DNA of 64,000 nt from a bacterium 336/3 (GTDB taxonomy: Bacteria > Bacteroidota > Bacteroidia > Cytophagales > Thermonemataceae): positions 2,308,586 through 2,372,585 of the forward strand of contig LJIE01000001.1 in NCBI GenBank assembly GCA_001281695.1. Direction: 5' to 3'. The notes beneath the pieces were generated by a model. That model did no database searches and was not told the DNA's origin. It saw nothing but the letters and a program-made list of their open reading frames with translations. Positions 1-64,000 of the stretch are shown here, in pieces. The position numbers were made by a program, and so were the translations under genes. Position 1 is the stretch's first letter. Each line of letters begins with the position of its first letter.

Positions 1-459
1 CTCAAAGAATACCGTAATCGCTGGTTTTTATTGTGTAAAACAGGTGATAGAAATGGCATTACAATTTATGCTTTGGATAGAATGCAAGCCATAGAAGAAA
101 ATTTACTTGCAGAATACATTGAAGCAGAGGTAGATGTGATACACTTTTTTGATGATGTGATAGGTGTTACCAAAACAGTAGGGCAGGAGCCAGTTAATAT
201 TATTTTACAGATAGACCAAGAAAATATGCCTTATGTACTCACCAAACCACTTCACTCATCTCAAAAAGTATTAGAAAAAGATGAAAATGGTATGACAATT
301 AGTATTGATGTGGTGGTTAATTATGAATTGGAACGTGAAATTATGGGTTTTGGTGAACACATGAAGGTTTTAGCTCCTAATTTTCTCCAAAGACGCATCA
401 AGAAACGATTTGAAAAAAGCTTGTTGAATTATCAAAATAATGAAGACAAGGAAAATTAA
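1..459 (+). CDS. WYL-domain transcriptional regulator, C-terminal part (5' end outside window)
   Basis: The reading frame is open from base 1 and ends at a TAA at 457-459, so the gene begins before the window; a TTG at 31 is not a credible start because the upstream codons read as conserved protein (LKEYRNRWFL). The visible 152 residues hold the end of a WYL domain (RNRWFL, then IYALDRMQAIE) followed by the usual C-terminal extension (WCX-like), ending in a basic segment (FLQRRIKKRFEKSL). Proteins of this family are DNA-binding regulators with an N-terminal helix-turn-helix, and the WYL part senses a ligand, often nucleic acid or a nucleotide. The DNA-binding part is not visible, so target and role are unknown. 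Confidence 0.8.
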   Translation, partial: LKEYRNRWFLLCKTGDRNGITIYALDRMQAIEENLLAEYIEAEVDVIHFFDDVIGVTKTVGQEPVNIILQIDQENMPYVLTKPLHSSQKVLEKDENGMTISIDVVVNYELEREIMGFGEHMKVLAPNFLQRRIKKRFEKSLLNYQNNEDKEN

Positions 460-623
460 TAAAAGAAACAAAAAACTATTTTTTAGAATAATATTTGGTT
501 TTAATAGGTTTTGTATTGAAAAATATTTTTAAAAAATGCAAAAAAATAGAATAATGTTTTTTTATAATTAAGAAATAGTATAAGTTGTAAATATATTTTT
601 ACACTAAATTTTTACTTAATCTT

Positions 624-986
624 ATGAAAGACAAAAATCTTGTAGGCATTGGTGGGGGCTTGCTCACTGCTATTAGCGTATTTTTACCAGCATTATCTGT
701 AATGGGGATGAAGACCAATTTTATGGAGTCTAATTCTGGAGTTGCCTATTTTTTTATCGTTTGTGGATTGATTGTAGCAGCTGTATCCTTTCTGGGTAAA
801 AAGTGGCTCAATATTCTAAGCATATTGATAGGACTAATGATAGCTTTGCTTGCTATCAAATATCAAGGAGACACAAAAAGTAGTGGAGGAGAAGTGGGAA
901 TAGGGCTTTGGGTGATGCTTTTGGGTGGTGTAGCTTCTTTGGCTGGTGGAGTGATGGGAATTATCAAAAAGAAACCTGTAGCTTAA
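624..986 (+). CDS. Small integral membrane protein, unknown function
   Basis: A 120-residue protein with about four hydrophobic segments (around residues 7-27, 40-57, 61-79 and 91-113) and a short basic tail (IIKKKPVA). Glycine-rich turns (GIGGG, LLGGVASLAGG) mark the first and last helices. I do not recognise a named family. It follows the WYL regulator by 164 AT-rich bases, so it probably has its own promoter, and it ends in a strong hairpin shared with the converging gene downstream. An inner-membrane location is inferred from the helices alone. Confidence 0.6.
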   Translation: MKDKNLVGIGGGLLTAISVFLPALSVMGMKTNFMESNSGVAYFFIVCGLIVAAVSFLGKKWLNILSILIGLMIALLAIKYQGDTKSSGGEVGIGLWVMLLGGVASLAGGVMGIIKKKPVA

Positions 987-990
987 AACA

Positions 991-1017
991 AAAAAGGAGT
1001 TTAAACTCCTTTTTTTA
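991..1017. terminator. Bidirectional intrinsic terminator between converging genes
   Basis: A perfect palindrome (AGGAGTTTAAACTCCT) flanked by an A tract on one side and a T tract on the other. It lies just after the membrane-protein stop codon and overlaps the end of the minus-strand lipoprotein gene, so it can end transcripts from both sides. Confidence 0.8.
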
Positions 1018-1422
1018 TTGCACTTTTTTCAAGATAATGTTCCTTTGAATATTAGGAACAGAAGGAAAGCCTCCTACTGTATCCGTTTTAATGGTCATTT
1101 GATTAGAAGTTAATTCCAATATATCATAGGCTTCAGGCAATTCGTTTGCGTCTGAATATGAAATAGTTAATTTTTTATAATCATCACTCATATACCATAA
1201 TCCAAGAAGATTAGATAGATAGAAATAAGAACACTTGTTACTTCCTTGATTATCAATAAATACGCCACCTTGTTTAAACTCATACTGATTATCTAACTCA
1301 CATGCAGGAGTTGCCATATCAGAACGGGTAATGGAAAAAATACTCCATTTTCCAACAATTAGTTCTTCTGGTGTAGATTGTGGTGTTTCTTTCTTTTTAC
1401 AAGAAATAAAGGCGACAAACAT
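1015..1422 (-). CDS. Small lipoprotein, lipocalin-like
   Basis: From the ATG at 1422 the protein has 135 residues and a Cys at position 8 (VAFISC) followed by Lys residues, the form of a lipoprotein cleavage site. The body begins with EELIVGKWSIFSI, a pattern typical of Bacteroidota lipocalin-like lipoproteins, and continues as beta-rich sequence. The ATG leaves only seven residues before the Cys, too short for a signal peptide. The frame upstream stays open and reads YKSIRFIFI directly before this ATG, which would complete a normal signal, but it contains no ATG, GTG or TTG in the 32-base gap after hutU. The true start may be a rare codon, or the gene may be damaged at its 5' end. Function unknown. 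Confidence 0.6.
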   Translation of the reverse strand: MFVAFISCKKKETPQSTPEELIVGKWSIFSITRSDMATPACELDNQYEFKQGGVFIDNQGSNKCSYFYLSNLLGLWYMSDDYKKLTISYSDANELPEAYDILELTSNQMTIKTDTVGGFPSVPNIQRNIILKKVQ

Positions 1423-1454
1423 GATGAAAATAAAACGAATACTTTTATAAAAAA

Positions 1455-3467
1455 TTAAAATAAGTTTTCTAAAAGCTTATCTTCCACAAAATTAGGCAAG
1501 GTTACTTTGAGTTTGGGTTCTTCTTCCATAGCTCTTTTGATGGCAAAAACGGCTTCTTCGTTTCTTGCCCAACTTCTTCTGGCAATGCCGTTGTTTACAT
1601 CCCAATGAAGCATCATTTTAAGCCTTCTTTCACTATCTTTAGAACCATCTAAAACCATTCCAAAACCACCATTGACTACTTCACCCCAGCCTACACCACC
1701 ACCATTATGGAGGCTAATCCAAGTGGCTCCTCTAAACGCATCTCCTACAAAGTTATGAACAGCCATATCTGCCGTAAAACTTGAACCATCATAAATATTA
1801 GAGGTTTCTCTGTAAGGCGAGTCTGTACCAGAAACATCATGGTGGTCTCTGCCGAGTACAATCGGAGCAGAAATTTCTCCACTTAAAATAGCATCATTCA
1901 AGGCTTTAGCAATTTTCATTCTACCTTCTGCATCAGCATACAGAATACGAGCCTGAGAACCTACCACCAAATTATTTTTCATGGCATCTTTAATCCAACG
2001 AATGTTATCAGCTATTTGTTGCTGAATTTCTTTAGGGGCTTGGGCGTATTGTTCTTGCAACACTTTCAGAGCTATTGCATCCGATTTTGCCAAATCTACT
2101 TCATCTTGGCTCATACACACCCAACGAAACGGTCCAAAACCATAATCGAAACACATAGGCCCCATAATATCCTGCACATACGAAGGGTACTTGAAATGAA
2201 TTTTATCTTCTGCCATTACATCGGCACCTGCTCTTGAGGCTTCCAGCAAAAAGGCATTTCCATAATCAAAGAAGTATGTTCCTTTGGCTGTATGAGCATT
2301 GATGGCTTTGGTGTGTCTTCTGAGCGTTTCATAAACCTTTTCTTTGAAGAGATTTGGATTTTCAGCCATCAAAGCATTGGATTCCTCAAAACTAAGCCCC
2401 ACAGGATAATAACCACCTGCAAATGGGTTATGGAGTGAGGTTTGGTCAGAGCCTAAATCTATGTAAACTCCTGCCTCCAAAAACTTTTCCCAAACATCCA
2501 CGATATTTCCTAAATAAGCAATAGAAACGGCTTCTTTATTATTTTTTGCCTGATTTACTCTTTTTACCAAAGCATCTAAATTATCAAATACTTCATCAAC
2601 CCAACCCTGTGAATGCCTTTTTTCTACTACTTTCTGATTCACTTCGGCAGTAACAGAAATACAACCTGCAATTTTAGCTGCTTTGGGTTGAGCTCCACTC
2701 ATGCCTCCCAAACCTGCTGTGATGAAGATTTTACCTTCTAAACCTTCTCCATTTTTAGATATTTTGCGTCCTGCGTTGAGGACTGTAATAGTCGTTCCAT
2801 GTACAATTCCTTGAGAACCAATATACATATACGAACCTGCTGTCATTTGTCCATATTGTGTTACCCCCAAAGCATTGAAACGTTCCCAATCATCTGGTTT
2901 TGAGTAGTTTGGAATCATCATGCCATTGGTTACAACTACTCTTGGAGCATCTTGATGTGAGGGAAATAGCCCCAAAGGGTGTCCAGAATATATCACAAGG
3001 GTCTGCTCGTCTGTCATGGTGGCTAAATATTGCATGGTAAGCAAATATTGCCCCCAATTCTGAAAAACAGCACCATTTCCGCCATACGTGATGAGTTCGT
3101 GGGGGTGTTGAGCCACAGCAGGGTCTAAATTATTCTGAATCATTGCCATGATGGCTGCTGCCTGTACACTTTTGCAAGGGTATTCGTTAATGGGGCGAGC
3201 ATACATTGCATAACTGGGGCGGAAACGATACATATACACCCTTCCATATTTTTCTAATTCTTCAGCAAACTCTTTGGCTAAAATGGCATGCTGATGAGTA
3301 GGGAAATAACGTAAAGCATTTCTAAGAGCTAATTTTTTTTCTTCAGCACTTAAAATATCTTTTCTTTTGGGTGCATGATTTACTTGTGTATCGTAGGCTT
3401 GTATGGATGGCAATTCTTGGGGAATGCCTTGTAAAATTGCGTCTTTGAATGTGTTCATATGCTTCAT
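1455..3467 (-). CDS. hutU: Urocanate hydratase
   Basis: Converts urocanate to imidazolonepropionate, the second step of histidine breakdown, in the cytoplasm with tightly bound NAD+. At 670 residues it is the longer form common in Bacteroidota (the Pseudomonas enzyme is about 557). The NAD-binding signature GGNGAVFQNWGQ lies at residues 129-140, and other conserved blocks are YSGHPLGLFPS, QTSLHNPFAGGYYPVG, MGPMCFDYGFGPFRWVC and HNGGGVGWGE. Two starts are possible, 3467 and the ATG three codons later; the context does not decide. It lies 7 bases after the MafI-like gene, at the end of a gene run unrelated to histidine use. No other hut gene (hutH, hutI, hutF or hutG) is in the window, which is unusual since hut genes often cluster. 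Confidence 0.95.
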   Translation of the reverse strand: MKHMNTFKDAILQGIPQELPSIQAYDTQVNHAPKRKDILSAEEKKLALRNALRYFPTHQHAILAKEFAEELEKYGRVYMYRFRPSYAMYARPINEYPCKSVQAAAIMAMIQNNLDPAVAQHPHELITYGGNGAVFQNWGQYLLTMQYLATMTDEQTLVIYSGHPLGLFPSHQDAPRVVVTNGMMIPNYSKPDDWERFNALGVTQYGQMTAGSYMYIGSQGIVHGTTITVLNAGRKISKNGEGLEGKIFITAGLGGMSGAQPKAAKIAGCISVTAEVNQKVVEKRHSQGWVDEVFDNLDALVKRVNQAKNNKEAVSIAYLGNIVDVWEKFLEAGVYIDLGSDQTSLHNPFAGGYYPVGLSFEESNALMAENPNLFKEKVYETLRRHTKAINAHTAKGTYFFDYGNAFLLEASRAGADVMAEDKIHFKYPSYVQDIMGPMCFDYGFGPFRWVCMSQDEVDLAKSDAIALKVLQEQYAQAPKEIQQQIADNIRWIKDAMKNNLVVGSQARILYADAEGRMKIAKALNDAILSGEISAPIVLGRDHHDVSGTDSPYRETSNIYDGSSFTADMAVHNFVGDAFRGATWISLHNGGGVGWGEVVNGGFGMVLDGSKDSERRLKMMLHWDVNNGIARRSWARNEEAVFAIKRAMEEEPKLKVTLPNFVEDKLLENLF

Positions 3468-3474
3468 ATATAAT

Positions 3475-3780
3475 TTATTGAATGAGATATTTCAAGTAAG
3501 AATAAGATTCTTCTTCAAGACTCATTTCTAAGGCAATTTTTTGTGCTAAATTATAATAATTTATATCAATATGAATTTGATGCTCATATAATTGCTCAGT
3601 AATGGTATCAAAACACAAGCTGTATTCTCCATAATCTAAAAATTCTTGAGCTACTTCAATATCTTTTTTTGATAAACCTAAATTTTCTGATTTTTTTATA
3701 AAATCTAATAATAAAGCCTTAACTCTTTTGTTATTTCCTAAATTATTTAGAAAGTTTAACAATAATGATTTGATGCCCAT
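3475..3780 (-). CDS. MafI-family immunity-like small protein
   Basis: A 101-residue protein starting at the ATG 3780, one base after the stop codon of the caspase-like gene; a TTG four codons earlier would overlap that gene. The sequence is helical, with GLSKKDIEVAQEFL, then GEYSLCFDTITEQLYE, then a closing SYLKYLI. From memory this matches the layout of small proteins annotated as MafI family immunity protein, which neutralise secreted polymorphic toxins. No polymorphic toxin is adjacent; the upstream partner is a TPR/caspase-like protease. The near-zero spacing suggests coupled translation, and it may modulate that protease or be an orphan immunity gene. The family call is from pattern memory, the partner role is inference. 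Confidence 0.6.
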   Translation of the reverse strand: MGIKSLLLNFLNNLGNNKRVKALLLDFIKKSENLGLSKKDIEVAQEFLDYGEYSLCFDTITEQLYEHQIHIDINYYNLAQKIALEMSLEEESYSYLKYLIQ

Positions 3781-3781
3781 T

Positions 3782-5683
3782 CTACTTCCCAATCATTAAA
3801 AAATCGCTACCAGGTTCGTTGGAGCCAAATTCGCCATGATGAGGTTGTGGTGTAATGGTTTCAAGAAATGTAAGAATTTCAGCAATGGTCATTACTCTAT
3901 CTTTTCCGCCATAGCTTCTCAAGGCTTCCAAAAATTTGCGTACAAAAGGAGAGTGTTGCCCTGGTGAACCATCTGAAACATATTCTTTCCCACCAGAAGT
4001 AATATATCTACGAGTTTTAGATTGCAATTTTCTATTTATAAAAGCCTCAATTTCATCATCATTAGGTTTTACAGGAGTTTCGTTACCACGTAGGTTTTTA
4101 GAGGCAAGTTGTGGGTCGAAAGTACCTCCAAAACAAACATCCATCATGAGTAAAATATGTTTGCATTGCATATTGTTGATGTATGTTCTAAGTGTTGCAT
4201 ACGAAAGATATGATGATTTGGCTTCATCATCAAGTCTTGAGTCTTTGGCAACTACATAACCTTCTCCAAAAGTTTCATCAAATTGTCCATGTCCAGCAAA
4301 GAAAATGAGAAGCTGGTCATTGGGTTGGAATTTCTTTTGTAAATACTCTTTCAGTTTCAGAATTGTCTGGTTTTGAGTAGGGTTTATCACCAAATCTATT
4401 TCATAACCATACAAATCTTTGAGGTCTTTGGCAACTGATTCGGCATCAGGGATAGGGTTAGAAAGATTATTCCAATATTCGTATTGATTGGTTGCAAAAA
4501 TCAGGGCATAAGATTTCCCTATATTTTTAAATCTTTTTTCAGAAATAGCGTTATCAAGTTGCCAAATGATATTGTAATTAATTTTTTCGGTATTGCCTTT
4601 CTGGTCAGTGGCTTCAATGGTTAAGAATTTCGTATCTTTTTTGAGAATGGCTATACCATTGAAATCACCATTTAGAAGTACTCTTGCAGGATTTCCATTG
4701 ATAAATACATCTTTTACACCACTTTCGTCAGTAACACGCCCAATAATGCTCACTTCGTCTTGTCTGCTAACTACAATGCCCCCACGTACTACTACGGGCG
4801 AAACAAGTGTAATGACAGGAGGAATATCATCTACATTGCCTAAATTGATTTTTTCAAGCAATTTTTCAGTATCTGAATAGTCTATATTTTCTTTTTTTGC
4901 TAAACTAATGGCTTTTTGACATACATCCAAAGCATTGAGTTTTTTGTTTTGAGCATCTAAAATACAAGCGTACAGATAATTGTGTTTGTAATTGTCTTGT
5001 AATTGAACTGCTTTCAAAGCCCAATTTTCTGATTTCCCAAGCAATGTTTTGTTTCTAAAGCCATAATCTAAGCTATTATGAGCCAAAATATAATATTTTT
5101 CAGCCTGATTGCTGTGTAAAAACTTATCAAAGCATACTTGCGATTCTTGCTTATAGTTGAGCATGGCAAGGGCAATACCTTGTTCTGCATAACTTTGAGT
5201 CAAGCTACTATCAATTTTTAAGGACTTTTCGCTGTCTTGTAAAGCTCCTTCATAATCTTGCAGAGCCAAACGAATTAAAGCTCTAAAACTATAAGAATGA
5301 GCATTTTTGGGTTCAAGAAATATAGCTTGACTCAAATCCTGAACAGCTTTTTCATAGTTTTTGAGTTCAAAGTAAAGCGTGCCTCTTTCTGTGAAATAAA
5401 TAGCTTTATTTTTCTGAAGATTAATGGCCTGCTGAATATCTGAAAGTGCTTTCTGATAATTTTGCATTTTGGTATATGCCAAAGCTCTTGAATAATAGGC
5501 ATCATCATTTTGTGTATCTAATCTGATAGCTTCTGAAAAGTCTACAATGGCTTCAATATATTTTTTCTCTTGAAACTGTGCTTTTCCACTTTTAAGATAG
5601 TCTTGTACTTGCGAAAAAGCAACACAAGGGAGCCATAAAAGAGCAAATAAATTGATTTTAAAGTAATTAGATAGACCAAGCAT
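3782..5683 (-). CDS. TPR-repeat, Ig-like, caspase-family (C14) protease, exported
   Basis: A 633-residue exported protein. Residues 1-25 form a signal peptide (NLFALLWLPCVAFSQ). Residues 26-190 contain about five TPR repeats, followed by a more divergent helical stretch to about 280. Residues 286-374 look like an Ig-like beta domain (PPVITLVSP, GRVTDESGVKDVFING). The caspase-like domain covers about 388-633 with the catalytic pair visible: His465 in FFAGHG and Cys517 in MDVCFGG. Metacaspase-like enzymes of this kind usually cut after Arg or Lys. The gene sits 17 bases after the RmlD-like gene and is followed at once by the MafI-like gene, so the three are probably co-transcribed. Location is probably periplasm or outside the cell. 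Substrate unknown. Confidence 0.9.
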   Translation of the reverse strand: MLGLSNYFKINLFALLWLPCVAFSQVQDYLKSGKAQFQEKKYIEAIVDFSEAIRLDTQNDDAYYSRALAYTKMQNYQKALSDIQQAINLQKNKAIYFTERGTLYFELKNYEKAVQDLSQAIFLEPKNAHSYSFRALIRLALQDYEGALQDSEKSLKIDSSLTQSYAEQGIALAMLNYKQESQVCFDKFLHSNQAEKYYILAHNSLDYGFRNKTLLGKSENWALKAVQLQDNYKHNYLYACILDAQNKKLNALDVCQKAISLAKKENIDYSDTEKLLEKINLGNVDDIPPVITLVSPVVVRGGIVVSRQDEVSIIGRVTDESGVKDVFINGNPARVLLNGDFNGIAILKKDTKFLTIEATDQKGNTEKINYNIIWQLDNAISEKRFKNIGKSYALIFATNQYEYWNNLSNPIPDAESVAKDLKDLYGYEIDLVINPTQNQTILKLKEYLQKKFQPNDQLLIFFAGHGQFDETFGEGYVVAKDSRLDDEAKSSYLSYATLRTYINNMQCKHILLMMDVCFGGTFDPQLASKNLRGNETPVKPNDDEIEAFINRKLQSKTRRYITSGGKEYVSDGSPGQHSPFVRKFLEALRSYGGKDRVMTIAEILTFLETITPQPHHGEFGSNEPGSDFLMIGK

Positions 5684-5700
5684 CAGAAAAAAGTTATGAT

Positions 5701-6624
5701 TTATTGAGCAATAAGCAATAATTGATTTGCCAAAATAGCAATTCCTTCTTCAAAACTGCAAGGATTGTAACCCAATACATTCTTTGCCTTATCAATGATA
5801 AAACCTGTTTTGGGAGGTCTTTTGGCAGGTTGTGTAAAGGTAGTTGAATCAGCTTTTTCTATCAAATTTTTATCCAAACCAAAAAAATCAGCTGTTTTGA
5901 GTGCCATTTGATAAGGAGTCAGTAAGTCTTTACCCGAAATATTGAAAATACCTTTGGCTTTGTGTTTAGCTATTAAGAAACAACCCATGGCAAGATCTTC
6001 GGCAAGGGTAGGAGAACGCCACTGGTCATCTACTACTTTGATATTTTTACCATCCTCTAATGACTTTTTCACCCACAAAATAATATTACTTCGGCTCATA
6101 TCTTGAGCTATTCCATAAACCAAAACGGTTCTGGCAATAGCCCAGTCTAAGTCAGGAGTATTTTTGATGATTTCTTCAGCTTTGAGCTTGCTATGACCAT
6201 AAAAACTAAGCGGATTGGCTTGAGCTTCTTCGTCATAAGGACCTGCCTCTCCATCAAAAATAAAGTCAGTAGAAAGATGAATGAAAAAGGCTTTATGGTT
6301 TACACAAGCGTCTGCCAAATATTTGACAGTTGTTACATTTTGAAGAGTACATGCCTCATGGTCTTTTTCGCAGTCATCTACTTGTGTCATGGCTGCTGTA
6401 TGTATGACAATAGTAGGCTTGTAGAGTTCAAAAATTTCATTGATTTGGGCTGGATTGGTCGTATCCATAGAGGCAAACTGAAAAGGCTTGGAACTGTCAA
6501 TTCGATTTGTGCCTCTTGCAGTAGCTACCCAACTGTATATATCTTGTTCAGAGAGTAAATGAACTAATTTTTGACCCAATAATCCATTTGAGCCTGTAAT
6601 TAAAATAGTTTCTGGTGAGTTCAA
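5701..6624 (-). CDS. RmlD-like NAD(P)-dependent sugar-nucleotide reductase (extended SDR)
   Basis: A 307-residue short-chain dehydrogenase/reductase of the extended type. The nucleotide-binding motif GSNGLLG is at residues 11-17, STD at 118-120, and the catalytic YGHSK at 142-146. The sequence resembles dTDP-4-dehydrorhamnose reductase (HTAAMTQVDDCE, then FIFDGEAGPYDEE), which makes dTDP-rhamnose, but no rmlA, rmlB or rmlC neighbour is present, so a different substrate is possible. No ATG lies before the motif; the only suitable start is the TTG at 6624. It is the second gene of a minus-strand run that continues with the caspase-like gene. Confidence 0.8.
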   Translation of the reverse strand: MNSPETILITGSNGLLGQKLVHLLSEQDIYSWVATARGTNRIDSSKPFQFASMDTTNPAQINEIFELYKPTIVIHTAAMTQVDDCEKDHEACTLQNVTTVKYLADACVNHKAFFIHLSTDFIFDGEAGPYDEEAQANPLSFYGHSKLKAEEIIKNTPDLDWAIARTVLVYGIAQDMSRSNIILWVKKSLEDGKNIKVVDDQWRSPTLAEDLAMGCFLIAKHKAKGIFNISGKDLLTPYQMALKTADFFGLDKNLIEKADSTTFTQPAKRPPKTGFIIDKAKNVLGYNPCSFEEGIAILANQLLLIAQ

Positions 6625-6652
6625 TTGAATTCTTTTTTTAGTGATAAAATAG

Positions 6653-7096
6653 TTATTTCTTCAAAGTCAATCGGATGATTTCGCCTGCTTCATAATCATT
6701 TAAAAGAATCATAGTATTTTTGGTAAGCGATTCGATACCTATTTCATCAGGTTTCATGAATTGTCCGTTGGGCATTTTTTCTTCTTTGATGAGTTTAGAT
6801 GCATACTGATTCAACTTCCATTTGCCAGATTCCTGATTTCCAGAAAATTGTATATAATAAGTACCATCAGCCTTAAACTGAAATGTACCTGATTGGGCTA
6901 TGAGTTTCAACTCATCCTCGTATTGCTTTTTCTTTTCGGGAGTAGCTTTTGCTATGAGTTGCTCATAATGAGGGATTTCTAATTTTGCAATTTTCCAAGT
7001 TCCTACAACCCATTGAGCTTTAGACTGCTGAGCAAAACTTGAAAAGCTCAAGAAAAATAAAATAAGGTTTAAAAAAAGAAAGTTTGTTTTTTTCAT
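6653..7096 (-). CDS. Secreted lipocalin-like protein
   Basis: With the ATG at 7096 the product has 147 residues and a clear signal peptide (MKKTNFLFLN onward, cut near SSFAQQ). A longer frame starting at 7135 would put a poor leader in front of it, so the shorter start is preferred. The mature part begins with WVVGTWKIAKLEIP and has the GTFQFKADGTYYI and GKWKLN strands typical of lipocalin-like proteins in Bacteroidota. These proteins are mostly uncharacterised; ligand unknown. It is the first gene of the minus-strand run and faces the HAMP-GAF gene, so promoters for both should lie in 7097-7257. Confidence 0.7.
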   Translation of the reverse strand: MKKTNFLFLNLILFFLSFSSFAQQSKAQWVVGTWKIAKLEIPHYEQLIAKATPEKKKQYEDELKLIAQSGTFQFKADGTYYIQFSGNQESGKWKLNQYASKLIKEEKMPNGQFMKPDEIGIESLTKNTMILLNDYEAGEIIRLTLKK

Positions 7097-7257
7097 AAAA
7101 AACATAGTTAATTGATATAAATATTTGAAAAACAATTAAAAAAAGCCTATTTCTTATAAAAAATCAAAGATTTACTTGTGAAAGATGCTTTTTTTTGTTG
7201 CTAAAATTACGAATTTTGTCTTAAATTGAAAACGTTTTGTTTGAAAATCATATTCTG

Positions 7258-9144
7258 ATGGAGAAAAGAAATATCATTACTCGCGTTCAATCGCTTAATT
7301 TACAAATCAAACTGCTGATTTTCTTGGGAATTGTCCTTTTGCTCACAGTTGTCAATTACATATTTATTAATATTGAAGAAAATAATTTGGCTAACAGTGC
7401 CTCAGGAGTAGAAGTAGCACAACGCAATGAAATTATTGCTCAAAGGTTTGGATTTTTGGCTTCTACAGTATTTCAAGGAAATGAAGGTTCTAAAAAAGAA
7501 CTGGAAATAGCCATCAATGAATACCAATCTAATATTGATTTACTTGAAAAGGGCGGAACAGTTGATATTTTAAATAAGAAAATAGAAGTAAAACCTATTT
7601 CGGGAAAGCCTCAATCAAAACTCAATGAACTTAAACTACTTTGGAAAACTTACCAAACAAATCTTTTGGCTGTACTTACACAAGCCCAAGAAGTAAGTCA
7701 AATTGATAGTACAGTGGCATCAGGACAAACAACTTATAGTGTAAGACGTGTCCCTAATCAAAATAGAAGACTTTCCATGAATTATGTGCAAGATAATGCC
7801 ATTAGCTTATTTACACAAAATACAGAGCTAGCAGATCTTCTTTGGGAAGAATTCTATACAACAAAAAGAAGAAATGCAACACAAGTAACACTTATTTTCA
7901 TTGGTTACTTAGCTATTTTCTTGTTTGTATATTGGCAGTTTTCAGGAACAGTTGTGCAACCTATCAGACAGATAGCCAAGGCGATACGGAAAATTACACA
8001 AGGAGATTTTTATGTTAAACTACACTTTAAACGAAAAGATGAATTAGGTGTTTTAGCAACAGATATCAACGATTTGGCAGATAGTCTCAAACAGTCTACA
8101 GAGTTTGCAACAGCCATTGGAAATTATCAGTTAGATGTAATTTTAAAACCGAAAAGTGAACAGGATAAATTAGCTTTTGCATTGCTCAATATGAGAGATA
8201 ATCTTAAACGAGTAGATGATGATGGTGAACGAAGAAGCTGGACAAACAACGGTGTAGCTTTATTCAACGATATTTTGCGTACTCAATTTGATAATTTTGA
8301 AGAATTCGCATATCAAATCACTTATAATCTTATCAACTATTTAAAGTTAAATCAATTAGGATTTTATTCTTTATACCAAAAAGAAAATTCTGAAAAAATG
8401 TATCTCAAACGAGATGCTGCCTATGCCTATGACAGACAAAGATTTGAGGAGCATATTTTAGACTTAGATGATGGATTGTTGGCTCAGGCTGTTTTAGAAA
8501 AAGCAAGTATTTACTTAACAGATATTCCAGAAAATTATGTCCAAATTACATCAGGTTTGGGTGAAGCTGTACCACGAAACCTACTGATTGTGCCACTTAT
8601 TAGTGAACAAAAAATTTATGGAGTAATTGAGTTGGCTTCTTTTAGAATGCTCAAAGAATATGAAATTGATTTTATTAAGCGTATCGCAGAAAGCGTGGCA
8701 GCTACAATTGCAACTATTCGTATCAATGAGCAGACTAAAAAACTCCTTTCTAATGCTCAAGAGTATGCTCAAAGAATGCAATCTCAAGAAGAAGAAATGA
8801 GACAAAATGTTGAAGAATTGGCTTCCACACAAGAAGTATTAGAAAAGAGAGAAAAAGAAGCAAGTGAAGCTTATCAAAAGCTTTCAGTGGAATATGAGAA
8901 AAAAGTAGGAGAGATGGCAAGACAAGAAAGAATGCTTAATGAGCAAAAAAGTCAATTACAATCTGCATTAGATCTTGCTTATGATGCTCAAAGCAAGCTT
9001 GAACGCCAATATGAAGAAGTAAGAGGGGCTTTAGAAAAACTTAAAAATAAAGAAGCTTCCATGTCATTTGCTATTCAAGAAAAAGATAAAGAAATCATTA
9101 CTTTACGTAAAACAGTTGAGGAATTGAGAAATAATCAAGGATAA
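7258..9144 (+). CDS. Membrane sensor with HAMP, GAF and long C-terminal coiled coil; no output enzyme
   Basis: The ATG at 7258 gives 628 residues; the earlier TTG at 7237 is unlikely. Membrane helix 1 is at about 19-39, a periplasmic sensing region of about 170 residues follows, then helix 2 at about 209-228, a HAMP linker at 229-282 (PIRQIAKAIRKI, RKDELGVLATDIN), a GAF domain at about 335-490 and a charged coiled coil to the end. There is no histidine kinase, cyclase, phosphatase or methyl-accepting signature after the GAF domain. The coiled coil may bind a partner protein. It is monocistronic and ends in a strong terminator. The domain calls are good; the signal and the output are unknown. 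Confidence 0.85.
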   Translation: MEKRNIITRVQSLNLQIKLLIFLGIVLLLTVVNYIFINIEENNLANSASGVEVAQRNEIIAQRFGFLASTVFQGNEGSKKELEIAINEYQSNIDLLEKGGTVDILNKKIEVKPISGKPQSKLNELKLLWKTYQTNLLAVLTQAQEVSQIDSTVASGQTTYSVRRVPNQNRRLSMNYVQDNAISLFTQNTELADLLWEEFYTTKRRNATQVTLIFIGYLAIFLFVYWQFSGTVVQPIRQIAKAIRKITQGDFYVKLHFKRKDELGVLATDINDLADSLKQSTEFATAIGNYQLDVILKPKSEQDKLAFALLNMRDNLKRVDDDGERRSWTNNGVALFNDILRTQFDNFEEFAYQITYNLINYLKLNQLGFYSLYQKENSEKMYLKRDAAYAYDRQRFEEHILDLDDGLLAQAVLEKASIYLTDIPENYVQITSGLGEAVPRNLLIVPLISEQKIYGVIELASFRMLKEYEIDFIKRIAESVAATIATIRINEQTKKLLSNAQEYAQRMQSQEEEMRQNVEELASTQEVLEKREKEASEAYQKLSVEYEKKVGEMARQERMLNEQKSQLQSALDLAYDAQSKLERQYEEVRGALEKLKNKEASMSFAIQEKDKEIITLRKTVEELRNNQG

Positions 9145-9171
9145 AAAAGGAGGCATTCGCCTCCTTTTTGT
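9143..9171. terminator. Bidirectional intrinsic terminator
   Basis: Hairpin GGAGGC/GCCTCC (9149-9154 with 9159-9164, loop ATTC) flanked by an A run and a T run. It lies between the converging HAMP-GAF and LD-carboxypeptidase genes and can serve both. Confidence 0.85.
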
Positions 9172-10074
9172 TTAATAACAACCAAATTTTAAAGAGACTG
9201 TGTGTTCAGAAATTTCCAAGAATGCTTCTGAACCATAAATAAGAGGATAATTTTGAGATTCATGTCCACACGGAAAGCCAAAACAAATAGGGTAATGATA
9301 TTTTCCAACCAAATCTAAAATAATTTCTTCAGTATTTTTATCAAAAGGAGGGTCTTCAACTCTGATTCTTGAAATATCTCCAATCAGCAAACCAGCTAAG
9401 TTTTTTAGTTTACCAGCCCTATCTAAATGCCTCATCATTCGATCTATATTGTAGAGAGGTTCATGAACATCTTCTAAAAACAAAATTTTTCCTTCTGTAT
9501 CAAAATCTGTTGAAGTACCAATTTGGTTATGTAAAAGAGCAATATTCCCACCTATAAGTGTTCCTTGAGCTTTTCCTAACTGATTGAAAGTGTGTGGAAT
9601 GACTGCATAATGAACAGCTTCACCCACCAAGATACTTTTTAAATATTTTCTACTTTCTTGTGAAATATCTTCAATACCCTTGAGCATAGGAGCATGTAAA
9701 CTTGCCACTTGTATTTTTTGTAAAGCACAATGTAAAACAGTTACATCACTATATCCAACAATCCATTTAGGTTTTTGGAAAAACTTAGTAAAATCCACAT
9801 CATCAATAAATTGTACAACACCATAACCCCCTCTAGCACAGATAATAGCATCTATAGAATCATCATTGATAAAACGTTGTAAATCTGATAAACGCTGTTT
9901 AGGAGTTCCCGCAAACTGATAATTTTCAGCAAATATATGTTCGCCCAATATCACTTCAAAGCCCCAATCTTTGAGTAACTTAATACCATATTCAATTCTA
10001 TGAGGTTCAACTACAGATGCAGGCGAAATAACACCTATTTTACTGCCTTTGGATAAAGGAGGAGGAAAAAGCAT
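9172..10074 (-). CDS. ldcA: LD-carboxypeptidase (peptidase family S66)
   Basis: Removes the terminal D-alanine from tetrapeptide stems during cell-wall recycling. The 300-residue length is normal for the family. The nucleophile is Ser109 in VGYSDVT, and the conserved Glu (FLEDVHEPLYNIDRM) and His (GFPCGHESQNYPL) blocks are present, as is the N-terminal GVISPAS. No signal peptide is seen, so it should act in the cytoplasm. It ends in a shared terminator and is preceded by a small secreted-protein gene with a 21-base gap, suggesting one transcript. The gene symbol is by family; some S66 proteins are instead microcin-immunity MccF types. Confidence 0.88.
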   Translation of the reverse strand: MLFPPPLSKGSKIGVISPASVVEPHRIEYGIKLLKDWGFEVILGEHIFAENYQFAGTPKQRLSDLQRFINDDSIDAIICARGGYGVVQFIDDVDFTKFFQKPKWIVGYSDVTVLHCALQKIQVASLHAPMLKGIEDISQESRKYLKSILVGEAVHYAVIPHTFNQLGKAQGTLIGGNIALLHNQIGTSTDFDTEGKILFLEDVHEPLYNIDRMMRHLDRAGKLKNLAGLLIGDISRIRVEDPPFDKNTEEIILDLVGKYHYPICFGFPCGHESQNYPLIYGSEAFLEISEHTVSLKFGCY

Positions 10075-10095
10075 AAATAATTATTTAAAATATTA

Positions 10096-10476
10096 TTATT
10101 CCCATTTTAAAACTACAATATTTCCAACATTGGCTAAAGGCTTGGTTACTCCATTTTCTACTTTGGTAGAATAGTATTTGTTTACTTTTACAGTAATCTC
10201 ATTGCCTTGATGACTGGATATAATGCCATCGCCTAATTCCATAGTGCCTTGCCCAGATACTTTAGGTCCAAAGGTATCTGACAAATTAAATTTTTTAATG
10301 ATTTTAACAGTTTTTCCTTTTAACGAGCTTTTGGTATAAGGAACAGTCAATTTTGCAGTTAGCGATTGCATACTAAGGCTTGTAATTTTACCTTCTACTG
10401 AATTATTAGTTCCTTCTTGAGCATAGGCATTCATAAAAACGAAGCTCATTATGAATATTAAAATTAATTTTTTCAT
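10096..10476 (-). CDS. Small secreted protein of unknown function
   Basis: The ATG at 10476 gives 126 residues with a standard signal peptide (MKKLILIFIMSFVFMNAYAQ); the longer frame from 10488 only adds four residues. The mature part is beta-rich and repetitive in pattern (KLTVPYTKSSLKGKTVKIIK, GQGTMELGDGIISSH, NEITVKVNKYYSTKVENG). No named domain is recognised. It is likely periplasmic or outer-membrane associated, and shares a transcript with ldcA downstream. Confidence 0.6.
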   Translation of the reverse strand: MKKLILIFIMSFVFMNAYAQEGTNNSVEGKITSLSMQSLTAKLTVPYTKSSLKGKTVKIIKKFNLSDTFGPKVSGQGTMELGDGIISSHQGNEITVKVNKYYSTKVENGVTKPLANVGNIVVLKWE

Positions 10477-10659
10477 AGAACAAATCATTTAAAATGTAGT
10501 CTAATAAATAAAGAAACATGGAATAAAACAAACATAACCTTTCTTAAATCCAAAAAACAAAAGAATTTGATGTGTAATGTGTAAATTAATAGCCTTATTC
10601 TAAACTTTTTAGGTCTTTTCTATGTATTTTTGATAGAGTTACTATTTTACTTTACATCT

Positions 10660-11196
10660 ATGAAAATTTTAGGACAATACTTTCCTTCGTTTAAAACCAA
10701 ACAAAACGAAAAAATATATTTTAGAAAACTTACAGAAGCTGATATAATTCCTCTGGTAGAATTTTACTATCACCTTTCCCAAGAAACAAGATATTTGAGA
10801 TTCCAAATGATAACAGACGGAATACCAGAGAATAAAGTCTATGAATATGCTGAAAAGCTCTGTAAATTAGAAAACAAAGGTTTGGCAATTGTAGCTTACA
10901 CTCATGAGGATGGTATCGAATCGTTTGCAGGGATAGCTCGTTATATGCAAGATGATGAAGCAGACTCACAAGCTGAATTTGCGATTGTTTTACAAGACAG
11001 TTTTCAAGGAAAAGGAATAGGCAGATATTTGTTACAACTCCTTTTTGAAGAAGCTAAACGTTATGGACTTTTTAAATTGTATGGTACAATGCTTTATTCC
11101 AATACAGGTATTATTGAACTTATTAAAAAAGTAGCCCCTGATAAGCATCATTTTACCCATTCAGAAGGACAAATGGAGGTAGAAATAATTTTGTAA
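10660..11196 (+). CDS. GNAT-family N-acetyltransferase
   Basis: The ATG at 10660 gives 178 residues; the TTG at 10630 is discarded because the added residues are not part of the fold. GNAT features are the opening YFRKLTEADIIPLVEFYYHL, the central strand AEFAIVLQDSFQGKGIGRYLL carrying the acetyl-CoA loop (Q-x-x-G-x-G), and LFEEAKRYGLFKLYGTML. The sequence resembles the stand-alone acetyltransferase domains related to the protein-lysine acetyltransferase Pat, but the substrate cannot be inferred. Its stop codon overlaps the promoter of the next gene. Confidence 0.8.
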   Translation: MKILGQYFPSFKTKQNEKIYFRKLTEADIIPLVEFYYHLSQETRYLRFQMITDGIPENKVYEYAEKLCKLENKGLAIVAYTHEDGIESFAGIARYMQDDEADSQAEFAIVLQDSFQGKGIGRYLLQLLFEEAKRYGLFKLYGTMLYSNTGIIELIKKVAPDKHHFTHSEGQMEVEIIL

Positions 11197-11220
11197 AAAA
11201 GAAAATTATTTCTACCTTTG
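11191..11220 (+). promoter_or_regulatory. Bacteroidota-type promoter for the heptad-histidine lipoprotein
   Basis: TTG at 11191-11193 and TACCTTTG at 11213-11220, separated by 19 bases: an exact match to the TTG / TAnnTTTG promoter used by the primary sigma factor of Bacteroidota. The start codon follows 29 bases later. The -33 element overlaps the end of the acetyltransferase gene. Confidence 0.8.
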
Positions 11221-11249
11221 CACCCTGAAAATCAAAACCTTTTAATCAA

Positions 11250-11771
11250 ATGAAAAAAATAGCTGCTGTTATCATTTCTGCTACTTTATTGTATGCTTGT
11301 AACAAACCTAATGAAGAATTGCATAAGCAATTGGTAGACGACCATACTAAAATGGAAACTGAGCATAAAACAATAGAAGATGCTCATACCAAAATGGAAG
11401 AAGAGCACAAAACAATGGTTGAAGGACACCAAAAAGCAACAGAAGGTAAAGCAGACAGCCTTCATAATGCTATCGAAACAAAGCATGATGAAGTTTTAAA
11501 GCAACATGCTGAAATGATGAAAAAACATGAAGATTTAATTGCTAAACATAAAGAATTAGAAGAAAAACATACTAAAGGTGAAATTAAAGACGAAGATTTG
11601 AAAAAAGAGCATGAAGCTATGAAAACTGAACATGAGCAAATGCTTGCTGAACATAAAAAAATGGAAGAAGAGCATGCTCAAATTAAGTCTGAACATGATA
11701 AAATGTTAGCTGAACATACTAAGAAAGAGGATTCGAAGAAAGAAGGAGATAAAAAAGAAGAGAAAAAATAA
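11250..11771 (+). CDS. Lipoprotein with heptad-histidine coiled coil
   Basis: A 173-residue lipoprotein: signal peptide 1-16, lipobox LLYAC with Cys17, then a single predicted helix. Histidines fall exactly seven residues apart in three blocks of six: 25-60, 72-107 and 121-156. Position +3 after most His residues is Met, Leu, Ile or Val (for example M35, I42, M49, M56, L96, L103, M131, M138, I145, M152), so His and the hydrophobic residue occupy the two core positions of a coiled coil. The tail is K/E-rich (KKEGDKKEEKK). No family is recognised. It has its own promoter and terminator. A coiled-coil envelope lipoprotein is a fair inference; pH or metal response is speculation. Confidence 0.8.
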   Translation: MKKIAAVIISATLLYACNKPNEELHKQLVDDHTKMETEHKTIEDAHTKMEEEHKTMVEGHQKATEGKADSLHNAIETKHDEVLKQHAEMMKKHEDLIAKHKELEEKHTKGEIKDEDLKKEHEAMKTEHEQMLAEHKKMEEEHAQIKSEHDKMLAEHTKKEDSKKEGDKKEEKK

Positions 11772-11773
11772 TT

Positions 11774-11802
11774 AAAAAGCCCTGAAAATCAGGGCTTTTT
11801 TT
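11774..11802. terminator. Bidirectional intrinsic terminator
   Basis: Stem AAAAAGCCCTGA (11774-11785) pairs perfectly with 11789-11800, loop AAA, followed by further T residues. It ends the lipoprotein gene and, in the other direction, the GH3 gene. Confidence 0.9.
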
Positions 11803-13318
11803 ATACTATTTTAAATCCTAAAATATCATCTACATACTCTCGGGTGTTTGCCAAACGAGGAACCTTGTGTTGCCCTCCCAGTTTACCCTTCTTTTTGAGC
11901 CAATTATGAAAAGTATCTCTTACAACACTATGAATAATAGGCATTTGTAAGGCAATATCATGATAGCGTTTAGCATCATAATCGGAATTGACTTCTCGGA
12001 GTGTTTTATCTAAAATATGTGTAAACGTTTCTAAATCCAAAGGTTCTTTTTCAAACTCAATGACCCACTCATGTCCACCTTTGTTTGAACCATCAATATA
12101 AATAGGGCAGGCTGTAAAATCTACAATGGTTGCACCAGTTTCATTACAGGCTTTGGCGATGGCTACATCAGCATTTTCCACCATAAGTTCTTCGCCAAAA
12201 GCATTGATAAAATGCTTTGTTCTTCCACTAATTTTAATACGATAAGGATTTTTGGAAGTAAATTTCACTGTATCTCCAATTTTATAACGCCATAATCCTC
12301 CATTTGTAGAGATAATCATGGCATAATTGGTATCTAACTCTACTTCCGAAATAGTTTTTGTTTTAGGATAAGGGTTATCCCATTCATCCATCTCTACAAA
12401 TTCATAAAATACACCATAATCGAGCATTAGGAGCATATCATCTCTTGATAAATCATCTTGCAAACCAAAAAAGCCCTCAGAAGCATTATAAACCTCCATG
12501 TAATCTATGTTTGGAGCAAGCTGATTGAACAAATGTCTGTAAGGTTGGAATGAAACAGCTCCATGAAAAAATGCTTCTAAGTTCTCCCAAACCTCTAAAA
12601 TATGTTTTTTACCCGTAATTTCAAGAACTCTTTGTAAGACTACAATCATCCATGTAGGCACACCCAATAAACTGGTAATATTTTGAGAAACAGTTTCTTT
12701 TGCCATTCTCTCAATTTTATCTTCCCATTTAGAGAGCATAGCAACTTCTAAGCTGGGAGCTCTGAGCTTTTGAGCCCATACAGGTAGTTGTTGTGTTATG
12801 ACTGCCGAAACATCACCATAAAATATACCTTTGGTTTCAGAGCTTTCTTGAAAAGTTCCACCAATTCCCAAACCTTTTCCAAGCATAAATTTGGTGTTTG
12901 GACGATTTTCTATGTATAAGGCAAGTAAATCTTTACCACCTCGAAAATGGCATGTATGCAAAGACTCTCTTGAAACAGGAATAAATTTGCTACGAGCGTC
13001 TGTTGTACCAGAAGATTTTGAAAACCAATGAATGGGCGTATTCCATAAAATATTTTGCTCGCCTTTCATCATTCTACTGATATAAGGTACAAAGTCTTCG
13101 TAAGAGGAAATAGGAACTTTTTTACTGTATTGTTCAAAATTCTTGATACTAGCGTATTCATACTTGTTACCCCATTCGGTATTCTTAGCAGCCTGTATAA
13201 GTGATACAAACTGCCTTTCTTGCACTTTATCTGCATGATTCATAAAATACTGAATACGCTGATAAGGTCTGTGCAAGAAATACTTGATAATGGGTGTTAT
13301 GGGGCTAAGCCAGTTCAT
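11801..13318 (-). CDS. GH3-family adenylate-forming enzyme (acyl-amino acid synthetase-like)
   Basis: With the ATG at 13318 the protein has 505 residues; the longer frame from 13369 is less likely because family members begin near MNWLSPITP. The ATP-binding motif is visible (FSKSSGTTDARSKFIPVS), as are the second motif YNASEGFFGLQDD and the hinge region (GLWRYKIGDTVKFT, then ISGRTKHFINAFGEELMVEN). In plants GH3 enzymes join amino acids to jasmonate or auxin; bacterial members are widespread in Bacteroidota with unknown substrates. It ends a five-gene minus-strand run, about 100 bases after hisB, so it may have its own promoter. Confidence 0.88.
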   Translation of the reverse strand: MNWLSPITPIIKYFLHRPYQRIQYFMNHADKVQERQFVSLIQAAKNTEWGNKYEYASIKNFEQYSKKVPISSYEDFVPYISRMMKGEQNILWNTPIHWFSKSSGTTDARSKFIPVSRESLHTCHFRGGKDLLALYIENRPNTKFMLGKGLGIGGTFQESSETKGIFYGDVSAVITQQLPVWAQKLRAPSLEVAMLSKWEDKIERMAKETVSQNITSLLGVPTWMIVVLQRVLEITGKKHILEVWENLEAFFHGAVSFQPYRHLFNQLAPNIDYMEVYNASEGFFGLQDDLSRDDMLLMLDYGVFYEFVEMDEWDNPYPKTKTISEVELDTNYAMIISTNGGLWRYKIGDTVKFTSKNPYRIKISGRTKHFINAFGEELMVENADVAIAKACNETGATIVDFTACPIYIDGSNKGGHEWVIEFEKEPLDLETFTHILDKTLREVNSDYDAKRYHDIALQMPIIHSVVRDTFHNWLKKKGKLGGQHKVPRLANTREYVDDILGFKIV

Positions 13319-13418
13319 GAGTGCTTCAAATAACGCAATTTTATGTGTAAAAAAACAAATAGACTGCAAAAATACAAATTTTTACAATCTATTTGCAAAT
13401 GTTTGTATTATCTAAATT

Positions 13419-14537
13419 TTATAAAATTCCTTTGGTAGAGGGTAAATCGTTATGCTCAATGGTTATAGCCATCTTTATGGCTTTGGCAAAAGCCTTGAAA
13501 ATACCTTCAATAATATGGTGGTCGTTTGAGCCTGTTGCCTTGATATGCAAATTACACAACGAAGTATCTGAAAACGATTTAAAGAAATGTTCAAACATCT
13601 CTGTGGGCATACCACCTACTTTTTCTCTCTTGAATGGGGCATCCCACACAAAACAAGGTCTTCCCGAAAAATCGAGAGCTGTTTGTGCAAGGGTTTCATC
13701 CATGGGCAACGTAAAATGTCCATAACGAGCAATGCCTCGTTTTTCTCCAAGAGCTTTTTTAAAAGCCTCGCCCAAAGCAAGTCCTGTATCTTCTATGCTA
13801 TGATGCTCATCTATATGTAAATCGCCTTTTACACTAATTTCCAGTCCTATACGGGCATGTTTGGCTATCTGCTCAAGCATGTGGTCAAAAAAGCCAATAC
13901 CAGTATCTAAAATAGGTGAAAAATTGTTATCCAAATCTACACGAACATAAATATCTGTTTCTTTGGTAGTTCTGTGAATTGTACCAACTCTTCCTTGAGC
14001 TTTTTCAATGAATTTTGTTACAACATCCCAATCTGCATTTTGTAAAGCAAGAGCCTTGGTGTGTTTTTCTTCCAAGCTAAAGGTATCATCGTTCAAAAAA
14101 ATACCTCTGATACCCATATTGTAGGCAAGTTCTATGTCTGTAAGCCTATCACCAATGACAAAACATTTGCTATAATCAATATCGTTTTGATTGAGATAAT
14201 GTGTAACCAGACCCGTTCTGGGTTTGCGGGTAGGAGCATTTTCGTGTTCAAAAGATTTATCAATCAATACTTCTTTGAAATAAATACCTTCATTTTCAAG
14301 AATTTCCATCATTTTGTTATGAGGCTCCCAAAAATCAGGTTCAGGAAGAGACTCTGTTCCCAAACCATCCTGATTGGTAACCATGACGAGTTCATAACCT
14401 AAGGTATTTTGTAAATAGTACAAATTACGCAATACTTTCGGTAAAAACGAAAGTTTAGCCAAAGAGTCAATCTGAAAATTATCTTGAGGTTCTACGATAA
14501 TCGTCCCATCTCGGTCTATAAAAAGAATTTTACGCAT
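13419..14537 (-). CDS. hisB: Bifunctional histidinol-phosphatase / imidazoleglycerol-phosphate dehydratase
   Basis: Catalyses two steps of histidine synthesis. The N-terminal half is a HAD phosphatase (FIDRDGT with Asp8 and Asp10, VTNQDG, KPRTGL, IGDRLTDIELA). The C-terminal half, from about residue 180, is the dehydratase with its manganese-binding His clusters (DHMLEQIAKHA, DEHHSIEDTG, FEHFFKSF, SNDHHIIEG). The 372-residue length is normal for the fused form. No other his gene is in the window, so the pathway is dispersed or elsewhere. It lies 24 bases after the FRG gene and is probably co-transcribed with it. Confidence 0.95.
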   Translation of the reverse strand: MRKILFIDRDGTIIVEPQDNFQIDSLAKLSFLPKVLRNLYYLQNTLGYELVMVTNQDGLGTESLPEPDFWEPHNKMMEILENEGIYFKEVLIDKSFEHENAPTRKPRTGLVTHYLNQNDIDYSKCFVIGDRLTDIELAYNMGIRGIFLNDDTFSLEEKHTKALALQNADWDVVTKFIEKAQGRVGTIHRTTKETDIYVRVDLDNNFSPILDTGIGFFDHMLEQIAKHARIGLEISVKGDLHIDEHHSIEDTGLALGEAFKKALGEKRGIARYGHFTLPMDETLAQTALDFSGRPCFVWDAPFKREKVGGMPTEMFEHFFKSFSDTSLCNLHIKATGSNDHHIIEGIFKAFAKAIKMAITIEHNDLPSTKGIL

Positions 14538-14561
14538 AAATAAGTTTATAAAAGCTGATTG

Positions 14562-15326
14562 TTAAGATTTTATAATGGTATTTCTTTTATGAGTAGTATT
14601 CAACTCAAATTTTAATTTTGCAGTTAAACCTCCTAAGTCAGGATATATAAACTCCTGATGAATACCTACATAATATAATTCATTCAAAATATCTTTCTTC
14701 TTATCTGCATCAATAGTTATTTTAACAAAAGTGAAAGCATCTGATAAATTATATTTTTGTTCATTTAAGGGAATAAAAACATTATTTTTTTCTGGAAAAT
14801 CATGAATTGTAAAACAACCAGACTGATTAGTAATTCGAGAATCTATATGATTTGGAAAAATGATGTGTTCATGATTACTGTCTAAGTCTATCCTTCTTGA
14901 TATCCAAGTGCTTTCTTCAAGACAGTTATTTAATGATGGAATTCCATATAACCATACATTTGCATTCTTATCATTATAATGATTTTCAACAGCAAAAAAT
15001 AAAGCAACCAGAGCATTTGTTGTCCAATCAAGTAGTCTTGTAGGTAATCCATAATGTTGTGCTATAGCAAGCCACTCCAATTCATTGGAAGGAGAATATT
15101 TTAAATATGGAATAGCTTGCTTTTTAAATTGTGTCATTATATATTTTTCAACATCATTCCAATCCCTAAATGAATCTTTAATATTAATTCTAAACAAACT
15201 GGGAGTTAATTCATATGTTTCATCACTATGTCCACGAAATAACCATTGAGAAATATCTCTGTGTTCTTGATTAACTATAAAATCAATATATTGACTTAAA
15301 GAGTTGATGCTATGTGTTGAAATCAT
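14562..15326 (-). CDS. FRG-domain protein
   Basis: A 254-residue soluble protein with the FRG domain signature: WLFRGHSDETYELTPSLFR at about 28-46 and AQHYGLPTRLLDWTTNALVALFFA at about 88-111. FRG domains are named after the conserved FRG motif and occur in proteins of defence and toxin-like loci as well as alone; the biochemical activity is not established. The rest has no recognised motif. It sits between metG and hisB with gaps of 21 and 24 bases, so it appears to be expressed with housekeeping genes, which argues against a tightly repressed toxin. Confidence 0.85.
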   Translation of the reverse strand: MISTHSINSLSQYIDFIVNQEHRDISQWLFRGHSDETYELTPSLFRINIKDSFRDWNDVEKYIMTQFKKQAIPYLKYSPSNELEWLAIAQHYGLPTRLLDWTTNALVALFFAVENHYNDKNANVWLYGIPSLNNCLEESTWISRRIDLDSNHEHIIFPNHIDSRITNQSGCFTIHDFPEKNNVFIPLNEQKYNLSDAFTFVKITIDADKKKDILNELYYVGIHQEFIYPDLGGLTAKLKFELNTTHKRNTIIKS

Positions 15327-15347
15327 AATTTTATAAAAAAATATCTT

Positions 15348-17414
15348 TTAACTAATTTTTGCTCCATTCCAGATGGCTGCTGAAGGCTCAATAAATTTAA
15401 GACTTCCGTCTTTGTCTTCAGCCATTAAAATCATCCCATTAGACATTTCGCCCATCATTTTACGAGGAGCAAGGTTACAAAGTACACAAACCTGTTTTCC
15501 TACAACTTCTTCAGGGGAGAAATGTTTGGCAATACCACTTAAAACTACTCTTTCATCAATGCCCGTATCTAGTAAAAGTTTTAATAATTTATCAGATTTA
15601 GGCATTTTTTCGGCTTTTAGTACCGTAGCCACACGAATATCTAATTTTGCAAAATCGTCATAAGTAATCTCTGAAGCCAAAGGCTGAGGCTTTTTGCTGT
15701 CTAATTCATTCATTTTTTCTCTTTCTGCTAAGATGTTTAGTTGTTTCTGTATGGTTTCATCTTCAATTTTTTCGAATAATAAACCTGCCTGCTCAATTTT
15801 CTGTCCTGAAATAAGCAAATCCTGATTTCCGAGTTCATTCCAGTAAAATTTGCCAACTCCTAAAGCCTTTTGAAGCTTTTGAGCTGTAAAAGGCAAAAAT
15901 GGCTCTATTAAAAATGCCAGATTAGCTGTTAATTGCAAAGCCAAATGCAATACATTTTCGATACGGGCTTTGTTTCCTTCAAAGTCTTTGGCAAGTTTCC
16001 AAGGCTCATTTTCTTGGAAATATTTGTTTCCAATACTTGAAAGCTCCATAATATAGCCCAAAGCCTCACGGAAACGATAATTTTCGATACTTTCACCAAT
16101 TTTACTGGGGAATGTTTTCAAACTTTCAACCAAATCAATATCTACTTTCTCCAAATCGTTGAGAGGAGGTACAACACCATCAAAGTATTTTTGAGTAAGT
16201 GTAAGGACTCTATTTACGAAATTACCTAAATTTGAGACTAATTCGTTGTTGTTTCTATCTTGGAAATCTTTCCAAGTGAAATTGTTGTCTTTGGTTTCAG
16301 GGGCGTTGGCTGTGAGCACATAACGTAAAACATCCTGTTTACCTTCAAATTCTCTCAAATATTCATCTAACCACACAGCCCTATTCTTTGAAGTCGAAAT
16401 TTTTGCATCAGCTAAATTTAAAAACTCATTAGCAGGGACATTTTCTGGCAAAATGTAAGAGCCTTCAGCCTTTAAAATAGCAGGAAAAAGAATACAGTGG
16501 AATACAATATTATCTTTTCCAATAAAATGTACCAATTTGGTGCTTTCATCTTTCCAGTAAGGCTTCCAAGCGTCAGCATCAGCATTTTTTTGAGCAAAAT
16601 AGTCTTTGGTTGCTGAAATGTAGCCAATAGGGGCATCAAACCAAACATACATTACCTTTCCTTCTGTATTTGGAATAGGCAAGGGAACACCCCAATCCAA
16701 GTCTCTTGTCATGGGTCGAGGTTGTAAACCTGCATCCAACCACGATTTACACTGACCATAGACATTGGTTTTCCATTCTTTATGACCCTCTAAAATCCAT
16801 TCTTTGAGCCAAGCTTCATATTTATCCAAAGGGAAATACCAGTGTTTGGTTTCTTTTTTGATAGGAGTGGCATCGGAGAGTTTAGAACGTGGATTGATAA
16901 GTTTATCTGGAGTTAGAGAGGTTCCACAATTCTCACATTGGTCGCCATAGGCATCAGGATTGTTACAAACAGGACAAGTACCTACAATGTATCTATCAGC
17001 TAAAAATTTATTAGCAATAGGGTCAAAATACTGCTCTGAAGTATCTTCTACAAAAACACCTTTATCATACAAAGTTTTGAAAATTTCTCTGGAAGTTTCG
17101 TGATGAATAGGTTTTGATGTTCTTGAGTAAATATCGAAACTAATCCCAAACTCTTTGAAAGAATCTCCAATAATTTTGTCATATTTATCTACAACTTGTT
17201 GTACTGTAATGCCTTCTTTGGCAGCCCTGATGGTTACAGGAACGCCATGCTCATCTGAGCCACAAATAAACAATACATCTTCATTTTTGAGTCTCAAATA
17301 ACGACAATAAATATCGGCAGGGATGTAAACTCCAGCCAAATGACCTATATGAACGCCTCCATTGGCATAGGGCAACGCTGCTGTAACTGTATAACGCTGG
17401 AAATTTTTTGACAT
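15348..17414 (-). CDS. metG: Methionyl-tRNA synthetase with C-terminal tRNA-binding domain
   Basis: Charges tRNA-Met; essential and cytoplasmic. The 688-residue chain has the class I HIGH motif ([10 protein letters not shown], residues 19-28), a zinc-binding insert with CPVC and CENC pairs, and the KMSKS loop in the variant form KISTSKN. The anticodon-binding helical domain follows, and the last 110 residues or so ([20 protein letters not shown] onward) form the OB-fold tRNA-binding domain that is fused in this group. It is preceded by the DUF3027-like gene with a 41-base gap. Confidence 0.97.
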
Positions 17415-17455
17415 TTCTTCTTTTATTTTAAAATTACATATTAAGTGATGAATAT

Positions 17456-18160
17456 TTATTCATCCAAATTTAAATCTAAACTATAATTTTCACAACTAGA
17501 CTTTACACCCACTACTTTTCCATCGTACAAAGATAGATGATTACTACATAATCCATAATCCCAAAAATAAAATCTACCTGTTATAGATAAAAAGTAAGCA
17601 CAATTCCTACAATGATTATCAAAACTTTCTTGAGGCACTATATTCTCCCATCTTTCATGAGCCTGCTCTGAATGCAAACTCATCATTTCTTCTTGTGTGG
17701 TAAATTCTTCAGCAACATATGGGAGCCATGTACCATCTTGAGAAATAAGTAAATGCTTTTCTTTATTGGAATCATAAACTTTAAAAGCTGGAAAATCTAT
17801 TCCCTGATTAAAAATATCTATTTGATAGCCATCATCAAATACAACAGAATAGTCAATTCCTATAATATGAACAATCTGGGTTATCTTCTTTCCTACCAAA
17901 AATGCTAAATACTCATCATTATGTTCTTCATCTTCATAAGAACCTGTCATAAAAACACCATTATGTTGTAAACGCCATGCCGCTGATTCAGTTTCTAACC
18001 TCCACTCAGGTTTTTGATTCCCATTTATAATTAAATCAAAATTTGTAGAAAACTTACTACAATTAATTTTAAGGTGTCCAGCATAACCACAATATGCTTC
18101 CAAACAAAATAAATCAATAAAATTATTTAAAGGGTTTTCATACATAATGAATTTATTCAA
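17456..18160 (-). CDS. Cytoplasmic protein with C-terminal cysteine motif, DUF3027-like
   Basis: A 234-residue protein with no signal peptide. The last 50 residues carry [20 protein letters not shown] followed by [14 protein letters not shown] and a further Cys (SSCENYS), a pattern I recall from DUF3027 proteins (C-x-x-C, then DWG-x-C-x-N-x-x-S-x-x-D-G-x-V). The four Cys could bind a metal. The N-terminal part has beta-rich segments ([21 protein letters not shown]) without a known name. It is the first gene of the minus-strand run toward metG and diverges from the OmpA-family gene. Function unknown. Confidence 0.6.
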
Positions 18161-18199
18161 TTAAACCACAAAAATACATATTTCTTGCAAGAAAGATAT

Positions 18200-18228
18200 T
18201 TGGATATCAAGATATTTTTTTATTTTTG
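18200..18228 (+). promoter_or_regulatory. Bacteroidota-type promoter for the OmpA-family gene
   Basis: TTG at 18200-18202 and TATTTTTG at 18221-18228 with an 18-base spacer, 26 bases before the ATG. The match to TTG / TAnnTTTG is good; the spacer is slightly short. Confidence 0.55.
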
Positions 18229-18254
18229 GAAAATGTAATATACTTCAAAAATCT

Positions 18255-19232
18255 ATGCGTAAAATATTTATTATTGCTTTGGGATTAGGTATAAGCCTGC
18301 AAACAAGCGTATTAGCTCAAAGAGGTTCTTTAGAAAGTGAAAGTGAAACCTATAATTTGGATATTTTAAAGGTAAAAATGAATGTGTCTGTGATAGATGC
18401 GGATAAAAAAACACCTTTAAAAGCTAAAATTGAGGTAAGAGATGTAGTTGAAAAGACAACAGTTCATGAAAGCCAGCCTGCTGATGGTAAGGCAGATTTT
18501 ACACTAAGACGTAATAAAGTTTATAACCTGCGTCTCTCAGCCCCTAAATTTGAGGATAGCCTGATTGTACTAGATTTAGCAAAAGATGTATCCACAGACC
18601 AAGTCATAGAATTAAATCCTAAAAGAAGTGTGATAGAAATCAATGTTTCGGATATGGAAACAGGAGATGGGTTGCCTTTTGGTGTTACACTTACAAACAA
18701 AAATAGAAATGAAGTGATTGTTTTAGACCCCAAAGATGGTAACAATGGTAAATATAAGGTTCGTTTACGTGATGATGATGAATATGAATTGGAAGTGAAA
18801 AACCCCAAAGAATATATTTTCTACTCCAATACAGTTTCTTCTAAAAAAACATCAAAATTAGCTGTAAAACTTCATACACTTACTGTTGGAGCTAAAATCC
18901 CTTTGTATAACATTACATTTGAGACAGCAAAATGGGACTTAAATGATAATTCTCAAAGAGAGTTAGACCGTATTGTAAAATTACTGAAAGATAACCCTAA
19001 AGCTCGTATTGAGATCGGAGCCCATACAGATGATAAAGGTTCAGCTTCATATAACTTACAACTTTCTCAAAAGAGAGCAAAATCTGTATTTAATTATTTA
19101 GTTACCAAAAAAATACCTGCTCAACGATTTGTAGCGAAAGGCTATGGGAAAGAGCGTCCTGTGGCTTCTAATGATACAGAAGAGGGAAGAGCAGCCAACA
19201 GACGTTTCGATTTGACTGTATTGAGTTTATAA
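18255..19232 (+). CDS. OmpA-family peptidoglycan-binding outer-membrane protein
   Basis: A 325-residue protein with signal peptide (MRKIFIIALGLGISLQTSVLAQ). Residues of about 38-205 form two repeated Ig-like/carboxypeptidase-regulatory-like units (VSVIDADKKTPLKAKIEVRD and INVSDMETGDGLPFGVTL). The C-terminal OmpA domain begins near 215 with YNITFETAKWDLNDNS and contains the peptidoglycan-binding block IGAHTDDKGSASYNLQLSQKR and the closing GRAANRRFDLTV. No N-terminal beta barrel is present, so it is probably periplasmic or peripherally attached and links envelope to peptidoglycan. It has a promoter and a terminator of its own. Confidence 0.88.
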   Translation: MRKIFIIALGLGISLQTSVLAQRGSLESESETYNLDILKVKMNVSVIDADKKTPLKAKIEVRDVVEKTTVHESQPADGKADFTLRRNKVYNLRLSAPKFEDSLIVLDLAKDVSTDQVIELNPKRSVIEINVSDMETGDGLPFGVTLTNKNRNEVIVLDPKDGNNGKYKVRLRDDDEYELEVKNPKEYIFYSNTVSSKKTSKLAVKLHTLTVGAKIPLYNITFETAKWDLNDNSQRELDRIVKLLKDNPKARIEIGAHTDDKGSASYNLQLSQKRAKSVFNYLVTKKIPAQRFVAKGYGKERPVASNDTEEGRAANRRFDLTVLSL

Positions 19233-19255
19233 AAAAACATTAAAACAAAAAAAAG

Positions 19256-19282
19256 GCAGATAAGAATTTATCTGCTTTTTTT
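19256..19282. terminator. Bidirectional intrinsic terminator
   Basis: Stem GCAGATAA (19256-19263) with TTATCTGC (19268-19275), loop GAAT, with A run before and T run after. It separates the OmpA-family gene from the converging anti-sigma gene. Confidence 0.85.
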
Positions 19283-19283
19283 A

Positions 19284-20342
19284 TTATCTGGTGTTATAAC
19301 TAAAGCCTGTTCGTAAGCCAAATCCCGAAAGTTGGGTGCCCGACAAACCAATGCTTTGCACTGGTATCCTGTAATAAGGTTGTAGGTTTATTTGGCTATT
19401 TTTACTAATTTTTATATCGTAACTTACACCCAAATTGATAGAAGAAATACTCAATTCTGGGTTGTTATTGACTACATTTCCAATGGTTTCTTTGATTAAA
19501 AGAGTGTTAGAAACCCCACCACTCACAGCCACATTTTTCGCTACTTTTACTTTTGCTTCAAGAGGAATTTCAATCGTATTTAATTTTACTTTTACATCTG
19601 GATTAATAGAACTTGGTGATGAAAGAGTATTAATGGCGTTTACAGGCATATTAGATGACCAAGGAGTATAATTGATGCCTGATAAAACACTCACATTCTT
19701 TGAAAGAGCTACTTCATGTGTATAACCTAAACCTGCTTGTAAACCATTAGGACTGATAACAGGAGATAAAGCCACTCCAAAAGATTGACGTTTGCGTTTG
19801 TTTTTCTTAGATACTTGGTTGGCTACAAAGCTCGAATCAATCACAAATGCTTTTGCAGGTTTCAAATCCTTAGAAAAATCGTTATGAAAATATTTATCTT
19901 GAAATCTTCTATCAAAATTTATTGCAATAGTTTGCTCCTCTTTTTGAGATACAGGAACGATTAATTTTTTCTCAACAAAAGGTTTGATGATTTTTTTAGG
20001 CTCCTGATACACATAAGAATCATTTTTCTGTTCTTTTTGACGAGGAGAAACATCTGTTTTTTTCTCTGCTTTTTTCAAAAAATTTATACTATTTTCTGCA
20101 TATAACGGAATGTGGTTATCAACAGAATTGTTTGTATAAAGATAATACACCAAATAACCAAATAACCCTACTACAAAAACGGCTGCAATTTTATCCAATT
20201 GCCACCACCAAATAAAAGCTCTTTGACTATGGTCTTCTTTATCTAATTTTTTTTCTAAATCGTCCCATGCTTGCTCATCAAACTCTGGTTGTAGATGGGC
20301 AAGTTTATCTTTAACAAAATGATCTATTTCAAATTTCTTCAT
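19284..20342 (-). CDS. Candidate trans-envelope anti-sigma factor with C-terminal beta-barrel-like domain
   Basis: A 352-residue protein in three parts: a cytoplasmic N-terminus (1-50, acidic, with EQAWDDLEKKLDKED), one membrane helix (52-70, IAAVFVVGLFGYLVYYLY), a charged periplasmic linker (71-185) and a C-terminal part (186-352) of alternating strands like an eight-stranded outer-membrane barrel (FGVALSPVISPNGLQAGLGY to GFGLRTGFSYNTR). Its start overlaps the stop of the sigma gene by four bases (ATGA), the usual coupling of ECF sigma and anti-sigma genes. The layout resembles the dual membrane-spanning anti-sigma factors described in Bacteroides thetaiotaomicron. The anti-sigma role is inferred from context; the barrel topology has not been modelled. 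Confidence 0.75.
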   Translation of the reverse strand: MKKFEIDHFVKDKLAHLQPEFDEQAWDDLEKKLDKEDHSQRAFIWWWQLDKIAAVFVVGLFGYLVYYLYTNNSVDNHIPLYAENSINFLKKAEKKTDVSPRQKEQKNDSYVYQEPKKIIKPFVEKKLIVPVSQKEEQTIAINFDRRFQDKYFHNDFSKDLKPAKAFVIDSSFVANQVSKKNKRKRQSFGVALSPVISPNGLQAGLGYTHEVALSKNVSVLSGINYTPWSSNMPVNAINTLSSPSSINPDVKVKLNTIEIPLEAKVKVAKNVAVSGGVSNTLLIKETIGNVVNNNPELSISSINLGVSYDIKISKNSQINLQPYYRIPVQSIGLSGTQLSGFGLRTGFSYNTR

Positions 20343-20908
20343 GGTATTATCGCTTCAAAGTATATTTTTTTTTCTTCTAAAAGACGCTTTTGTAAAATTT
20401 GTCTGGCTTTATGTAAATTCGATTTTGAAGTTCCTACACTAATTTGTAATGTTTTTGAAATTTCATCGTGTGAGTATCCTTCTATGGCATATAAGTTAAA
20501 CACAGTTCTGTATGAGGGTGGGAGGGCTTGTACCAACTGCAAAATATCTTGTTCTGAAAGATGGTCGAGTGCCGAAGCCTCCACTTCTGTATTCATAGCT
20601 TCTTGATAATCTGCCGAATACAAAAAAGATTTATTTTTTCTTAGATAATCAATGGCTGTGTTGATGAGTATTCTACGTAACCACGCTTTAAAATTGAAAG
20701 GAGGAGATAGTAAATGAAGTTTATTAAAAACCTTTAAAAATGAATCATTTAAAATTTCTTGAGCTTCCTCCGAACTATTAGCATAACGCAAACAAATACT
20801 CATCGCATACGGAAAACAACCTTTATACAAGCCTTTTTGGCTTTGCCGGTCTTTTCGTATGCAACCTTCTATAAGTTCTAATAATTGAGGGTTTTCCTCT
20901 AAGTTCAT
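20339..20908 (-). CDS. ECF-type RNA polymerase sigma factor
   Basis: A 189-residue sigma-70 family protein with region 2 (AMSICLRYANSSEEAQEILNDSFLKVFNKL) and region 4 (LVQALPPSYRTVFNLYAIEGYSHDEISKTLQISVGTSKSNLHKAR) and no other domain, as in ECF sigma factors. It directs RNA polymerase to a small set of promoters once freed from its anti-sigma factor. The partner gene overlaps its last four bases. Divergent genes 131 bases away encode an LVIVD lipoprotein and a barrel-like protein, likely regulon members. The shared intergenic region contains an inverted repeat. Confidence 0.93.
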   Translation of the reverse strand: MNLEENPQLLELIEGCIRKDRQSQKGLYKGCFPYAMSICLRYANSSEEAQEILNDSFLKVFNKLHLLSPPFNFKAWLRRILINTAIDYLRKNKSFLYSADYQEAMNTEVEASALDHLSEQDILQLVQALPPSYRTVFNLYAIEGYSHDEISKTLQISVGTSKSNLHKARQILQKRLLEEKKIYFEAIIP

Positions 20909-20952
20909 AACACTTTTTAATATTCCTCCACAAAACGAATCAATTTACAAAA

Positions 20953-20991
20953 TGGTTGCCTCAAAAAAATAATTTTTTTTCAAAGCAACCA
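20953..20991. promoter_or_regulatory. Inverted repeat in the divergent region of the sigma locus
   Basis: TGGTTGC (20953-20959) and GCAACCA (20985-20991) are perfect complements around an A/T-rich centre that is itself partly self-complementary (AAAAAAT, ATTTTTT). It sits midway between the sigma gene and the LVIVD gene. It could be an operator or a transcript hairpin; no T tract supports termination. Confidence 0.45.
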
Positions 20992-21039
20992 AATGAATAT
21001 AACCTTGCGTTTTTGTGGCAAAACTAAAACTCAAAAACC

Positions 21040-22296
21040 ATGAAAAGAATTTTAATGATTTTAATTCCACTAGCCTTTTTTTGGAGTTGTAAAGACACCT
21101 GTAAACAAACTTACACTTATACTATTCCTGTACCTGTTTATTTGTCTAATGCAGATTATGAAAAAGAAAATGGGCGATGGAAAGAACCACAGCTCATATT
21201 ATCTACAGGAAAAATATTTGTAAGAGGGCAGTATATTTTGATAGTTGAAAAAGAAAAGGGTGTTCATTTTATAGATAATAGCAATAGCAATGCTCCTAAA
21301 AATATAGGATTCCTGCAAGTTTATGGAAATGCAGATATCGCTGTAAAAGGCAATACTTTGTATCTGGACAGCCACAGAGATTTGTTGTATTTTGATATTA
21401 CAGACATCAATAAACCTATAAAAATAGGTAAAAATGAAAATGTTTTTGAACACAAAAGATTAGCCTTTACAAATGGTATGCGAGATTCCATAGCTATTCG
21501 TTTTGAAACCAAACAAATAACCACTACAAGAAATTGTAGTGAGCCTCACATGATACCTTTTTTTGGCGGAACAGCAAATACAACCCTTTCATCATCTTCA
21601 AGTGGTGGGAGTCAAAATCAAGGGGGTTCTTCTGAAACTTCTTCAAGTGGAAATCAAAATCAGGCAGGTTCTATGGCTTCCTTTATTGCAGTAGGTAACT
21701 ATCTTTATACTGTTGAACCTGATAAAATGTATGTATTTGACATCTCAAATGGTCAAAAAACAACTTTAATCAACACCATAAAATTAGATTGGGGCGTAGA
21801 AACTGTATTTGCCTCTGATGGGAAACTGTTTTTAGGAACAATGACAGGTATGAGAATTTATAGCCTACAGACACCTATCAATCCTCAATTTTTGGGTGTT
21901 TTTGAGCATCCTATAGCCTGCGACCCTGTGGTGGTACAAAATAATTTGGCTTATGTTACCACTCGTTCAGGCAATATATGTGCAAATGCTCAGAATCAGT
22001 TGGATATCGTTTCAATTGCTGACCCACAAAATCCACAACTCATCAAAAGCTATGAAATGCAAAATCCACATGGATTGGCTGTAAAAGGTGATGATTTGAT
22101 TGTTTGTGAAGGGGCTTTTGGTTTCAAAAAATTTGATGTGAATGACCCTAAAAATATCATTTTACAAAAAAAGAACTCAGAACTTTATAGTTTTGATGTA
22201 ATTATGCTCCCTAACAGTTTCTTAATAGCCAGTCGTAGTGGAATATACCAGTATAATTATGATTTTCAATTGATTAGTCAAATTTCAAACCTTTAA
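21040..22296 (+). CDS. LVIVD-repeat surface lipoprotein
   Basis: A 418-residue lipoprotein with signal peptide and lipobox (PLAFFWSC, Cys17). The body is a beta-propeller-like array of LVIVD repeats, visible as GNADIAVKGNTLYLDSHRDL, LYTVEPDKMYVFDISN, VVVQNNLAYVTTRSGN and HGLAVKGDDLIVCEGAFGF. A low-complexity Ser/Gly/Asn/Gln insert at about 185-210 interrupts it. In Bacteroidota such proteins are commonly found beside ECF sigma and anti-sigma pairs, as here. The ligand is unknown; it may supply the surface input or be an output of the sigma system. The following gene starts 7 bases later. Confidence 0.85.
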   Translation: MKRILMILIPLAFFWSCKDTCKQTYTYTIPVPVYLSNADYEKENGRWKEPQLILSTGKIFVRGQYILIVEKEKGVHFIDNSNSNAPKNIGFLQVYGNADIAVKGNTLYLDSHRDLLYFDITDINKPIKIGKNENVFEHKRLAFTNGMRDSIAIRFETKQITTTRNCSEPHMIPFFGGTANTTLSSSSSGGSQNQGGSSETSSSGNQNQAGSMASFIAVGNYLYTVEPDKMYVFDISNGQKTTLINTIKLDWGVETVFASDGKLFLGTMTGMRIYSLQTPINPQFLGVFEHPIACDPVVVQNNLAYVTTRSGNICANAQNQLDIVSIADPQNPQLIKSYEMQNPHGLAVKGDDLIVCEGAFGFKKFDVNDPKNIILQKKNSELYSFDVIMLPNSFLIASRSGIYQYNYDFQLISQISNL

Positions 22297-22303
22297 AAAA
22301 AAT

Positions 22304-22858
22304 ATGAAAATTTTATTTGTTGCAATTTCAACATTATTTATTTCTCTACAGGCTTTTTCGCAAGATAGCCTCAAAAAACAAACAGAATATAAAAAAAGCC
22401 GATTTTGGCACAATTCCGAGACAGGTTTTTCGGTTGGGAATGCAAATTATTTCTCTAATGGGTTTCATTTTCAGACCATTAACGGTTTTCGGGTGTACAA
22501 AAACGCCTATTTAGGTCTTGCAACTGGCTTGGATATGTACAGAGATGCAACGTTATTGCCTGTGTTGCTACATGCTCGTTGGGATTTTTTGCCTGAAAAG
22601 CGAATAAGCCCTTATGTTGGAGTTTCAGGGGGTAGAACTTTCGGTTTGACACAAGTGGACAATATATATAGCCTCAAAGGTGGTCTTACAGGAGAAATTT
22701 CGACAGGTTTCAAAGTAAATAGAGGTAATGGTTCTGGCTATACTTTTAGCTTGGGTTATCGTTATCAGAAATTTCAAGAAAAATTGAATGTGCTTGGAGA
22801 AAGAACCACTGATTATAGTTTAAACAGATTTGTTATCAGAACAGGTTTCTTTTTCTAA
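22304..22858 (+). CDS. Outer-membrane beta-barrel-like protein
   Basis: A 184-residue protein with signal peptide (MKILFVAISTLFISLQAFSQ). The mature chain alternates short beta strands with polar turns (TGFSVGNANYFSNGFHFQT, VYKNAYLGLATGLDMY, RISPYVGVSGGRTFGL, GYTFSLGYRYQKF) and ends on an aromatic strand (NRFVIRTGFFF) with the terminal Phe typical of barrel proteins. It lies 7 bases after the LVIVD gene and is surely co-transcribed. Its strands resemble those of the C-terminal part of the anti-sigma candidate in style, though not clearly in sequence. Pore or binding function unknown. Confidence 0.7.
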   Translation: MKILFVAISTLFISLQAFSQDSLKKQTEYKKSRFWHNSETGFSVGNANYFSNGFHFQTINGFRVYKNAYLGLATGLDMYRDATLLPVLLHARWDFLPEKRISPYVGVSGGRTFGLTQVDNIYSLKGGLTGEISTGFKVNRGNGSGYTFSLGYRYQKFQEKLNVLGERTTDYSLNRFVIRTGFFF

Positions 22859-22915
22859 ATCTGATATTTAAAAACAATTTACTACAAAACTATTTAATAT
22901 TATGATTTAAATGAT

Positions 22916-22944
22916 AAAAGAGTTCTAAAACTTAGAACTCTTTT
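22916..22944. terminator. Bidirectional terminator with perfect 13-bp stem
   Basis: AAAAGAGTTCTAA (22916-22928) pairs with 22932-22944, loop AAC. It separates the LVIVD/barrel operon from the converging T9SS gene. Confidence 0.85.
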
Positions 22945-22967
22945 ATGCTTGTTTTATGTATGTTTAT

Positions 22968-25448
22968 TTAATCTATAATAACTTTTTTTCTGATATTACC
23001 CTGATTAGTTTGTATTTCAATTATATACAAACCTTTTGGGGAGCCTTCAAGATGAAGAGATAAATTCTTTTCTTGGAGCATTTCAAATGTATTTAATGGA
23101 TATCCCAAAGCGTTTCGGACAATCACTTTAGAAACTTCAAAATTTGTTGTTTCTACATGAATAGTTCCTTTAGAAGGGTTAGGGAATACTCTTATAAAAT
23201 TCTCTAAAGCCTCATTTTCTATATTTGCAACAATAATAGATGCTACATTACTGAAAGGAGAAACTCCAAAATCGTTTCTTGCACGAACACGATAGTAGTA
23301 AGTCTGGTTTAAATTGACATCTTCATCCAAGCAATTGGTTGCATTTTCACCTAAAGTAGTCAGATTTTTAAAATTGTTGGTGGGTTCGGTAGATTTTTGA
23401 ACTTCAAAACGGGTTTCATTATTAGAATTATCAGTCCAATTAAGAATAGCTTTGGCGTTGTTATTTAAACTAGCACTAAGTTGAGTAGGAGCATTTGGAA
23501 TAGGCAATCCACCAACAGAATAAACAGAAATGGTACTACTTACTTCATTGGATACTACCAATAAAGGAATACCTGTGGGACTATCATTTGCTGAGATAAA
23601 AATAAGTCCTTCAGCTCCTAAATCGCCAGCACCTACAGTATTAGGATTTTTACTGTTGATATACTGAACAAATACTGGACTTGCTGGATTTGTTACATTA
23701 TACACCATAATACCTCCAATTCTCTCTAAAGAAACAAATGCATAAACTTTTCCATTGAGTGTGGCTGTTGCAACACCTTCAGGTTCAGGACCTTTGTTGT
23801 CGCTTCTATCTTTTGGTGTATTGTTATCGTGTCCAGCATTGAAAATAGCACCATAAGTAGTATTGCCAGCAATGATACGTTCAAATTGGTCTCCACTATC
23901 AAAAACTTTACTCATGCCATTGGCAGTGGGTTGCCAAATGCTATAAGAACGTGACCCATACACATGAATTTCATCAAAATCACCATCACCATCTGTATCA
24001 CCTGTACGATTAGAAACTTGCAAACGTCCTAAAATAGTATTGTTTTTAAGTAAGGAAGCATTTGGAAATGCTGTGGCATCTAATGTATATGAACCACTAC
24101 TTACACGAACTTCTTCATTGAAACCAGAGTAAGAGCGAGAATCACCTTCATTGGCTGTAACTAAATAAGTAGTTCCATTCACTACAAAACTTGCAACAGC
24201 ATCAGGCTGGTACATACCTTTTACAGGGAGATTAGCAATATTGATATCAATACCTTGGTCAGAAGCATCTAAACCATTATTCAGTTGATTATGGTCTGCA
24301 AGACCCAAAGGGCGAATAGCTGTAATAGTCTTGGTTGCTATGTCCAAAACAGCAATTGCATTGTTTTCCTGTAACGTAACATAAGCAGTTGCTCCATCAG
24401 CCGAAAATGTGATGTACTCTGGTTCTACATCTCTTGATACAGAAGCATTTAAACCATAAATACGAACACCTTGACTGCGTAATGTAGCCACTTGACTATC
24501 AAAAGTATTAAAATTGGCAGTTGTTACATTTGTCTGAGATAAATTAGCTATTCCACCCGATATATCAATGATACTCACAGAACCTTCAGGGTCGTTGGTA
24601 TATGCTGAATTAGGCTCACCTTCGTTGGCTGTAAGCACCAAATTCCCATTTGGGTTAAAAGTAATCATATCAGGCATTGCACCTACAGTTACTTGTTTTT
24701 GAAAAACGCCACTGCTATTCATAAATACTACACTGCCATTGGCTTGTGGGTCAGTATTTTCTATAGCCAAAGCTACAATGCCATTTCTTGCAGCTACGCT
24801 ATTAATGTTACCATAGGCACTAATATCTATTGTTGCAATGGGAGCAATGGCAGAAGGATTGCTCATATCTACAATATTTAGTTTTTTACCTAAAGAATTT
24901 GCAATGAACAAACGTTTATTTGAGGCATCATAAGCTGAAATTTCAGCAGAATTTGCAGGATTTGCACTAACATTTAGATAGCTGGATACAAAACTAAGTT
25001 GTATTTCATTATTGGCAACAGGAGCAGGGTTATAATCGTTATCATAAATAAGGATTTGTCTTGTGATTGTAGAACCTAAACTAATTCCTGATGAGGGGTT
25101 ATTAATTGTCAATATGGCTATTTCTGTACCCTCTAAACTTGTATCATTGTTTACCGTAAATGTTACTGTACCTGTTATAGAGCCATTAGGAATGGTAATA
25201 ACAGCATTGCTTAGAGTGTAATCAGAAGCAGTAATATTTGTACCTGAAATGGCTAAATCAAGCGTTTGGTCGCCTGTTACAGCAGATGATGCTGTGGCAG
25301 TAACGGTAATCATAGTAGAGGAAGCTTCTCTGCCTGATACACCACTTACCGAAAGGTTTACAGTTTGGCTAAAGGTTATTTGAGGAGTAAGACTCATCAG
25401 AATAAAACCTACAATAAAAATGTTGAATTGTTTGTAAATACGTTTCAT
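22968..25448 (-). CDS. Secreted choice-of-anchor I protein with Calx-beta, fibronectin III and T9SS sorting domain
   Basis: With the ATG at 25448 the protein has 826 residues and a signal peptide ending near TFSQT. Next come a Calx-beta-like domain (about 30-135), a large propeller-like choice-of-anchor I domain (about 145-640; LVLTANEGEPN, VEPEYITFSADGATAYVTLQ, DGDGDFDEIHVYG), a fibronectin type III domain (APTQLSAS to FSNVASI) and a C-terminal T9SS type A sorting domain (VFPNPSKGTIHVE, ending RKKVIID). It is exported across the outer membrane by type IX secretion and then attached or released. Related domains occur in phosphatase-like proteins, but activity is not shown. The longer frame from 25499 is rejected because the signal peptide begins at MKRIYKQ. 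Confidence 0.9.
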   Translation of the reverse strand: MKRIYKQFNIFIVGFILMSLTPQITFSQTVNLSVSGVSGREASSTMITVTATASSAVTGDQTLDLAISGTNITASDYTLSNAVITIPNGSITGTVTFTVNNDTSLEGTEIAILTINNPSSGISLGSTITRQILIYDNDYNPAPVANNEIQLSFVSSYLNVSANPANSAEISAYDASNKRLFIANSLGKKLNIVDMSNPSAIAPIATIDISAYGNINSVAARNGIVALAIENTDPQANGSVVFMNSSGVFQKQVTVGAMPDMITFNPNGNLVLTANEGEPNSAYTNDPEGSVSIIDISGGIANLSQTNVTTANFNTFDSQVATLRSQGVRIYGLNASVSRDVEPEYITFSADGATAYVTLQENNAIAVLDIATKTITAIRPLGLADHNQLNNGLDASDQGIDINIANLPVKGMYQPDAVASFVVNGTTYLVTANEGDSRSYSGFNEEVRVSSGSYTLDATAFPNASLLKNNTILGRLQVSNRTGDTDGDGDFDEIHVYGSRSYSIWQPTANGMSKVFDSGDQFERIIAGNTTYGAIFNAGHDNNTPKDRSDNKGPEPEGVATATLNGKVYAFVSLERIGGIMVYNVTNPASPVFVQYINSKNPNTVGAGDLGAEGLIFISANDSPTGIPLLVVSNEVSSTISVYSVGGLPIPNAPTQLSASLNNNAKAILNWTDNSNNETRFEVQKSTEPTNNFKNLTTLGENATNCLDEDVNLNQTYYYRVRARNDFGVSPFSNVASIIVANIENEALENFIRVFPNPSKGTIHVETTNFEVSKVIVRNALGYPLNTFEMLQEKNLSLHLEGSPKGLYIIEIQTNQGNIRKKVIID

Positions 25449-25623
25449 GTTGAAAGAATAAATGTCTATTTGTGTTAAAACTGCGTAAAGATATATCAAA
25501 GCAATTGTCCTACTCTTGTAAGTTCGATTAAGATTTGATTAAGAAAATATCAATTCTATATAAATAGATGAGATATATTTTTTATTTTTTCTTATTTTTG
25601 TTAAAACTTCAACTAATCATAAA

Positions 25624-26076
25624 ATGACTGATAAAATTAAAGAAATGCTTAATGGTTACCATGCCATTATAGAGTTGCCTGTACAATGGGGCGATATGGA
25701 TTTGGCTAATCATGTAAACAATGTGATGTATGCTCGCTATGCCGAATCTGCAAGGGTTGCTTATTTGGATATATTGGAAAAAGAAGGTTCTGCGGGTTTT
25801 GGAACAACTATTGGACCTATTTTAGCAGAAATTAATATACAGTATAAAATGCCCTTAAGATACCCAGATTGGATGTATTTAGGTACAAAAGTGATAACAA
25901 TGCCTGACGAATGTAGTTATCTGATGGAATCGTTGATTATCAGTAAAAAACATGAAAGAGTAGCTGCCATTGCTGTTGCTAAAATTGTTAGTTACGATTA
26001 TTCTATTTTCAAAAAAGCTCCAACACCCGAAATTCTCAGGAAAAGAATAGAAGAATTGGAAGGAAAAACCTTTTAA
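25624..26076 (+). CDS. Hotdog-fold acyl-CoA thioesterase (4HBT/YbgC-like)
   Basis: A 150-residue protein with the 4-hydroxybenzoyl-CoA thioesterase pattern: VQWGDMDLANHVNNVMYARY near residues 20-39, including the catalytic Asp region, then EINIQYKMPLRYPDWM. Such enzymes hydrolyse acyl-CoA or acyl-ACP in the cytoplasm; the preferred chain is unknown. The gene precedes a T9SS protein by 21 bases and diverges from the choice-of-anchor I gene. Confidence 0.85.
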   Translation: MTDKIKEMLNGYHAIIELPVQWGDMDLANHVNNVMYARYAESARVAYLDILEKEGSAGFGTTIGPILAEINIQYKMPLRYPDWMYLGTKVITMPDECSYLMESLIISKKHERVAAIAVAKIVSYDYSIFKKAPTPEILRKRIEELEGKTF

Positions 26077-26097
26077 AACCACAAAACCAACTTTTAT

Positions 26098-27240
26098 ATG
26101 AAAGCTTATTATCTTTTTTTGCTCTTTTTTGTAAATATCTTGTTTACAAGTTCTTTACAAGCTACTCACCTTATGGGTGGAAATTTTCAGATTGGACGTA
26201 TAGACCCAATAGCAAGAGCATACTGCATCCAATTATATCTTTATAGAGATAAAACAAATCTTGTTGGAAATGGAGCAACAGCTGAGTTAGCTGATGCAGT
26301 AGCTATTGATATACGTGGAACAAAAAGTGGCTGGATGGGACAAATAATAGCTCGAATGGTGAATTTAAGGGGTTTAAATGCTGATATACAATTGGGTGTG
26401 TATCAGATTAATTACACTTTTGCAAAGAGTGAAGAATGTGATGAAAATATGACAATTTCATTTTCAGAATCTTATTTGAATGGTTGTACAATAAATACTC
26501 GAGATCCAGATAGTAAAGATTTTTATATAGAAACTGTTCTCAATTTTGAGGAGGCTGATGTAGTTAATAATTCTGTAACTTATCAAGAAGTATCTGTAAT
26601 CTATAGTAATTTAGGAGATAAAATTGTTCATACACCCATATTAGAAGATCCAGATAAAGACAGTCTTTCAGTAGCATTAGAATACGAAATGGGATTGGTG
26701 AAATATTTAGATTTACAACGATTTACGAAACCTAATGGAACTGTAAAAATTGATGAACAAAATAGATTTATTTGGGATGCACCCAGTTCAATTGGGTGTT
26801 ATCATGTAGGCTTGAGAGTGGGAGAATGGAGAAAAAACGCTCAAGGAAAATATGTGCAGATAGCCTCTTCGACAAGATATATGCACTTCAAAATCTTCAA
26901 TGGTGGTAGAATTTATCAGCCTATAAAAGCCTTTACAGGTACATGCTCTCCACCACTAATAGGTGGTAGTGTAAACACAGATTTAATACCCAAAAAGTTT
27001 GAGTTGCAAATATACCCCAATCCAAGTGCTGACATAGTTGTTTTTACAACAACAGAGGCTGGAGAGTTGTATGTTTATAATTTAATAGGATATACACTCA
27101 AAGAAAAAATAAACATTGAAATTTGTGGAAAAACATATATCAATGTCTGGGATTGGCAAAATGGGGTCTATATTTTCTATTTCAAAAGTAAAACACGAGG
27201 CAAAAAAGTATTTCAGAAATTTGTAAAAGTAGGTAGTTAG
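26098..27240 (+). CDS. Secreted protein with T9SS type A sorting domain
   Basis: A 380-residue exported protein: signal peptide of about 22 residues, then ATHLMGGNFQIGRID, an opening typical of large adhesin or gliding-associated T9SS cargo in Bacteroidota. The middle is beta-rich with paired Cys residues (SEECDENMTI, LNGCTINTRD, GCYHVGLRV). The C-terminal 85 residues or so are a T9SS sorting domain (LQIYPNPSADIVVFTT, NGVYIFYFKSKTRGKKVFQKFVKV). It is much shorter than most proteins with this opening. Its place before a membrane glycosyltransferase-like gene (19 bases) suggests co-transcription. Function unknown. Confidence 0.8.
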   Translation: MKAYYLFLLFFVNILFTSSLQATHLMGGNFQIGRIDPIARAYCIQLYLYRDKTNLVGNGATAELADAVAIDIRGTKSGWMGQIIARMVNLRGLNADIQLGVYQINYTFAKSEECDENMTISFSESYLNGCTINTRDPDSKDFYIETVLNFEEADVVNNSVTYQEVSVIYSNLGDKIVHTPILEDPDKDSLSVALEYEMGLVKYLDLQRFTKPNGTVKIDEQNRFIWDAPSSIGCYHVGLRVGEWRKNAQGKYVQIASSTRYMHFKIFNGGRIYQPIKAFTGTCSPPLIGGSVNTDLIPKKFELQIYPNPSADIVVFTTTEAGELYVYNLIGYTLKEKINIEICGKTYINVWDWQNGVYIFYFKSKTRGKKVFQKFVKVGS

Positions 27241-27259
27241 CAGTCAGTTAGACTTTTCA

Positions 27260-28909
27260 ATGAAGATAATAAGAGTTATTTATTTGATAATCAATATTTT
27301 ATTGGTAGCATTTTTTTGGAACTTTACCCACAAAGAGATGCTACATTTTTTATTTGGACTTTATCCACTCCAAACAGAACAAAAAACAAAATTCCAAGAA
27401 CAAATATTTACACCTCAAACATGGTTTTTATTACAAATACTTGTATCTGTCATTATTTTATGTAGCTCATTCATAGTTTTTTATATTTCAAAAAAACGAA
27501 AGATAATCTATGTCTTTTTGCAAAATAGTAACACAGAAATAAAAATTCTCTTCAAAAAATTTCAAGAACCATTCTTTAAACTAAATAATGTTCAGAAAAG
27601 AAACGCTGTTATATTATTTTGTATTATATTGATTTTCAGTTTATACAAACTTTCTACAAGTATTCTTCATATTGATGAGGCTTTCAGTTATGTTCATTTC
27701 TCTTCAAAAGGTTTCTTTGTTTCGGCATTGTATTATCCAAATCCCAATAATCACATATTTTTCAATGAATTAGTAGATTTTTGGGAAGTACTTTGGCAAT
27801 CAAAGTTTTGGGCTGTGAAAACTCCTTCACTCATAGCGTTTTGTATCATTCAAATTTTGCTATTTCGGTATTTATTAGTTCGTTTCGGATTTGATTTGGC
27901 AGTTTTGGGTGTAATTTTCTTTAGTTTTCTTTCGCCTGTTCAGGGTTACTGTGTGAGTGGTAGAGGGTATTTTCTTCAAATGTTAGCTTATTTTATTTGT
28001 TTTTGGAGTTTGGAGAGAGGATTGAAAAATATAACAGAAAAAATAATACTTGTAATATTCTCTATATTAGGTTTTTATACTATTCCTACGTTTTTGTATG
28101 TATTTGTAGGAATGTGCTTTGTGTTATGGAAGCAACAAGGTTTTAAAATAACTTTTAGGCTTTCAAGCATGATTTTAGGAATTGTTTTTTTGTTGTATTT
28201 GCCTGTATATGTGTTAAATGGAAAAGCCAACTTACTTTCAGAAAGCTGGCAACAAGAGGCTCAAAAGCAATTTCAAGAAGGTTTGGGCATGTATTGGCTC
28301 GATTTTGCAGATTTTTGGATAGGAATAGAGAATTCATATTGGGGATTTTATTTATTCATTATATTTTGTTTGATAATCACTGTTTTAAGATGGAAAAAAG
28401 TAGAAAATAAGGGCTTACAGATACAATTTGTAATTGTGGTAAATGCTATTTTACTCATGCTTTTCCAGCAATGCCTGCTTCCTATACGAATTTGGATGAG
28501 TTTTAATTTCTTATGGGTAATTTGGTTTTTGAGTGTTTTGAAAGTTTTTCGTCCATTTTGGCAAAAAATATTTTTAGGAATGCTGATTAGTTTGCAAATT
28601 GCAACCCAAATTTATCAGAAAAAGGAACAGGACACTATTTGGGCTTCTTACGAAAGCTTTGAGGAGAATTACCCAAAAATACCCTTTAAATCCAAAGAGC
28701 AAATTTTTTCTAACGATTTGGTTTATCAGAACTTACTTTCTTTTTATAACATACAAGATAAAAAAGAGCTAACAATAGATTATAGCCAAAAAAATAAAAA
28801 GTACAATTGGCTAATTTTAGATAAAACTTTAAAAATCAATATATTGTTATCTGATTATGAATTGTTTAAAGAAACCAAATATGTAAAAATTTGGAGAAAA
28901 ATAAAATAG
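27260..28909 (+). CDS. Polytopic membrane glycosyltransferase-like protein (GT39/ArnT type)
   Basis: A 549-residue protein with about ten to twelve membrane helices. After the first helices, HIDEAFSY carries the Asp139-Glu140 pair in the first outer loop, the place of the catalytic Asp in GT-C lipid-linked-sugar transferases; YPNPNNHIFFNELV follows. Further features are GRGYFLQMLAYF and a C-terminal soluble tail after the last helix. Such enzymes move a sugar from a polyprenyl carrier to protein or lipid outside the inner membrane. Family assignment rests on this pattern and topology; donor and acceptor are unknown. The next gene, an acyltransferase, fits a surface-glycan role. Confidence 0.65.
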   Translation: MKIIRVIYLIINILLVAFFWNFTHKEMLHFLFGLYPLQTEQKTKFQEQIFTPQTWFLLQILVSVIILCSSFIVFYISKKRKIIYVFLQNSNTEIKILFKKFQEPFFKLNNVQKRNAVILFCIILIFSLYKLSTSILHIDEAFSYVHFSSKGFFVSALYYPNPNNHIFFNELVDFWEVLWQSKFWAVKTPSLIAFCIIQILLFRYLLVRFGFDLAVLGVIFFSFLSPVQGYCVSGRGYFLQMLAYFICFWSLERGLKNITEKIILVIFSILGFYTIPTFLYVFVGMCFVLWKQQGFKITFRLSSMILGIVFLLYLPVYVLNGKANLLSESWQQEAQKQFQEGLGMYWLDFADFWIGIENSYWGFYLFIIFCLIITVLRWKKVENKGLQIQFVIVVNAILLMLFQQCLLPIRIWMSFNFLWVIWFLSVLKVFRPFWQKIFLGMLISLQIATQIYQKKEQDTIWASYESFEENYPKIPFKSKEQIFSNDLVYQNLLSFYNIQDKKELTIDYSQKNKKYNWLILDKTLKINILLSDYELFKETKYVKIWRKIK

Positions 28910-28944
28910 AAAAAAATAATTAATCATTTAGAATTTAGATACTT

Positions 28945-29583
28945 ATGGATAATCCAGTAATTATATTTGGAGCAAAAAATTTAGGAACAGTAGCTTTGGA
29001 GATATTTCAGAGTCATAAAATAGATGTATATTGTTTCTTAGATGATGATACGAGCTTACATGGTAAAGAAATTAATGGAATAACGGTATTGGGTAGCACG
29101 GATGATGATGGTTTTCTGAAACTTATTGGTAAAAAAACCAATGCTTTTGTTGCCACAGACGATAGCAAACTTCGTAATAGATTGGTAGAAATGCTCAACG
29201 AACGCCGAAAAGTAATGCCTACCAATGCAACACATAAAGAAGCTTTTCTTTCTAGTAATCTGGAAATGGGTCATGGGAATCTGATTGATGCTAAGGCAAT
29301 TTTGAATTCAGGTGTGAAAATTGGAAGTCATAATATCATTCGTTCTGGAGCTATCTTGGACTACAATGTAAAGATAGCCGATTTTGTACAAATTGGGGCA
29401 GGGGCTATCATAGGCGATAATGTAGAAATTGAAGAAGGGGCATTTATTGGAGCAGGAGCAACTATTGTTTCGGGTGTGAAAATTGGTAAAAATGCTCGTG
29501 TGGGTGCAGGTTCTGTGGTAATTGGCAGTGTAACGAAAAATGAAACAGTATTTGGTAATCCAGCTCAAAAGGTAAAAGGATAA
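28945..29583 (+). CDS. NeuD/PglD-like sugar O/N-acyltransferase
   Basis: A 212-residue protein with an N-terminal nucleotide-sugar-binding domain (VIIFGAKNLGTVALEIF, then FLDDDTSLHGKEINGITVLG) and a C-terminal left-handed beta-helix of hexapeptide repeats (GVKIGSHNIIRSGAI, IGAGAIIGDNVEIEEGAFIG, GSVVIGSVTKNETVFGNPAQ). This is the PglD/NeuD layout, enzymes that transfer an acetyl group from acetyl-CoA to an amino-sugar nucleotide or sialic acid. The usual NeuD active-site His region is replaced here by MPTNATHKEAFLSSN, which still has a His. It follows the membrane GT-like gene by 35 bases and ends in a hairpin. Confidence 0.82.
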   Translation: MDNPVIIFGAKNLGTVALEIFQSHKIDVYCFLDDDTSLHGKEINGITVLGSTDDDGFLKLIGKKTNAFVATDDSKLRNRLVEMLNERRKVMPTNATHKEAFLSSNLEMGHGNLIDAKAILNSGVKIGSHNIIRSGAILDYNVKIADFVQIGAGAIIGDNVEIEEGAFIGAGATIVSGVKIGKNARVGAGSVVIGSVTKNETVFGNPAQKVKG

Positions 29584-29606
29584 ACCTTTAACCTAAATTT
29601 ATAGAA

Positions 29607-29642
29607 AAGCCCTCTATATCGTTTTAATGATGTAGAGGGCTT
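29607..29642 (+). terminator. Hairpin terminator
   Basis: Stem of 14 pairs (29607-29620 with 29629-29642) with one G-U pair and an 8-base loop. The T tract after it is weak (TTCATTTAT), but the position just after the acyltransferase gene fits transcription end. Confidence 0.7.
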
Positions 29643-29779
29643 CATTTATAAACTATCTTTTGATATTACATCCCTAAATCTTTTATTTTTTCAATTTTCT
29701 TTGTCTTAATTGTTTTTTTTAATCATTTTTAAATAGTTATTAAAAATCCTGATTTTAACAGATTGTATTGACTCAATAG

Positions 29780-30670
29780 ATGATTAGTATAATTCAAAAT
29801 AATTTAGTAGTTAAAAATACACTTTTAACTACTTCTTTTGGCATATCTTCTTCAGTTATGGGTTTGATTATGCTTAATACACCTGGCTTTGAAGAAAGCC
29901 ATAGTGATTTAAGAGAAATATGCTTGTTATTGTGTCTTTTTTATATTTCAAACCCTTTATATGTAATTCCTTTATGTCTGTTTTCACTTATATGTTTGTC
30001 ATCTGGCGATCTAATGATGGCAGTATTTGCCACACATGTAACTCCTTTATTTATTTTATGGTATGTATATAAATGGATAGAAAGAAAGAAAATGTCAAAT
30101 ATCCAGATTGGTTTAGCATGGTGCTTGATAACAGTTATTTACTATATATTATTTTTATATCCAATCCTGATTTTTGTTTATGACTGGGTAGGTTTAAAAG
30201 CTAACACAAATTTTATTGAATTATATAATTCTCTGCTTGTAGAAGGAGCATTTGAAATGATTACAACTTCTCTTATTACATCATTATATTTAGTTCAGAT
30301 TAAGATTCGTAGACATCTTGAACTTACAAATAAAAATCTTGAAAATTTAGTAAGCCAAAGAACACAGGAGTTATTAAATGCTAACAATGAATTATTGGCA
30401 ATGAATGAAAATTTAGAGGAATTGGTAAAAGAACGTACCAAAAAGATTGATTCACAACTTAATCAGATATTAAAATACGCCCAAATGAATTCACATGAAG
30501 TTCGTGGACCTTTGGCTAGAATATTGGGATTGATAACTTTAATTAAAATGGAAACTGATTCTACTGCAAAAGAAGATATACTTAAAAAATTGGATATAGC
30601 AACCATAGAGTTAGATACTATTGTTCGAGCAATGAATCGTTTATTGGAACAAGAAATGAATACAGATTAG
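29780..30670 (+). CDS. Membrane protein with DHp-like histidine-kinase domain but no ATPase domain
   Basis: A 296-residue protein. Residues 1-185 form about five or six membrane helices; residues 190-225 are coiled coil (LENLVSQRTQELLNANNELL); then comes an H-box (QMNSHEVRGPLARILGL) with His239 and a second helix ending at the C-terminus. The ATP-binding domain (N, G1, G2 boxes) is absent: only 57 residues follow His239. The stop codon lies in a hairpin and no frame downstream resembles an ATPase, so it is not a simple frameshift. It could be a phosphotransfer or dimerisation partner for another kinase. A related layout occurs at 52345-53979. Confidence 0.75.
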   Translation: MISIIQNNLVVKNTLLTTSFGISSSVMGLIMLNTPGFEESHSDLREICLLLCLFYISNPLYVIPLCLFSLICLSSGDLMMAVFATHVTPLFILWYVYKWIERKKMSNIQIGLAWCLITVIYYILFLYPILIFVYDWVGLKANTNFIELYNSLLVEGAFEMITTSLITSLYLVQIKIRRHLELTNKNLENLVSQRTQELLNANNELLAMNENLEELVKERTKKIDSQLNQILKYAQMNSHEVRGPLARILGLITLIKMETDSTAKEDILKKLDIATIELDTIVRAMNRLLEQEMNTD

Positions 30671-30693
30671 ATCTTAAAAAAAATCTAATCTGT
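30662..30693 (+). other. Perfect 11-bp inverted repeat spanning the stop codon
   Basis: ACAGATTAGAT (30662-30672) and ATCTAATCTGT (30683-30693), loop of 10 bases. The TAG stop at 30668-30670 is inside the first arm. No T run follows, so it may protect or process the transcript end rather than terminate it. Confidence 0.5.
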
Positions 30694-30718
30694 AAAGAAG
30701 ATAATTTTAATTAAAAGA

Positions 30719-31768
30719 TTACTTCAATTGCACCCATCCACAATAATAGGGATTTACCTTGCTTTCTCCATCCATACCATGTTCTAAACTGTTTTTTAGA
30801 GGTTTAGAGCTTGGTAAAAATGCCACAAAAGCCCAACCTTTTTCTTTTGCCAAAACAAGAGCTTTGCTTCCTTTAGGAAATACACCCACTTGGTTGCCTA
30901 CGATGGTCTTAGTCATCTCAGCACTTATCATTACAGAATGCCCTGCCATGCCTGTATCTTTGATAAGGGGATGGGTTCTAAGAATAGTACTTGATTTGAC
31001 CGTAAAAGATTCAAATTTATTCAAGAATTTTGAAGGTTTTTTAGTTTGAGAGGCATAATATTGTTTCAAAAAATCTTTCAATACCCAATCATTACCTTTT
31101 TTCTCTAAAACTACACTCAAAAGTATCTCAGTTTCTGTGGGTTCAATAATAGTTACCAAATATCGAACTACAATCTGATTTTCTGTCTTTTCAAGTGCTT
31201 CAAAACTACCCGAATAATCAAAAACAGATTGCCATTTATTGTCTTTTTTTGCAAATACTTCATAACCAATACTTGGACCGAAATGTACTTGAGGGATACA
31301 GATTAAATCAGGTCTTTGGTTTTGGTCAAAATCTAATACCATTGCTTTTTCATTAAAACCTGTATGCTGATAAATGTTTTGATCACTCATAATTTTGTCT
31401 ATCATGTAAGAGCTTTCACCTTCTCCCATCTCTTTCTTTACTTTCGCTACCCATGCTTCTTTTTCTGTTTTAGGTGTGACTACACCAAGAGCATCAGCTA
31501 AATGTTTGTAATTATGCCATCCTGTATAGGAGGGATTAATATTTACACAGATTTGTGTTTTAAATTCATTTACAAGAGCTTCATTTTCAGATGCAGAAAG
31601 CTTGGCTTTATACTTTCCCAAAAATTTTTCAATATTGGTGTAATCTTGGTTAGTGGTATCAGATCCATCAAAGCTGAATGTATGAAAGCCAAGAGGTACA
31701 AAGTTTTGTGCATAGCCAATGCTTTGCAATAATATCCAAGCCATTAATAATAGTGTTCTTTTTTTCAT
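30719..31768 (-). CDS. Secreted protein, paralogue B of a tandem pair (FG-GAP-like and SH3-like parts)
   Basis: A 349-residue exported protein (MKKRTLLLMAWILLQSIGYAQ). The N-terminal 100 residues are helical (DYTNIEKFLGKYKAKLSASE). The middle carries MVLDFDQNQRPDLICIPQ, like one FG-GAP/VCBS calcium-binding blade, followed by YEVFAKKDNKWQSVFDYSGS. The C-terminus (VGVFPKGSKALVLAKEKGWA, ending YYCGWVQLK) resembles a bacterial SH3-like domain. The gene upstream at 31811-32833 encodes a clear paralogue with the same order of parts, so the pair arose by tandem duplication. Function unknown. Confidence 0.7.
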   Translation of the reverse strand: MKKRTLLLMAWILLQSIGYAQNFVPLGFHTFSFDGSDTTNQDYTNIEKFLGKYKAKLSASENEALVNEFKTQICVNINPSYTGWHNYKHLADALGVVTPKTEKEAWVAKVKKEMGEGESSYMIDKIMSDQNIYQHTGFNEKAMVLDFDQNQRPDLICIPQVHFGPSIGYEVFAKKDNKWQSVFDYSGSFEALEKTENQIVVRYLVTIIEPTETEILLSVVLEKKGNDWVLKDFLKQYYASQTKKPSKFLNKFESFTVKSSTILRTHPLIKDTGMAGHSVMISAEMTKTIVGNQVGVFPKGSKALVLAKEKGWAFVAFLPSSKPLKNSLEHGMDGESKVNPYYCGWVQLK

Positions 31769-31810
31769 GGGATAATGGTGTTTAATCTAGTATAACATAA
31801 AAAACAAGTA

Positions 31811-32833
31811 TTACTTTGTCAATTGTATCCAACCACAATAATAAGGTTTTGCTTCATTATATTGCTGTGAGTCATATTCAAAAATAATTTTTTCAGGTTT
31901 GGAAATTGGTAAAAAAGCTACAAAAGCCCAATCTTTTTCTTTTGCTAAAATGAGAGCCTTACTACCTTTTGGAAATATACCTACTTGGTTACCTATAAGC
32001 GTTGGAGTTTTCTCATCAACCACACCTGTATCTTTAACAAAAGTGTGTGTTCTGAGAATCGTTCGAGATTTGGCTATGAAATTTTCAAACTGATTTAGAA
32101 ATTTTGGTGGCTTTTGGGTTTGAAAGGCATAGTATTGTTCTAAAAAATCTTCTAATACCCAATCATGACCTTTTTTCTTTAAAACTATACTTAAAAATAT
32201 TTGAGCATTTGAGTTTGCATATCCAACCAAATATCTAATCACAATTTGATTTTCTGTTTTTTTTACTCCTTCAAAGCTACCCGCATAATTGGCAATAGAT
32301 TGCCAGCGACCATTTTTTTTAGCATAAATCTCATAACCACTGGCTGGACCGAAAAGGTCTTGTGGAATACAAATCACATCAGCCTCTTGGTTTTGGTCAA
32401 AATCTACAACCATCGGTTTTTCCAAAAATTGATATGCAGGTGTATGATTCACAATTATTTCGTCAGAGTAATGAAAAACTGTATCATTACTTTCCTTTCT
32501 TAATTTTTCATTCCATATTTCTATCTCTTTTTGAGACATCCAAATTCCCCATAACTCAAGTAGCTGTTGGTAATTACGCAAGCCCATATAAGCGGGAGTG
32601 GTATTCCAACAAGCCTGATTTTTAAATTCTTTGACAAGAGCCTTTTTTTGAAAATGAGAGAGTTTGGCTTCGTATTTACCCAAAAATCTTTTGATGTTGT
32701 TATAATCTTGATAGATAGTATCAGGATAAATAACAGTAGAATGATTGCAAAACCCTAAAGGTACAGAGGTTTGTGCATAGCCAATGCTATACACAAACAG
32801 CCATATCCTCCAAAATAGGTTTTTTTTGTGCAT
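31811..32833 (-). CDS. Secreted protein, paralogue A of a tandem pair
   Basis: A 340-residue paralogue of the downstream gene, similar from end to end: KRFLGKYEAKLSHFQKKALV, MVVDFDQNQEADVICIPQ, SGYEIYAKKNGRWQSIANYA, QVGIFPKGSKALILAKEKDW and YYCGWIQL. The signal peptide is less regular (MHKKNLFWRIWLFVYSIGYAQ) but acceptable. The N-terminal half diverges more than the C-terminal half between the two copies. It lies 5 bases after the 32839-33471 gene, so the three genes are likely one transcript. Confidence 0.7.
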   Translation of the reverse strand: MHKKNLFWRIWLFVYSIGYAQTSVPLGFCNHSTVIYPDTIYQDYNNIKRFLGKYEAKLSHFQKKALVKEFKNQACWNTTPAYMGLRNYQQLLELWGIWMSQKEIEIWNEKLRKESNDTVFHYSDEIIVNHTPAYQFLEKPMVVDFDQNQEADVICIPQDLFGPASGYEIYAKKNGRWQSIANYAGSFEGVKKTENQIVIRYLVGYANSNAQIFLSIVLKKKGHDWVLEDFLEQYYAFQTQKPPKFLNQFENFIAKSRTILRTHTFVKDTGVVDEKTPTLIGNQVGIFPKGSKALILAKEKDWAFVAFLPISKPEKIIFEYDSQQYNEAKPYYCGWIQLTK

Positions 32834-32838
32834 AATTA

Positions 32839-33471
32839 TTACGAAACTTTGTTCTTATTAAACCAGTCTTCAATCGAAATGCCTTTCTGTTCATGTTTTA
32901 CTTTTTCACCAATTTTCTTTTTGGCTTCTTTGATAGATTTGCTGACCAAACTATGCGAAATACTTTCAGATTCTTTAATACCCATTTTTTTGAGAAGTTC
33001 TAATATTCTTTCTCCTCCAAAAAGTTTTAAAATAGGGTCATCAAAATCAATATAGCCATACGCTTTGGTTTTGAGGCTAATTTCACCCAATTTGAAAAGT
33101 ATCTCATCCTCATTTTGATTGAGTGGATAATGCTCTGCAAGCAATACAACGAGGTCTTTACTTGCAAACAACGACTTTATTTTTTCAGCATACTGATGAA
33201 ATGCACTCTCTGATAAAATATGAATTTGCTTATTATCTTTCAAATCATCAGCAGCTTTAACAAATACATAAGGCTTTTGCCCCAATTTAAATACTTCTTG
33301 AAGAGTGTTTTCAGTACGTTCAAAGAAATAAACAATCAAAACAGGCTTTGTCTCTGCATAGTTTTGTGCATCTTGCAACAAACCAGTCAAATGAGCAGAG
33401 GTAGTCATCCAAACTTTGTCTTCTAATTTTATAAGGGGAACAGAGGGTTTTTTACTGAAAAATGAGAACAT
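32839..33471 (-). CDS. Cytoplasmic protein of unknown function
   Basis: A 210-residue protein without signal peptide or membrane helix. It begins MFSFFSKKPSVPLIKLEDKV, has alternating alpha/beta segments (KPVLIVYFFERTENTLQEVF, DLVVLLAEHYPLNQNEDEIL), then GYIDFDDPILKLFGGERILE and a charged helical tail (SIKEAKKKIGEKVKHEQKG). The two DP/FGGE segments look conserved and functional, but I do not recognise the family. It is the first gene before the two secreted paralogues and diverges from uvrA. Confidence 0.55.
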   Translation of the reverse strand: MFSFFSKKPSVPLIKLEDKVWMTTSAHLTGLLQDAQNYAETKPVLIVYFFERTENTLQEVFKLGQKPYVFVKAADDLKDNKQIHILSESAFHQYAEKIKSLFASKDLVVLLAEHYPLNQNEDEILFKLGEISLKTKAYGYIDFDDPILKLFGGERILELLKKMGIKESESISHSLVSKSIKEAKKKIGEKVKHEQKGISIEDWFNKNKVS

Positions 33472-33612
33472 ATAATGTAGAGAATAGTTGAAAGTTCATA
33501 ATAGTCAAATCTATCAAAAAAAACGCCAAAATCATAAAATAAGCCAAGAAAAAAGTATTGTAGGTTGGTAGTTTTTTATTAAATTGCGTTTTCATAGCTT
33601 TTTAAGCATTTT

Positions 33613-36462
33613 ATGGCAACACAATCAGCGAAACAGTCTAAAAATATAGAAAATCTTTCTCCCAAAGAGTTTATTGTAATCAAAGGGGCAAAAGCCAACA
33701 ATCTAAAAAACATAGATGTAGTCATCCCTCGAAATAAATTAGTAGTCATTACAGGTGTTTCAGGCTCAGGGAAATCATCTTTAGCCTTTGATACACTTTT
33801 TGCTGAGGGGCAACGCATGTATGTAGAAAGTTTGAGTTCGTATGCAAGACAGTTTTTGGCTCGTATGCAAAAGCCTGAAGTAGAGTATATTAAAGGCATT
33901 TCTCCTGCTATTGCTATTGAACAGAAAGTAAGTACGAAAAATCCCCGTTCTACAGTAGGTACAACCACCGAAATTTATGATTACCTCAAACTTTTGTTTG
34001 CTCGTATTGGGAAAACGTATTCGCCAGTTTCAGGCAATCAGGTAAAAAAAGATACCGTAGAAAGTGTAGTGGATTTAATTCATACTTTTGCTGAAGGACA
34101 AAAAGTATCTGTTTTAAGCCCTCTCAAGCCCAATAAAGATAGAACTCTTGAAACGGAGTTAAAAATATTACTTCAGAAAGGTTATACACGTATTTATAGA
34201 AATCAGACGAACAAAGAAAGCGAAATACTTTTTATAGAAGATTTTTTAGAAACCAAAGACAAAGGACTTTCTAAGAAAAAATGGCAAGATTTGTATGTGT
34301 TAATTGATAGAGCTACTGTTCAACATGATAGCGAAGACAATCGTTTTCGTTTTGCAGATTCTGTGCAAACAGCTTTTTTTGAAGGTATAGGAGAGTGTAT
34401 GATTGATTTTATTGGAGTAGAAAAAAAAGTGTTTTCAGATAAATTTGAATTGGATGGAATTATTTTTGAAGAACCCAGTGTGAATTTCTTTAGTTTTAAC
34501 AATCCTTATGGGGCATGTAAACGTTGTGAGGGTTTTGGAAATGTATTGGGTGTAGATGAAGACTTGGTCATTCCTAACAAAACCCTTTCAATCTATGAAG
34601 ATGCAGTTGCTCCTTGGAAAACCGAAAAAATGAGTACATGGAAAGAGCAGTTCATCAAAAGGGCTGCTTTGTTTGATTTTCCTATTCATAGAGCCTACAA
34701 AGACCTTTCTGAAAAAGAAAAAGACTTTTTGTGGCAAGGAAATAAAGAGATTAAGGGTATCAACAAGTTTTTTGATTACATTGAAGGAGAAGCCCATAAA
34801 ATACAATACAGAGTACTTCTTTCTCGATATAGAGGACGTACAGTTTGTCCTGATTGTAAAGGAACACGCCTTCGTAAAGATGCTTTTTATGTAAAAGTAG
34901 ATGACAAATCCATGCAAGATTTGGTATTGATGCCCATTGATGAGCTTGCAGAGTTCTTTAAGAATATTAAACTTTCTGAATTTGACCAAAAAGTTGCCAA
35001 GAGAATCTTAAATGAGATAGAAAGCCGTTTGGATTTTATCTTAAAAGTTGGTTTGGGCTATCTAATGCTCAATCGTTTAACCTCTACACTTTCAGGTGGT
35101 GAATTTCAACGTATCAAATTAGCAACTTCATTAGGAAGTGCTTTGGTAGGCTCAATGTATATTCTTGATGAACCCAGTATAGGTTTACATCCCAAAGATA
35201 CTCAACAGCTTATCAAGGTATTAGAGAAACTCAGAGATTTAGGTAATACTGTGATTGTGGTAGAACATGAAGAAGAAATGATGCAAGTAGCTGACCATAT
35301 CATTGATATTGGCCCTTTTGCTGGTATATTGGGTGGAGAAGTGGTTTTTGAAGGCAATAAAGAAGATTTTGATGTAGAAAAATTCCCCAATTCCCAAACA
35401 TTGCGTTTCTTGAGTGGAAAAGATAGTATTGAAACACCCAAAATGCGTAGAAAATGGTCAAATAGCATTGAAATTAGAGGAGCAAGAGAAAATAACTTAA
35501 AAGATATTGATGTAAAATTCCCTTTAGGAATTTTTACAGTGATTACAGGCGTTTCAGGTTCAGGGAAATCAACGCTTATCAAAAAAATCTTATATCCAGC
35601 TTTAGGAAAGTATTTTGATGTGTATAGTGGAGATATTACAGGACGTTATGATGCTTTGGATGGTGCATTGAATTTGGTAACTGGTATAGAATTCATTGAT
35701 CAAAATCCTATTGGAAAGTCTTCTCGTTCAAATCCTGTTACATATGTAAAGGCTTATGACCATATCAGGGAATTATTTGCTAATCAGCAGCTTTCAAAAA
35801 GTAGAGGCTACAAAGCAGGTATATTTTCTTTTAATATCGAAGGTGGTAGATGTGAAGTGTGTCAGGGAGAGGGTGAAGTCAAAATTGAAATGCAATTTAT
35901 GGCTGATTTGTATTTGCCATGTGAGAGCTGTAAAGGAAAAAGATTCAAAGAAACTGTTTTGGAAGTAGAATATAAGAATAAAAATATTTATGATATTCTA
36001 AACCTCACAGTTGATGAAGCCATTACATTTTTTGCACAAGAACCTAAAATTTTAGATAAACTCCAGCCATTGCAGGAAGTAGGCTTGGGTTATGTGAAAT
36101 TGGGACAATCTTCCAATACTCTTTCAGGTGGGGAGGCTCAAAGAATAAAATTGGCTTGCTTTTTGGACAAGAATCTATCAAAACAAGGTAAAAAGATTTT
36201 TATTTTTGATGAACCAACCACAGGATTACATTTTTTAGATATTAAAAAATTATTAAAATCTTTGAATGCCTTAATAGAACAAGGAAATACAGTTATTGTG
36301 ATTGAACATAATTTAGAAGTCATTAAAACAGCCGATTGGGTGATAGATTTAGGACCAGAAGGAGGAATAAATGGGGGAGAAGTTTGTTTTGAAGGTACTC
36401 CAGAAGATTTAATCAATCAAAAAAATAATTATACTGCGAAGTTTTTGAAGTTACATTTATGA
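33613..36462 (+). CDS. uvrA: UvrABC nucleotide-excision repair ATPase subunit A
   Basis: Recognises bulky DNA lesions and loads UvrB. The 949-residue length is normal. Two ABC ATPase halves are complete: first Walker A GVSGSGKSSLAFDTLF, signature LSGGEFQRIKLA, Walker B MYILDEPSIGLH; second Walker A GVSGSGKSTLIKKILY, signature LSGGEAQRIKLA, Walker B IFIFDEPTTGLHF. Zinc-binding CxxC pairs are seen in CKRCEGFG, CPDCKGTR, CEVCQGEG and CESCKGKR. Cytoplasmic. It has its own transcript; no uvrB or uvrC is in the window. No LexA-like site was recognised upstream. Confidence 0.98.
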   Translation: MATQSAKQSKNIENLSPKEFIVIKGAKANNLKNIDVVIPRNKLVVITGVSGSGKSSLAFDTLFAEGQRMYVESLSSYARQFLARMQKPEVEYIKGISPAIAIEQKVSTKNPRSTVGTTTEIYDYLKLLFARIGKTYSPVSGNQVKKDTVESVVDLIHTFAEGQKVSVLSPLKPNKDRTLETELKILLQKGYTRIYRNQTNKESEILFIEDFLETKDKGLSKKKWQDLYVLIDRATVQHDSEDNRFRFADSVQTAFFEGIGECMIDFIGVEKKVFSDKFELDGIIFEEPSVNFFSFNNPYGACKRCEGFGNVLGVDEDLVIPNKTLSIYEDAVAPWKTEKMSTWKEQFIKRAALFDFPIHRAYKDLSEKEKDFLWQGNKEIKGINKFFDYIEGEAHKIQYRVLLSRYRGRTVCPDCKGTRLRKDAFYVKVDDKSMQDLVLMPIDELAEFFKNIKLSEFDQKVAKRILNEIESRLDFILKVGLGYLMLNRLTSTLSGGEFQRIKLATSLGSALVGSMYILDEPSIGLHPKDTQQLIKVLEKLRDLGNTVIVVEHEEEMMQVADHIIDIGPFAGILGGEVVFEGNKEDFDVEKFPNSQTLRFLSGKDSIETPKMRRKWSNSIEIRGARENNLKDIDVKFPLGIFTVITGVSGSGKSTLIKKILYPALGKYFDVYSGDITGRYDALDGALNLVTGIEFIDQNPIGKSSRSNPVTYVKAYDHIRELFANQQLSKSRGYKAGIFSFNIEGGRCEVCQGEGEVKIEMQFMADLYLPCESCKGKRFKETVLEVEYKNKNIYDILNLTVDEAITFFAQEPKILDKLQPLQEVGLGYVKLGQSSNTLSGGEAQRIKLACFLDKNLSKQGKKIFIFDEPTTGLHFLDIKKLLKSLNALIEQGNTVIVIEHNLEVIKTADWVIDLGPEGGINGGEVCFEGTPEDLINQKNNYTAKFLKLHL

Positions 36463-36506
36463 AAAGAGTCAAGAAATTAGATACAAGAATCAAGACTTGA
36501 TTTTAT

Positions 36507-36531
36507 CATTTAGCATTCACCATTTAGCATT
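36507..36531 (+). repeat. Short direct repeat before the beta-helix gene
   Basis: CATTTAGCATT occurs at 36507-36517 and again at 36521-36531, three bases apart, ending just before the ATG at 36539. It may be a binding site or chance in AT-rich DNA. Confidence 0.4.
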
Positions 36532-36538
36532 TAACTTT

Positions 36539-37891
36539 ATGTTTCGTCATTTTTTGATTGTATTTATATACGGTATATTAGGGTCTTGGCTATTTTTTTC
36601 ATGTAAATCTAAAAATGAGCTATTTACAGATAATCCTGATGCTCTTCAGTTTTCGGAAGATGCTATTGTATTTGATACAGTGCTGGCAAGTATCCCAACA
36701 GCTACCAAACGCCTGAGAGTGTATAATCCCAATAAAAGAGCTGTTAAAATTAAAAGAGTGTATATTGGTAGCCAAAGCGATAAAGAATACACAGTTTTAT
36801 TAAATGGTGAAAAAAATACACAATTTTCGGATATTGAGTTATTAGGTGGAGATAGCTTGCTGATAATCGTTTCTGCTAATATCGAAAATCGAAACCAAAA
36901 TGAGATTTATCAGGCATATGATTCTTTGATGTTTGAACTTTCAAATCGAGAGCAAAATGTGAAATTACTGACTTGGGCTGATAACGTTCGTGTTATATCA
37001 GGGCAGATTTCTTGTGGAACGGTTTGGGATAGTCAAAGACCTTATTTACTAAAAGGAGAGGTAAAAGTGCCAACGGGTTGTAATCTAACCATCGAAAAAG
37101 GTACAAGAGTATATGCTTTCAATGATGCCAAAATAGAAGTTTTTGGTTCGTTAAATGTAAAGGGTAGCCCCGACACAATAGTTCAATTTAAATATTTTAG
37201 ACAAGAAACTGCCCTTAAAAATGTATTGGGAGCTTGGGAGGGCATTCGATTCAGAAAAACAAGCATAGGTAATACCATTCGTTTTGCTGAAATTGAAAAT
37301 GCTAAAGTGGGTATTTTTGTAGATACTTCAGAAGTGCTTTTAGAAAGTTCAAAAATTCAGAATATGTCTGAGGTGGGGCTTGTAGGACTCAAATCAAAGG
37401 TTTTACTTCGGAATACACTTATCAATAACTGTTTACTCAGGCTTTTGCAAGCAACCAATGGTGGTGAATACGAAATAGTACACTGTACCTTAGCCAATTT
37501 TGAGTTTTTCTTCAATAGACAAGATGAGGCTGGTAGTGTTTTTATCAATCAGCAAGGAGCAAACACAATGACAATCAGGTTGTTTAATAATATTTTTTGG
37601 GGAAATTTGAAAGATGAAATAGTTTTTTCAGGAGAAGCACTCGATTTGTCAGCAGCTAATAATATTTTTAGAACACAAGTTTATAAAGATGTTCTCAATA
37701 CGAATCAAAACTTAATTAATCTTACAAATCAGCGAACAGACTCATTGTTTAAAAATCCAAGATTATTTAGATATGAATTACCCTCTATATCACCAGCAAT
37801 AAATAAAGGTGTTGGCACATCTATTACTACAGATATTTTAGGAAAACTAAGAACATTACCTCCAGATTTAGGAGCTTATGAATATCGTTAG
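36539..37891 (+). CDS. Lipoprotein with right-handed parallel beta-helix
   Basis: The ATG at 36539 gives 450 residues with signal peptide and lipobox (ILGSWLFFSC). The frame before it starts with TTG and runs through a repeat, so it is not used. An N-terminal beta domain (RLRVYNPNKRAVKIKRVYIG) is followed from about 170 by a pectate-lyase-like beta-helix (GCNLTIEKGTRVYAFNDAKI, NTIRFAEIENAKVGIFVDTS, GLVGLKSKVLLRNTLINNCL) ending DLGAYEYR, a typical end for such helices in Bacteroidota. Surface or periplasmic carbohydrate binding is possible, but no catalytic residues are evident. Confidence 0.78.
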   Translation: MFRHFLIVFIYGILGSWLFFSCKSKNELFTDNPDALQFSEDAIVFDTVLASIPTATKRLRVYNPNKRAVKIKRVYIGSQSDKEYTVLLNGEKNTQFSDIELLGGDSLLIIVSANIENRNQNEIYQAYDSLMFELSNREQNVKLLTWADNVRVISGQISCGTVWDSQRPYLLKGEVKVPTGCNLTIEKGTRVYAFNDAKIEVFGSLNVKGSPDTIVQFKYFRQETALKNVLGAWEGIRFRKTSIGNTIRFAEIENAKVGIFVDTSEVLLESSKIQNMSEVGLVGLKSKVLLRNTLINNCLLRLLQATNGGEYEIVHCTLANFEFFFNRQDEAGSVFINQQGANTMTIRLFNNIFWGNLKDEIVFSGEALDLSAANNIFRTQVYKDVLNTNQNLINLTNQRTDSLFKNPRLFRYELPSISPAINKGVGTSITTDILGKLRTLPPDLGAYEYR

Positions 37892-37995
37892 AAAATAATC
37901 GAAAAAATTAAAAATAGGAAAAAAACTTACTTTGTTAAAAAGGACTGAATTTGCATAAACTCTAAAAAAGTATATTTTTACAAAAAATAAAGCTT

Positions 37996-40440
37996 ATGCA
38001 AGCTGTTGGATACAGATACATCATACTAATTATTATATTATTTTTTAAACTATTTTCCTCCAAAGCACAAACGGAATCTTGGGAAGTCTTGGAAGAGAAA
38101 TGGAATACGGCGTTGTTTAATTCAACAGAAAAACTAGAATTAAGCATAGCTTTGAGCCAAGAACTTGCTGATGATCAAATAGAAAAATCCATATTTTATG
38201 CTCAAGAAGCTCTCAAAATTATAGAAAAGAATAACGATATTTCTAAGAAACTTAAAGGAGATGTCTATCTTGTGCTTTCAGAAATTTATGCAAGAAAACG
38301 TTACGAAAAAGAAGCAACCACTTATTTAGAAAAATCGAAAAATTATACAGATACTACATCATCCAAATTTATTTATCACCAAACACTTATTCAGGGTCTC
38401 TTTATAAGTCCTTTACAAGCATCCAAAACATTAGAAAAGCATTTATCTAAAAATCAACCTATAAATCTGGAACTTGGGTTTATTTATCTAGAATATGCAA
38501 TCAATCAGTTACGTCAAAAAAATTATAATAAATCTGTTGAGTTTATAGAAAAAGCCGAAAAAATCTTTATTAAATTCAATAAAATCAAATATTTAGCTCG
38601 TTGCTATAATAACAAAGGCTTAATATATAAAAACATGCATTTATATGTATTAAGCATCGAAAATTATATCAAGGCTGTTAAACTATATAAAAGTATCAAT
38701 TCTGAGAATCGTAACTTGTCTATTACATATCTCAATTTAGGTAATATTTATATTATTCGTCCCCAAGATACTTTTTACCGTAAAAGTGCAAAAGAAGCTT
38801 ATATCAAAAGTTTAGAAATAGCTGAAAAAATTAAGGATACAGCCCAAATAATTAGTGTATATGAACGTTTGGGCTCTCTAGCACTATTAAGTAAAAATAT
38901 TCCAGTAGCTACTACATACTTTTCAAAAGGTTTTGATTTAGCAAAAAAGATAAAATCCATTCACTTTCAAAATTTCTTAAATATACGATTAGCCAAAGCT
39001 CATTTTGATAGTGAAGATGCTCTAAAAGCAGAGAGTATTTTGATTGAAGTAATAGCGAACACCCAAAATAAAGGTGATATAGGAATGTTTATTGATGCCG
39101 TATCTGTTTTGGCCAATATTTATCAAAAGATGGGGGAATATCAAAAATCTATCAATATTTTGAATAAAGGGATAGAAATTGCTATAAAAAATGATTTGAA
39201 ACTCTTTCTTATGGGGTTTTATAATATACAAGCTACTAATTTTATAAAACTGAATCGTTTGAATGAAGCAGAGAAGAGTCTGCAAAATATTGAAAACCTC
39301 AGAGATCTGACAGATGAAAATATATTGCAGACACTCTACCAAAATCATAAACAAATCGACTCAGCTAGAGGTAATTACTTACAGGCTTTAGAATGGAATA
39401 ATAAATACATCAGATTGACAGACTCTCTCAATTATACAGAACGTCTGAGAGGATTTGCAGAACTCCAACAAAAATTTGAGTTAGAAGAAAAAGAATTAGC
39501 ATTCCAAAAACTCAAAAACCAAAATGAGCAAGAAATAGCCAATAACAAACGTAATCAGAACTTTATTGTGATTTTAGTGTTTGCTTTCTTGATAGCAACT
39601 TCTTTAGGAGTAGTATTGTGGTTCAATCGAAAAAAACTCAAAGAAAAAAACAGCAAGATTCTCGCACAAGAAAAAGATCTACTTAACTTTTCGGATAAGT
39701 TAGCTATTGCTAATGAAGAACTCATTAGAAAACACGAATTTGATAATACTTTACTTACAATTATCTCACATGATTTGAAAGGACCAATTCAATCTGTAAA
39801 GACACTCTTGGAAATGATGCAAAGTGGGGCATTTCAAGCAGAAAATTATCAGAACTTGCTTAGTTTGGCAACAGTTTCTTTGAACTCATCAAGTTCTTTG
39901 CTTGAAAATATACTTTTTTGGGCAAAATCATACCAAAATGATTTTCAGATGAAAAATAAAGAAATTCATCTTAGAAACTTATGTGACAGGACTATTGACT
40001 TGCTTGCTCTCCAAGCAGAACAAAAAAACATTATGCTTGAAAACCAAATTCCTGATGATTTAGTATGTTATATTGATGAAGATACTTTAAGTCTTACTAT
40101 CAGAAATTTGATAGCCAATGCTATTAAGTTTACGTTGTATGGTAAAGTAACAATAGATGCTTATTATAATGAAAATTATTGCTGCATTTCAGTTGCAGAT
40201 ACAGGTATAGGCATTGCTCCTACAAATTTAGAAAAAATATTCTCTAGAAAATATTACACCAAGGGGACTAACAAAGAAAAAGGTACAGGTTTAGGTTTGA
40301 TGTTGTGTAAAGAGTTTGTGGAAAGAAATAAAGGCTCTATTAGTGTAAAAAGTACAATAGGACAAGGAAGTATATTTACTATCCAACTTCCTATCCCTCA
40401 TATTAAAGATAGAAAGTTGGAAATACATTCTTTAAAATGA
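37996..40440 (+). CDS. TPR-repeat sensor histidine kinase
   Basis: An 814-residue kinase: signal or anchor segment at the N-terminus, about ten TPR-like repeats in the periplasm (residues 40-490), one membrane helix at about 518-541 (FIVILVFAFLIATSLGVVLW), then a cytoplasmic kinase core. The H-box is ISHDLKGPIQSV with His592; the ATPase domain has the N-box (RNLIANAIKF), G1 (VADTGIGI) and G2 (KGTGLGLMLCKEF). It should phosphorylate itself and then a response regulator, but none is adjacent. The gene overlaps the converging cysQ stop by nine bases. This complete kinase contrasts with the two ATPase-less proteins at 29780 and 52345. Confidence 0.92.
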   Translation: MQAVGYRYIILIIILFFKLFSSKAQTESWEVLEEKWNTALFNSTEKLELSIALSQELADDQIEKSIFYAQEALKIIEKNNDISKKLKGDVYLVLSEIYARKRYEKEATTYLEKSKNYTDTTSSKFIYHQTLIQGLFISPLQASKTLEKHLSKNQPINLELGFIYLEYAINQLRQKNYNKSVEFIEKAEKIFIKFNKIKYLARCYNNKGLIYKNMHLYVLSIENYIKAVKLYKSINSENRNLSITYLNLGNIYIIRPQDTFYRKSAKEAYIKSLEIAEKIKDTAQIISVYERLGSLALLSKNIPVATTYFSKGFDLAKKIKSIHFQNFLNIRLAKAHFDSEDALKAESILIEVIANTQNKGDIGMFIDAVSVLANIYQKMGEYQKSINILNKGIEIAIKNDLKLFLMGFYNIQATNFIKLNRLNEAEKSLQNIENLRDLTDENILQTLYQNHKQIDSARGNYLQALEWNNKYIRLTDSLNYTERLRGFAELQQKFELEEKELAFQKLKNQNEQEIANNKRNQNFIVILVFAFLIATSLGVVLWFNRKKLKEKNSKILAQEKDLLNFSDKLAIANEELIRKHEFDNTLLTIISHDLKGPIQSVKTLLEMMQSGAFQAENYQNLLSLATVSLNSSSSLLENILFWAKSYQNDFQMKNKEIHLRNLCDRTIDLLALQAEQKNIMLENQIPDDLVCYIDEDTLSLTIRNLIANAIKFTLYGKVTIDAYYNENYCCISVADTGIGIAPTNLEKIFSRKYYTKGTNKEKGTGLGLMLCKEFVERNKGSISVKSTIGQGSIFTIQLPIPHIKDRKLEIHSLK

Positions 40441-41187
40441 TTTACATAGAAAAGAACCATTGAGCAAGGTGGTTTTATTGTAGTTAAAAGTCTTACCATA
40501 CTCATCTAAAACTACTCCACCAGCTTCTTCTACCAAAATTTGTCCTGCTGCTGTGTCCCATTCCATTGTTGGGTTGAACCTATAATAGAAATCGGCTTTG
40601 CCTTCTGCTAACAAACAGAATTTCAAGGCACTTCCCATTGCTATGGTTTGTTTGATTTTATATTTTTCGAGCATTTTTTTATCTTCAGAAGCTAAATGTG
40701 AACGACTAATAGCTGCCACCAAATCTTTTTGAGATACATTTTTTCTTACTTGTATTTTTTGTGTAAGCTTCTCTCTCTTAAAAGCTCCTTTACCTTTTTC
40801 TGCCCAATAAACATTGTCTAAGGCAGGAGCCTGAATAATGCCTAAGATAGGTGTTGAGTCTTGTATAAGAGCTAAGTTAATGGTGAATTGACCATTTTTG
40901 TCAATAAACTCTTTGGTGCCATCCAAAGGGTCTAAAAGCCAAAAATATTTCCACTTTTTACGAGTACTGTAATCAGGGATATCATCTTCTTCAGAAATAA
41001 TAGGTATTTTTGGAGTATGTTCTTCCAAAAACTCTTTAATGATTTGGTGTGATATTTGGTCGGCTTGTGTGAGAGGTGAGTTATCTGCCTTTTGAGTTAT
41101 TTGAAAATCTTGATTGTAAATATTCATGATTTCTTGGCTGGCTTGCCTCATGGTTTCTAAAATAGTGTCTAAATTGTACATAAGCAT
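40432..41187 (-). CDS. cysQ: 3'(2'),5'-bisphosphate nucleotidase
   Basis: Removes the 3'-phosphate from phosphoadenosine phosphate (PAP), a by-product of sulfate assimilation and acyl-carrier modification. A member of the inositol monophosphatase superfamily with the metal-binding blocks PIISEEDD, WLLDPLDGTKEF and the C-terminal MEWDTAAGQILVEEAGG. The length of about 250 residues is normal. Three in-frame starts exist (TTG 41199, ATG 41187, ATG 41181); an ATG is preferred. Cytoplasmic. No sulfate-assimilation genes are nearby. Confidence 0.9.
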   Translation of the reverse strand: MLMYNLDTILETMRQASQEIMNIYNQDFQITQKADNSPLTQADQISHQIIKEFLEEHTPKIPIISEEDDIPDYSTRKKWKYFWLLDPLDGTKEFIDKNGQFTINLALIQDSTPILGIIQAPALDNVYWAEKGKGAFKREKLTQKIQVRKNVSQKDLVAAISRSHLASEDKKMLEKYKIKQTIAMGSALKFCLLAEGKADFYYRFNPTMEWDTAAGQILVEEAGGVVLDEYGKTFNYNKTTLLNGSFLCKSF

Positions 41188-41270
41188 TTTGTAACACAAT
41201 AAATGTGGTTTTATGATAAAAATGAGCTAGATTTGCCTAAATTTATACCAATAATTTTGTAAAATCATAT

Positions 41271-42764
41271 ATGTTGGAAAAAAATCATCAAATTACTCCT
41301 TGGAGAGTTGTTGCTTTTGTTGTGTATGTGTCTGTTTTTTTGGGTATTTATGCAGGAACAAACTATTATCTTACAAATCAAAAAATCTTGAATAAAGAAG
41401 GGGTTTTATATTTTGCAGATTCTACATACTCTCTTAAAATACCCAATTGGCTTAAAAATAACAGAGAAGAAAAAAAAGAAAAACAAACAGATATTCGTAA
41501 AATTCGCCAGCAATTTGGTAAAAATGCTCAAAATAATACAAGCTCACAAGAAAAAGCAAATACTACATCTTTAAAATCAAACACCACTGATAGCCTTCCA
41601 TCTGAAAAAGAAGCTGATAGCATAGCCCTTCAAATCCGTATTCAATATCCAGATGAGAGTAAACAGGCGTTGGCTAACTTTTTTCAAACATTACAAACTT
41701 TAGAGTCAAACCAAAGCAATGAATTGTTTAGAGTATTTCATTATGGAGATTCGCAATTAGAAGGTGATAGAATGACATCTATCTTACGTTCACAATTTCA
41801 GGAGCGTTTTGGAGGTTGTGGGGCTGGTATCAATGGAATGAACAACAATACCAATGCAAAACTATCTGTTAAACAAGAAAATGATTCTCGTTGGAAAACA
41901 TTTTCTGTTTTTGGCAACATCATAGCTCCACATAATTATTTTGGAGCATTAGCCAATTTTTATCAGTTTGCTGACACAGCAGGTTATGTCATTTATAAAA
42001 AATCGGATAGAACACATTATAAAAATCAGAAAATAGAAAACATTAAAATTCTTTACAGAAATCCCAATGCACCTGTTCAACTCAAAATCTTTGAAAAAGA
42101 AAATCTGATAGCCCAAAAGGAACTGTTACCAAGCCGAAATTTTACCATAGAACAAATTGAAACACCCAACAATTTTGAGGAAATGAAAATTTCATTCAAT
42201 AGTCGTAAAAGTCCTGATATTTATGGAGTTGCCTTGGATTGCCAAAAGGGAATTACATTTGATAACATTCCTATTAGAGGTAGTGCAGGACTTGAGTTTC
42301 ATAAAATTGAATCTAATCATCTCCAAAAACAAGCCAGAGATTTAAAAATCCGATTTGTAATCTTGCAATTTGGAGTCAATGTAGGGCTCAATTCTTCAGA
42401 CTATAACTTCTATGAAAATCAATTTTATAAAGAGATTATGTATCTGAAAAAAGCTATGCCACAGGCTTCTTTTTTGGTGATAGGTACATCAGATAGGTCT
42501 TACAAAAAAGAAAATGGATATGCTTCATACCCAGGGATTATCAAACTCAGAGACGCTCAAAAAAGAGCTGCTTTTCGGGCAGGTTGTGCCTTTTGGGATT
42601 TGTATGAGGCCATGGGTGGGCGAAACTCAATGCCTACTTGGGTAAAAGAAGGGCTTGCAGGTAAGGATTACACTCATTTTAAAATAGAAGGAGCAAATTT
42701 GGTTGGAAACATGCTATATCAGGCTCTAATTAAAGAATATGAAGCTTTTAAATTAGTAAATTAA
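41271..42764 (+). CDS. Membrane-anchored SGNH/GDSL-like hydrolase
   Basis: A 497-residue protein with one N-terminal membrane helix (about 13-34, VVAFVVYVSVFLGIYAG) and a K/Q/N-rich linker to about 120. The SGNH fold follows: block I is FHYGDSQLEGDR with the nucleophile Ser, block III-like LQFGVNVG, and the C-terminal catalytic pair in GKDYTHFKIEGA (Asp-x-x-His). Such proteins often add or remove acyl groups on surface polysaccharides, acting in the periplasm; the substrate is unknown. A second beta domain (residues 230-330) interrupts the fold, as in polysaccharide acetyl-transfer relatives. Monocistronic; a TAGATTTG element at 41228-41235 may be its -7 box. Confidence 0.75.
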   Translation: MLEKNHQITPWRVVAFVVYVSVFLGIYAGTNYYLTNQKILNKEGVLYFADSTYSLKIPNWLKNNREEKKEKQTDIRKIRQQFGKNAQNNTSSQEKANTTSLKSNTTDSLPSEKEADSIALQIRIQYPDESKQALANFFQTLQTLESNQSNELFRVFHYGDSQLEGDRMTSILRSQFQERFGGCGAGINGMNNNTNAKLSVKQENDSRWKTFSVFGNIIAPHNYFGALANFYQFADTAGYVIYKKSDRTHYKNQKIENIKILYRNPNAPVQLKIFEKENLIAQKELLPSRNFTIEQIETPNNFEEMKISFNSRKSPDIYGVALDCQKGITFDNIPIRGSAGLEFHKIESNHLQKQARDLKIRFVILQFGVNVGLNSSDYNFYENQFYKEIMYLKKAMPQASFLVIGTSDRSYKKENGYASYPGIIKLRDAQKRAAFRAGCAFWDLYEAMGGRNSMPTWVKEGLAGKDYTHFKIEGANLVGNMLYQALIKEYEAFKLVN

Positions 42765-42903
42765 GACTTAAATAATTAAAAACGAGAAAGAATAAAGAAA
42801 GAGTAAAAGCCATAAATACTCTTTTATTCAAAAATATTTGGTATTTTGCCAAAAAATTACTTGTTTGCCTCCAAAATCGTTAGAACTCCAAAAAATTACA
42901 AAT

Positions 42904-43029
42904 ATGATAGAACTGAAAATGACAGAAGGAATGGCTTATGCTTTCTTCATTAGTTTATTTGCTGTATCTTTTGCTATTGGCTTTTGGTTACAAAACCACG
43001 AAAAAAAGCGTAACAAACAAGGCAACTAA
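42904..43029 (+). CDS. 41-residue single-helix membrane protein
   Basis: Begins at ATG 42904 (a longer frame from a GTG/TTG-type start at 42838 is unlikely). The peptide has one hydrophobic helix (MAYAFFISLFAVSFAIGFWL) and a basic tail (QNHEKKRNKQGN), so the C-terminus is likely cytoplasmic. A hairpin terminator follows after 9 bases, which supports a real transcription unit. No family is recognised. Confidence 0.5.
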   Translation: MIELKMTEGMAYAFFISLFAVSFAIGFWLQNHEKKRNKQGN

Positions 43030-43038
43030 GATTTTATG

Positions 43039-43062
43039 AAAGGGGCTTTTAGCCCTTTTTTA
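43039..43062 (+). terminator. Intrinsic terminator
   Basis: AAAGGGGCT (43039-43047) and AGCCCTTT (43051-43058) form a stem with one G-U pair and a TTT loop, followed by a T run. Confidence 0.75.
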
Positions 43063-43146
43063 TTTTCCAAATAAACTTCTGAAAAGAAGAACATAAAAAA
43101 TAATTTCAAAATTTAAGAAAAGTATATCAAGTTTTTACAGAATATT

Positions 43147-43177
43147 TTGTATTTACTTCCAAATTTTCATATCTTTG
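43147..43177 (+). promoter_or_regulatory. Bacteroidota-type promoter for the YqeY gene
   Basis: TTG at 43147-43149 and TATCTTTG at 43170-43177 with a 20-base spacer; the ATG follows 21 bases later. This matches the TTG / TAnnTTTG consensus. Confidence 0.8.
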
Positions 43178-43198
43178 CACCTCGAAAATTAACAAGCT

Positions 43199-43648
43199 AT
43201 GGCTCTCAAAGACATTATTAACGAAGACATCAAAGACGCAATGAAAAGTAAAAACCAGTCGGCTCTTACTGCACTACGTGAGTTAAAATCTATGATTTTA
43301 CTTGAAGAAACAAAAGAAGGTGGCAATGGAGTTCTTTCTGAAGCTGAGGAAATGGCAATTATTACCAAAGCTATCAAACAACGTAAGGAATCTTACGAAA
43401 TGTTCCATACACAAGGCAGAGCTGAACAAGCTGCTGAACAACAAGCTGTTATAGCGATTATGGAAAAATATTTGCCTAAACAATTGAGTGCAGAAGAAGC
43501 AGAAGCTAAAATTAAAGCCATTATTGCAAGTGTAGGAGCAACTTCTGTAAAAGATATGGGAAAAGTAATGGGACAAGCTACCAAAGAATTGGCTGGACAA
43601 GTAGATAACAAACTCGTTTCTGAACTTGTAAAAAAGCTTTTGGCATAA
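43199..43648 (+). CDS. GatB/YqeY-domain protein
   Basis: A 149-residue cytoplasmic protein matching the YqeY family from end to end: MALKDIINEDIKDAMKSKNQ, ALRELKSMILLEE, AIKQRKESYEMFHTQGRAEQ, EKYLPKQLSAEEAEAKI, and DMGKVMGQATKELAGQVDNK. The family shares a domain with the tRNA amidotransferase GatB and is thought to act on tRNA, but the exact reaction is not established. It has a clear promoter and terminator, so it is a single-gene transcript. Confidence 0.92.
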   Translation: MALKDIINEDIKDAMKSKNQSALTALRELKSMILLEETKEGGNGVLSEAEEMAIITKAIKQRKESYEMFHTQGRAEQAAEQQAVIAIMEKYLPKQLSAEEAEAKIKAIIASVGATSVKDMGKVMGQATKELAGQVDNKLVSELVKKLLA

Positions 43649-43670
43649 TAAAAATTTTAATAAGATTACA

Positions 43671-43704
43671 AAACCTTCTAACAAAGTCTGTTAGAAGGTT
43701 TTTC
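43671..43704 (+). terminator. Intrinsic terminator
   Basis: AAACCTTCTAAC (43671-43682) pairs perfectly with 43690-43701, loop of 7 bases, with a T run after. Confidence 0.9.
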
Positions 43705-43893
43705 TTTGAAATAGACAAATGAAGTAATAAACTTGTATCATGTTCTATTAAATCAATGCTACTGAAATAGTAGGAGGTTTCATCAAATGGTTCTTATAAC
43801 TCACAAGTTAAAATCTATTATTCATAAAGTCTTCGTATTTTACTAAATAAATAAGGAACATCTTTATTTGCAATTTAACTAAATTTAGAAGTT

Positions 43894-44301
43894 ATGAAAA
43901 ATTACAAATATTCGTTTCTTGTTTTTAATTTTGTGATAATATTAACTACTGCTTGTTCAGAAAAAAAAGATGATTGTACAAAATGTGCTAAAATGTTAGA
44001 CCCTCTTTTGCAAAAAGATTTAACAATAACACCTGATGAATTCTTCTATTATGAAGCAGATATACATGGTTCTGTGGGTATTGGTGTGGAATATGAAATA
44101 GGAGATACCAATGTTGTTGCATTTGATCATGATGAAATTCGCTACAAAAACAAAGGAAAAATAGAACCTGGAGGTGATAAAGCCACTAAAACTTTTGCTT
44201 TTAGAGCTAAGAAGTTAGGAGAAACTACACTAACTATTAAAGAAACCTTTAGAGGAGATGTAAAAAAAACTTATACCAACAAAATTATTGTAAAACGCTA
44301 G
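43894..44301 (+). CDS. Small lipoprotein, Ig-like or chagasin-like fold possible
   Basis: A 135-residue lipoprotein with signal peptide and lipobox (VIILTTAC). Two Cys follow in DDCTKCAK. The C-terminal half reads as strands of an Ig-like fold (GDKATKTFAFRAKKLGETTL, TIKETFRGDVKKTYTNKIIV), which faintly resembles the chagasin (I42) protease-inhibitor family; the resemblance is too weak to name. The 190 bases upstream contain no other gene, so its promoter is there. It precedes the WG-TonB genes by 41 bases and may share their transcript. Confidence 0.55.
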   Translation: MKNYKYSFLVFNFVIILTTACSEKKDDCTKCAKMLDPLLQKDLTITPDEFFYYEADIHGSVGIGVEYEIGDTNVVAFDHDEIRYKNKGKIEPGGDKATKTFAFRAKKLGETTLTIKETFRGDVKKTYTNKIIVKR

Positions 44302-44342
44302 ATTAACTTAGTCAATATTTAATGTTCAAAAAAACTATAATC

Positions 44343-46034
44343 ATGAAAAACATTATAATTATAGCCTTTTGTATAGTTGCAAACTTCTCCAATGCTCAAA
44401 ACCTAATTCCTGAGCAAAATAAAAAAGGCTTATTTGGCTATAAAAAAACTAATTCTAAAGATTGGATTATCAAACCGACTTTCCAACAAGCAAAGAAATT
44501 TGGAGAAAGTGGTTTGGATACTTCATTTGCCCTTGCCAAACAGAAAAATCTATGGGGAATAATCAATAAAAAAGGAGAATGGGCATTGAAGCCTACTTAC
44601 GATGATTTCAACAAGATTGTTCATTTGAAAGAAATGAAAAGCATTATATTTTATAATTATAATCCATTTTATGCAGACTTATTTTTAGTAGAAAATCAAA
44701 AAATTATTGAAACGCCTCTAAAAAAATGTAAATATCTAGATATATTTGAGCAATATGATGTATATATTTTTAAAGAAAGAAATGACGAATTTTATTTCTT
44801 TAAACCAGACAAACAGATAATAGGAGGATATGATACCTATTTTAATGGAGGGAATTTTGCAATAGGCAAGAAAAATGGTCGCTATGAATGGATTGATTTA
44901 GAGATGCTTACAATTCATCCTATAGGAGCATTTGACAATTTTAAATACATAGTAAATGACATCTTAATAACCCAAAACGGTAAAAAAGGTATTTTGTCAG
45001 ATCAGGATAACATACAAATTCCTATAGAATATGATGAAATTACATTAGAAAATAAAAGTGATGAAGAAGGAAATGAGGATATTTTCTTTGTTACAAAAAA
45101 TAATTTGAAAGGCATATTTTTAAAGGATAGTAGTGTATATTCAGCTTTATTGAAAACAGAGTATAGTAAAATCGAAAAAATATCTCCAAACAGTTCTATC
45201 TATTTCTTAGAAAAAAATGGTAAAAAAGGACTTTTCAGTATGAAAAATAAGAGGATGCTTCTTACTCCAGATTATGAAAATATACAAATATTGGAATGTA
45301 AAAACTTTAATCAATTTTTATGCTTTACCACAAAAGACAATAAGAAGGAATTATATGATGTTAATAGACAAAAAGTAATCGCATCAGATATAGATAGTGT
45401 ATTTTGTTTGAGTGTAGACTGGAAAAAAGAATTAATAATATTGCAGAAAGATAAAAAGTATGCTGTTCTGAAAAATGTGATAGATGGAAAAACTACTGAT
45501 TTTTTTGATAAAATAAATATAGAGAAGCCTAAAAAGCGAAGACAAGATGGTCCCAAATATTATCGTAATGAAGTAGTTGTATATAAAACAGGTATGAAGC
45601 AATATATGAATCCTGAAACCTTTTTATATTCCTCTAAACCTTTTTCAATAATAGATGAAATAGGGTCACCAGAAGAACCAATTGAATTAATTGATCAGGT
45701 AAAGGCATGGTACGAAGAGTATGAAGTGAAAGAACTAGCTCAATACGAAGGAGGTATGATAGCATTTAGAAAGGCTATTCAAGATAAATTAATATATCCT
45801 CAAAACATGAGAGAAAGACATATAGAGGGGAAAGTAGTTTTACAATTTATAATTAACGAGCAAGGATATATGTTGTATGTAAAGACTTTGAGAGATATAG
45901 GATATGATAGTGGGAAAGCAGCTGAAGCAGCTCTTAAAAGAATGAATGAAGTAAAACGCTGGACACCAGCTAAAAATGCATACGGACAACCCGTTCGTGT
46001 TCGTAAAACAATAATAGTAAGATTTAAACTTTAA
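44343..46034 (+). CDS. WG-repeat protein with C-terminal TonB-like domain, copy 1
   Basis: With the ATG at 44343 it has 563 residues and a signal peptide (MKNIIIIAFCIVANFSNAQ). WG repeats fill most of the chain (NLWGIINKKGEWALKPTYDD, GKKGILSDQDNIQIPIEYDE, GKKGLFSMKNKRMLLTPDYE). The last 90 residues are a TonB C-terminal domain (YEGGMIAFRKAIQDKLIYPQ, EGKVVLQFIINEQGYM, RWTPAKNAYGQPVRVRKTII). TonB normally has an N-terminal membrane anchor that draws energy from ExbB/ExbD; here a cleavable signal peptide is seen instead, so the domain probably serves as a periplasmic binding module. Two bases separate it from copy 2. Confidence 0.8.
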   Translation: MKNIIIIAFCIVANFSNAQNLIPEQNKKGLFGYKKTNSKDWIIKPTFQQAKKFGESGLDTSFALAKQKNLWGIINKKGEWALKPTYDDFNKIVHLKEMKSIIFYNYNPFYADLFLVENQKIIETPLKKCKYLDIFEQYDVYIFKERNDEFYFFKPDKQIIGGYDTYFNGGNFAIGKKNGRYEWIDLEMLTIHPIGAFDNFKYIVNDILITQNGKKGILSDQDNIQIPIEYDEITLENKSDEEGNEDIFFVTKNNLKGIFLKDSSVYSALLKTEYSKIEKISPNSSIYFLEKNGKKGLFSMKNKRMLLTPDYENIQILECKNFNQFLCFTTKDNKKELYDVNRQKVIASDIDSVFCLSVDWKKELIILQKDKKYAVLKNVIDGKTTDFFDKINIEKPKKRRQDGPKYYRNEVVVYKTGMKQYMNPETFLYSSKPFSIIDEIGSPEEPIELIDQVKAWYEEYEVKELAQYEGGMIAFRKAIQDKLIYPQNMRERHIEGKVVLQFIINEQGYMLYVKTLRDIGYDSGKAAEAALKRMNEVKRWTPAKNAYGQPVRVRKTIIVRFKL

Positions 46035-46036
46035 AA

Positions 46037-47806
46037 ATGAATTTTTTTGTGAAAAATATTTTAACCATCATTTTTTGTTTATTTACAAATGTCTTAGGGG
46101 CTCAAAATTTAATACCTCAACAAGACAAAGAAGATTTATTTGGCTACAAAAAAACCAATTCCAAACGCTGGGTAATAAAACCTAAGCTCCAAGAAGCCAA
46201 ACGCTTTGGTGAAATGGGTTTGGATAGCTCCCTTGCTTTTGCCAAACAAAATAATCTTTGGGGCGTGATTGATAAAAAAGGTAAATGGACGCTTGAACCC
46301 ATTTATGACAGCCTTTACACCGAACTAAATTTTGCGACAGCTTTTAATAAAAAAACAAAAAATAGTGCTTTTTTGGATAAAAATGGAGTAAAACAAAGCC
46401 TTGATTTTGTAGACTTTTTGTCTTTGGATGAGAAAAGTTTTTATCTATTTACAGAAACAACACAAAATATGTATATCATTGAAAATCAAAAACTTACACT
46501 CACGCCCGTTCAAGTTAAAAGTATTGACAAAGAAAGGCTTAAACGCCTAACTCCCATTCAAATAAGCAACGAAGAGCCTATCAGGGAAATAAAAGATGAT
46601 TTATATCAGTATAAAAAAAATGGATTTGAAAACCTATATTTGATTGGAAAAGAGCCTTTAGAAAATTATAAAAGCATTTTGCTTATAGGTACAATGACCG
46701 CCATTGGTTTCAAGGAAAATGGAAGTCTGCAAAAAATCAATCTTTCAGACCTCAGTTTGGAAAATATGGGCAATTATGAAAAAGTAAATCATTTTTATAG
46801 AGATTCTGGTGGTATTTTCTTTGAGGTGGAGCAAAATGGCAAAAAAGGTTTATTAAATTATAATGGAGAAAAAATTTTACCGATTGAATATGACGAAATT
46901 ATTAGAAACTTTCGTGATTTATACATACTGAAAAAAGTCAACTTCATGGGGATTTTTGATTTGTACAACGAAAAAATTATTTTGCCAGCTCGCTATGATA
47001 TTCAAACACTCGTTCACCAAAAAATTTTTGGATATTCTTTGGTAGCCAAAAAAGCTGATACACTTCTCTTGTACGCAGCTATGCATGGAAAAATGTATAA
47101 TTTACCCTTTGATAATATTGTCTGCCTTTATCCCTTTTCTAATGCTTACAACGATTTTAATGTGGTAGTTGTAGAAAAGAATAAAAAATTTGCCTTTCTG
47201 AAAAATACTAATTTGGAGATTTCTCCTTTTTATGATAAAATAGAAATCGTGAAAAACGTACAAAAAAGAAGCGATGATACATTTGTGTATGATTTGATTG
47301 CTTTTAAAGGCAAAGAAAAGTTTTTCGTCAATCCAGAAAATTACAAAACTGCCAAAAAATCTTTCATAGAGTCAGAGCCAGAAAAACAGAAAGATAAAGA
47401 CCAAGAATTATTTGTAACACAATATGAAATTCCAGCACCTGAGAGAATACCAAAAGTAGAGAGCGAAGAAGAAAAAGTGAACAAAGTTTATCAGGAATTT
47501 GAAGTAGCTCAAAATGCAGAATATGAGGGAGGTGTCATTTTTTTTTGGAATGAATTTGCTAGGAATCTAATTTATCCCGAAAAAGCAAAAGCCAATAAAA
47601 CTGAAGGATATGTTTATTTGCAATTTATGGTAAACAAAGAAGGGAATATTGAAGATATTAGAATTATAAAAGATATTGGCGATGGCTGTGGGGAGGCAGC
47701 GGTGCAAGCCCTGAAAAAAACAACCAAACCTTGGAAACCAGCACAAAATAAAGATGGAAAACCTGTAAAAGTTAAAAAAGTGATACCTGTAAATTTCAAA
47801 CTATAA
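46037..47806 (+). CDS. WG-repeat protein with C-terminal TonB-like domain, copy 2
   Basis: A 589-residue paralogue of the preceding gene. The N-terminal 80 residues and the C-terminal TonB-like domain are closely similar (DLFGYKKTNSKRWVIKP, EGYVYLQFMVNKEGNIEDI, PWKPAQNKDGKPVKVKKVI), while the middle has diverged more. It has a signal peptide (MNFFVKNILTIIFCLFTNVL) and about five WG-type units. A charged linker (SEPEKQKDKDQEL) precedes the TonB-like part. It starts two bases after copy 1 and three bases before cvpA, so all are one operon. Confidence 0.8.
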   Translation: MNFFVKNILTIIFCLFTNVLGAQNLIPQQDKEDLFGYKKTNSKRWVIKPKLQEAKRFGEMGLDSSLAFAKQNNLWGVIDKKGKWTLEPIYDSLYTELNFATAFNKKTKNSAFLDKNGVKQSLDFVDFLSLDEKSFYLFTETTQNMYIIENQKLTLTPVQVKSIDKERLKRLTPIQISNEEPIREIKDDLYQYKKNGFENLYLIGKEPLENYKSILLIGTMTAIGFKENGSLQKINLSDLSLENMGNYEKVNHFYRDSGGIFFEVEQNGKKGLLNYNGEKILPIEYDEIIRNFRDLYILKKVNFMGIFDLYNEKIILPARYDIQTLVHQKIFGYSLVAKKADTLLLYAAMHGKMYNLPFDNIVCLYPFSNAYNDFNVVVVEKNKKFAFLKNTNLEISPFYDKIEIVKNVQKRSDDTFVYDLIAFKGKEKFFVNPENYKTAKKSFIESEPEKQKDKDQELFVTQYEIPAPERIPKVESEEEKVNKVYQEFEVAQNAEYEGGVIFFWNEFARNLIYPEKAKANKTEGYVYLQFMVNKEGNIEDIRIIKDIGDGCGEAAVQALKKTTKPWKPAQNKDGKPVKVKKVIPVNFKL

Positions 47807-47809
47807 AAA

Positions 47810-48370
47810 ATGAACAGTTTAGATTTATTTATACTCATTCCTATACTTTGGGGAGCTCATAAAGGCTATAAATCGGGGCTTCTGATGACAGGTTTGTCTC
47901 TGATTTCCTTTTTGGTAGCCATTATATTGGGTTTTAAATTTTGGGTGGTAACCCTGAAAATTATCAAGCCCATGCTGGGCGATATGTCCAATAGCATTGC
48001 TCCTTATGTGGCTTTTATAGCTACTTTTGCAGGTGTATTCTTTTTAGCTAATCGTTTTGCTAAATATCTTAAAAATACCATAGATGCAACAGTTTTAGGC
48101 AGTTTCGATAACCTCATGGGAGCGATTTTAGGAGGTTTTAAATTTGCTTTTTTTGTGAGCTTATTTCTCATGATTTTCCATAAAATAGGCAATCAAATCA
48201 CACCCAACAACAACGAACTAACCAAAGGAAGTTTGTTTTATCCTGTAATTGAGCCACTTGCCCCTTATGCTGTTAAGAATGTTTCGAGTATTATTGCCTT
48301 TGGCGAAGATGTAATTCAAGAGGCTAAAGAAGTAATCAATGACCAGCCTACCAAAAAGACAAAATCTTGA
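47810..48370 (+). CDS. cvpA: CvpA-family membrane protein
   Basis: A 186-residue protein with four membrane helices and the CvpA pattern: SLDLFILIPILWGAHKGYKS at the start, GLSLISFLVAIILGFKFW, and the loop DATVLGSFDNLMGAILGGFK. CvpA was named for colicin V production in E. coli and in many bacteria supports resistance to bile or envelope stress; its molecular role is not settled. Its last four bases overlap the pabA/trpG start, so translation is probably coupled. Confidence 0.85.
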   Translation: MNSLDLFILIPILWGAHKGYKSGLLMTGLSLISFLVAIILGFKFWVVTLKIIKPMLGDMSNSIAPYVAFIATFAGVFFLANRFAKYLKNTIDATVLGSFDNLMGAILGGFKFAFFVSLFLMIFHKIGNQITPNNNELTKGSLFYPVIEPLAPYAVKNVSSIIAFGEDVIQEAKEVINDQPTKKTKS

Positions 48371-48939
48371 TACTTGTTATTGATAATTTTGATTCTTTTA
48401 CCTACAATTTGCTCGATTATTTGGGCAGACTTCAAGTTTCTTGCGAAGTTTTTCGTAATAATGTTACTCTTGATGAAATAGCACAAAAACAGTACAAAGG
48501 CGTATTGCTTTCACCAGGTCCTTCTACACCCAAACAAGCAGGCAATCTGATGCAAATTTTAGATTATTATCATGATAAACTACCCATTTTAGGGGTTTGT
48601 TTGGGGCATCAAGCCATTGGAGAGTACTTTGGAGCAAATTTAGAAAAAGCTCAACGTCCTATGCATGGGAAAATCTCTGAAATAGAAATATTGGAAGAAA
48701 GTATTTTTAGTTATTTGCCTCAGCAATTTAAAGTAGTGAGGTATCATTCGCTTATTCTTAAAAACTTACCTCAAGACCTCAAAATAACAGCCCAAACCAA
48801 AGATAATTATACAGAAATTATGGCTATTGAACATACAAAACTTCCCATTTTTGGTGTTCAGTTTCATCCTGAAGCTATTTTGAGTGAGTATGGTTTAGAA
48901 ATTTTAGAGAATTGGATAAAAAAAGTAAATATTTTTTAA
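48367..48939 (+). CDS. Anthranilate / aminodeoxychorismate synthase glutamine amidotransferase
   Basis: A 190-residue class I amidotransferase that supplies ammonia to anthranilate synthase (tryptophan) or aminodeoxychorismate synthase (folate). Motifs are IDNFDSFTYNL at the start, LSPGPSTPKQAG, the nucleophile loop GVCLGHQAIGE and the His/Glu pair in GVQFHPEAILSE. TrpG and PabA cannot be told apart without the partner, and no trpE or pabB is here, so no symbol is given. The start is a TTG at 48367 that overlaps the cvpA stop in TTGA; the first conserved residues (ILVIDNFDS) leave no room for an ATG start. Confidence 0.92.
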   Translation: MILVIDNFDSFTYNLLDYLGRLQVSCEVFRNNVTLDEIAQKQYKGVLLSPGPSTPKQAGNLMQILDYYHDKLPILGVCLGHQAIGEYFGANLEKAQRPMHGKISEIEILEESIFSYLPQQFKVVRYHSLILKNLPQDLKITAQTKDNYTEIMAIEHTKLPIFGVQFHPEAILSEYGLEILENWIKKVNIF

Positions 48940-48976
48940 AAAACTTGGGTTACCTTTTTAAGATTGTGGTATAAAA
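48938..48976 (+). promoter_or_regulatory. Promoter-like block, copy 1, before K/E-rich lipoprotein
   Basis: A block ending in CTTGGGTTACCTTTTT (48944-48959) is followed 10 bases later by TATAAAA (48970-48976). The same block with the same spacing occurs at 49682-49720 before a related gene. It does not fit TTG / TAnnTTTG with normal spacing, so it may be a distinct promoter or activator site. Its first bases overlap the end of the amidotransferase gene. Confidence 0.6.
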
Positions 48977-49011
48977 TGCAAATTTAACCCAAAAACAAAT
49001 ATTTATTGCTT

Positions 49012-49227
49012 ATGAAAAAGATTTTGATGTTACTTGCTCTTACAACTGTTGTTACTTTCTCTGCTTGTAAAAAAGAAGAAGAGAAAAAAGAAGAAGTTAA
49101 AACCGAGGCTAAAGAAGAAACTAAACCTGTAGTTGTTGAAGAAGAGAAAAAAGATACTACCAAGAAAGTAGAAAACACAAGCAATGATAAAAAGAAACCT
49201 GTTATTGAGGAAGAAAAGAAAAAATAA
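49012..49227 (+). CDS. Small K/E-rich lipoprotein 1
   Basis: The ATG at 49012 gives 71 residues; the TTG two codons earlier is unlikely. Signal peptide MKKILMLLALTTVVTFSAC with the lipid-bearing Cys at 19, then a wholly charged chain of Lys, Glu, Thr and Val (KKEEEKKEEVKTEAKE, EEKKDTTKKVENT). It looks disordered or helical, with no enzyme motif. Similar in style to the two lipoproteins that follow, all with a DTTK core. Likely envelope-located; function unknown. Confidence 0.75.
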   Translation: MKKILMLLALTTVVTFSACKKEEEKKEEVKTEAKEETKPVVVEEEKKDTTKKVENTSNDKKKPVIEEEKKK

Positions 49228-49278
49228 TCAAATATTTCTTAAAACAAATATTCTATCAACTTAAAAATAAAAAATACC

Positions 49279-49533
49279 ATGAAAAAATTATTGATGATGT
49301 TCGCTTTAGTAGGTGCTTTTGCTGTTGCATCTTGCTCTGCTGATAAAGAAACTCAAAAGAAACAAGAGGAAGCTCAAGAAAAAGTAAAAGAAGAAGCTGG
49401 TGATATGCCTAAATTTGATGATAATGGCAATCCTGTTGATGACAAAAAAGCTACTGAAGAGCCTAAAAAAGATACTACCAAAGTAGATACTGCTAAGAAA
49501 GCAGACACAAAAAAAGAAGAGCCTAAAAAATAA
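49279..49533 (+). CDS. Small K/E-rich lipoprotein 2
   Basis: An 84-residue lipoprotein with signal peptide and lipobox (AFAVASC, Cys19). The chain is charged (KETQKKQEEAQEKVKEEAG), has a short acidic insert (DMPKFDDNGNPVDDKK) and then DTTKVDTAKKADTKKEEPKK. It starts 51 bases after lipoprotein 1 and has no copy of the promoter block, so it is probably transcribed with lipoprotein 1. Confidence 0.75.
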   Translation: MKKLLMMFALVGAFAVASCSADKETQKKQEEAQEKVKEEAGDMPKFDDNGNPVDDKKATEEPKKDTTKVDTAKKADTKKEEPKK

Positions 49534-49681
49534 TTTTTAATAAAAATTTGGAAGTCTCTTTTTTTATTTAGAAATTTGCACCTGATTTGAAAAAAGAAGT
49601 GCTAAAATCACAAATAAAAATCAAAAAGAAATAATAAAACTCACAGTATCAGATTTTTAATAAAAAAATCTAAAAAAAATA

Positions 49682-49720
49682 AAAAAACTTGGGTTACCTT
49701 TTTGAAAAAATTGTATAAAA
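49682..49720 (+). promoter_or_regulatory. Promoter-like block, copy 2, before K/E-rich lipoprotein 3
   Basis: The 22 bases at 49682-49703 are identical to 48938-48959, and TATAAAA (49714-49720) lies at the same 10-base distance. Flanking sequence differs, so the block itself seems conserved. The start codon follows at 49762, compared with 49012 for the first copy. Confidence 0.6.
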
Positions 49721-49761
49721 GTCAAATAAAAATAATTATTAACCTAAAAAACCTAAAAAAA

Positions 49762-50013
49762 ATGAAAAAGTTATTTTTGATGTTCGCTGTAGTTGGTATG
49801 TTTTCTTTAGTTGCTTGTGGCGGTGAGAAAAAAGAAGAAACTAGTACTGACACTACTAAACCTAAAGAAGAAGTAAAAGCTGAAGAAACTAAGCCTGAAG
49901 TGAAAGCTGAAGAAACTAAGCCTGCTGACACAACTAAGAAAGAAGAAGTAAAAACTGACGCTAAAGATGCTAAGAAAGTAGAAGAGCCTAAGAAAGAAGA
50001 AGTTAAGAAATAA
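49762..50013 (+). CDS. Small K/E-rich lipoprotein 3
   Basis: The ATG at 49762 gives 83 residues; the longer frame from 49702 runs through the promoter block and is rejected. Signal peptide and lipobox (GMFSLVAC). The mature chain is almost only K, E, T, A, D, V and P, with a nine-residue unit (VKAEETKPE then VKAEETKPA) in tandem; the DNA shows the matching 27-base repeat at 49873-49926. A terminator follows. No function can be assigned. Confidence 0.75.
   Translation: MKKLFLMFAVVGMFSLVACGGEKKEETSTDTTKPKEEVKAEETKPEVKAEETKPADTTKKEEVKTDAKDAKKVEEPKKEEVKK
49873..49926 (+). repeat. 27-bp tandem repeat inside lipoprotein 3
   Basis: Two near-identical 27-base units (49873-49899 and 49900-49926) encode VKAEETKPE and VKAEETKPA. 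Differences are two or three bases, consistent with a recent slip duplication. Confidence 0.8.
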
Positions 50014-50031
50014 TTTTTCTTACAGTCATAT

Positions 50032-50062
50032 AAAAAAACCTTGCAAATCGCAAGGTTTTTTT
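50032..50062 (+). terminator. Intrinsic terminator
   Basis: Stem AACCTTGC / GCAAGGTT (50037-50044 with 50050-50057, extended by A/T pairs), loop of five bases, T run to 50062. It ends the small-lipoprotein cluster. The same stem occurs at 61762-61791. Confidence 0.85.
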
Positions 50063-50104
50063 ATTTTCAGGCAAATTACTATTTTTATATCAAAAACTTA
50101 TCGT

Positions 50105-52108
50105 ATGCGTATTATCTCTGCTTTTATTCTTATACTTTTTTCTCATAGTCTTTTTGCTCAAGGAAAAATTTTGTTGGTGGGTGGTGGCTCAGAAAAACAA
50201 GGAGGCTGGAGCGATACACCTTATCAGTGGGCAGTAAATCAATCTGTAAATAAAAAAGTAGCCATTGTGAGTTATCAGACCCAAGATGACTGGCTCAAAA
50301 ATTATTTTACAAGCCTTGGAGCAACACAAGCAACCAATTATACCATTTCTACTCGTACAGATGCTGATTTACAAACTATCTACGATAATTTAATGGCTTG
50401 TGATGTGATTTTTTTCAAGGGTGGTGACCAAACACAATATTATACTTTGTACAAAGGCACAAAAGTAGAACAAGCCATTGAAAATAAATTTGATGCTGGT
50501 GGTGTTATTGGAGGCACTTCTGCTGGAATGGCAATACTTTCCAAAGTTTTTTTTAGTGCAGAAAACGGAGCTTTCTACCCAGCCGATGGCTTAGAAAGTA
50601 TCAATTCTCCTTATTTTTCGCTTAAAAACGATTTTGTGGATATTTTTCCTGACTTTATTTTTGATACTCATTTTATTGAAAGAGGTAGAAATACAAGGCT
50701 CATGGCTTTGATGGCAAAATGGTTTCAACAGACAGGTAATCTCATCAAAGGAATAGGCGTAGATGACCAAACAGCCCTTTGCATCAATGCCACCAAACAA
50801 GCCACTTGTTATGGTACTGGAGCAACACATATCTATGATGCAACCAATGGATTTGGCTTTTTTAATAATAAAATAAGTTCTGATGATATAACTGCTAAAA
50901 TCTTAATTCACAATCATCAAATAGATTTAACAAATTTGAATGTTTTACAAGGTGGTTCGGAAAGCTTTAATCCCCTTATCAATCAAGAAGATGGCAATTA
51001 TACAGTATTTTTGAGTGGAGGAGAAGGAATTACAGACAACAATACACTTATCAAAGACTTTGTTCTTGCCTCTAATCCCACAAATGAAATAATTATTGTT
51101 ACAGGCACAGATACCACTATTGCAGCCCAATATAAACAACAAATGAAAGTAGAAGGGGCAAATAAAATTACGATTCTACAAGCCATTACAGCAAATAACC
51201 AAGATGATAAATATACGCTTCGCAATGCTATCAAGCAATCCAAAAAAGTGTTTTTTGTAAATATTGTGAGTTATAGCTTGTTTTCTCAGTTTTTGACAGG
51301 ACAAACAGGACAGCTACTCAACAAACATATCCGAAGAAACCAAATCGTAAATGCATTTGTAGGTGATAACAGTAAATTGGCAGGAAAAATATATGTAAAC
51401 AACAATCGAAGCAGTCAATACAACGCTTATGATGGTAATTTGGCATTTTCTAATGGTCTAAATTTACTCAAAACAACCACCATTCTTCCCAATGCTTTCA
51501 ATCCTGATGATAATAATTTTTATGAAAACAATAGTTGTGCTGTAAGCTATGCAGTAGCTCAGAGCAAACTCAAATTTGGTATGTATATCAATAGAAAAAG
51601 CTGGGTTAAATTCACTCAAAATGCTAATAAAAACATTTGGAGTGCCGGAGGACAGTATGTCTCCACTGTATTGCACAATACAGGTACACAAGGGGCTTTT
51701 ACAACACAAATCGCCAGTAGTTCCAACAAACCAAGAAATATTGCAGGTTTTTCGCAAATGAAATATACTATGCTTAATAACAATATTTTACAAGCTGGTG
51801 TGCCTACTGTTACCAATGACGAAGCGTATCAGTTGGAATCTCCACCTGCCCCCACAAGCATTGACAATATTGTTACTCATAAAGCTCAAGTTTTTCCAAA
51901 TCCAGCCCACGATTTTTTTGAGATTTTATGGGAGAATGAAAGTTTTCAAATCATGATTTATGATGCAATGGGGCTTTTAGTACAAAATGCAGAAACAATA
52001 CATTACATTAAACTAAGTACCAAAAACTTGAAAAAAGGTGTTTATACAATCCATCTAGTAAATAAAAACACTCAGAATATCATAAGACAAAAAATTGTAA
52101 TTTTATAA
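50105..52108 (+). CDS. Secreted cyanophycinase-like S51 peptidase with T9SS sorting domain
   Basis: A 667-residue exported protein. After a signal peptide (ending FAQ) comes a peptidase S51 domain like cyanophycinase: KILLVGGGSE, FFKGGDQTQYY, the nucleophile Ser139 in GGTSAGMAI and His189 in FDTHFIERGR. Residues 295-460 look like a second, degenerate copy of the same fold (VFLSGGEGITD, EIIIVTGTD, KKVFFVNIVSY, FVGDNSKLAG). The C-terminus is a T9SS sorting domain (VFPNPAHDFFEILW, ending RQKIVIL). Cyanophycinases cut beta-Asp-Arg dipeptides from cyanophycin; an extracellular form could feed on released polymer or on other isoaspartyl peptides. Confidence 0.87.
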   Translation: MRIISAFILILFSHSLFAQGKILLVGGGSEKQGGWSDTPYQWAVNQSVNKKVAIVSYQTQDDWLKNYFTSLGATQATNYTISTRTDADLQTIYDNLMACDVIFFKGGDQTQYYTLYKGTKVEQAIENKFDAGGVIGGTSAGMAILSKVFFSAENGAFYPADGLESINSPYFSLKNDFVDIFPDFIFDTHFIERGRNTRLMALMAKWFQQTGNLIKGIGVDDQTALCINATKQATCYGTGATHIYDATNGFGFFNNKISSDDITAKILIHNHQIDLTNLNVLQGGSESFNPLINQEDGNYTVFLSGGEGITDNNTLIKDFVLASNPTNEIIIVTGTDTTIAAQYKQQMKVEGANKITILQAITANNQDDKYTLRNAIKQSKKVFFVNIVSYSLFSQFLTGQTGQLLNKHIRRNQIVNAFVGDNSKLAGKIYVNNNRSSQYNAYDGNLAFSNGLNLLKTTTILPNAFNPDDNNFYENNSCAVSYAVAQSKLKFGMYINRKSWVKFTQNANKNIWSAGGQYVSTVLHNTGTQGAFTTQIASSSNKPRNIAGFSQMKYTMLNNNILQAGVPTVTNDEAYQLESPPAPTSIDNIVTHKAQVFPNPAHDFFEILWENESFQIMIYDAMGLLVQNAETIHYIKLSTKNLKKGVYTIHLVNKNTQNIIRQKIVIL

Positions 52109-52344
52109 ATAATCAAGATTACCTTTTCTTGAAAAAGTGAATATTCTATATTAAGTTTAAATTATAAACTTCTAGAAAAATTATTAATCAAAGAAAAATA
52201 GTCAAGGTAATTAATTATATTTGTGTTATATCCTATTTTACATTATAAGCAATTTTTTAGGTTTTAATAAAAAATCTCAACTTTACTCAAGTTTCAATTA
52301 TTCATCTGTCAATCTTTTGCAGGACAGTCAGTTTCTAATAAAAG

Positions 52345-53979
52345 ATGAAATATTTATTAACTCTTTTAGTATTTAGTTTTTTTGTGTTTGCTCAAGCCCA
52401 AAATCTTAGAGTACTGGACAGTTTGAAGCAGACCTATCAAACAGCCACTCAAGATTCTACTAAAATTTCAACTTTAATCGTAATAGCAAATGAATATGCT
52501 AAGAATAATCCAGATACAAGCATTATCCTTATCAAACGTGCTTTAGAGTGGAGCAAAAAAATAGATTTTTCAAATGGGATTAATCAAAGTACTCATGCAC
52601 TTTGGCTGAGGTATTTCTATACAAGTAAGTATATTTTAGCCTTAGAACATCTACAAACATCTCTACAGATGTTTGAAAGAAAGCAAGATAAAAAAAACAT
52701 AGGGGTAATACTTACTAATATAGGTTTGATTTACAACAAACAAGGCGATTATCGAAATGCTTTGGATTATTTTCAAAAAAGTATCCAAATACAAGAACAA
52801 ATACAAGATAAAGGTGGTCTTGCACAAAATTTCAATAACATGGGGGTGTTGTATGATAATCAGAAAAACTCTCCTTTAGCTCTGAAATATTATCAAAAAG
52901 CCCTAAAAATTTTTGAAGAAATAAGTAATAAGAAAGGTGTAGCAAACACCTCAGGTAACATAGGACTTATACATGAGAGTCAAGGTAATTATTCGTTAGC
53001 TTTAGAACATTACAATAAAAGTTTGCAAATGCAAGAAGAGATGCAAGATAAAGTAAATATTGCTATAAGTTTGGATAATATAGGAATAGTGTATCAGAAG
53101 CAAAATAAGGATGCTTTAGCCTTGCAATACTATGAAAAAGCTAGCAAAATACAAGAAGAAACAGGAGATAAATGGGGACTTACCTATTCTTGGAATGGAA
53201 TAGCACAAGTGTATCAAAAACAAAAAAAATATGATAAAAGTATAGAATATGGACAAAAAGGCTTAGAAATAGCGAAAGAAATAAAAGCTTTGGCTGAGGT
53301 GAAACTTCTAAGTGAAACATTGTATCATACTTACAAATTATATGGAAATAACACGAAAGCCCTTGAATATCATGAAATTTTTAAGCAAATAAATGACAGC
53401 CTTTTTACTATTGAAAAAGTAAAAGCTATAGCTGATTTGGAGAATAGAACGGAAATAGCGAAAAAAGACAGAGAAATGATACTACTTACCAAGGAAAATG
53501 AGAAAAAATTAGCTGAAAAATCATTTTATAATTATACTATATCAGGTGTATTGTTCACGATGTTTGTAATTGTTTTCTTTATTTGGCGAAATAATAAAGT
53601 TCAAAAAATACTAAACCAACAATTATCTTATCAAAAACAGCAAACAGAAATCAAAAATGAGGCTCTGCAAGCAAGTGAAGAAGAACTACGACAAAATGAA
53701 GAAGAGCTACGTACATTGAACAACCATTTAGAAGTATTGGTAGAGGAGAGGACGAGAAAACTTCTTCAAACGAATCAAAAATTAAATGAATACGCATTTT
53801 TCAATGCTCATAAACTTCGTGCACCCATTGCTACTATTTTGGGTTTATATGAAATACTAGGGCTAGATAATACTACAGAAGATAGAGAGTTCATTTTTTC
53901 AAAAATTAAAGAAACTATCATACATTTAGATCAAGTAGTAAGACAAAGCCAAAATCTGTTAAATGAATTGGAAGATTAG
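52345..53979 (+). CDS. TPR-repeat membrane protein with DHp-like domain but no ATPase domain
   Basis: A 544-residue protein: signal peptide (MKYLLTLLVFSFFVFAQAQ), about seven TPR repeats facing the periplasm (for example IGLIYNKQGDYRNALDYFQK and IGLIHESQGNYSLALEHYNK), one membrane helix at about 396-416 (SGVLFTMFVIVFFIW), a coiled coil (EELRQNEEELRTLNNHLEVL) and an H-box-like segment (FFNAHKLRAPIATILGL) with His489. Only 55 residues follow and no ATP-binding boxes exist. The C-terminal module closely resembles that at 29780-30670. It probably passes a TPR-sensed signal to a partner through this four-helix module; the partner is unknown. Confidence 0.82.
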   Translation: MKYLLTLLVFSFFVFAQAQNLRVLDSLKQTYQTATQDSTKISTLIVIANEYAKNNPDTSIILIKRALEWSKKIDFSNGINQSTHALWLRYFYTSKYILALEHLQTSLQMFERKQDKKNIGVILTNIGLIYNKQGDYRNALDYFQKSIQIQEQIQDKGGLAQNFNNMGVLYDNQKNSPLALKYYQKALKIFEEISNKKGVANTSGNIGLIHESQGNYSLALEHYNKSLQMQEEMQDKVNIAISLDNIGIVYQKQNKDALALQYYEKASKIQEETGDKWGLTYSWNGIAQVYQKQKKYDKSIEYGQKGLEIAKEIKALAEVKLLSETLYHTYKLYGNNTKALEYHEIFKQINDSLFTIEKVKAIADLENRTEIAKKDREMILLTKENEKKLAEKSFYNYTISGVLFTMFVIVFFIWRNNKVQKILNQQLSYQKQQTEIKNEALQASEEELRQNEEELRTLNNHLEVLVEERTRKLLQTNQKLNEYAFFNAHKLRAPIATILGLYEILGLDNTTEDREFIFSKIKETIIHLDQVVRQSQNLLNELED

Positions 53980-54080
53980 CACTTCTTCATTAGTTTAAAA
54001 TATATTCGTAAAGAATCATTACACATTCATAAAACATTATGATATTTTCATAAAAAACTAAAAATATTTCTATCAAAAAT

Positions 54081-54134
54081 ATGGGATTTGGGCTAAAATT
54101 TGTGGATATTGTTACAAATCCCATCAAAAATATG
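54081..54134 (+). promoter_or_regulatory. Leader hairpin and repeated start region of the alpha-2-macroglobulin gene
   Basis: ATGGGATTTG (54081-54090) and CAAATCCCAT (54115-54124) are perfect 10-base complements. In addition ATCAAAAATATG occurs at 54072-54083 and 54123-54134; the second copy contains the real start codon. A hairpin just before the start could control translation. Confidence 0.5.
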
Positions 54135-57100
54135 AAACCCTATAACTTCTTGTCCTGTGTGCTTGTGGCTTGCGGGCTTAGTGCTTGCAATAGCAATCAG
54201 GTAAAAATTACAAACAAAAATTTTGACGCTGAAATTAATCAGCAACAGAACTTAATCTTTACCATGAGTAAGGAATTAGCCCACGATAGTTTGCTCAATA
54301 AGTGGGATACAACTGAATACATCAAATTTACGCCTGCTGTACGAGGGAAATTTAAGTGGGTTGCTAAAAATGAAATACTTTTCTCACCAGAAGTCTCTTT
54401 TAAAGCAAGTACATCCTACAAAGCCGAACTGCAAGAGGGCATAGTCAAGAAGACCAATACCAAACTAAGTGTAGCCAAGGACAAAATAGATTTTCATACA
54501 CCTTTACTCACACTTTCATCATCATCTCCATTTTGGACACTTAGCAATGCAGGAAAAGCTGAAATACACTTAAATCTTAATTTCAATTATAAAATCACAC
54601 CCCAAGACCTTAAAAAGCTGATTGCTGTGAGTGTTGATGGGAAAAATATTCCTTTGCGTTTGGTTTCCAACAGCCCTGATAGAAATATTGAAATTGCTCT
54701 TGAAAATGCAGACTTGAGCAATCAAAAAGCTACTATTACCATTGAAAAAGGGCTTACTTGTGGTGAAAGCGATTTCAAAACGCCTGAAAGTATCAAAAAT
54801 ACATTTACTCTTCCAGATAGAAAGAATTTAGAAGTTCTAGAAACAAGAGCTGAGTATGATGGTTTAGACCCTTATATTTTGGTAACTACCAACCAAGCCA
54901 TCAGTCTTGACGAAATTGAAAAACAAGTGAGTATTGACCCCAAACCTGATGAAAAAGTTAATTTTGAGGTAAATAACAGAGGTTTTGTAATAAAAGGAAG
55001 TTTTGCAAGTGGGCAAACCTATAATCTTAAAATACCAAAGGCTCTACAAGGTTTGGCAGGAGGTGTACTGAATAGCGAATACACACAAGAAATAGCTTTT
55101 GGTAAACTACAGCCTCAAATTGCTTTTACAGAGAAAAAAGCTATGTATTTGACTTCTAAAGGACATAAAAATATTGGTGTCAAAATTACAAACATCCCTA
55201 AAATTAAAGTTCAAATCTATAAAATCTATGAAAACAATATTCAAGGTTTTTTAAAGAATTTTAGCTATAATCTTGAAAGCGAAAGTGTTTATAGTTATGA
55301 TAATGGTGGTTATGAAGATTATGGAACACCCATTTCATCACAAGAATACGAAACTGAAAGACTGCCAGTGACCAAAAATGGCATTCATCTGCTCAACATC
55401 AGTACTCAAAAATTACAGGATTTTAAAGGGGCGTATGCCATTACAGTAGGTTCTACAGAAGATTTGTATCAAAAAGCTTTCAAACTGGTGGCTATTTCGG
55501 ATGTAGGCTTGATAGCTAAAGAGAATACAGAAGAAATAACTGTTTTTGCAAATTCTATTCTGGATACACGTCCGCTCAAAGATGTTAATATCAATATTTT
55601 GAGTAGCAACAATCAAATTTTGGCAACTGAAAAAACCAATGACGAAGGTGTTGTGAAAATTGCAGATTTAAAGAAAAAGTACCCTGATTTTAAAATAAAA
55701 ATGATTACTGCCTCCACAGCAGACGATTTTACATTTTTGGATTTTGAAAGAAATAAAGTAGAAAACTCTCGTTTTGAATTGGGTGGTTTGCGTCGCAATG
55801 AAGCTACTTATCAGGCTTTTGTGCATTTGGAAAGAGATTTATACAGACCCAATGAACAAGTACATTTTTCGGTGGTAGTACGCAACGAGCAGTGGAAAAC
55901 AGAGCCTAAAATGCCTCTGAAAGCGAAATTCATTTTGCCCAATGGAAAAGAATTTATGACCTTAAAAGGCACATTAAGCGAGCAAGGCTCTTGGGAAAGT
56001 AATTTACAACTGCCAGAATCGGCACTGACAGGTAGTTATACGATGGAAATTTATACACTAAATGATATTTTGCTCAATACCAGCTATATCAGTGTAGAAG
56101 AGTTTATGCCTGACAGAATCAAAATCAAACAAAATACAGAAAAAACAAGCTATACAGCAGGCGAAAAAATAGTTTTAAATGGTGAAGCTCTTAATTTGTA
56201 TGGAACACCTGCCACAAACAGAAATTATCAAATTAGGCTTTCTGTAAACCGAAAATACTTTGCACCCAAAGGTTTTGAGAAATTTAACTTCCAAATGGTT
56301 GGAAAAATAGAATCAGGTTCTATTGCTGAATCAAGGGAAGGTGTTACAGATAAAGATGGAAAATTTTCTCAAGAATTTGAGGTAACAGACAATTATCGTA
56401 ATCAAGGGATTTTTGAAGGAACTTTATACACCACTGTTTTTGACGAAACAGGCAGACCTGTCTATAAAAATAACAGAGTGGAAATTCCTACTCAATCTGT
56501 GATGCTTGGTGTAGAAAGAATATCTGAATATGTGGACACAGACCAAAATATCAGTGTTGGTTTGGTAGCTTTAGACAAAGATGGTAAAAATGCAGATACA
56601 AGGGCTGTTTTGCAACTCGTACAACACGAATGGCAAAATGTGGCAGAAAGAGATTATGAAGGAAGTATCCGATATGTTTCCAACAAGAAGGAAAAAATTG
56701 TTTCAGAACAAACACTTAGAATTTCAGGAAAAACAGCTTATAGTTTCAGAGTAGCTCGTTCAGGAGAGTACGAATTGCGTATCAGAAATGCAGATGCTGA
56801 AAATTATGTAAGCCAGTCGTTTTTTGCGTATGGCTATGGCATGACAGATTACTCTTCTTTTGAAGTGAATAAAGATGGACAAGTGGATATTAGCTCTGAT
56901 AAGGATAAATATGAAGTAGGTGAGAATGCTAAATTACTTTTCAAAACTCCTTTTGAGGGCAAAATTCTGGTAAGCGTGGAAAGAAACAAAGTTTTAGAAC
57001 ATTTCTATTTGAATACAGATAAAAAATCAGCTTCTCTGAGCCTGAAAATCAAAGAAGAGCATTTGCCTAATATGTATATTTCAGCAACGCTGATTAAACC

Positions 57101-59558
57101 ACTTACCAATTCGGCAATTCCTCTTACAGTGGCTCATGGGTATTTGCCACTTACTGTAGAAGCTAAAAAACATAAAATGGATGTAAAAATTGAGGCAGTA
57201 GCCAGTTCTTACTCCAATACCAAACAAACTATCAAAATAAAAACCAGCGAAAGCAATGCCGAAGTAGTGGTAGCTGTAGTAGATGAAGGTATTTTGCAAA
57301 TTAAAGATTTTAAAAATCCGAATCCTTACGATTTCTTTTTCCAAAAAAGAGCTTTGGAGGTAAATGCTTACGATTTGTACCCTCGTTTGTTTCCTGAACT
57401 TTCTGCTGGTAAAAGTAGCGTGGGTGGGGATGGTGCAAATTTTTCAGCATTAGAGAAAAAAGATGCTACCAACCCTATGGGTAATAAGCGTGTAAAATTG
57501 GTGAGTTTTTGGAGTGGTGTTCTCAAAACGAACTCTTCTGGAGAAGCTAATTATACCATTGACATTCCACAGTTTTCGGGAAGTTTGCGTGTAATGGCAG
57601 TAGCTCACAAAGGAAGCTCTTTTGGTGGCAATGCAACCAACATGAAAGTAGCTGATCCAGTGGTGATTAGTTCTGCAATACCTCGTTTTTTAAGCCCTCA
57701 AGATGAAGTCTTGATTCCTGTTACACTTTCCAATACCACAGCTACAGCCATGCAAGGTAATGCTCAAATCACTGTTGGAAAAGGCTTGAATGTACTGACT
57801 ACCAATCAAGAGAGTGTAAATTTAGGTGCAAACAGCGAAAAGCAGGTATTCTTTAAAATCAGAACAGGCGATTTTGTAGGTAATACGCAAATTATGGTAA
57901 GCTTCAGTGCTCAAAACAAGAAATTTGAAGAAAAAACAGATATAGGCATACGTCCAGCTACACCTATACAAAAGAAAACAGGCTTTGGAAGCTTGCAAGC
58001 AGGTAGTAATCAGAATATTTCGTTACAAAGCCCGTTTTTGTTAGGTACAGACAAAGCCAGTTTAATAGTTTCTAATTCAACAATGGCTCAGTTTTCTGAT
58101 AATTTGGATTATCTGTTGCAATATCCTTATGGTTGTGTAGAGCAGACGATTTCAACGGCTTTCCCGCAACTTTATGCCAGTGAACTTTCTAAACAGCTAA
58201 AATCTAAAAATGCAGATTATAAAGGTGTTATATCTGATAATCAAGGGCGTTATAACGTACAACAAGCTATCAGTAAACTCCAAACAATGCAAACTCATAA
58301 TGGATCTCTGAGTTATTGGCAAGGCTCTGACTACGAAAGCTGGTGGGGTAGTGTGTATGGTGTACATTTCTTATATGAAGCCAAAAAAGCTGGTTATAGC
58401 GTAAATGAACAGTTTTTGGAGAGAATAGCTCAATATTTAGAGAAAAAAGTGAAAGAAAAAGCAACAGAACGTTATTACTATTATGATGAGAGTAACAAAC
58501 GTTTCTCAAGAACCATTATCTCTAAAGAAGTACCTTATACACTCTATGTTCTTGGTTTGATGCGTAGAGGAGATATTGCCACCATGAATTACTGTAAAGC
58601 AAATAGTTCTATGCTAGCAATAGATGGAAAATACTTGCTTGCAGCTACTTATCTGATGATGGGAGATAAAAATAGTTATAATGCTTTGTTACCTAAGAGT
58701 TTCACAGGTGAACGCTCTGAAAATGCTTTGAGTGGTAGTTTCTACTCTTACATACGTGATGAGGCTATTTCCCTGAATGCTCTTTTGGAAACAGATAGTC
58801 GTAATGTTCAGATACCCATGATGGCAAAACATTTATCAGAACAGATGAGGGCTCAAAAAGACCTCAACACACAGGAAAATGCTTTTGCTTTGCTTGCAAT
58901 GGGCAAATTGGCTCGTCAGGCAAACCAATCTGAAATGAAGGCTTCTATTAAGACACAAGGCAAAGAAATTGCTAAATATGAAAACAATGATTTGGCACTT
59001 ACCAAGAATATTTTGGGCAATATCATCAATATCAGTAGTTCTGGTAAAGGAACATTGTATTATTTCTGGGAAATACAAGGAATGCCTCAAAATCCCAATA
59101 TCAAAGAAGAAGATAGTTATTTGAAAGTCAGACGTACTTTCTATAATCAGGCAGGGCAGGAGCTTAAAAATGGTGAATTTACCCAAAATGATTTGGTAGT
59201 AGTAAAAGTAAGTATTCAGACAACAGATGGTAGCAGTGTTCCCAATGTGGCAATTACAGATTTATTGCCTGCGGGTTTGGAAATTGAAAATACAAGACTT
59301 GTACAAACAGCTTCACTTCCTTGGATAAAAGAAGCCTCTATACCAGACTATGTGGATATTAAAGACGACAAAATCCATATTTTCTGTGAGGCAAGTGGTA
59401 CAACCAAGAATTTCTATTATATGACAAGAGCCGTTTCAATTGGTAATTTTCAAATGGGAGCCCTTTCCGCCGAAGCCATGTATGCCTCTGAATATCATTC
59501 ATATTATGGAGCCAGGAAGGTAATTGTAAGCCAGAAAGTAAGAAAAGAGAATATGTAA
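54132..59558 (+). CDS. Bacterial alpha-2-macroglobulin with thioester motif
   Basis: With the ATG at 54132 it has 1808 residues and a lipoprotein signal (VACGLSAC, Cys19); a longer frame from 54081 would hide the signal. It is a chain of macroglobulin-like beta domains (ATYQAFVHLERDLYRPNEQV, a typical MG block) with the bait-like middle region, then the thioester motif CVEQ with Cys1335 in PYGCVEQTIS and the helical toroid domain after it (QQAISKLQTMQTHNGSLSYW). Such proteins trap attacking proteases in the envelope. They are often next to a penicillin-binding protein 1C gene (pbpC); none is here. It is a single-gene transcript ending in a long hairpin. Confidence 0.93.
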   Translation: MKPYNFLSCVLVACGLSACNSNQVKITNKNFDAEINQQQNLIFTMSKELAHDSLLNKWDTTEYIKFTPAVRGKFKWVAKNEILFSPEVSFKASTSYKAELQEGIVKKTNTKLSVAKDKIDFHTPLLTLSSSSPFWTLSNAGKAEIHLNLNFNYKITPQDLKKLIAVSVDGKNIPLRLVSNSPDRNIEIALENADLSNQKATITIEKGLTCGESDFKTPESIKNTFTLPDRKNLEVLETRAEYDGLDPYILVTTNQAISLDEIEKQVSIDPKPDEKVNFEVNNRGFVIKGSFASGQTYNLKIPKALQGLAGGVLNSEYTQEIAFGKLQPQIAFTEKKAMYLTSKGHKNIGVKITNIPKIKVQIYKIYENNIQGFLKNFSYNLESESVYSYDNGGYEDYGTPISSQEYETERLPVTKNGIHLLNISTQKLQDFKGAYAITVGSTEDLYQKAFKLVAISDVGLIAKENTEEITVFANSILDTRPLKDVNINILSSNNQILATEKTNDEGVVKIADLKKKYPDFKIKMITASTADDFTFLDFERNKVENSRFELGGLRRNEATYQAFVHLERDLYRPNEQVHFSVVVRNEQWKTEPKMPLKAKFILPNGKEFMTLKGTLSEQGSWESNLQLPESALTGSYTMEIYTLNDILLNTSYISVEEFMPDRIKIKQNTEKTSYTAGEKIVLNGEALNLYGTPATNRNYQIRLSVNRKYFAPKGFEKFNFQMVGKIESGSIAESREGVTDKDGKFSQEFEVTDNYRNQGIFEGTLYTTVFDETGRPVYKNNRVEIPTQSVMLGVERISEYVDTDQNISVGLVALDKDGKNADTRAVLQLVQHEWQNVAERDYEGSIRYVSNKKEKIVSEQTLRISGKTAYSFRVARSGEYELRIRNADAENYVSQSFFAYGYGMTDYSSFEVNKDGQVDISSDKDKYEVGENAKLLFKTPFEGKILVSVERNKVLEHFYLNTDKKSASLSLKIKEEHLPNMYISATLIKPLTNSAIPLTVAHGYLPLTVEAKKHKMDVKIEAVASSYSNTKQTIKIKTSESNAEVVVAVVDEGILQIKDFKNPNPYDFFFQKRALEVNAYDLYPRLFPELSAGKSSVGGDGANFSALEKKDATNPMGNKRVKLVSFWSGVLKTNSSGEANYTIDIPQFSGSLRVMAVAHKGSSFGGNATNMKVADPVVISSAIPRFLSPQDEVLIPVTLSNTTATAMQGNAQITVGKGLNVLTTNQESVNLGANSEKQVFFKIRTGDFVGNTQIMVSFSAQNKKFEEKTDIGIRPATPIQKKTGFGSLQAGSNQNISLQSPFLLGTDKASLIVSNSTMAQFSDNLDYLLQYPYGCVEQTISTAFPQLYASELSKQLKSKNADYKGVISDNQGRYNVQQAISKLQTMQTHNGSLSYWQGSDYESWWGSVYGVHFLYEAKKAGYSVNEQFLERIAQYLEKKVKEKATERYYYYDESNKRFSRTIISKEVPYTLYVLGLMRRGDIATMNYCKANSSMLAIDGKYLLAATYLMMGDKNSYNALLPKSFTGERSENALSGSFYSYIRDEAISLNALLETDSRNVQIPMMAKHLSEQMRAQKDLNTQENAFALLAMGKLARQANQSEMKASIKTQGKEIAKYENNDLALTKNILGNIINISSSGKGTLYYFWEIQGMPQNPNIKEEDSYLKVRRTFYNQAGQELKNGEFTQNDLVVVKVSIQTTDGSSVPNVAITDLLPAGLEIENTRLVQTASLPWIKEASIPDYVDIKDDKIHIFCEASGTTKNFYYMTRAVSIGNFQMGALSAEAMYASEYHSYYGARKVIVSQKVRKENM

Positions 59559-59572
59559 GAAGAAAGTTTAGT

Positions 59573-59625
59573 ATATCATGATAAGCAACACATTTTCTAA
59601 ATGGTTGTTTATCATGATATTTTTT
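59573..59625 (+). terminator. Long-stem terminator
   Basis: ATATCATGATAA (59573-59584) pairs perfectly with 59609-59620; the arms continue inward with CAAC/GTTG and CATTT/AAATG. A run of T follows to 59625. It ends the alpha-2-macroglobulin gene. Confidence 0.8.
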
Positions 59626-59645
59626 GAAAGATGTAACCAATATTT

Positions 59646-60524
59646 ATGAGAAAAGTAATAAATGATTTTTGGATATTCTCAAGTGAATTTTTAGAATTTA
59701 TTAAACACCCGACAGATAGTAGAATCATTAATTATAATATTAAGAAAAATGTAAAATACATTGGTTACATACTCATAATAGAGTTATTAATATCAATAAT
59801 AATAATCTTCCCAATTATTTCAATATTAGAATGGATAGAGCCTATTATAGAAACTAAACGAATAAATTATAAAGAAAGTACCTTGATATATGCTATTGTA
59901 GGAGGTGTAATAGTCGCACCTATTATAGAAGAAATTACATTTAGACTGATTTTAAGGTATAAATTAGTAATAAAAAAAATTATTATAAGAAATACTTGGG
60001 ATAAAATATTCAAATATTTAGTTTATATATCAATTATATTATTTGGAATGGTTCATATTTCAAACTATGAGAATAATAGTGTTTTTTTTTGGTGTATATC
60101 ACCTATTATAGTACTTACACAATTGTTGGGAGGAGCTTTTTTGAGTTTTCTTAGAATTAGGTTTAATTTTTTATCTGGGATATTATATCATACATTATGG
60201 AATGGTTTTTTTCTGATATTGTCTTTAATAAGTTCAATAATACAAGAACCTTATACAAAACAAACATCTAATTATGATTTAAAAATAGAATATAGAGAGT
60301 ATTGTAGTCTAAAAAATCAAAAATTTAGTATGAGTATAACAGAAAATAAAATTTATGATATAGAAATTAAGGACTATTCAATAAATCATTTATTAGATTC
60401 AGTTGTGCATTATAAAAGGGAAGCCAATGATTATCTAATAGAAATACAATTAAACTCTAAGAAGGGACTTACAAAACAAGAATTTAAAGAATTATTATTG
60501 GAATATGATAGGTTAAAAAAATAA
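59646..60524 (+). CDS. CPBP-family intramembrane metalloprotease-like protein
   Basis: A 292-residue membrane protein of the CPBP (CAAX protease, type II) family: the Glu-Glu motif APIIEEITFRLIL (Glu95, Glu96, Arg100), the second motif FGMVHISNYE and the third YHTLWNGFF are all present. In bacteria these proteins are linked to bacteriocin self-protection or to signalling by membrane cleavage; others act as non-catalytic chaperones. The last 85 residues are hydrophilic with no named motif. The gene is markedly richer in A/T and Ile than its neighbours, a hint of separate origin. It precedes the next gene by 8 bases. Confidence 0.85.
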   Translation: MRKVINDFWIFSSEFLEFIKHPTDSRIINYNIKKNVKYIGYILIIELLISIIIIFPIISILEWIEPIIETKRINYKESTLIYAIVGGVIVAPIIEEITFRLILRYKLVIKKIIIRNTWDKIFKYLVYISIILFGMVHISNYENNSVFFWCISPIIVLTQLLGGAFLSFLRIRFNFLSGILYHTLWNGFFLILSLISSIIQEPYTKQTSNYDLKIEYREYCSLKNQKFSMSITENKIYDIEIKDYSINHLLDSVVHYKREANDYLIEIQLNSKKGLTKQEFKELLLEYDRLKK

Positions 60525-60532
60525 AATCATCT

Positions 60533-61033
60533 ATGCAAGCACAAAAAATCATCAAAATAGGACAAGGAATAGACAATATTATTTTGGGTAATCATCTCAC
60601 AGATGTGATAGTCCATTTGCCTCCAGCTGATTATATAAGAAGTTTAGACCAAGAGGCTGAGGTCTTTAGAGAACATGGTTATGTAACAGAAAATTTTCTG
60701 CAATTTCAAATTGGTTTTGATGAGGTTCATCAATATCAAGAATTAGAAAATTATCCTATTTTTAAATTATTTTTCAAAGATGAGAGGCTTTGTTACATTG
60801 CTTGTACAAGTTATGCCGTCAAAGAAGAAGTTTATCAAAATACTGTATTAGATAATGGAATCCGTTTTTTTGATTCTATGGAAACTGTAAGAAAACAAAT
60901 GGGAGAGTTTGATAAAACTATAGCTATGGAAAGCTATGATGGTAAATTTACGTATTATTCGCAAGGCATCGAACTTATATTTGCCGAAAATGCACTGCGT
61001 GTAATTAATTTATTTAAGCCTTTTGGAAGGTAA
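60533..61033 (+). CDS. Cytoplasmic protein of unknown function
   Basis: A 166-residue protein without signal or membrane helix. It reads as two similar halves, each starting with a Gly-rich turn and an Asp-Val/Ser-Met-x-x-Val step (IGQGIDNIILGNHLTDVIVH and LDNGIRFFDSMETVRKQMGE). Aromatic strands (NFLQFQIGFDEVHQYQE, GKFTYYSQGIELIFAE) suggest a small alpha/beta fold, as in immunity-type proteins, but I do not recognise it. It follows the CPBP gene by 8 bases and may act with it. Confidence 0.55.
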   Translation: MQAQKIIKIGQGIDNIILGNHLTDVIVHLPPADYIRSLDQEAEVFREHGYVTENFLQFQIGFDEVHQYQELENYPIFKLFFKDERLCYIACTSYAVKEEVYQNTVLDNGIRFFDSMETVRKQMGEFDKTIAMESYDGKFTYYSQGIELIFAENALRVINLFKPFGR

Positions 61034-61059
61034 AATCATTTTTTATAAATGTGTACTTT

Positions 61060-61186
61060 TATCTTGTAAATTTATATATTTGCAAGATAAAACTTAATGC
61101 CTCTGCGTACGCAAATGCCTGATATTGTTTAAAATGAAACGCCACATCAAAAGTGGTACATGTTATTCTATTTCATCATTTTAAAC
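61060..61186. other. Palindrome-dense intergenic stretch
   Basis: Three self-complementary units in 127 bases: TATCTTGTAAAT/ATTTGCAAGATA (61060-61071 with 61078-61089, one G-U), the perfect palindrome TGCGTACGCA (61104-61113), and GTTTAAAATGA/TCATTTTAAAC (61127-61137 with 61176-61186) enclosing CCAC/GTGG (61142-61145 with 61153-61156). No coding frame is convincing. It could be a structured RNA leader, a small mobile-type repeat or a site for the GNAT gene. Confidence 0.5.
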
Positions 61187-61196
61187 AAATTTTCCC

Positions 61197-61757
61197 ATGA
61201 TATTTCAATTAGAATCTGAAAGGCTATTACTTTTAGCACTTTCTGAAAATCAATTAATAACTCTTTCTCAGAATGGTAGAAATGAGCTTGAAAAACAATT
61301 AAACTTGGTTATTTCGGACTTTAAACTGAATACAGACGATAGTTTTTTAGAGCTATTTAAAACCGCTTTGGACAATTATATTCTTCCAAATATACAAAAA
61401 TATCCTGAAAATTATGAGTGGTTTACACATTGGTTTATTATAGAAAAACAGTCTCAAATGACAATTGGAGGAATAGGCATAGGAGGTATGCCAAACCAGA
61501 ATAAAGAGACTTCAATAGGATATTTTATTGACGAAAAATATGAAAATCAGGGTGTTGCCACAGAAGCTGTTGGTTTGCTCACAACATGGATGTTTCAAAA
61601 TGAAAACTTAGAAGCAATAGTTGCGGACACACTTCTAGATGGCTTTGGATCACAAAAAGTTCTTCAAAAGTCAGGGTTTACATTATTGAAAGAAGTAGAA
61701 GAAGGACTTCGTTGGCAACTGAAAAAGCCCTGTGTGATAAATTTGAATAAAATTTAG
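61197..61757 (+). CDS. GNAT-family N-acetyltransferase (RimJ/RimL-like)
   Basis: A 186-residue cytoplasmic acetyltransferase: MIFQLESERLLLLALSENQL at the start, the core strand GGIGIGGMPNQNKETSIGYF, the acetyl-CoA loop YENQGVATEAVGLL and the end strand SQKVLQKSGFTLLKEVEEGL. The pattern fits the branch that modifies protein N-termini or small molecules (RimJ/RimL-like). The substrate is unknown. It follows the palindrome-rich stretch and ends in a terminator. Confidence 0.85.
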   Translation: MIFQLESERLLLLALSENQLITLSQNGRNELEKQLNLVISDFKLNTDDSFLELFKTALDNYILPNIQKYPENYEWFTHWFIIEKQSQMTIGGIGIGGMPNQNKETSIGYFIDEKYENQGVATEAVGLLTTWMFQNENLEAIVADTLLDGFGSQKVLQKSGFTLLKEVEEGLRWQLKKPCVINLNKI

Positions 61758-61761
61758 CCAA

Positions 61762-61791
61762 AAAAACCTTGCTCATATAAGCAAGGTTTTT
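61762..61791 (+). terminator. Intrinsic terminator
   Basis: AAAAACCTTGC (61762-61772) pairs perfectly with 61781-61791, loop of eight bases, with T residues after. The stem matches that at 50032-50062. Confidence 0.88.
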
Positions 61792-61860
61792 CTTTTTAAT
61801 AGTATAGGAAATATATATAATATTATTTATTATTACATTCACACTTAAAATGTTTATAAT

Positions 61861-62277
61861 ATGACTGTAACAAAAATAACATTAGTTTTTTCGACCTGTG
61901 TACTTTTAATAGCTTGTAATAAGCCTACAAATCAAGCTTCTCAGAAAGAAGATACCACCAAAATAGTAGAGAAGAAAGAAGAGCCTAAAGCCAAAGAAAT
62001 AGAAGCTATTTATATTAATTGTACGGTCTATGCTGCAAGTACACAGTTTTTCTTTAAATCTGTAGCTAAAGGAGATACCATCAATGTATCTGTGCTTGCT
62101 CCTGAAGCCAGAATGCCAGAAGATAAGCTTATTTATGCTAAAATGCCTGAAAAAATGATAGATGATGATCCCAAATTGGAAGGATTACCAGGAGCTCATC
62201 CAAAAATGGTAGGTAAAAAATTCAAAATCATTTATAATGATAAAGATGAAGTTACAGAAGTAAAACTTGCTCAATAA
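61861..62277 (+). CDS. Lipoprotein with K/E-rich linker
   Basis: A 138-residue lipoprotein (signal MTVTKITLVFSTCVLLIAC, Cys19). A charged linker follows (EDTTKIVEKKEEPKAKEIEA), with the same DTTK core as the small lipoproteins at 49012-50013, then a compact C-terminal domain of about 85 residues (AIYINCTVYAASTQFFFKSV, KKFKIIYNDKDEVTEVKLA). It is followed after 14 bases by a membrane-protein gene. Function unknown. Confidence 0.65.
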   Translation: MTVTKITLVFSTCVLLIACNKPTNQASQKEDTTKIVEKKEEPKAKEIEAIYINCTVYAASTQFFFKSVAKGDTINVSVLAPEARMPEDKLIYAKMPEKMIDDDPKLEGLPGAHPKMVGKKFKIIYNDKDEVTEVKLAQ

Positions 62278-62291
62278 AAATTAATATAAAT

Positions 62292-62816
62292 ATGCAAGCC
62301 CAACCCAAATATGCTTCTTTAACTCAACAAGAGATAAAGTTTTTGAAAAAAGGAAGAGAGGAAGGGCTTTGGTTGATTATAATACTCGTTTTGGCTAGCA
62401 TTCTTACCAAATATTTATTTTCTCATATTCCAAATGCTGAGAAAATAAACAACAGTTGGCTGATTCTTGCACTTCTTTTGGTTGGAATTGCTTTGCTTGC
62501 AGGAATTTATTATGGAATAAAACGTTATCTCAACTATCAATTAGACATCAGAACAGGGCAAAAAATTTGTATATCAGGTATCATAGAAGATAAATTTAGC
62601 TCAACAGGCAAGAATGCTACATATTACTTTGTGGTAATCGTTGGTCAAAAATTTAAAATCCCTAATGATATAGAACAAATGAATTATGATTTAAGGGTTG
62701 ATTTTGTTCAGAAAGGAGATAATGCAACCATTTGGTTTTCACCCAAAACAAAAACAGTGTTTTGGGTAGCAAATCAAGTTTTTCTTGATTTAGAACGTAT
62801 AACAGAAAACTTATAA
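62292..62816 (+). CDS. Two-helix membrane protein of unknown function
   Basis: A 174-residue protein with two membrane helices (about 24-44 and 55-75) after a charged N-terminus (KFLKKGREEGLW). The remaining 95 residues are hydrophilic and beta-rich (KICISGIIEDKFSSTGKNAT, YYFVVIVGQKFKIPNDIEQM). No family is recognised. It converges on the 62826-63131 gene with only 9 bases between stops and no clear hairpin. Confidence 0.55.
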   Translation: MQAQPKYASLTQQEIKFLKKGREEGLWLIIILVLASILTKYLFSHIPNAEKINNSWLILALLLVGIALLAGIYYGIKRYLNYQLDIRTGQKICISGIIEDKFSSTGKNATYYFVVIVGQKFKIPNDIEQMNYDLRVDFVQKGDNATIWFSPKTKTVFWVANQVFLDLERITENL

Positions 62817-62825
62817 ATTTTCAAA

Positions 62826-63131
62826 TTACTTTTTTTGCCAAAAAAATAATCTCCCAAAAAGTTTGTTCACAAACATCCAAAAGAAACGAAATTGCCCAAA
62901 AATAAATCCATAGCCAAGCAAAATGATATTGTAGAGTGGCAAAATCAGCACAATCCATGTAAGGATTTTTATCCATGTAGGAGTTTGTTCATTATAGCCT
63001 AATATTGCATAAATAGGCTTTTTAACAAATAAAATAGTAAAGCCAGTACAAGCAAATACACATAAAATAAGGAGTACCTGCCAAATGCTGTGTACTCCCC
63101 AACGATTTTTTAATTTTTCAAGCCAATTCAT
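62826..63131 (-). CDS. Small membrane protein, DUF6787-like
   Basis: A 101-residue protein with two membrane helices (WQVLLILCVFACTGFTILFV and ILTWIVLILPLYNIILLGYG) and an ending rich in aromatic and basic residues (FGQFRFFWMFVNKLFGRLFF). The GQFRFFW block and the start (MNWLEKLKNRWGVHS) match my memory of DUF6787, found in Bacteroidota next to bactofilin genes. Function unknown. It begins 11 bases after the bactofilin gene and is co-transcribed. Confidence 0.6.
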   Translation of the reverse strand: MNWLEKLKNRWGVHSIWQVLLILCVFACTGFTILFVKKPIYAILGYNEQTPTWIKILTWIVLILPLYNIILLGYGFIFGQFRFFWMFVNKLFGRLFFWQKK

Positions 63132-63142
63132 CTAATGGATAA

Positions 63143-63661
63143 TTAGATTTTTAAATCACTAAATACAGAGTTATTGGTGGCTTTTTCTTCTTTGGTCTCA
63201 ACAGAAGATTCTGTTTTTACGTCTACTGTTACTTCCTGATTAGAGGTAGAGTTAGATGAGTTTTTCTTTTTGATTTGATCTAGATCACCCATTTGACATT
63301 TACCGTTAAATACTGCTCCTGCTTCTACAACCATTTTAGATGTAAGAATATCACCATGTATAATTGCTGTAGATTTTAATACCAAAAGTTCAGTTACTTC
63401 CAATGAGCCTTTTACTTCTCCTTCTATTTCAGCATTTTGAGCAGTAATACAACCTTCAACCACAGAAGCATTTCCAGTAGCTACTTTCGATTTACTTTTG
63501 ATATCTCCAACTAATTTACCATCTATGCGTACGTTACCAAATGTATCAATATTTCCTTGTAAAGTGGCACCTTTGCCAATATTAGTACTTGCATTAGAGA
63601 TTTTATCTACATCCTGTTGTTTGGTCTCCTTAGTGTTGTTGTTACTTCCGAACATTGCCAT
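63143..63661 (-). CDS. Bactofilin
   Basis: A 172-residue cytoskeletal protein that self-assembles into filaments near the membrane and helps place cell-wall enzymes. The central part (about 25-125) shows the beta-helix repeats of the DUF583/bactofilin fold: IGKGATLQGNIDTFGNVRID, GKLVGDIKSKSKVATGNASV, AEIEGEVKGSLEVTELLVLK. Both termini are charged and low-complexity. An M23 peptidase gene lies just upstream, the arrangement known from bactofilin-guided peptidoglycan shaping in other bacteria. Starts at 63661 or two codons later. Confidence 0.92.
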   Translation of the reverse strand: MAMFGSNNNTKETKQQDVDKISNASTNIGKGATLQGNIDTFGNVRIDGKLVGDIKSKSKVATGNASVVEGCITAQNAEIEGEVKGSLEVTELLVLKSTAIIHGDILTSKMVVEAGAVFNGKCQMGDLDQIKKKNSSNSTSNQEVTVDVKTESSVETKEEKATNNSVFSDLKI

Positions 63662-63708
63662 AATTAGGTAGTTTTAATAGGTTGCGAAGCAATTTAAAAA
63701 TATTTGAG

Positions 63709-64000
63709 TTAAAAAGAAACAAATTTTTCAGGATTTACAGCATTGCCCTTGTACCACATCTCAAAATGTAAGTGAGGACCTGATGAAAGCCGGCCTGTAT
63801 TACCTATAATGGCAATCACATCGCCAGCCTTTACAAAATCACCTTGTTTTTTCAATAAAACGGCATTATGCTTATAAAAACTGATAACATTTCCTTGATG
63901 TTGAACGCCAATGACGTTGCCTGTGTCTTCTGTCCACGAAGAAAAAATAATTGTTCCATCTGCAACAGCTTTGATAGGTTCATTGGCTTGTGCTACCAAG
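63709..64000 (-). CDS. M23-family peptidase, C-terminal part (5' end outside window)
   Basis: The visible residues are the C-terminal half of an LytM/M23 metallopeptidase domain: VAQANEPIKAVADGTIIFSS, GNVIGVQHQGNVISFYKHNA, VKAGDVIAIIGNTGRLSSGP and the zinc-site HLHFEMW. The frame stays open to the window edge, so the start is beyond it (the TTG at 63999 is just the first in-frame codon visible). Such enzymes cut peptidoglycan cross-bridges in the periplasm. With the bactofilin downstream it likely forms a cell-shape module. Confidence 0.9.
   Translation of the reverse strand, partial: LVAQANEPIKAVADGTIIFSSWTEDTGNVIGVQHQGNVISFYKHNAVLLKKQGDFVKAGDVIAIIGNTGRLSSGPHLHFEMWYKGNAVNPEKFVSF

Follow-up and report, generated by a model that had tools for sequence, protein, structure and literature searches.

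A predicted dual membrane-spanning anti-sigma factor and a divergent LVIVD lipoprotein operon as its probable output in the Cytophagales bacterium 336/3

Introduction

In the FecI/FecR system, an ECF sigma factor and a membrane-bound anti-sigma factor act with a TonB-dependent receptor to carry an outer-membrane signal inward. A different plan has been published for the anti-sigma/ECF sigma systems Dma1/Das1 and Dma2/Das2 of Bacteroides thetaiotaomicron, in which the anti-sigma factor itself spans both membranes (PMC13088901). Dma1 and Dma2 combine an N-terminal sigma-binding domain with a membrane helix, a long disordered tether and a C-terminal barrel, and their genes adjoin an ECF sigma gene (PMC13088901). 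In EcfO/Reo of Bacteroides fragilis and Phocaeicola vulgatus, the anti-sigma factor also reaches from the cytoplasm to the outer membrane, and an outer-membrane stress signal has been proposed (PMC13114119; PMC9308784). Loss of the anti-sigma factor or an attack on the envelope turns on the sigma operon in Dma/Das and Reo/EcfO, and NigD genes are also switched on in the Dma1 and Reo systems (PMC13088901; PMC13114119; PMC9308784). The signals and effectors of such systems are poorly understood.

This report concerns a locus of similar plan in the bacterium 336/3, contained in a window of 64,000 nucleotides (the whole stretch of DNA that was analysed). Its anti-sigma protein shares with Dma1 and Dma2 the adjacent ECF sigma gene and, by prediction, the membrane helix, the long disordered tether and the C-terminal barrel, and is predicted to run from cytoplasm to outer membrane as in EcfO/Reo; the likeness to Dma1-3 and Reo is one of domain plan and published descriptions. 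Two N-terminal helices, presumed to bind sigma, stand where Dma1 and Dma2 have their sigma-binding domain. The adjacent sigma belongs to group ECF21 in the Dma family; the ECF sigma factor here matches TIGR02985 at 97.5 bits, below the cut-off of 126.4 (NCBIfam). The outputs differ: NigD1 for Dma1, the genes next to dma2 for Dma2 and a regulon with lipoprotein genes (nigD) for EcfO/Reo (PMC13114119; PMC9308784), compared with a predicted LVIVD lipoprotein and an OmpW-like barrel here. Unlike FecI/FecR, the locus has sensor and anti-sigma fused in one chain. No FecR domain was matched in the anti-sigma protein at E up to 1 (Pfam), and no TonB-dependent receptor was recognised among the open reading frames at 15.3-27.2 kb, six of whose proteins were scanned with Pfam. 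With the Dma/Reo precedent already published, the locus does not introduce a new mechanism.

The sigma gene and its predicted anti-sigma partner

The sigma operon lies on the minus strand and has the following features:

19284-20342, minus strand: Dma/Reo-type anti-sigma factor, 352 aa (AlphaFold2 domain plan; relatives adjoin sigma genes)
20208-20342, minus strand: N-terminal helices, residues 1-45, presumed sigma-binding part (AlphaFold2 helices 3-15 and 23-38)
20130-20204, minus strand: single membrane helix, residues 47-71 (AlphaFold2)
19788-20129, minus strand: disordered charged tether of about 115 residues, residues 72-185 (AlphaFold2 pLDDT about 40 over residues 71-179)
19290-19787, minus strand: C-terminal 8-stranded barrel, residues 186-351 (AlphaFold2, Foldseek, alignment)
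20339-20908, minus strand: ECF sigma factor, 189 aa (Sigma70_r2 2e-12, Sigma70_r4_2 2.3e-16; Pfam)

An earlier sequence-only reading had described four genes here, and all four open reading frames were found at the positions it gave. The ATGA overlap of the sigma and anti-sigma genes was likewise seen, the ATG of 19284-20342 and the stop codon TGA of 20339-20908 sharing these four letters. On the far side, the anti-sigma gene converges with a gene for an OmpA-family protein (18255-19232, plus strand).

The same reading had proposed a dual membrane-spanning plan, to which a soluble or periplasmic fold of residues 186-352 would run counter. In an AlphaFold2 model built on an alignment of 17 relatives, the plan is borne out by a predicted membrane helix, a tether disordered from about residue 72 to 182 and, because residues 186-351 come out as an 8-stranded barrel, an end of outer-membrane type. 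The pLDDT of the barrel is mostly 82-97, for the larger part above 90, and drops in a loop around 231-250; its best PDB matches (Foldseek) are OmpA, Ail, NspA and OmpX. P260, G276 and G342 are invariant in the barrel alignment of 17 full-length proteins, as are W26 and L33 of the N-terminal helices across 17 relatives. A single anti-sigma chain is predicted to extend from inside the cell as far as the outer membrane.

Could the C-terminal part instead be a periplasmic domain, which would make this an ordinary single-membrane anti-sigma factor? The protein has no significant Pfam or NCBIfam match and no hit to a Pfam barrel family, and its relatives include, besides long forms of 436-563 aa, a clade of short anti-sigmas (225-300 aa) that have no barrel. 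Against this stand the confident 8-stranded model, whose top structural matches are outer-membrane proteins, and the loci of the short forms themselves: at all nine that were read, a separate downstream gene encodes a product with a signal-peptide-like start, and the only one scanned (in G004) matches the barrel family OMP_b-brl_2. The periplasmic alternative is therefore extremely improbable.

Matches to the anti-sigma protein, mostly weak and N-terminal, were obtained in 27 of 292 genomes of the order (own genome counted). A sigma gene lies immediately upstream in the same orientation at 26 of the 28 loci found with the anti-sigma outside the window. A protein scan of genome contigs with the anti-sigma gave no confirmed relative. 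In the sigma phylogeny, the long barrel-fused and the short forms separate with a single exception (L018), and the window sigma falls on the long-form side. One anti-sigma (L030:1255-2937; L082:6153-7835) has an N-terminus with about three tandem copies of the presumed sigma-binding motif ahead of the membrane helix. Related Dma-type pairs adjoin YceI, DUF5777, Rieske, CHRD or cytochrome-like genes (L085, L099-L107), neighbours that hint at a connection with redox processes in the periplasm.

The divergent operon and the candidate twin promoters

The divergent operon and the two promoter-like elements in front of it and of the sigma gene are as follows:

20932-20959, minus strand: ECF-type promoter toward the sigma gene, GCAACC-N16-CGTTTT (GCAACC-N16-CGTTTTGTGG; motif match)
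20985-21013, plus strand: ECF-type promoter toward the LVIVD operon, GCAACC-N17-CGTTTT (GCAACC-N17-CGTTTTTGTGG; motif match)
21040-22296, plus strand: LVIVD/DUF5074 beta-propeller lipoprotein, 418 aa (LVIVD 2.3e-6, DUF5074 9.8e-7; Pfam)
22304-22858, plus strand: small 8-stranded OmpW-like outer-membrane barrel, 184 aa with signal peptide (AlphaFold2, PDB match)

The lipobox cysteine C17 of the LVIVD protein is invariant among 11 homologues, and the lipoprotein is presumably surface-exposed, as judged from its family. The titles and abstracts of published papers name no function for LVIVD proteins in Bacteroidota. The small barrel was modelled with a mean pLDDT of 89, and its best PDB match is OmpW (8.8e-8). 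The gene just past the barrel gene (22968-25499, minus strand) encodes a choice-of-anchor I protein that bears a sorting tail for type IX secretion. The own genome holds a second LVIVD system (L007:7482-8783, minus strand) with the propeller split over two adjacent open reading frames, both of which start like lipoproteins and are followed by a 208-aa barrel-like gene. A similar pattern of two open reading frames occurs in L072, L074, L076, L077, L079, L080 and L090.

The gap between the sigma and LVIVD genes is 131 bp long and carries the same ECF-type promoter on both sides. The twin elements were first spotted by eye and tested afterwards. In the window, the strict form has two matches against 0.00 expected. 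It has six in the 4.7-Mb genome (control 9), of which the twin pair are the only intergenic ones and the remaining four lie inside open reading frames. When the gap was shuffled 20000 times, CAACC-N16..18-GT[C/T] turned up on both strands in 5 cases. Of 26 related sigma genes, 19 have GCAACC upstream. Its distance from the annotated start is mostly 40-100 bases, and it is often found 16 bases ahead of CGT in the long forms or CATCT in the short forms.

Mirrored promoters toward a divergent gene recur in two related genomes, G030 and G184, where the neighbouring genes encode a small protein of secreted type and a glucose/sorbosone dehydrogenase. GCAACC-N16/17-CGTGATG has 3 and 4 matches in these genomes versus none in the control; the matches beyond the divergent pair lie inside open reading frames or are not start-proximal. 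Strict and relaxed searches of the own genome for more sigma targets gave matches that were not above control, as did a count allowing two mismatches. Apart from the twin pair, the matches inspected there lay within genes, save one that was a terminator-like hairpin, and no additional target was found.

Recurrence of the link in related genomes

A barrel gene follows the LVIVD gene in 75 of 80 named LVIVD loci, and 36 of the 80 have an ECF sigma gene within 4 kb. Five genomes carry 28-94 sigma genes each, so that linkage at about 6-12% of loci would be expected by chance. The genomes are related and hence not independent, and Dyadobacter accounts for most of the linked loci. A preliminary count that placed LVIVD genes never near a sigma gene (0/29, 1.5-kb flanks) was overturned by longer flanks. 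The linked sigma factors fall in separate clades, apart from the group of the window sigma. Among the gene orders are, in Dyadobacter and other genomes, sigma, anti-sigma, serpin or other genes, LVIVD and barrel and, in Saprospiraceae, LVIVD, barrel, sigma and anti-sigma. The intervening gene of L111 (2537-3769) encodes a serpin (Pfam 2.4e-106), and that of L138 (2264-3496) is serpin-like by eye. Eight of nine scanned LVIVD-linked anti-sigmas match OMP_b-brl or OMP_b-brl_2 at the C-terminus, mostly weakly, with two above the curated cut-off.

The promoter is also found beyond the window. CAACC-N15..18-GTC precedes the LVIVD gene at 35 of 80 loci, versus 1 of 80 on the reverse strand and 5 of 408 other genes. 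The spacing of CAACC and GT[C/T] before LVIVD genes is sharply peaked, with 30 loci at N17 and 0-4 at every other gap from 10 to 24. CAACC-N17-GTC lies before the linked sigma gene in L115, L121, L163 and L181, and in the last three before the LVIVD gene as well. The linked sigma genes of Dyadobacter are without the CAACC element, and their upstream region resembles by eye a TAnnTTTG housekeeping promoter. No such element was found upstream of the LVIVD paralogue of the own genome (L007).

These counts bear on whether the two gene pairs are chance neighbours, that is, a Dma-type pair that happens to adjoin an LVIVD/barrel operon unrelated to it, the promoters being alike by accident. The modules lie apart in most genomes, and the divergent layout was seen only here, both of which would fit mere juxtaposition. 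The rarity of twin promoters in the shuffled gap, the order-wide promoter with its N17 peak and the excess of linkage over expectation argue against it and make it highly unlikely. The sequence-only reading had described a self-contained four-gene locus, and in this it went too far: the sigma/anti-sigma and LVIVD/barrel pairs are separable modules, often apart, yet their link is recurrent.

Output or input?

The divergent LVIVD/barrel operon looks like a target of the sigma factor, judging from its promoter, and this is the new element of the locus. The sequence-only reading had left the operon as either surface input or regulated output. The twin promoters and the order-wide promoter before LVIVD genes favour output. 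This preference is strengthened because Pontibacter LVIVD loci carry the promoter without a linked sigma gene and because Dma-type pairs elsewhere lie beside different genes, such as those for YceI, DUF5777 and Rieske proteins.

Were the operon an input, the LVIVD lipoprotein and the small barrel would form a receptor complex at the surface that binds the anti-sigma barrel and triggers or restrains it, perhaps being output too in a feedback loop. Linkage to Dma-like pairs does recur across separate sigma clades, and a lipoprotein of propeller fold might have a ligand or a second barrel as its binding partner. An ECF-type promoter at sigma-less loci such as those of Pontibacter is what would be expected of a target, however, and an LVIVD gene is missing from the neighbourhood of many related pairs; the input role is unlikely. 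Another idea, also of low probability, is that the LVIVD propeller lipoprotein and OmpW-like barrel are a transferable cassette, both output and signal partner of Dma-type systems. Different sigma clades would have picked it up on several occasions and adapted its promoter to the new partner each time.

The best reading, held at a probability of roughly 0.7, is a Dma-type envelope-stress switch with the LVIVD/barrel operon as its output. Counting against it are the majority of LVIVD loci, which have no sigma gene within 4 kb, the absence of the element from the LVIVD paralogue of the own genome and from the linked sigma genes of Dyadobacter, and the failure to find further targets in this genome. 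At rest, the sigma factor would be kept at the inner membrane by the N-terminal helices of the anti-sigma protein. The anti-sigma chain would continue across the periplasm as a disordered tether and form its 8-stranded barrel in the outer membrane. Damage, failed barrel insertion or a ligand, sensed as a disturbance at the outer membrane, would free the sigma factor. The freed sigma would then transcribe the operon it belongs to and also, through the mirrored promoter, the divergent one, whose LVIVD propeller lipoprotein and OmpW-like barrel would be delivered to the outer envelope.

Conclusion

The locus takes the dual membrane-spanning plan, known from gut Bacteroides, to another order and offers a candidate promoter for the Dma-type plan. 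It also names a widespread, uncharacterised outer-envelope module as a probable output. Such switches are repeatedly paired with the LVIVD/barrel module and probably turn it on in this genome, and the dependence of this module on the sigma factor therefore becomes testable.
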